From Planctomycetaceae bacterium (GTDB taxonomy: Bacteria > Planctomycetota > Planctomycetia > Pirellulales > Thermoguttaceae), in assembly GCA_015062085.1 (NCBI GenBank), contig SUVI01000103.1, positions 1 through 15,658 on the forward strand: a stretch of DNA of 15,658 nt, in the 5' to 3' direction. A model generated the notes under the pieces. That model did no database searches and was not told the DNA's origin. It saw nothing but the letters and a program-made list of their open reading frames with translations. Shown one piece after another: positions 1 through 15,658 of this stretch; the stretch's first letter is position 1, and the number at the start of each line of letters is the position of its first letter. The position numbers and the translations under genes were made by a program.

Positions 1-867
1 CCACGAAACCTGCTTCGGCCGGCATGACGCGAGAAGAACGAACCCTTTTCCCTGCGCGCCCGTCGGGTCTTCCAGCGTCCTCGCATTTCCAAACGATTTC
101 GAACCCGCGATCGTAATTTCGTTTCGGCACGCGTCCACGATCATGAGTTTCTGCGCTGCCTGTGAGTTTTCCAGCTGACTGTAGACCCAATCACGAGAAA
201 CGAGTGAATCCGCGTTTTCCGCGTTCGCGTCACCCGGACAAAGGTACGCTTTCCCGTCGACCATCACCCCGTGACCGCTGAATGCGATGATCAGAAGATC
301 TTCCGGACTCATCATCTCGCAGAGCATTTCGACCTGATTCAGAATATTGTTCTTCGTCGGACGCAGATTAGAGGCCGACTCGTCCGTCATGAGCGTAATG
401 TTCTCACGCTGAAAACCGATCGCCTCGAACGTCTCGGCAAGGTACTTCATGTCGTTCATGCAGAATTTCAGAGATGAGATCGGCTTATTGTACTCGTTCA
501 CGCCGATCAAAAGCGCGTAACGATGCGCCTCCTCGCGCAACCCGTCCCGCTCCACGACCACGATCGCTTTTTCGCCGGCCTCGGGCTCCTCGACCACTTC
601 TTCGAACGCGTCATCGTCAATGGAACGGCTTGCAGCACGCTTCTCCGCAATGTACGTCTGGTCCGCCTCGGAGAGTTTTTCTACCTTCACGCGGTAGAGC
701 TTGCCGTTGGAACGGATGTGGATCTTTTCCTCTTCGGTATCCTTTTCCATCTCCCACACGCCAACGATCTCTTTTCCTGCCGATGTCGTCCACGTTCGAA
801 CCGCTTCCTCCGCCAGAACAAGAGCCGGAAGGAGGAACAAAATGAACAAAAGAATGATTTTTTTCAT
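1..867 (-). CDS. SHD1-domain caspase-family (C14) protease, 3'-truncated by window edge
   Basis: The frame is open from an ATG at 867 to base 1 without a stop, giving 289 residues of a longer protein. Residues 1-19 are a signal peptide (two Lys, then a Leu/Ile/Phe core, ending LVLA before EE), so the product is exported. Residues about 24-75 match the SHD1 (SLA1 homology 1) pattern: it starts RTWTTSAGK and ends with a KLSEADQTYI motif. Residues about 115-289 are a caspase p20 fold: RYALLIGVNEY opens the domain, the catalytic His is H199 in FSGHG, and the catalytic Cys is C247 in VDACRNE. Both dyad residues are present, so an active Cys protease cleaving after a basic or acidic residue is likely; the substrate is unknown. 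GAGG sits 7 nt before the ATG and supports this start. SHD1-caspase fusions are typical of planctomycetes. The C-terminus and any further domains lie outside the window. Confidence 0.88.
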   Translation of the reverse strand, partial: MKKIILLFILFLLPALVLAEEAVRTWTTSAGKEIVGVWEMEKDTEEEKIHIRSNGKLYRVKVEKLSEADQTYIAEKRAASRSIDDDAFEEVVEEPEAGEKAIVVVERDGLREEAHRYALLIGVNEYNKPISSLKFCMNDMKYLAETFEAIGFQRENITLMTDESASNLRPTKNNILNQVEMLCEMMSPEDLLIIAFSGHGVMVDGKAYLCPGDANAENADSLVSRDWVYSQLENSQAAQKLMIVDACRNEITIAGSKSFGNARTLEDPTGAQGKGFVLLASCRPKQVSW

Positions 868-934
868 GATCTTGCCTCAAATCCAATGGATAGCAAAAAG
901 TTTGATTCAAAAGTATGCAAAGATACAGATTTTG

Positions 935-962
935 ATTTTAGCATATTTTCAGTTAATTGCAA
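935..962 (-). promoter_or_regulatory. Candidate promoter of the caspase gene
   Basis: On the minus strand, TTGCAA (957-962) and TAAAAT (935-940) are separated by 16 bp, in an AT-rich gap about 68 bp upstream of the caspase start. It resembles a sigma-70 promoter, but the -35 box is only a partial match and nothing else confirms it. Confidence 0.35.
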
Positions 963-1014
963 GGGGGGGGAGAGCGGCAGAGATGGTATGGCTCCGTTCC
1001 CGTTTCATCACGTC

Positions 1015-1048
1015 AAAAAGGCGCCCTGCCGACGAGACAGAACGCCTT
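1015..1048 (-). terminator. Intrinsic terminator of the tyrosine-kinase gene
   Basis: Read on the minus strand, AAGGCG (1043-1048) pairs with CGCCTT (1018-1023). The stem continues inward through two T-G pairs and CTGTC/GGCAG to a 5-nt loop, about 16 bp in all. A run of five T (plus-strand A 1015-1019) follows at once. It lies 60 nt past the stop of the kinase gene and upstream of the caspase gene, so it separates the two transcripts. Confidence 0.8.
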
Positions 1049-1107
1049 AAGGAGAACGGGTCAGGTGCGGACCCGCTGCGTATGGATCGTGTTACGCCTA
1101 GAAAGGA

Positions 1108-3468
1108 TCAGCGCCGTCTTGCTTTCGACTTGCCTTTCGTCGAAACTTCGATCGAGTAGCTCGAATAGTACGGACGGTATTTTCCGAAGCTCACGCCGTT
1201 GAGTACCGTTCCGATGAGCGGAATGTCGACCATTCGGATACGCTCGCAGGCTTCGTAAACGAGCGGGATCCGGCTGACATCGCGCAGAACGGAGAGGATC
1301 ACGCCGTCGCACAGACGTCCCATCACCAGCACGTCGGCGTCGGTCAGGACCGGTCCGGAGTCCACGATGATGAAGTCGAACTGCTCGCGGAGCAGACGCA
1401 TCGGCTCTTCCATGTCCCCCTGCGCCAGTGCGATAATGGCGTCCGGGTGCGGCGTACCGGCCGGAATGATCCAGAGATTCTCAACGCGCGTCGTCGTGAT
1501 GACTTCGTCAAGCGAGACTTTCTTGCGCAGGTACTCGGCAAGACCCGGGTTCAGCGGACGGTCGAACATACGGTGGGACGACGGACGGCGAAGGTCGACG
1601 TCCACCAGGATGACGCGGCGTCCCGTACGGGCCAAACTTGCAGCGAGCTGGCTGGAAACCGTCGTTTTGCCCTCTTTTTCGAGCGAACTCGTCAGAAGGA
1701 CGGCCTTCATGTTGTCGGCTTCAGCACGGTGAAGGAGCGCGGTCCTGATATTGTCGATCGACTCCATCAAAAGCCCCTGAATGCTCTGATTCACGCGATT
1801 ACGGTGTACACCGCGGGAAATGAGCGGCAGGTCGCCCATGACGTGGATCCCCAACCCGTAGCTGAGTTCGTCGGAAGAGTTGACGCGTCGTCCGAGGAAG
1901 TCAAAACCGCTGACGGCGATGATCGTCCCAACGAAAGTCATGAGGCCCAGGAAAGCCATCGTCTGGTACTTAATGGCCTGATTGTTGTGACGCGGCGCTT
2001 CCGGCTCGGTGATCGTTTCGACACGCGGTCCAGCCTGCGCTTCGACCTTCCACTCGTCCAACTGCGTTCCCATTCGGTTATACATGGAATCCATGCGGTC
2101 CAGCTCGCTTCGGAGACTCTGAAGTTCCGTCGTCTCACCGGAAGTCTTTGCTTTCGCGAGTTCGGCCTGGTAGGATTTCTCGCAAGATTCGTATTCCGCC
2201 TGATAGACAGCCAGTTCGATCTTGAGCGATTCGATCGTCTCGGCGAGTTTCTCCGCACGGGACATCGGGACCTCCTCATTGTCGATCTTTGCCTGGACGA
2301 GTTTGGCGATCTCCGGAGTCAAACGCTTTGTCACAGCCGCGATCTGCGCGTTGCATTCTTCCAGCGCCTGCTCCAAACGCTTGATGTTCGGATGATTCGG
2401 ATCCATCGCGACAGAGCGTTCCCGTTCCAACAGCGCCTGAATGTTTTCGTACTGCATCCGCAGTTCCTTGATCGTTGGATTCTCATTCAGAGCCTGCACT
2501 GTAAGCGATCGGATGAGATTCGCACGCTGCTGGATCCTCAGATTTTCACGCTCTTCACGGGTCGCCCCCTGTTCTTCCGGCGCCATTGCTTCGAGAAAGG
2601 CAGAGCGTTTCTTGATCTCCATCGTCAGACCGTTGATGCGAGCGAGGTTCATGTCGCGCTGCTGACGCCAGTGCGCCAGGTTCTCCTGCGCAAAACGGTT
2701 CGAGTACATCGCGTTCTTCGAATCACTGACCCCAAGACGGTCTGCAAGGTTCTGGTACTGGATCTCCTTGCGCTGCTTCATTTTTCCGAGATGATTGTAG
2801 GCACGCTCCAGGTTGTTTCGCTTCTGCGTTTCCAAATCACGTTCGACCTGCACGATCTCTTTCATGTACGAGTCTCGAACGGCGGTGAGGATCTTGACCA
2901 GTTCGTCGCGGTCTTCCCCGCTGATGGAGATCTGGAGGATCTCCGAGCCGGTGTATCCGACGGTCAGGTGCGTCGCCAGCCAGTGTACTTTGTCCGGTTC
3001 GTCACGGAGACACTTGAGTTTCGAAATGCCGGGCATCTGCAAGGCCGGACCAAGCACGATGTTGCTTCGGATGAGCGTTGCCTGCGCGTTCCGGTCGTTC
3101 AGGTAGTGTTTTTCCGAGGGAAGTTTGAAAAGGATGTACTGACGGTCTTCCGCAAAACGGAGCATGACCTTCGCGTTGTATTCCACCGGAATGGCAAGGT
3201 ACGCGATGAGGATCACGACCGTAGTGAAAAAGAATCCAAGCACCATGCTCAGCACCCATCGTCGACGGAGAGCAAACACAAAGTCTGTCGGCCGGATCGA
3301 ACGATTGATGATGTCGGGCTGTTTTTTGTAGGTCTGAAGTTCACGAAATCCCCCCGCGCGGCGCGAAACGGCAAGTTCACGTCCCTGAGGATTCACTTCT
3401 GCGGGAAGCTGGTTGAAGTTTTGTTCCACTTTTGCACCTGTTTTGTCTGTGGTTGAATGATTCAACAA
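1108..3468 (-). CDS. Polysaccharide chain-length determinant / BY-type tyrosine autokinase (Wzc-like)
   Basis: This 786-residue protein has the Wzz-BY-kinase architecture. It has a cytoplasmic N-terminus, TM1 at about 71-93, an extracytoplasmic region about 95-500 rich in coiled coil (about 205-475), TM2 at about 503-521, and a cytoplasmic ATPase. The kinase has Walker A at 593-603 (K601 in EKEGKTT), Walker A' at 619-629 (ILVDVDLRRP) and Walker B at 699-706 (IIVDSGP). A C-terminal Tyr cluster (Y764, Y767, Y768, Y771) is the usual autophosphorylation tail. Family members control polymerisation and export of surface polysaccharide. An exosortase gene lies 249 bp upstream on the same strand. The start is uncertain: the longest frame begins with TTG at 3468 with no clear Shine-Dalgarno site, while a GTG at 3429 (residue 14) has an AGG 7 nt upstream. 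The first Met inside the frame (M75) falls within TM1 and is too late. The family assignment is solid; the polysaccharide is unknown. Confidence 0.88.
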   Translation of the reverse strand: MLNHSTTDKTGAKVEQNFNQLPAEVNPQGRELAVSRRAGGFRELQTYKKQPDIINRSIRPTDFVFALRRRWVLSMVLGFFFTTVVILIAYLAIPVEYNAKVMLRFAEDRQYILFKLPSEKHYLNDRNAQATLIRSNIVLGPALQMPGISKLKCLRDEPDKVHWLATHLTVGYTGSEILQISISGEDRDELVKILTAVRDSYMKEIVQVERDLETQKRNNLERAYNHLGKMKQRKEIQYQNLADRLGVSDSKNAMYSNRFAQENLAHWRQQRDMNLARINGLTMEIKKRSAFLEAMAPEEQGATREERENLRIQQRANLIRSLTVQALNENPTIKELRMQYENIQALLERERSVAMDPNHPNIKRLEQALEECNAQIAAVTKRLTPEIAKLVQAKIDNEEVPMSRAEKLAETIESLKIELAVYQAEYESCEKSYQAELAKAKTSGETTELQSLRSELDRMDSMYNRMGTQLDEWKVEAQAGPRVETITEPEAPRHNNQAIKYQTMAFLGLMTFVGTIIAVSGFDFLGRRVNSSDELSYGLGIHVMGDLPLISRGVHRNRVNQSIQGLLMESIDNIRTALLHRAEADNMKAVLLTSSLEKEGKTTVSSQLAASLARTGRRVILVDVDLRRPSSHRMFDRPLNPGLAEYLRKKVSLDEVITTTRVENLWIIPAGTPHPDAIIALAQGDMEEPMRLLREQFDFIIVDSGPVLTDADVLVMGRLCDGVILSVLRDVSRIPLVYEACERIRMVDIPLIGTVLNGVSFGKYRPYYSSYSIEVSTKGKSKARRR

Positions 3469-3717
3469 AAATTTTCTGTCGGAACACCGCCCCCGTTTTC
3501 CTGCACGGGAGCGAGCCGTTCTTTCCGGAAACTCCTTTCTAGAAACTCCGTCAGAACGGCGATCTGCTCATGCCAGCCGGATGAAACTGCGCATCATGCG
3601 GCCTTCATCTTCTGTACATTACGCAAATTTATTCAAAAAGGTTTTCTTTGAATGTTTTTTTATGTGTTTTGGAGCACCCCATTCCGGAAACTTGTCCGGT
3701 CCGGACGTTTTTCGTTC

Positions 3718-4668
3718 TTAGTCCTGGATCGTTTTTCTGTCCTTCCAGAACACTTCCTTCGGGTTCTCGATCATGTCCAGCTGTGTGGGTCCGTCGTCTT
3801 CCACAAAAATGTTGGAAAGGATCCACTGGAGAAGGACGAGGAATCCGATCGCCAGCGGGACCATGCAGAGTCCGGCACCGTCATGTACGAGTTTTTTCAG
3901 CGTCTCGCTTTCCGGGAACAAGAAGATGACCATTCCCGTAACGACGATACGCACGATGTTCGTCAAAAGCGCGATCGGGATCGCCATGAGCAGAATGATG
4001 ATGTTTTCCCACCACTCACGCTCGTTGATCAGGATCAGCGAGATGGAAAGGGCAAGGAAGATGGTCGTCATCTTCAAACCGCTGCACTGTTCCACGATAT
4101 TGATCTGACTTGTGCCGATACTGATGGTGATCCCGTCCTGAAAGACCGGAAAACCAACGACCTGAAGCACGAATGTACTCGCAGTGGTCGCGAAACGCTG
4201 CATCGGAACGAGCAGCTGCTGTGTTGCTGTATGCGGCAGCGGAAACATGAAAAGAAGCAGAAACGCGATCGGTCCCGCCCATCGGAGCATCGAAGTGCCG
4301 CCGACAAGAAGGATCAGGCCGACAAACGCAATGACGAACGTGTACATGTCCCCCGTCTCGAAGGAAGACATGAAAACACGAAGCAGCGATGCCGCGAGGA
4401 TGATCCCCGCCCCGGCAAGCTGTTCTTTTCCGGTACTAGGGCGCAGCGGCTGACGGCGCATGTACAAAATGACGGCCGCAAGGATCGGGATCAGATACCC
4501 GTGGGAGTAGAGCTCGTTCGAACTCCATTCTACCATCGCACTCTCGAACATATTCCAGTATGCGTAGACCAGCAGGAGAATAAAAGCTCCCGTGATCCCC
4601 CACAAAAACCATTCTTTCGTGCTCTTTTCGGCCGGTACATTTTCCTGTACGGATTCATTGTTGCTCAT
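3718..4668 (-). CDS. Exosortase/archaeosortase family transpeptidase
   Basis: This is a 316-residue polytopic membrane protein with about eight hydrophobic segments. The exosortase catalytic residues are all visible: Cys195 in EQCSGL, Arg240 in TNIVRI and His262 in VHDGAG. It also has the usual YSHGYL motif (54-59) and a Pro-containing FPLP loop (142-145). Exosortases recognise C-terminal sorting tails (PEP-CTERM type) and cleave them at the membrane, usually in bacteria that make exopolysaccharide. No target protein with such a tail is in the window. The ATG at 4668 is supported by AGGA 7 nt upstream. No EpsI-type extra domain is fused, as the C-terminus ends soon after the last membrane segment. 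The Wzc-like gene follows on the same strand and probably belongs to the same system, although the 249-bp gap may hold its own promoter. Confidence 0.9.
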   Translation of the reverse strand: MSNNESVQENVPAEKSTKEWFLWGITGAFILLLVYAYWNMFESAMVEWSSNELYSHGYLIPILAAVILYMRRQPLRPSTGKEQLAGAGIILAASLLRVFMSSFETGDMYTFVIAFVGLILLVGGTSMLRWAGPIAFLLLFMFPLPHTATQQLLVPMQRFATTASTFVLQVVGFPVFQDGITISIGTSQINIVEQCSGLKMTTIFLALSISLILINEREWWENIIILLMAIPIALLTNIVRIVVTGMVIFLFPESETLKKLVHDGAGLCMVPLAIGFLVLLQWILSNIFVEDDGPTQLDMIENPKEVFWKDRKTIQD

Positions 4669-4778
4669 GGGAAATTCCTGACTTCATGATTTTCCAAAAA
4701 ATGCGGATCCCCGCGGCTCTTTTTCGGTTCTTTTCTTCCTGAAAATCCGCGAAAAAACGGGAATACGGATGCACACAC

Positions 4779-4809
4779 ATTCTATCATCACTTTTTATCG
4801 TGCAGTCAA
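4779..4809 (-). promoter_or_regulatory. Weak candidate promoter of the exosortase gene
   Basis: On the minus strand, TTGACT (4804-4809) is followed by TAGAAT (4779-4784), about 110 bp before the exosortase start. The boxes are good, but the 19-bp spacer is longer than the usual 16-18 bp, so this is tentative. Confidence 0.3.
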
Positions 4810-4941
4810 ATACAATTCTTTTGATTTATTCGGACCACGCCTTCAAGTCTGCGCAACAAGAAAACCCAACCTAAATTACCTATTTACACACACTGTTTTT
4901 CAAATTATTTTCAGGGGGTGGGTAGGCGATTTTTTTAAAAA

Positions 4942-4950
4942 TGGTATAAT
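4942..4950 (+). promoter_or_regulatory. Extended -10 promoter of tsaE
   Basis: TGGTATAAT is a perfect extended -10 element (TGn-TATAAT), 41 bp before the tsaE start. No -35 consensus is visible at the expected distance, which is common for extended -10 promoters. Confidence 0.6.
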
Positions 4951-4990
4951 AGGTTAAAATCGAGTCATTTTCAACATTTAAAGGGGAGAA

Positions 4991-5518
4991 ATGTCCATGG
5001 ATCTTCTTGATCTGCGTCCAGCACTGCACGCCCTTTTGACGGGCCGTTGGAATGAAGAAATGCAGGGAGTGTGCCTAGAGTGCGACGTCCATTCGCTTGA
5101 AGAGACCGACGCGCTGGGAAAAATCGTTGAAAGCGTACTGGAAAACGGCACGGTCATCTCGCTGCTCGGTACGCTTGGAGCGGGAAAGACCCGTTTCGTT
5201 CAGGCAGTTGCAGCATCTGCCGGCGTTCCGGAAGAAGACGTCACGAGTCCAACCTTCGTACTCATTCAGGAGTACACCGCCGGCACGCGTCCGATCTTTC
5301 ACTTTGACGCCTATCGGCTGAAAGATGACGATGAATTTCTCGAACTTGGACCGGAAGAGTACTTTGACGGAGGCGGACTTACCTTCATCGAGTGGGCGGA
5401 CAGGATCGAAACCTGCCTTCCGCGCGACTACGCCGAGATACGCATTTCGCAGACAGGTCCTGAAAGCCGGCACTTTGAATTCCGAAGGATCTGCCGCAGC
5501 CGCAAAAAAATAAACTGA
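4991..5518 (+). CDS. tsaE: tRNA t6A biosynthesis ATPase TsaE
   Basis: TsaE is the ATPase that works with TsaB and TsaD to make N6-threonylcarbamoyladenosine at position 37 of ANN-decoding tRNAs. The 175-residue protein has a P-loop GTLGAGKT (60-67), the SPTF motif (86-89), HFDAYRL (104-110) and EWAD (134-137), in the family order. Its N-terminus is about 30 residues longer than that of many TsaE proteins. Two in-frame ATGs compete: 4991 and 4997. The purine-rich AAGGGGAG at 4981-4988 is spaced better for the second (8 nt from GGAG) than for the first. An extended -10 promoter lies just upstream. mutS follows on the same strand after 131 bp. An imperfect hairpin with a T run near 5551-5579 is too weak to call a terminator, so the two genes may be cotranscribed. 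Confidence 0.93.
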   Translation: MSMDLLDLRPALHALLTGRWNEEMQGVCLECDVHSLEETDALGKIVESVLENGTVISLLGTLGAGKTRFVQAVAASAGVPEEDVTSPTFVLIQEYTAGTRPIFHFDAYRLKDDDEFLELGPEEYFDGGGLTFIEWADRIETCLPRDYAEIRISQTGPESRHFEFRRICRSRKKIN

Positions 5519-5649
5519 CGGGTCAAAACAAACGACACCCGAAAACTGGGCGAAAAGCGTCCTGTCACTTTCGTTTTTTGAACGTCCGTTCATTTTCAGG
5601 ATCCAGAGTCCAAGATCCACGCTCCCTTTTCCTCATTCGAAACGAACCC

Positions 5650-8517
5650 ATGCCTAACACAGAAGAAAACACGAATGTCAAAATGACCCCCATGATGAAG
5701 CAGTATTTCGAGGCCAAAAAAGCCTGTCCGGATGCGCTTCTTCTTTTTCGAATGGGCGATTTCTACGAAATGTTCCACACGGACGCACGTCTTGGAGCGC
5801 GGGTACTGAATCTCGCACTGACAAGCCGGGAAAAAGGCGAAAACGCGATGCCAATGGCTGGTTTTCCGCATCATCAGCTGGAAGCGTACGTCGGAAAGCT
5901 GATCGAAAACGGATACCGCGTCGCAGTGTGTGATCAAATGGAGGATCCGAAACAGGCGAAGGGGATCGTGAAGCGCGAAGTAACTCGTGTCGTGACGCCG
6001 GGGACTCTGACGGAAGATTTTCTCCTGGATCCCAAGGAGAGCAATTACCTTGCCTCCGCGGTCATCGATGAAGCATGCGTCGGTCTTTCGTGGGTGGATC
6101 TGTCGACCGGAAGGTTCTTTGCTGCAGGATTTCCGCGGACCCGGCTCTACGATCAGCTGGCGCGGATCATGCCGTCCGAATGCCTGATCTGCGAAAAAGA
6201 AAAACTGCCGGATTGGGTCATGAACAAAATGATGGTCACACGGCGCCCGGATTGGGCCTCGGGACTGAATTTCACGCTAAAAAAGCTGACGGACCATTTC
6301 CGCGTCATGAATCTGAACGGTTTCGGTTTCGATCTCCAGGTCCCGGAAGACAAACAGGCGATCCGTGCCGCGGGCATGATCTTGGACTACCTGAGCGAAA
6401 CGCAGAAAGCATCGCTCGAACACATCGACTCGCTCCGTTCTTACCGTACCGGAGAAACGCTGGAGATCGACGAATCGAGCCGGCGGAGTCTTGAGATCTC
6501 CCGAACGATGCGGGAAGGCAAACGAGACGGATCGCTTCTCGCGGCGCTCGACTGTGCGGTGACGTCGATGGGGTCGCGTATGCTTGCTGACTGGGTCGCC
6601 AATCCGCTGACGAGCAAAAAACTGATCGAACTTCGGCAAAATGCAGTCGCAGAGCTCATGCAGGATCCGAATGTCTGTCAGGAACTCCGTAAAAATCTTC
6701 GCGGGATCTACGACCTAGAGCGTCTCTTGACTCGCGTGGCGACCAGACGTGCCAATCCGCGCGACCTTTACGCCATAGGTCAGACCCTCACCATGCTCCC
6801 TGAGATCCGAAAGCTGATCCAGAAAATGAAAAGTCCGCTGATCGTCAGGATCAACGGTGAGATCGATTTCTGTCCAGAGCTGACAAAGATGATCTCAGCA
6901 GCGATCATTGACGATCCGCCGCTCCAGATCACTGAAGGCGGCGTCATCCGGCCCGGATATTCGGAACAGCTGGACGAACTGCGAAACGCAGCACACGGAG
7001 GCCGGGAGTGGATCACGAATTACCAGGCGAAGATCCAGGCGGAGACCGGGATCCAGAATCTGAAGGTCGGATACAACAAAGTGTTCGGTTTCTATCTGGA
7101 AGTGAACCGATCTCAGGAGGAAAAGATCCCCGAAAACTTCATTCGGAAACAGACCGTCAAAAATGCAGAGCGCTTCATCACTCCGGAATTAAAAGAGCAC
7201 GAGGAATTCGTCCTTTCCGCAGATGAACGGCAAAAAGAACTGGAGTACCAGCTTTTCTCGGAACTTCGGGAACTCACCCTCCAGTACCGTCAGCGCATGA
7301 GCGTGACCGCCGGAGTTCTCGCGGAACTGGACGTTCTGCTCGCATTTGCAGAAACTGCGAGGCAGCGAAACTACTGCCGGCCGGAGATCACGGAAGAAAA
7401 CGAGCTGGAGATCCTCGACGGACGCCATCCTGTGCTCGACATGGTGACGCCGGACGGAGATTTTGTGCCAAACGACGTCGTGTGCGATGAACTGCGGGGC
7501 AAGATCCTCCTGATCACGGGGCCGAATATGTCCGGAAAAAGCACGTATATTCGGCAGGTCGCTCTTCTGACGCTCATGGCGCAGATCGGGAGTTTCATTC
7601 CGGCACGCGAAGCAAAGATCGGCATCGTGGACCGGATCTTTACGCGGGTCGGTGCGAGCGATGAACTGGCGCGCGGTCAGAGTACCTTTATGGTCGAAAT
7701 GACCGAGACGGCCAGGATCCTGAACATGGCGACGGAAAAGAGTCTCGTGATCCTGGACGAGATCGGACGCGGAACGAGCACCTACGACGGCATCTCCCTG
7801 GCCTGGGCCATCATCGAGTATCTGCACGAGAAGATCCGATGCCGGACTCTTTTTGCGACACACTATCACGAACTGACGGACCTTTCCAAAACGTTCCGGA
7901 ACATCCGAAATCTAAACGTTGCCGTCCGTGAATGGAACGACGAAGTAGTCTTTCTTCACAAAATCATCGAGGGGGCTGCTGACCGAAGTTACGGGATCCA
8001 CGTCGCGCGTCTTGCCGGAGTGCCGTCCGAAGTCCTTGAACGCGCCTCGCAGCTGCTGCTTCAAATGGAAGAACGCCAGGCCGAACTGCTCGCGAACGAA
8101 AAAAGACTAACGGAAGGCTCCGATGATGAACTTCCACAAAACTCAGAACTCCCACAAAACTCAGAACTTCCACAAAACTCAGAACTTCCACAAAACTCAG
8201 AACTTCCACAAAACTCAGAACTTCCACAAAACTCAGAACTCCCACAAAACTCAGAACTCCCGAAAAACTTCGAGCAAAAGCGAACGGATGCTTCAGAAAA
8301 AGAAGATGCCGTCCGCCCCCGTGCGCCTCTGCGTACTTTGGATCCCCAAAAAGTCCGTCCCAAAGTTCCGTGCAACATTCAGTACCTCATGTTTGACCCC
8401 AAAGACCCGCCGATCATCGAAGAACTGAAGTCGCTGAACCTCAATACGATGACGCCGATCGAAGCATTCCAGACACTGCTGAGATGGCGAGAGTCCGTCC
8501 AGCAGGATCCGCGGTAA
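5650..8517 (+). CDS. mutS: DNA mismatch repair protein MutS
   Basis: MutS recognises mismatches and, as an ATPase clamp, recruits MutL. The protein has 955 residues from the ATG at 5650. The mismatch-reading F-x-E is F38-Y39-E40 in GDFYEMF. The connector, lever and clamp domains follow. The ATPase has Walker A GPNMSGKST (624-632, K630) and Walker B LVILDEIGRGTST (699-711, D703-E704), then ATHYHEL. It ends with the usual C-terminal helical segment (TPIEAFQTLL). The odd part is residues 827-874, where the linker between ATPase and C-terminal domain carries eight ELPQNS-like repeats from an 18-bp minisatellite, making the protein longer than a typical MutS of about 850-880 residues. The start is uncertain because no Shine-Dalgarno site is visible. 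The frame extends back to a TTG at 5578, but those residues do not look like MutS; an ATG at 5684 (MTPMMKQYF) also begins where many MutS proteins do. No mutL is nearby. Confidence 0.95.
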   Translation: MPNTEENTNVKMTPMMKQYFEAKKACPDALLLFRMGDFYEMFHTDARLGARVLNLALTSREKGENAMPMAGFPHHQLEAYVGKLIENGYRVAVCDQMEDPKQAKGIVKREVTRVVTPGTLTEDFLLDPKESNYLASAVIDEACVGLSWVDLSTGRFFAAGFPRTRLYDQLARIMPSECLICEKEKLPDWVMNKMMVTRRPDWASGLNFTLKKLTDHFRVMNLNGFGFDLQVPEDKQAIRAAGMILDYLSETQKASLEHIDSLRSYRTGETLEIDESSRRSLEISRTMREGKRDGSLLAALDCAVTSMGSRMLADWVANPLTSKKLIELRQNAVAELMQDPNVCQELRKNLRGIYDLERLLTRVATRRANPRDLYAIGQTLTMLPEIRKLIQKMKSPLIVRINGEIDFCPELTKMISAAIIDDPPLQITEGGVIRPGYSEQLDELRNAAHGGREWITNYQAKIQAETGIQNLKVGYNKVFGFYLEVNRSQEEKIPENFIRKQTVKNAERFITPELKEHEEFVLSADERQKELEYQLFSELRELTLQYRQRMSVTAGVLAELDVLLAFAETARQRNYCRPEITEENELEILDGRHPVLDMVTPDGDFVPNDVVCDELRGKILLITGPNMSGKSTYIRQVALLTLMAQIGSFIPAREAKIGIVDRIFTRVGASDELARGQSTFMVEMTETARILNMATEKSLVILDEIGRGTSTYDGISLAWAIIEYLHEKIRCRTLFATHYHELTDLSKTFRNIRNLNVAVREWNDEVVFLHKIIEGAADRSYGIHVARLAGVPSEVLERASQLLLQMEERQAELLANEKRLTEGSDDELPQNSELPQNSELPQNSELPQNSELPQNSELPQNSELPQNSELPKNFEQKRTDASEKEDAVRPRAPLRTLDPQKVRPKVPCNIQYLMFDPKDPPIIEELKSLNLNTMTPIEAFQTLLRWRESVQQDPR
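8128..8271 (+). repeat. 18-bp tandem repeat (8 units) inside mutS
   Basis: There are eight head-to-tail copies of an 18-bp unit of the form GAACTTCCACAAAACTCA, starting at 8128, 8146, 8164, 8182, 8200, 8218, 8236 and 8254. The first seven encode ELPQNS exactly; units 2 and 7 differ only by a silent T-to-C change (CTT/CTC). The eighth is degenerate (ELPKNF). The unit is a multiple of three, so copy-number change would keep the frame. The near-identity of the copies suggests recent expansion. Confidence 0.97.
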
Positions 8518-8541
8518 ATGTCAAACATGGAAACAAAAATG

Positions 8542-8589
8542 AAAAAAGCGGCTGCATCAAAGAAAAACGCAGCCGCAAAATGGCTTTTT
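8542..8589. terminator. Hairpin terminator after mutS, possibly bidirectional
   Basis: GCGGCTGC (8548-8555) pairs perfectly with GCAGCCGC (8569-8576) across a 13-nt loop. In the plus direction a TTTTT run comes 8 nt after the stem (8585-8589) and can pair with the A tract at 8542-8547. In the minus direction six T follow the stem immediately, so the structure is actually a better terminator for minus-strand transcription. Confidence 0.6.
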
Positions 8590-8721
8590 AAAAAGCGCGA
8601 TAAAATTAGAAGTTTCTGCTCCCCTTAAACGGCATTTCGTCCCTCCTGTCCGATTTAAAATTTTTCCGAATCATGAAATGAAAAATTTGATTTTTTCTCT
8701 CTTCGATCTTCCAAATTCCTC

Positions 8722-8749
8722 TTGATTTTTTCAGGAAATTCGATATAAT
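8722..8749 (+). promoter_or_regulatory. Promoter of glgP
   Basis: TTGATT (8722-8727), a 16-bp spacer and a perfect TATAAT (8744-8749) form a sigma-70-like promoter. Transcription would start near 8756, leaving an untranslated leader of about 178 nt before glgP. Confidence 0.65.
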
Positions 8750-8933
8750 GGGAATGTACTGCTCTGAAACTCTGTTTTTTCTGCGGCACACCATTCCTCC
8801 ATGCACGCACCGGAAACACGGTTCGCAAACGCCAGACGGAAAACGCCGCGCGAAAACAGTGACCGACGACAGAGCGGTTTACTTTTTGTATGAATTTGAG
8901 GCCTTTTCTATTTTATCCATGGAGAAATAAAAA

Positions 8934-11087
8934 ATGAGTAGTACCGTATCAAGCAGTAAAACTTCTCTTCAGAAGTCGCTATACGAAAAATGTTGGGAAA
9001 TTGCCCACAATTTATGGTGGTGCTGGCATCCGGACGTCGTTGCAATGTTTCGTGACCTTGCACCGGAACGCTGGCGGAAGCTGGACCACAATCCGATCGC
9101 GCTCCTTCGGGAATTCACGCCCGAAACGCTGGAAGCGCGTGCCAGCGAGATGGTCCTCGGAAGCCGGATCAACTACGCGTACCGCCGACTGAATCAGTAC
9201 ATGAATTCGCGTCCGAAATGGGCAGCGGAAAATGTAGGCGTCCTCGGATCCAAACCGGTCGCCTATTTCTCCCTGGAATTCGGGATCCACGAATCCGTCC
9301 CGATCTATTCCGGCGGTCTCGGCATCCTCGCAGGAGACCACATCAAAAGCGCAAGCGGTCTCGGCGTCCCGCTGGTCGCTGTCGGTCTGTTCTATGACCA
9401 GGGGTACTTCAAACAACATCTCAATGCGGAAGGCTGGCAGGAAGAAGAGTATCTGCGTACGAATATCGAAAATCTTCCGATGAACCGCGTGATGAAAGAC
9501 GGCGAACCGCTCGTCGTGAAAGTCGAAACGGCCTCGGATGCGATCTACGCCAGCGTTTGGAAAATGAACGTCGGCCGTGTCACGCTCTACCTCCTGGACT
9601 GCGACCTTCCGGAAAACCAGGAATCCGACAGAACGCTCACGTCCCGTCTTTACGGCGGCGACAGCCGAATGCGCATCCGCCAGGAAATGGTCGTCGGCAT
9701 CGGCGGCGTTCGGGCTCTGCACGCACTCGGCATCAATCCGGGCGTTTTCCACCTGAATGAAGGGCACTGTGCATTCGCAACGCTCGAAGTCGTCCGTTCC
9801 CGCATGGAAGAAGACGGTCTGAGCTTCGACGAGGCGGTCCGTCAAGTCGCACAGGCGACCTGCTTCACCACTCACACTCCCGTTCCGGCTGGGCATGACC
9901 GATTCTCTCCGGAACTCGTCGGCGAGCATCTCGCTCCGCTTCAGCAGAAACTCGGCATCGATTTCCATCAGCTCATGGCGATGGGGCGCGTGAACGTTCA
10001 CGATCAGAATGAATCGTTCTGCATGACGGTCCTTGGTCTGAAACTCTCTCGCCACGCCAACGCGGTCAGCTGCCTGCACGGAATCGTTTCCCGCCGAATG
10101 TGGTCGAATCTCTGGCCAAGCCGTCCGGAAAATGAAGTCCCGATCGGGCACATCACCAACGGCGTTCACGTTCAGAGCTGGATGGCCTGGCAGATGCAGA
10201 CGCTCTTTGACCGATACTTTGACCCGAACTGGATGGACTCGCACTGGACTGCCGAGCCGTGGCAGGACATCAAAAAGATCGATCCTGCAGAACTTTGGGA
10301 GACGCACGTTTCGCTCAAATCGCTGATGATGGAATTCATCCAGCGCCGCGTAGAACGGCAGGCTGGCCGGCGCGGTGAGACGGAAAGCGTTCAGCTCGAT
10401 CCGAACGCGCTGACGATCGGTTTCGCTCGGCGTTTTGCGACCTACAAACGTGCGACGCTCCTCATGCGCGACTGGGAACGGCTCCTGGCGCTCATGGATT
10501 CCACGGACCGTCCGATCCAGTTCGTCTTCGCTGGAAAAGCCCATCCTGCCGACCAGCCGGGCAAGGAATTCATTCAGCGGATCGCGAATCTCCGCAAGGA
10601 CCCGCACTTCCAGAACAAATTCGTTTTCGTGGAAGATTACGACATGAACGTCGCGCGTCACATGGTCCAAGGCGTGGACGTCTGGCTCAACAATCCGCGC
10701 CGTCCGCTGGAAGCCTCCGGCACTTCCGGTCAGAAAGCGCTTCTCAACGGCGTGCTGAACTGCTCGATCCTCGACGGCTGGTGGGCGGAAGCGTATGACG
10801 GGACCAACGGTTTTGCCATTGGAAAAGGAACGGCTCACGTTAATGACGAGATCACCGACAATCGCGACGCCGTCTCGCTCATGGACGTTCTGGAAAATCA
10901 GATCATTCCGCTCTACTATCATCGCGACGCGGACGGACTGCCGCACCTCTGGATCGAGCGGATGCTCAACTCGCTCCGGACGATGGCTTGGCGATTCAGT
11001 GCGCAGCGCATGGTCGCGGACTATCTGCTCCACTCTTACCTGCCGGCCGCCGGCGGTGTTACGTGCGACATGAATTTCCGCCAGTAA
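8934..11087 (+). CDS. glgP: Alpha-glucan (glycogen) phosphorylase, GT35, short form
   Basis: This enzyme releases glucose 1-phosphate from alpha-1,4-glucan with inorganic phosphate and a PLP cofactor. The 717-residue protein begins with the N-terminal domain typical of the short bacterial phosphorylases (DUF3417 type; AHNLWWCWHPD at 25-34). The phosphorylase core follows: YFSLEFGIHES (111-121), SGGLGILAGDH (126-136), HLNEGHCAF (273-281), FTTHTPVPAGHDRF (311-324), and FARRFATYKRA (497-507). The PLP-binding Lys is K601 in EASGTSGQKALLNG; a Gln stands where close relatives usually have Met just before the Lys. The ATG at 8934 has GGAG 9 nt upstream. The gene has its own promoter and a strong terminator, so it appears monocistronic. 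No glycogen synthase or branching enzyme is in the window. Confidence 0.94.
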   Translation: MSSTVSSSKTSLQKSLYEKCWEIAHNLWWCWHPDVVAMFRDLAPERWRKLDHNPIALLREFTPETLEARASEMVLGSRINYAYRRLNQYMNSRPKWAAENVGVLGSKPVAYFSLEFGIHESVPIYSGGLGILAGDHIKSASGLGVPLVAVGLFYDQGYFKQHLNAEGWQEEEYLRTNIENLPMNRVMKDGEPLVVKVETASDAIYASVWKMNVGRVTLYLLDCDLPENQESDRTLTSRLYGGDSRMRIRQEMVVGIGGVRALHALGINPGVFHLNEGHCAFATLEVVRSRMEEDGLSFDEAVRQVAQATCFTTHTPVPAGHDRFSPELVGEHLAPLQQKLGIDFHQLMAMGRVNVHDQNESFCMTVLGLKLSRHANAVSCLHGIVSRRMWSNLWPSRPENEVPIGHITNGVHVQSWMAWQMQTLFDRYFDPNWMDSHWTAEPWQDIKKIDPAELWETHVSLKSLMMEFIQRRVERQAGRRGETESVQLDPNALTIGFARRFATYKRATLLMRDWERLLALMDSTDRPIQFVFAGKAHPADQPGKEFIQRIANLRKDPHFQNKFVFVEDYDMNVARHMVQGVDVWLNNPRRPLEASGTSGQKALLNGVLNCSILDGWWAEAYDGTNGFAIGKGTAHVNDEITDNRDAVSLMDVLENQIIPLYYHRDADGLPHLWIERMLNSLRTMAWRFSAQRMVADYLLHSYLPAAGGVTCDMNFRQ

Positions 11088-11102
11088 TTCGCGTTCCTCA
11101 AT

Positions 11103-11144
11103 AAAAAAAGCGGGAAACTGGATCTCAGCCTTCCCGCTTTTTTT
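11103..11144. terminator. Strong bidirectional terminator between glgP and the pseudouridine synthase gene
   Basis: GCGGGAA (11110-11116) pairs with TTCCCGC (11131-11137). Seven A precede the stem and seven T follow it, so it can end plus-strand glgP transcripts and minus-strand transcripts from the convergent gene. The 14-nt loop contains a small CTG/CAG pairing. Confidence 0.92.
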
Positions 11145-11152
11145 GTCTTTCT

Positions 11153-11180
11153 TTTTCCGTCTTTCGTTTTCCGTCTTTCG
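11153..11180. repeat. 14-bp perfect tandem duplication
   Basis: TTTTCCGTCTTTCG occurs twice head to tail (11153-11166, 11167-11180), with a degenerate start of a third copy. It lies in the pyrimidine-rich spacer between the terminator and the stop of the pseudouridine synthase gene. It is probably a simple slippage product. Confidence 0.9.
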
Positions 11181-11219
11181 TTTCTCCGCTCTTCAGAATT
11201 TCGGTCCGATCTTCCGAAA

Positions 11220-11942
11220 CTAGTGCGTTTCCGGATCCTCACCCAAAAATTCCGCCCACGTTTTCGGAAGCGGAGCCTCTACAAAAATGCGCTCTTCACG
11301 CATGGGGTGCTTGATGTTGATCGAACGGCTATGGAGCGCAATGGCCCGCAGACGCTCATCCTCAAACTGCTCGCCAAACGGGACCTCCGAACCGTACTGC
11401 GTATCGCCGAGGATCGGAAAGCCGCGGGAAGAAGACTGAAGCCGGATCTGATGCGTGCGTCCAGTCTCCAGCTCGATCTCTAGCCAAGTGCAGTTTTTCT
11501 CCGGGAAACGTTTCTTCACAGTGAAATGCAGAAGCGACCAGCGTCCCTCCGGATGCCGCGACGTGACGATCTCCGAGCGCGGTTCGCCGGGGACTTTACG
11601 GATAAAATCTTCCCAATCGCCCCGGTCTTCCGGAACGAGACCGGAAACGAGGACCCAGTACTTTTTCTGAACGGTCCGCATCTGGAACTGGTCGGAAAGG
11701 CGCTTCGCTGCGCGAACATTGCGGGCAAAGATCATGCAGCCGGTCGCAGGCCGATCAAGTCGGTGCGGAACGCCAAGGTAAACATTCGCGTCATCCGGAC
11801 GGCCGTCCTGTTTGCGCACATGCTCCTTGATCCGATCCACGAGAGAATCGATCCCTGGCGGTGACTGGACCAAAATTCCCGCCGGTTTATTCAGGATAAA
11901 AACGGGACCATCAAGGTAAATGAAATCAAGCGTAAGATCCAT
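11220..11942 (-). CDS. RluA-family pseudouridine synthase (no S4 domain)
   Basis: Members of this family isomerise uridine to pseudouridine in rRNA or tRNA. The 240-residue protein shows the family signature HRLDRPATG (60-68) with catalytic Asp63, the LNKPAG motif (17-22), and GRTHQIRLQ (159-167) followed by ILGDTQYGS. It starts directly with the catalytic domain and lacks the N-terminal S4 RNA-binding domain of RluC/RluD, so it is closer to the small RluA/YqcB-like forms. The exact target base cannot be told from sequence alone. The ATG at 11942 has only a weak GGA 5 nt upstream. It lies 89 bp downstream of the kinase gene on the same strand with no clear terminator between them, so read-through from the kinase transcript is possible. 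It converges on glgP and shares its terminator. Confidence 0.9.
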   Translation of the reverse strand: MDLTLDFIYLDGPVFILNKPAGILVQSPPGIDSLVDRIKEHVRKQDGRPDDANVYLGVPHRLDRPATGCMIFARNVRAAKRLSDQFQMRTVQKKYWVLVSGLVPEDRGDWEDFIRKVPGEPRSEIVTSRHPEGRWSLLHFTVKKRFPEKNCTWLEIELETGRTHQIRLQSSSRGFPILGDTQYGSEVPFGEQFEDERLRAIALHSRSINIKHPMREERIFVEAPLPKTWAEFLGEDPETH

Positions 11943-12031
11943 AAAATTCCAAAATTTTTAAATTTTCCGTTTTTTCAAATCGGCGGAAAGATCCTCTAAA
12001 AATTTTCCTGCCGCCGCCCCCAAATCGCGGG

Positions 12032-13615
12032 TCAATCCCGTTTCATGTTCCAGAAAACATGGCGAACCAGATCACCGAGTTTTTGTCCAACTTTTTGACC
12101 TCTGGGATCTTCAAAAATCTCTTCCACGGCATCCCAGAGAATATTTTTTTGTTTTGGATTCCTTTTCTCCCACCCCTGCCCCTGAGGACCATTCCCCAAA
12201 GGACGGCCGCTCACCGGAGGAGCACCAACGGGATTGCCGTTCACCGGAGGAACACCGACAGGATTACCGCTCACCGGAGGAACACCGACAGGATTACCGC
12301 TCACCGGAGGAACACCAACGGGATTGCCGCTCACCGGAGGAGCACCAACGGGATTGCCGCTCACCGGAGGAGCACCGACGGGCCTACCGTTGACCGGGCC
12401 TCGCTGACCTGAGGTCGTGCCAATTGGCCAGCCGTTGACCGGGCCGCTCTGACCTGCGGGCATACCAATTGGCCAGCCGCTGACCGGGCCGCTCTGACCT
12501 GCGGGCGTACCAATTGGCCAGCCGCTGACCGGGCCGCTCTGACCTGCGGGCGTACCAGTTGGCCAGCCGTTGACCGGGCCGCTCTGACCTGCGGGCGTAC
12601 CAGTTGGCCAGCCGTTGACCGAGCCGCTCTGACCTGCGGGCGTACCGACAGGCGGAGAGCCGCCGTCATTCGATGGCTGGTTTATCGGCGCCTGTTTATT
12701 GGCAAGCGCCTGCACAAATTCCTCGCACGTTGGGAAACGTGATTCCCGCTCCTTGGCCATTCCTTTCAAAAGGGCCTCATTAACGGCCGATTCCAGCCCT
12801 GGGACCCATTCAGGGGCTTCATTCAGCACACACTCGCGCAGGGTCTGATCGTCATCTGTCTCAAACGGCAAATGGCCTGCAAGCAGCTCGTAGGCAACGA
12901 CGGCAAGTGAGTACTGGTCGGAAAACGCATTTTGAAGCCGTCCGCGAAACTGTTCCGGACTCATGTACGAACGCGTTCCGCTAGTCGGCATTCGGATCTG
13001 AGAAACGCGCGACATACTCCGCCGAAACTCCGCCGCCAGACCGAAATCGATGAGCTGAACGTCTTTCAGTTCCTCAAAGTTCAGAGACCCGTCGGAGTTT
13101 CTGGCAAAATCAAGCATAATGTTGGCCGGTTTGACATCGCGGTGAACGACCTCTTGCTGATGCGCATAGTCGAGAGCCTTCGCGACCGGCTCCAAAATTT
13201 TCGTGACCCACTCCAGCGGCAGTTTCTGCTTGCGGCGCAAAAGAAATTCCAGACTGACGCCCTTCAGAAATTTCATCACGAGATACGCACCAAAATCATC
13301 ATGCTGATGCATTCCGTAAACCGGGCAAATGTTAGAGTGCTGAAGCGCATGGATCGTCTGAAACGTCTTGCGAACGCGTTCCATTTCCGAATCAAAATTC
13401 TGAATATCACGAGGCACGAACTTGATGGCAACGTCACGTTCCCCGTCTAGGTCACGAGCTTTCCAGACCTCCCCCAAACCGCCGCGTCCGATTTTTTCTT
13501 CAAGCCGCCAACCGTCAAATTCCGTACCGGGAGCATATACGGCCGTCCCATTTTTCTGATCTTGCGACCCAATGGTCGGTCGCGACGGTTCACACTGGAA
13601 GAATTCTTCGGACAT
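12032..13615 (-). CDS. Soluble Ser/Thr protein kinase with tandem-repeat Pro/Gly tail
   Basis: This 527-residue protein has a Hanks-type kinase domain at about 37-305. It shows the Gly-rich loop GRGGLGEV (43-50), VAIK (K65), HRDVKPAN (158-165, catalytic D160), DFG (190-192) and YMSPEQ (217-222, the APE equivalent), so it should be active. Residues 324-413 are six 15-residue repeats and 414-473 six 10-residue repeats, rich in Pro, Gly and Val. The last 50 residues are charged and return to ordinary composition (WDAVEEIFEDP). There is no transmembrane segment or extracellular sensor domain, unlike many PknB-type kinases, so it is probably cytosolic. The ATG at 13615 follows a strong AGGAGAGG site. 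It has its own candidate promoter at 13669-13697, just after the pheA terminator. Its substrates and signal are unknown. Confidence 0.92.
   Translation of the reverse strand: MSEEFFQCEPSRPTIGSQDQKNGTAVYAPGTEFDGWRLEEKIGRGGLGEVWKARDLDGERDVAIKFVPRDIQNFDSEMERVRKTFQTIHALQHSNICPVYGMHQHDDFGAYLVMKFLKGVSLEFLLRRKQKLPLEWVTKILEPVAKALDYAHQQEVVHRDVKPANIMLDFARNSDGSLNFEELKDVQLIDFGLAAEFRRSMSRVSQIRMPTSGTRSYMSPEQFRGRLQNAFSDQYSLAVVAYELLAGHLPFETDDDQTLRECVLNEAPEWVPGLESAVNEALLKGMAKERESRFPTCEEFVQALANKQAPINQPSNDGGSPPVGTPAGQSGSVNGWPTGTPAGQSGPVNGWPTGTPAGQSGPVSGWPIGTPAGQSGPVSGWPIGMPAGQSGPVNGWPIGTTSGQRGPVNGRPVGAPPVSGNPVGAPPVSGNPVGVPPVSGNPVGVPPVSGNPVGVPPVNGNPVGAPPVSGRPLGNGPQGQGWEKRNPKQKNILWDAVEEIFEDPRGQKVGQKLGDLVRHVFWNMKRD
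12197..12376 (-). repeat. 30-bp tandem repeat (6 units) encoding GAPPVSGNPV-like decapeptides
   Basis: Six contiguous 30-bp units encode residues 414-473 of the kinase, of the form G-[AV]-P-P-V-[SN]-G-[NR]-P-[VL]. Two neighbouring copies are identical at the DNA level, pointing to recent duplication. All copies keep the frame. Confidence 0.95.
12377..12646 (-). repeat. 45-bp tandem repeat (6 units) encoding GTPAGQSGPVNGWPI-like units
   Basis: Six contiguous 45-bp units encode residues 324-413 of the kinase. The first five are nearly identical and the sixth (GTTSGQRGPVNGRPV) is diverged, at the border with the 30-bp array. Variation is mostly S/N and T/I swaps at fixed positions. Confidence 0.95.
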
Positions 13616-13668
13616 TGGTGACCTCTCCTGAAGTTAAAGGAAACTCTAAATACACACTACGTACTTGA

Positions 13669-13697
13669 ATTTTACCAAATTCCTCCTAAAAAGTAAA
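13669..13697 (-). promoter_or_regulatory. Candidate promoter of the Ser/Thr kinase gene
   Basis: On the minus strand, TTTACT (13692-13697), 17 bp and TAAAAT (13669-13674) are present, and TGG before the -10 adds an extended -10 element. The -35 overlaps the T-rich tail of the pheA terminator, so one transcript would end where the next begins. Confidence 0.5.
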
Positions 13698-13730
13698 GGG
13701 GGAGGGACAGAAAATATACTGTCTCTCCCC
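13688..13730 (-). terminator. Intrinsic terminator of pheA
   Basis: On the minus strand, GGGGAG (13725-13730) pairs with CTCCCC (13699-13704), then one mismatch, then GACAG/CTGTC (13719-13723 with 13706-13710), closing on an 8-nt loop. A T-rich tail follows (plus-strand A-rich 13688-13697). It lies 60 nt past the pheA stop. Confidence 0.8.
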
Positions 13731-13790
13731 AAAATTTCTCCATTTCAGAGCAGCATGCCGCTGCCGCAGTACAAAGTTGTGCGGTACAAA

Positions 13791-14861
13791 CTAACGGCTC
13801 ATCTCCGTGTAGCAGCCCAAGTAACGATACGATTCCGCCTGACACGAGATCTCATTCAGGATCTTCGTCACACGCTCCTCCGTTCCGTCCGCGGCAAAAT
13901 CAATGAAGAACGCATAGTTCCCCTGCTCGGTCGGCACCGATGTGACGCGCGTCAGATTGATCTCCGCCTCTGCGAACATCTTCATTGCCGAGAAAAGCAT
14001 TCCCGGACGATCCGGCATCGTAAACGTGACAGAGCAGCGGTTTCCGCCTTCCTCCTGCGGATTCCGGGCAAGGATGAGAAAACGCGTGCGCGTGTTGCGT
14101 GCATCTGCGATCCCTATCTTCAAAACCTCCAGATTATAGTAGCGCGCCGCAAGTTCACTCGCGATCGCAGCCGCTCCCTCTTCCCACGTTTCCGCAAGCA
14201 TCTTCGCAGCGCCGGCAGTATCGTAGTACGCGACCGGCTGGAGTTTCATCAGATCCACGAACGTCTGGCATTCCGTCAGTGCCGCCTGCTGCGAGTATAC
14301 CTTCCGAAGCGTCCGATGGTCCGTCCCAGGCACGATCAGAAGCGCATGCTCGACCGACATTTCGACAGCTCCAACGATGAAAAGCTGACTCGCAAGCAAA
14401 TGCGCGTTGATCTGGCTCACGATACCGCCGACCGTGTTCTCGATCGGCACGATACCGTAATCGTAGGAACCGATCTTCACCCCTTCAAAAACTTCTTCGA
14501 CCGTCTGACACGGGATCGGCGCAAGGTCACTGTTCCACTTGCGCGCCGCAACTTCACTAAATGCACCATGCTCACCCTGAAACGCGATCAGCGGCTTTCC
14601 TTCCGACTGAAGCCGCTTGCTTTCCTTGAAGATCGTCCGGTAGATCTCTTCGATGACTTCCGCAGAAAGAAGCGAACGTTCACGTCCCTTCAAGCTCTCA
14701 AGGATCTGAAGTTCACGTTCCGGCACATTCACGTTTTGATGCTGCTCACGCTTGAATTTCACAACAAGACGCGCAACCTCCAAACGTTTCTGAAGCATCT
14801 GAAGGATCGAATTGTCCAACCGGTCGATCTCATGACGAAGAGACTGCAGGTTCAGGTCCAT
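13791..14861 (-). CDS. pheA: Bifunctional chorismate mutase / prephenate dehydratase (P-protein)
   Basis: It converts chorismate to prephenate and then to phenylpyruvate, the committed steps to Phe. The 356-residue protein has three domains. AroQ-type chorismate mutase (1-85) has R9, R26, K35 and R49-E50 in the places of the E. coli active-site Arg, Arg, Lys and Arg-Glu residues. Prephenate dehydratase (90-268) begins AFQGEHGAFSE, has VPIENTVGG (138-146) and the catalytic TRF motif (259-261). The ACT domain (275-350) is diverged at both Phe-binding motifs: PGMLF (286-290) replaces the usual PGALY/V, and TSVP (307-310) stands where most have ESRP. The ATG at 14861 has AAGGA 8 nt upstream. It is preceded by a leader with an attenuator-like structure and followed by a terminator, so it is probably a single-gene transcript. 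Confidence 0.95.
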   Translation of the reverse strand: MDLNLQSLRHEIDRLDNSILQMLQKRLEVARLVVKFKREQHQNVNVPERELQILESLKGRERSLLSAEVIEEIYRTIFKESKRLQSEGKPLIAFQGEHGAFSEVAARKWNSDLAPIPCQTVEEVFEGVKIGSYDYGIVPIENTVGGIVSQINAHLLASQLFIVGAVEMSVEHALLIVPGTDHRTLRKVYSQQAALTECQTFVDLMKLQPVAYYDTAGAAKMLAETWEEGAAAIASELAARYYNLEVLKIGIADARNTRTRFLILARNPQEEGGNRCSVTFTMPDRPGMLFSAMKMFAEAEINLTRVTSVPTEQGNYAFFIDFAADGTEERVTKILNEISCQAESYRYLGCYTEMSR

Positions 14862-14931
14862 GGTCTGATTCCTTTTCTAGTTTCCTTTTGAATTTTCAAA
14901 TTTTATATCTTCTACTGATGAAAAATCCAAC

Positions 14932-14964
14932 AAAAAAAGCCCCCGGACTCTTCACCGACGGCTT
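14932..14964 (-). terminator. Attenuator terminator in the pheA leader
   Basis: On the minus strand, AGCCGTCGG (14955-14963) pairs with CCGGGGGCT (14938-14946) with one mismatch and one G-U, across an 8-nt loop, followed at once by seven T (14932-14938). It lies 70 nt upstream of the pheA start and downstream of the leader promoter, so it would stop pheA transcripts early unless disrupted. No full-length gene ends here. Confidence 0.75.
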
Positions 14965-15003
14965 GGATCTTTCATTTTGAAACTTTGAAAAACGGAACCG
15001 CCG
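14956..15003 (-). promoter_or_regulatory. Possible antiterminator pairing
   Basis: The minus-strand segment CGGCGGUU (14996-15003) can form 8 pairs, two of them G-U, with AGCCGUCG (14956-14963), which is the 5' arm of the attenuator terminator. The two structures exclude each other. This pairing was found by eye and its stability has not been calculated. Confidence 0.4.
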
Positions 15004-15012
15004 CGATTTGAA

Positions 15013-15061
15013 GGAAACGCCGGGTCCGAAACAACAATACAGTCCGGACTTCAGCGTTTCC
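15013..15061 (-). promoter_or_regulatory. Leader hairpin containing the leader-peptide stop codon
   Basis: On the minus strand, GGAAACGC (15054-15061) pairs perfectly with GCGTTTCC (15013-15020). After a small internal loop, GTCCG (15045-15049) pairs with CGGAC (15024-15028) around a 16-nt loop. The leader ORF stop (15051-15053) lies in the 5' arm, so a ribosome on the last codons would block this hairpin. Confidence 0.65.
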
Positions 15062-15125
15062 CGGTAAACGAGAAATACGCGAAGCAGTACTGAAAGCCAT
15101 AAATTTTCACAATTTGATTTTTCAT
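15051..15125 (-). CDS. Putative Phe/Tyr-rich leader peptide of pheA
   Basis: This 24-codon ORF runs from an ATG at 15125 to a TGA at 15053-15051. Residues 9-20 read YGFQYCFAYFSF: four Phe and three Tyr within twelve codons, which is far above chance for a short AT-rich ORF. It lies between a strong promoter and an intrinsic terminator upstream of pheA, as expected for a translated attenuator sensor; the E. coli pheA leader peptide is likewise Phe-rich. No Shine-Dalgarno site is visible, and the predicted transcript start (about 15128) is only about 3 nt before the ATG, so translation may be leaderless. It could be a chance ORF, but the position and composition together argue against that. Confidence 0.65.
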   Translation of the reverse strand: MKNQIVKIYGFQYCFAYFSFTGKR

Positions 15126-15134
15126 AATACACAA

Positions 15135-15162
15135 ATTCTACTACTTTTTGCTTTTTTGTCAA
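15135..15162 (-). promoter_or_regulatory. Promoter of the pheA leader transcript
   Basis: On the minus strand, a perfect TTGACA (15157-15162) and TAGAAT (15135-15140) are separated by 16 bp. This is the best -35/-10 pair in the window. Transcription should start near 15128, giving a leader of about 267 nt before pheA. Confidence 0.75.
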
Positions 15163-15199
15163 GGAGGGGCAAACGCACAAAAAATATTTTGTTCATAGT

Positions 15200-15234
15200 A
15201 AAACAAAGGTCCATCCGGCATCTATCTACCGGAT
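15200..15234 (-). terminator. Possible terminator of the Rpn-type gene
   Basis: On the minus strand, ATCCGG (15229-15234) pairs with CCGGAT (15213-15218) across a 10-nt loop, and TTTGTTTT follows five bases later. It is short and its T tract is interrupted. It sits just upstream of the pheA promoter and downstream of the Rpn-type stop. Confidence 0.4.
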
Positions 15235-15260
15235 CCCATTGCGATTTTTACCCCAAAATA

Positions 15261-15658
15261 CTAAAAAATCGAAGCGATCTCCGAATACGATGCCGCAAAA
15301 AGGATCGAACGGATCACGTCATCAAGCCGTTCAAGATCCGTAACCTTCTGAAGCCTCTCTCGTTCCGACTCCGTGAATTCTTCCGGAAACTTCGATTCAA
15401 GAAGCATTGAGATCGTTTTGAAACGGCCTTCCGCAAGACCTTTTGCAAGACCTTTTGCAAGACCTTCTTCACGGCCTTCCTCAAGACCTTCCGCAAGACC
15501 TTCCGCGTGCCCCTGCTGAAAGCCTTGGTCGAGTGCGTATTCAAGATGAGCGGCTTCGTCGCGGATGGCTTTTTCGCGGGCAATGGCGAGTTCACGGCGG
15601 CGCTCGTCGCGAGTGAAGCGCGAGTAGATCTGGTGCGTCTGTTTCAACCCCGGCGTGC
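15261..15658 (-). CDS. C-terminal part of Rpn-family nuclease / putative transposase (5' end outside window)
   Basis: The frame is open from the window edge (15658) to a TAG at 15263-15261. A TTG at 15647 is the first possible start inside the window, but the frame continues upstream of it, and the pattern is that of the tail of a longer protein. It has a Lys/Arg/Glu-rich helix followed by nine Gly at every fourth residue (G42 to G74 counted from the TTG codon) in EGLAKGLAEG-type repeats, then a DUF4351-like helical end (LLESKFPEEF, then two helices). This tail is typical of Rpn (PD-(D/E)XK recombination-promoting nuclease) proteins, which often occur in many copies. The nuclease domain itself cannot be seen here, so the assignment rests on the C-terminus. 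Confidence 0.7.
   Translation of the reverse strand, partial: TPGLKQTHQIYSRFTRDERRRELAIAREKAIRDEAAHLEYALDQGFQQGHAEGLAEGLEEGREEGLAKGLAKGLAEGRFKTISMLLESKFPEEFTESERERLQKVTDLERLDDVIRSILFAASYSEIASIF
15426..15524 (-). repeat. 12-bp periodic repeat coding for Gly-x-x-x tetrads in the Rpn-type tail
   Basis: The codons for nine Gly at every fourth residue form an imperfect 12-bp tandem array. Two neighbouring units (15439-15450 and 15451-15462) are identical on the DNA level. This periodicity is common in the C-terminal tails of this family and its copy number tends to vary. Confidence 0.85.

Follow-up and report, generated by a model that had tools for sequence, protein, structure and literature searches.

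The his attenuator of Salmonella is composed of six RNA segments (A-F), and since this number is even, it is the stalled ribosome that must cover the first of them. Escherichia coli pheL-pheA, like pheST, trpL and hisL, combines a residue-rich leader peptide with alternative hairpins and an intrinsic terminator (PMC11802643). In Corynebacterium glutamicum, the aroR leader in front of the DAHP synthase gene aroF contains Phe and Tyr codons in a Phe-Tyr-Phe stretch and responds to Phe limitation (parts of PMC11802643 and PMC4046766). The uORFC-13-1 motif of Acholeplasma consists of a predicted promoter, a short ORF with at least one Phe codon, an adjacent terminator and aroF; the section of PMC8632094 on this motif describes no helix relay. 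For aroF of E. coli and Shewanella, an attenuator sensing Tyr-tRNA was put forward as a hypothesis (parts of PMC2659441 and PMC8632094). According to PMC2965389 (2010), Proteobacteria and Actinobacteria were the only groups with known leader peptide systems until the Firmicutes case treated there. Short leader genes in Planctomycetes are counted in a part of PMC4833913, the subject of which is reinitiation at short distances. Among the matches listed from the open-access literature, we found no report of a planctomycete leader-peptide attenuator, in agreement with the initial annotation of the DNA studied here.

That DNA, referred to as the window, is a stretch of 15,658 nucleotides which carries pheA. 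Judging from sequence and computed folds, we propose that pheA is controlled by a ribosome-mediated transcription attenuator which responds to the amount of charged Phe- and Tyr-tRNA available. To this explanation as a whole, including a relay of five RNA segments and descent from leaders of aroF, we assign a probability of roughly 0.68. The putative attenuator shares its target gene with pheL and differs from it in the mixture of Phe and Tyr codons, in having five segments instead of four, in a nearly leaderless ORF and in its phylum. As had been claimed, the peptide resembles that of E. coli in composition only. The nearest known systems are C. glutamicum aroR and the Acholeplasma aroF uORF, which come from other phyla. 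The aroR leader shares its Phe/Tyr codons and its position before a DAHP synthase gene with the planctomycete aroF leaders described below, which contain longer Phe/Tyr/Trp runs, whereas the window leader precedes pheA. The attenuator hypothesized for E. coli and Shewanella likewise concerns DAHP synthase and an aromatic tRNA, in Proteobacteria. A relay of more than four segments is shared with Salmonella his; with the odd count proposed for the window, however, covering the first segment would fall to a ribosome that has reached the stop codon.

The earlier assignment of the window to a likely planctomycete was supported by a scan of genome contigs for pheA, from which the best 80 of 416 loci were taken. 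The seven closest of these (PheA 63-96% identical) all belong to metagenome-assembled genomes (MAGs) with the label Thermoguttaceae or Planctomycetia; three of these MAGs come from deer or goat gut. Several unrelated features of the window were recorded as well. An exosortase gene adjoins a large ORF with an AAA/ParA-type ATPase domain (1108-4668, minus strand), an arrangement which we take to be typical of polysaccharide export clusters. MutS contains about eight copies of an in-frame 18-bp repeat (ELPQNS) near its C terminus (8128-8269), and a serine/threonine kinase gene has tandem repeats of 30 bp and 45 bp after the kinase domain (12200-12646, minus strand). The ORF upstream of the leader (15261-15647, minus strand) contains 12-bp tandem repeats of GLAEG type at 15427-15506 and matches Yae1_N weakly, below cut-off.

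The promoter, the 24-codon Phe/Tyr ORF, the stop-codon hairpin, the terminator and pheA, all reported initially, were recovered on the minus strand. The parts up to the control region, together with the gene, are as follows:

15157..15162, minus strand: -35 box TTGACA, the same hexamer in all five pheA leaders and in two aroF leaders of relatives (L004, L119).
15135..15140, minus strand: -10 box TAGAAT, separated from the leader ATG by 8-9 nt in each of the five pheA leaders.
15128, minus strand: predicted transcription start (A), placed 3 nt upstream of the leader ATG by the spacing from the -10 box.
15051..15125, minus strand: leader ORF of 24 codons, MKNQIVKIYGFQYCFAYFSFTGKR*, with length and aromatic columns kept in all five leaders.
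15066..15101, minus strand: control region, codons 9-20, aromatic at 9, 11, 13, 15, 17, 18 and 20 (sequence and leader alignment).
13791..14861, minus strand: pheA, encoding a bifunctional chorismate mutase-prephenate dehydratase with an ACT domain (domain matches; start at 14861).

The promoter has a 16-nt spacer and 11 of 12 consensus bases. Since the -10 box lies so close to the leader ATG in all five species, the transcript probably begins about 3 nt before the ATG, making the leader ORF nearly leaderless; leaderless leader ORFs have been described in Streptomyces lividans (in a part of PMC8079986). All aromatic residues of the window peptide (four Phe and three Tyr) fall within residues 9-20. 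Downstream, a hairpin of -26.1 kcal/mol (15062-15013, minus strand) contains the stop codon within its 5' arm, and the terminator arms (14964-14955 and 14946-14937, minus strand) are followed by a U-run reaching 14932. This terminator was absent from the list produced by a simple terminator scan of the window, probably because of a mismatch in its stem.

The fold of the window leader alone is unremarkable (z -1.43; 14 of 200 shuffles fold as well), and the case for more than chance therefore rests on conservation. The set of pheA leaders consists of five sequences, two of them nearly alike: the window and the relatives L001, L002, L003 and L007, whose PheA proteins are 76-96% identical to that of the window and whose pheA genes have no aroF in front. 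When the upstream regions were aligned, as had been suggested, all leader parts, including the aromatic codons and the terminator, were found in all four of these relatives. Each of the five peptides has 24 residues, and there are no indels in the ORF. Columns 9, 11, 13, 15, 17, 18 and 20 are aromatic in every peptide; Phe is invariant at columns 11, 15 and 20, Phe and Tyr exchange (TTY-TAY) at columns 9, 13, 17 and 18, and Trp is absent from all five. Divergence of the ORF is greater at second than at third codon positions in eight of ten species pairs and equal in the other two. This is the reverse of ordinary coding sequence and appears to be what selection for 'Phe or Tyr' would leave. Two general hallmarks of an attenuator, an ORF with clustered codons for the products of the pathway and a terminator before the structural gene, are both present in the sequence. 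The element is very probably a leader-peptide attenuator. We regard leader attenuation as such as highly likely, consider charged Phe- and Tyr-tRNA, read through translation of the leader, to be well-supported candidate signals, and expect that read-through upon Phe or Tyr starvation is the likely response.

The initial annotation described two hairpins working by proteobacterial logic. The conservation above upholds attenuation that senses Phe and Tyr through translation of the leader, whereas the four-arm layout fits less well, as S1 lies after the last Phe codon, S2:S4 is weaker than S3:S4 in all five species and there is an extra segment S3. The segments and the elements beyond them are:

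15042..15062, minus strand: segment S1, comprising the ORF end, the stop codon and GTCCGGAC (folding, pair tables).
15013..15032, minus strand: segment S2, partner of S1 or S3 (folding, shuffles, pair tables).
14993..15006, minus strand: segment S3, partner of S2 or S4 (folding, shuffles, pair tables).
14951..14964, minus strand: segment S4, terminator 5' arm and loop edge, partner of S3 or S5 (folding, shuffles, pair tables).
14937..14946, minus strand: segment S5, terminator 3' arm (folding, RNAalifold).
14932..14938, minus strand: U-run of the intrinsic terminator (sequence).
14920..14930, minus strand: 3' arm of an outer inverted repeat, TTGGATTTTTC, pairing with 14973-14963 across the U-run and carrying a second short U-run.

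Four hairpins, S1:S2, S2:S3, S3:S4 and S4:S5, each fold in all five species, neighbouring ones being mutually exclusive. The five segments appear to fit the RNA better than four, with S1:S2 and S3:S4 predicted to go with read-through and S2:S3 and S4:S5 with termination. In every species S1:S2 (-15.8 to -27.1) is stronger than S2:S3 (-11.8 to -16.2), and S3:S4 (-15.9 to -19.3) is stronger than S4:S5 (-11.8 to -16.6). The S3:S4 pairing survives sequence changes, with three pair types at S4 +7 (A-U, G-C, G-U; n=5) and at +10 (n=4). Compared with dinucleotide shuffles of the S3 stretch, p values for the window, L001, L002, L003 and L007 were 0.05, 0.07, 0.003, 0.09 and 0.016 for S3:S4, and 0.045, 0.041, 0.056, 0.040 and 0.036 for S2:S3; these values come from five related leaders and are not independent, and the segment borders were drawn after the folds had been seen. 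Such a modest excess over shuffles (p 0.003 to 0.09) lends support to the helices rather than proof. As for the covarying stems that the initial annotation suggested looking for, two-sided changes were present in 5 of 34 pairs, but the covariation energy given by RNAalifold for the five sequences was only -0.04; its chosen structure was S1:S2 plus the terminator with the outer stem. The outer inverted repeat retains seven of its ten pairs in all five leaders and three in three of five, and is possibly a back-up terminator or a processing stem.

The position of the ribosome is central to the proposed relay. S1 starts with codon 22, downstream of all Phe codons, and in a masking computation it was free with the A site at codons 9-17, nearly free at codon 18, about half covered at codon 20 and covered with the ribosome at the stop codon. 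With S1 downstream of the aromatic codons, it is the ribosome at the stop codon, and not a stalled one, that would cause termination. Translation would start at once on an RNA beginning about 3 nt before the AUG. If Phe or Tyr were short, the ribosome would halt at one of codons 9-20, upstream of S1; S1 would pair with S2, leaving S3 free to take S4, the terminator 5' arm, and RNA polymerase would read into pheA. If both amino acids were plentiful, the ribosome would reach the UGA and cover S1, including its inner GUYCG helix, whereupon S2 would take S3, S4 would pair with S5, and transcription would stop. A point against this relay is that a ribosome at codon 20 would cover part of S1.

Folding the leader with the ribosome masked, another check proposed at the outset, showed switching in the window and an uneven picture in the relatives. 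In the window, computed terminator pairing was 0.02 with no ribosome, 0.01-0.07 with stalling at codons 9-20 and 0.76 with the ribosome at the stop. In L007, stalling at codons 13-18 gave 0.03-0.04, that is read-through, and the stop state reached only 0.35. In L001, masking the stop moved S2 from S1 (0.83) to S3 (0.82), and the terminator won at equilibrium in eight of nine states (not at codon 15). In L002 and L003, S2 preferred S3 over S1 when no ribosome was present (0.55 vs 0.09 and 0.76 vs 0.03, respectively) and turned to S1 (0.73-0.83) with codons 13-18 occupied; the terminator won in nine of nine equilibrium states. When the stop was masked before S5 had been made, upstream pairing of S4 still amounted to 0.83, 0.05, 0.90, 0.43 and 0.72 in the window, L001, L002, L003 and L007. 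Given this unevenness at equilibrium, the relay would need kinetics in part of the species, with S3:S4 forming first and holding. An untranslated leader was computed to be ON at equilibrium for the window and L007 only; in E. coli, by contrast, it is OFF. An antiterminator helix is found in all five leaders, and its computed dependence on ribosome position is clear for the window and uneven elsewhere. This dependence is the weakest part of the five-segment model. Because of the no-ribosome states of the relatives, we hold the five-segment order with the stop-codon ribosome as switch to be only slightly better than an even bet.

An RNA model, R1, was built from the pheA leaders only and searched against 119 genomes of the family. 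It matched the four known pheA leaders and one new leader, L119, situated before aroF and encoding the peptide MKMSALLDYRFYYWFAFLFSSER; the match was full-length, with E 9.5e-5 for one genome in the search of 119. Thirteen further full-length matches in these genomes were by appearance ordinary terminators or chance, and partial matches were mostly to the terminator alone. The leader of L004, which encodes MKISVANNFRFYYSYSFLFTR before aroF-pheA, was missed by R1 and is tied to the pheA leaders by peptide, promoter spacing and S3:S4 only. In these two aroF leaders, with borders chosen after folding, S3:S4 exceeded shuffles (p = 0.002 in L119, p = 0.009 in L004), S2:S4 did not (p = 0.82 and p = 0.13), and S1:S2 was supported in L119 (p 0.027) and not in L004 (p 0.28).

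These values bear on the strongest rival, a classical four-segment attenuator of the E. coli pheL/trpL type, in which stalling of the ribosome masks arm 1 and lets arm 2 pair directly with the 5' arm of the terminator, and an untranslated leader forms the terminator. The ingredients would be the same (leader peptide, stop-codon hairpin, terminator), a 6-bp match (CCGGCG x CGUCGG) between S2 and S4 does exist, the terminator forms without a ribosome in the computed folds of L002 and L003, and the invariant Phe codon 20 is placed where a ribosome would cover about half of S1. However, S2:S4 reaches only -9.9 to -13.0 in the five pheA leaders and is beaten by S3:S4 (-14.1 to -19.1 in this comparison) in each of them, just as S3:S4 and not S2:S4 exceeds shuffles in L119 and L004, and most aromatic codons lie too far upstream for a ribosome to cover S1. 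Direct S1:S4 and S2:S4 antiterminators were both weighed and set aside as weaker. We consider the four-segment scheme unlikely, though a good deal less so than the two explanations that follow.

Conserved RNA hairpins could also mean that a ligand or protein acts on the 5' UTR, as in a riboswitch, a T-box or a site for an RNA-binding protein, and that the ORF is incidental, yet seven aromatic codons are fixed in all five leaders despite TTY-TAY swaps, the ORF has no indels, and many aroF leaders also hold aromatic ORFs. An Rfam search gave no match at gathering score; relaxing the limit to E 10 gave eight matches, the best with E 0.19, and no T-box or leader-peptide family was among them. Control without translation is accordingly very improbable. 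Equally far-fetched is the notion that the terminator is a constant brake or part of the upstream transcription unit and that the leader no longer regulates: it finds some backing in a similar terminator after a tRNA-Leu gene and before obgE in genome G004, and is opposed by the near-consensus promoter between the upstream ORF and the leader, conserved together with the ORF in all five species, and by the retained alternative pairing of the terminator arm. The terminator in G004 is much like that of pheA (CAAGCCGTCGG..CCGGCGGCTTTTTTTGTTG; L118 1926-2064), and a similar place was noticed in G007 (L128).

Returning to attenuation by leader translation, we scanned aroF upstream regions for short ORFs (10-50 codons) that contain five or more aromatic residues, making up 20% or more of the peptide, and that have a terminator at least as stable as -12 kcal/mol downstream. 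aroF (TIGR01361) scored above cut-off in 74 of 119 family genomes; of its 76 places, 75 upstream regions were scanned, one at a contig edge being omitted. Aromatic leaders with terminators preceded aroF in 50 of 75 family loci, in 17 of 20 order loci, which were hand-selected for matches beginning no earlier than query residue 12 (the N-terminally extended aroF type; one region had only 242 nt), and in 3 of 30 phylum loci, which were the best-scoring places and not a random draw. A second aroF type in the order had such a leader in 0 of 26 loci by the same scan, giving 70 of 151 in all. Under the same limits, the reverse strand yielded 0 in each set, and dinucleotide shuffles (five rounds) a mean of 0.4 in the family and 0 in the others. 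With other limits, from loose to strict, 47, 44 and 42 of 72 family regions qualified; the reverse strand contributed 7, 2 and 2, and shuffled sequences 1.95, 0.8 and 0.0. Peptides such as MSRSYTYFWFYFCPPGRGTGGSL and MKTFAFTFAYYYYFTPPRA are typical, and Trp occurs in 47 of 70. One aroF leader (L142, 1018-1110) contains eight consecutive Tyr codons, MDFGFLFTRYYYYYYYYRFMSDMSRLRFVA.

In many of these aroF leaders the part of the ORF that follows the aromatic run pairs with the terminator 5' arm (mean -22.5, compared with -15.4 when tails were shuffled and -18.2, sd 6.4, when they were exchanged between loci), and 38 of 70 tails beat all 20 of their own shuffles. Leaders with a pairing tail would act as a three-segment switch, whose parity matches that of the five-segment relay; the remaining 32 of 70, with tails that do not beat all 20 shuffles, may function differently. 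Comparable leaders were found neither for Trp before PF04715 genes (TrpE/PabB type; 0 of 30 best-scoring loci) nor for His before hisG (0 of 30 best-scoring loci). Trp- or aromatic-rich short ORFs before class II DAHP synthase genes overlap the preceding gene out of frame and were rejected as leaders; in L357, the overlapped gene is mannose-1-phosphate guanylyltransferase-like.

Finally, we considered how such a leader could have come to stand before pheA. Of the seven closest loci (among the best 80 of 416), L004, L005 and L006 have aroF directly before pheA, the arrangement of the sister genomes G005-G007. No TIGR01361-type aroF was found in the lineage of the window (G001-G004, incomplete MAGs), where the only PF00793 protein of G003 is a KDO8P synthase. 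Class II DAHP synthase is present in all eight genomes, G001-G004 included, and G001 has a gene of TrpE/PabB type. L005 showed no convincing leader before aroF-pheA, which suggests that leaders may disappear or escape recognition; in L006, the contig stops short of the leader position. A distant second pheA paralogue was noticed in the relatives' genomes (L088, L089, L090 and L097), in G003 directly after kdsB. The window leader may descend from the aroF leaders of the order, left before pheA upon loss of aroF. The simplest history, from leader-aroF through leader-aroF-pheA to loss of aroF, seems to us somewhat more probable than its alternatives taken together. The suggestion of the initial annotation that the leader arose independently holds in so far as its nearest relatives found are planctomycete aroF leaders and no Rfam match reached gathering score.

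We tentatively put forward a broader view, for which we would give not quite even odds, that leader-peptide attenuation arose in Planctomycetota on its own, with DAHP synthase as its main target and with Phe, Tyr and often Trp codons read together. An odd number of segments would make the ribosome at the stop codon, not the stalled one, the trigger and would leave an untranslated leader ON. In a lineage that has gut members, the switch of three segments would have become a five-segment relay, inherited by pheA when aroF was lost. The strongest surprise is the aromatic aroF leaders across the order with their putative odd-segment logic, of which the window leader would be one derived case. Leader-peptide attenuation would then be widespread in an order of Planctomycetota, with DAHP synthase as its target in most of the family loci tested and pheA in one lineage, and would illustrate how switches of this type originate and pass from one gene to another. 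The odd-segment design leads to a prediction for the untranslated leader opposite to that for E. coli, and attenuation of this kind would imply close coupling of transcription and translation in these planctomycetes.
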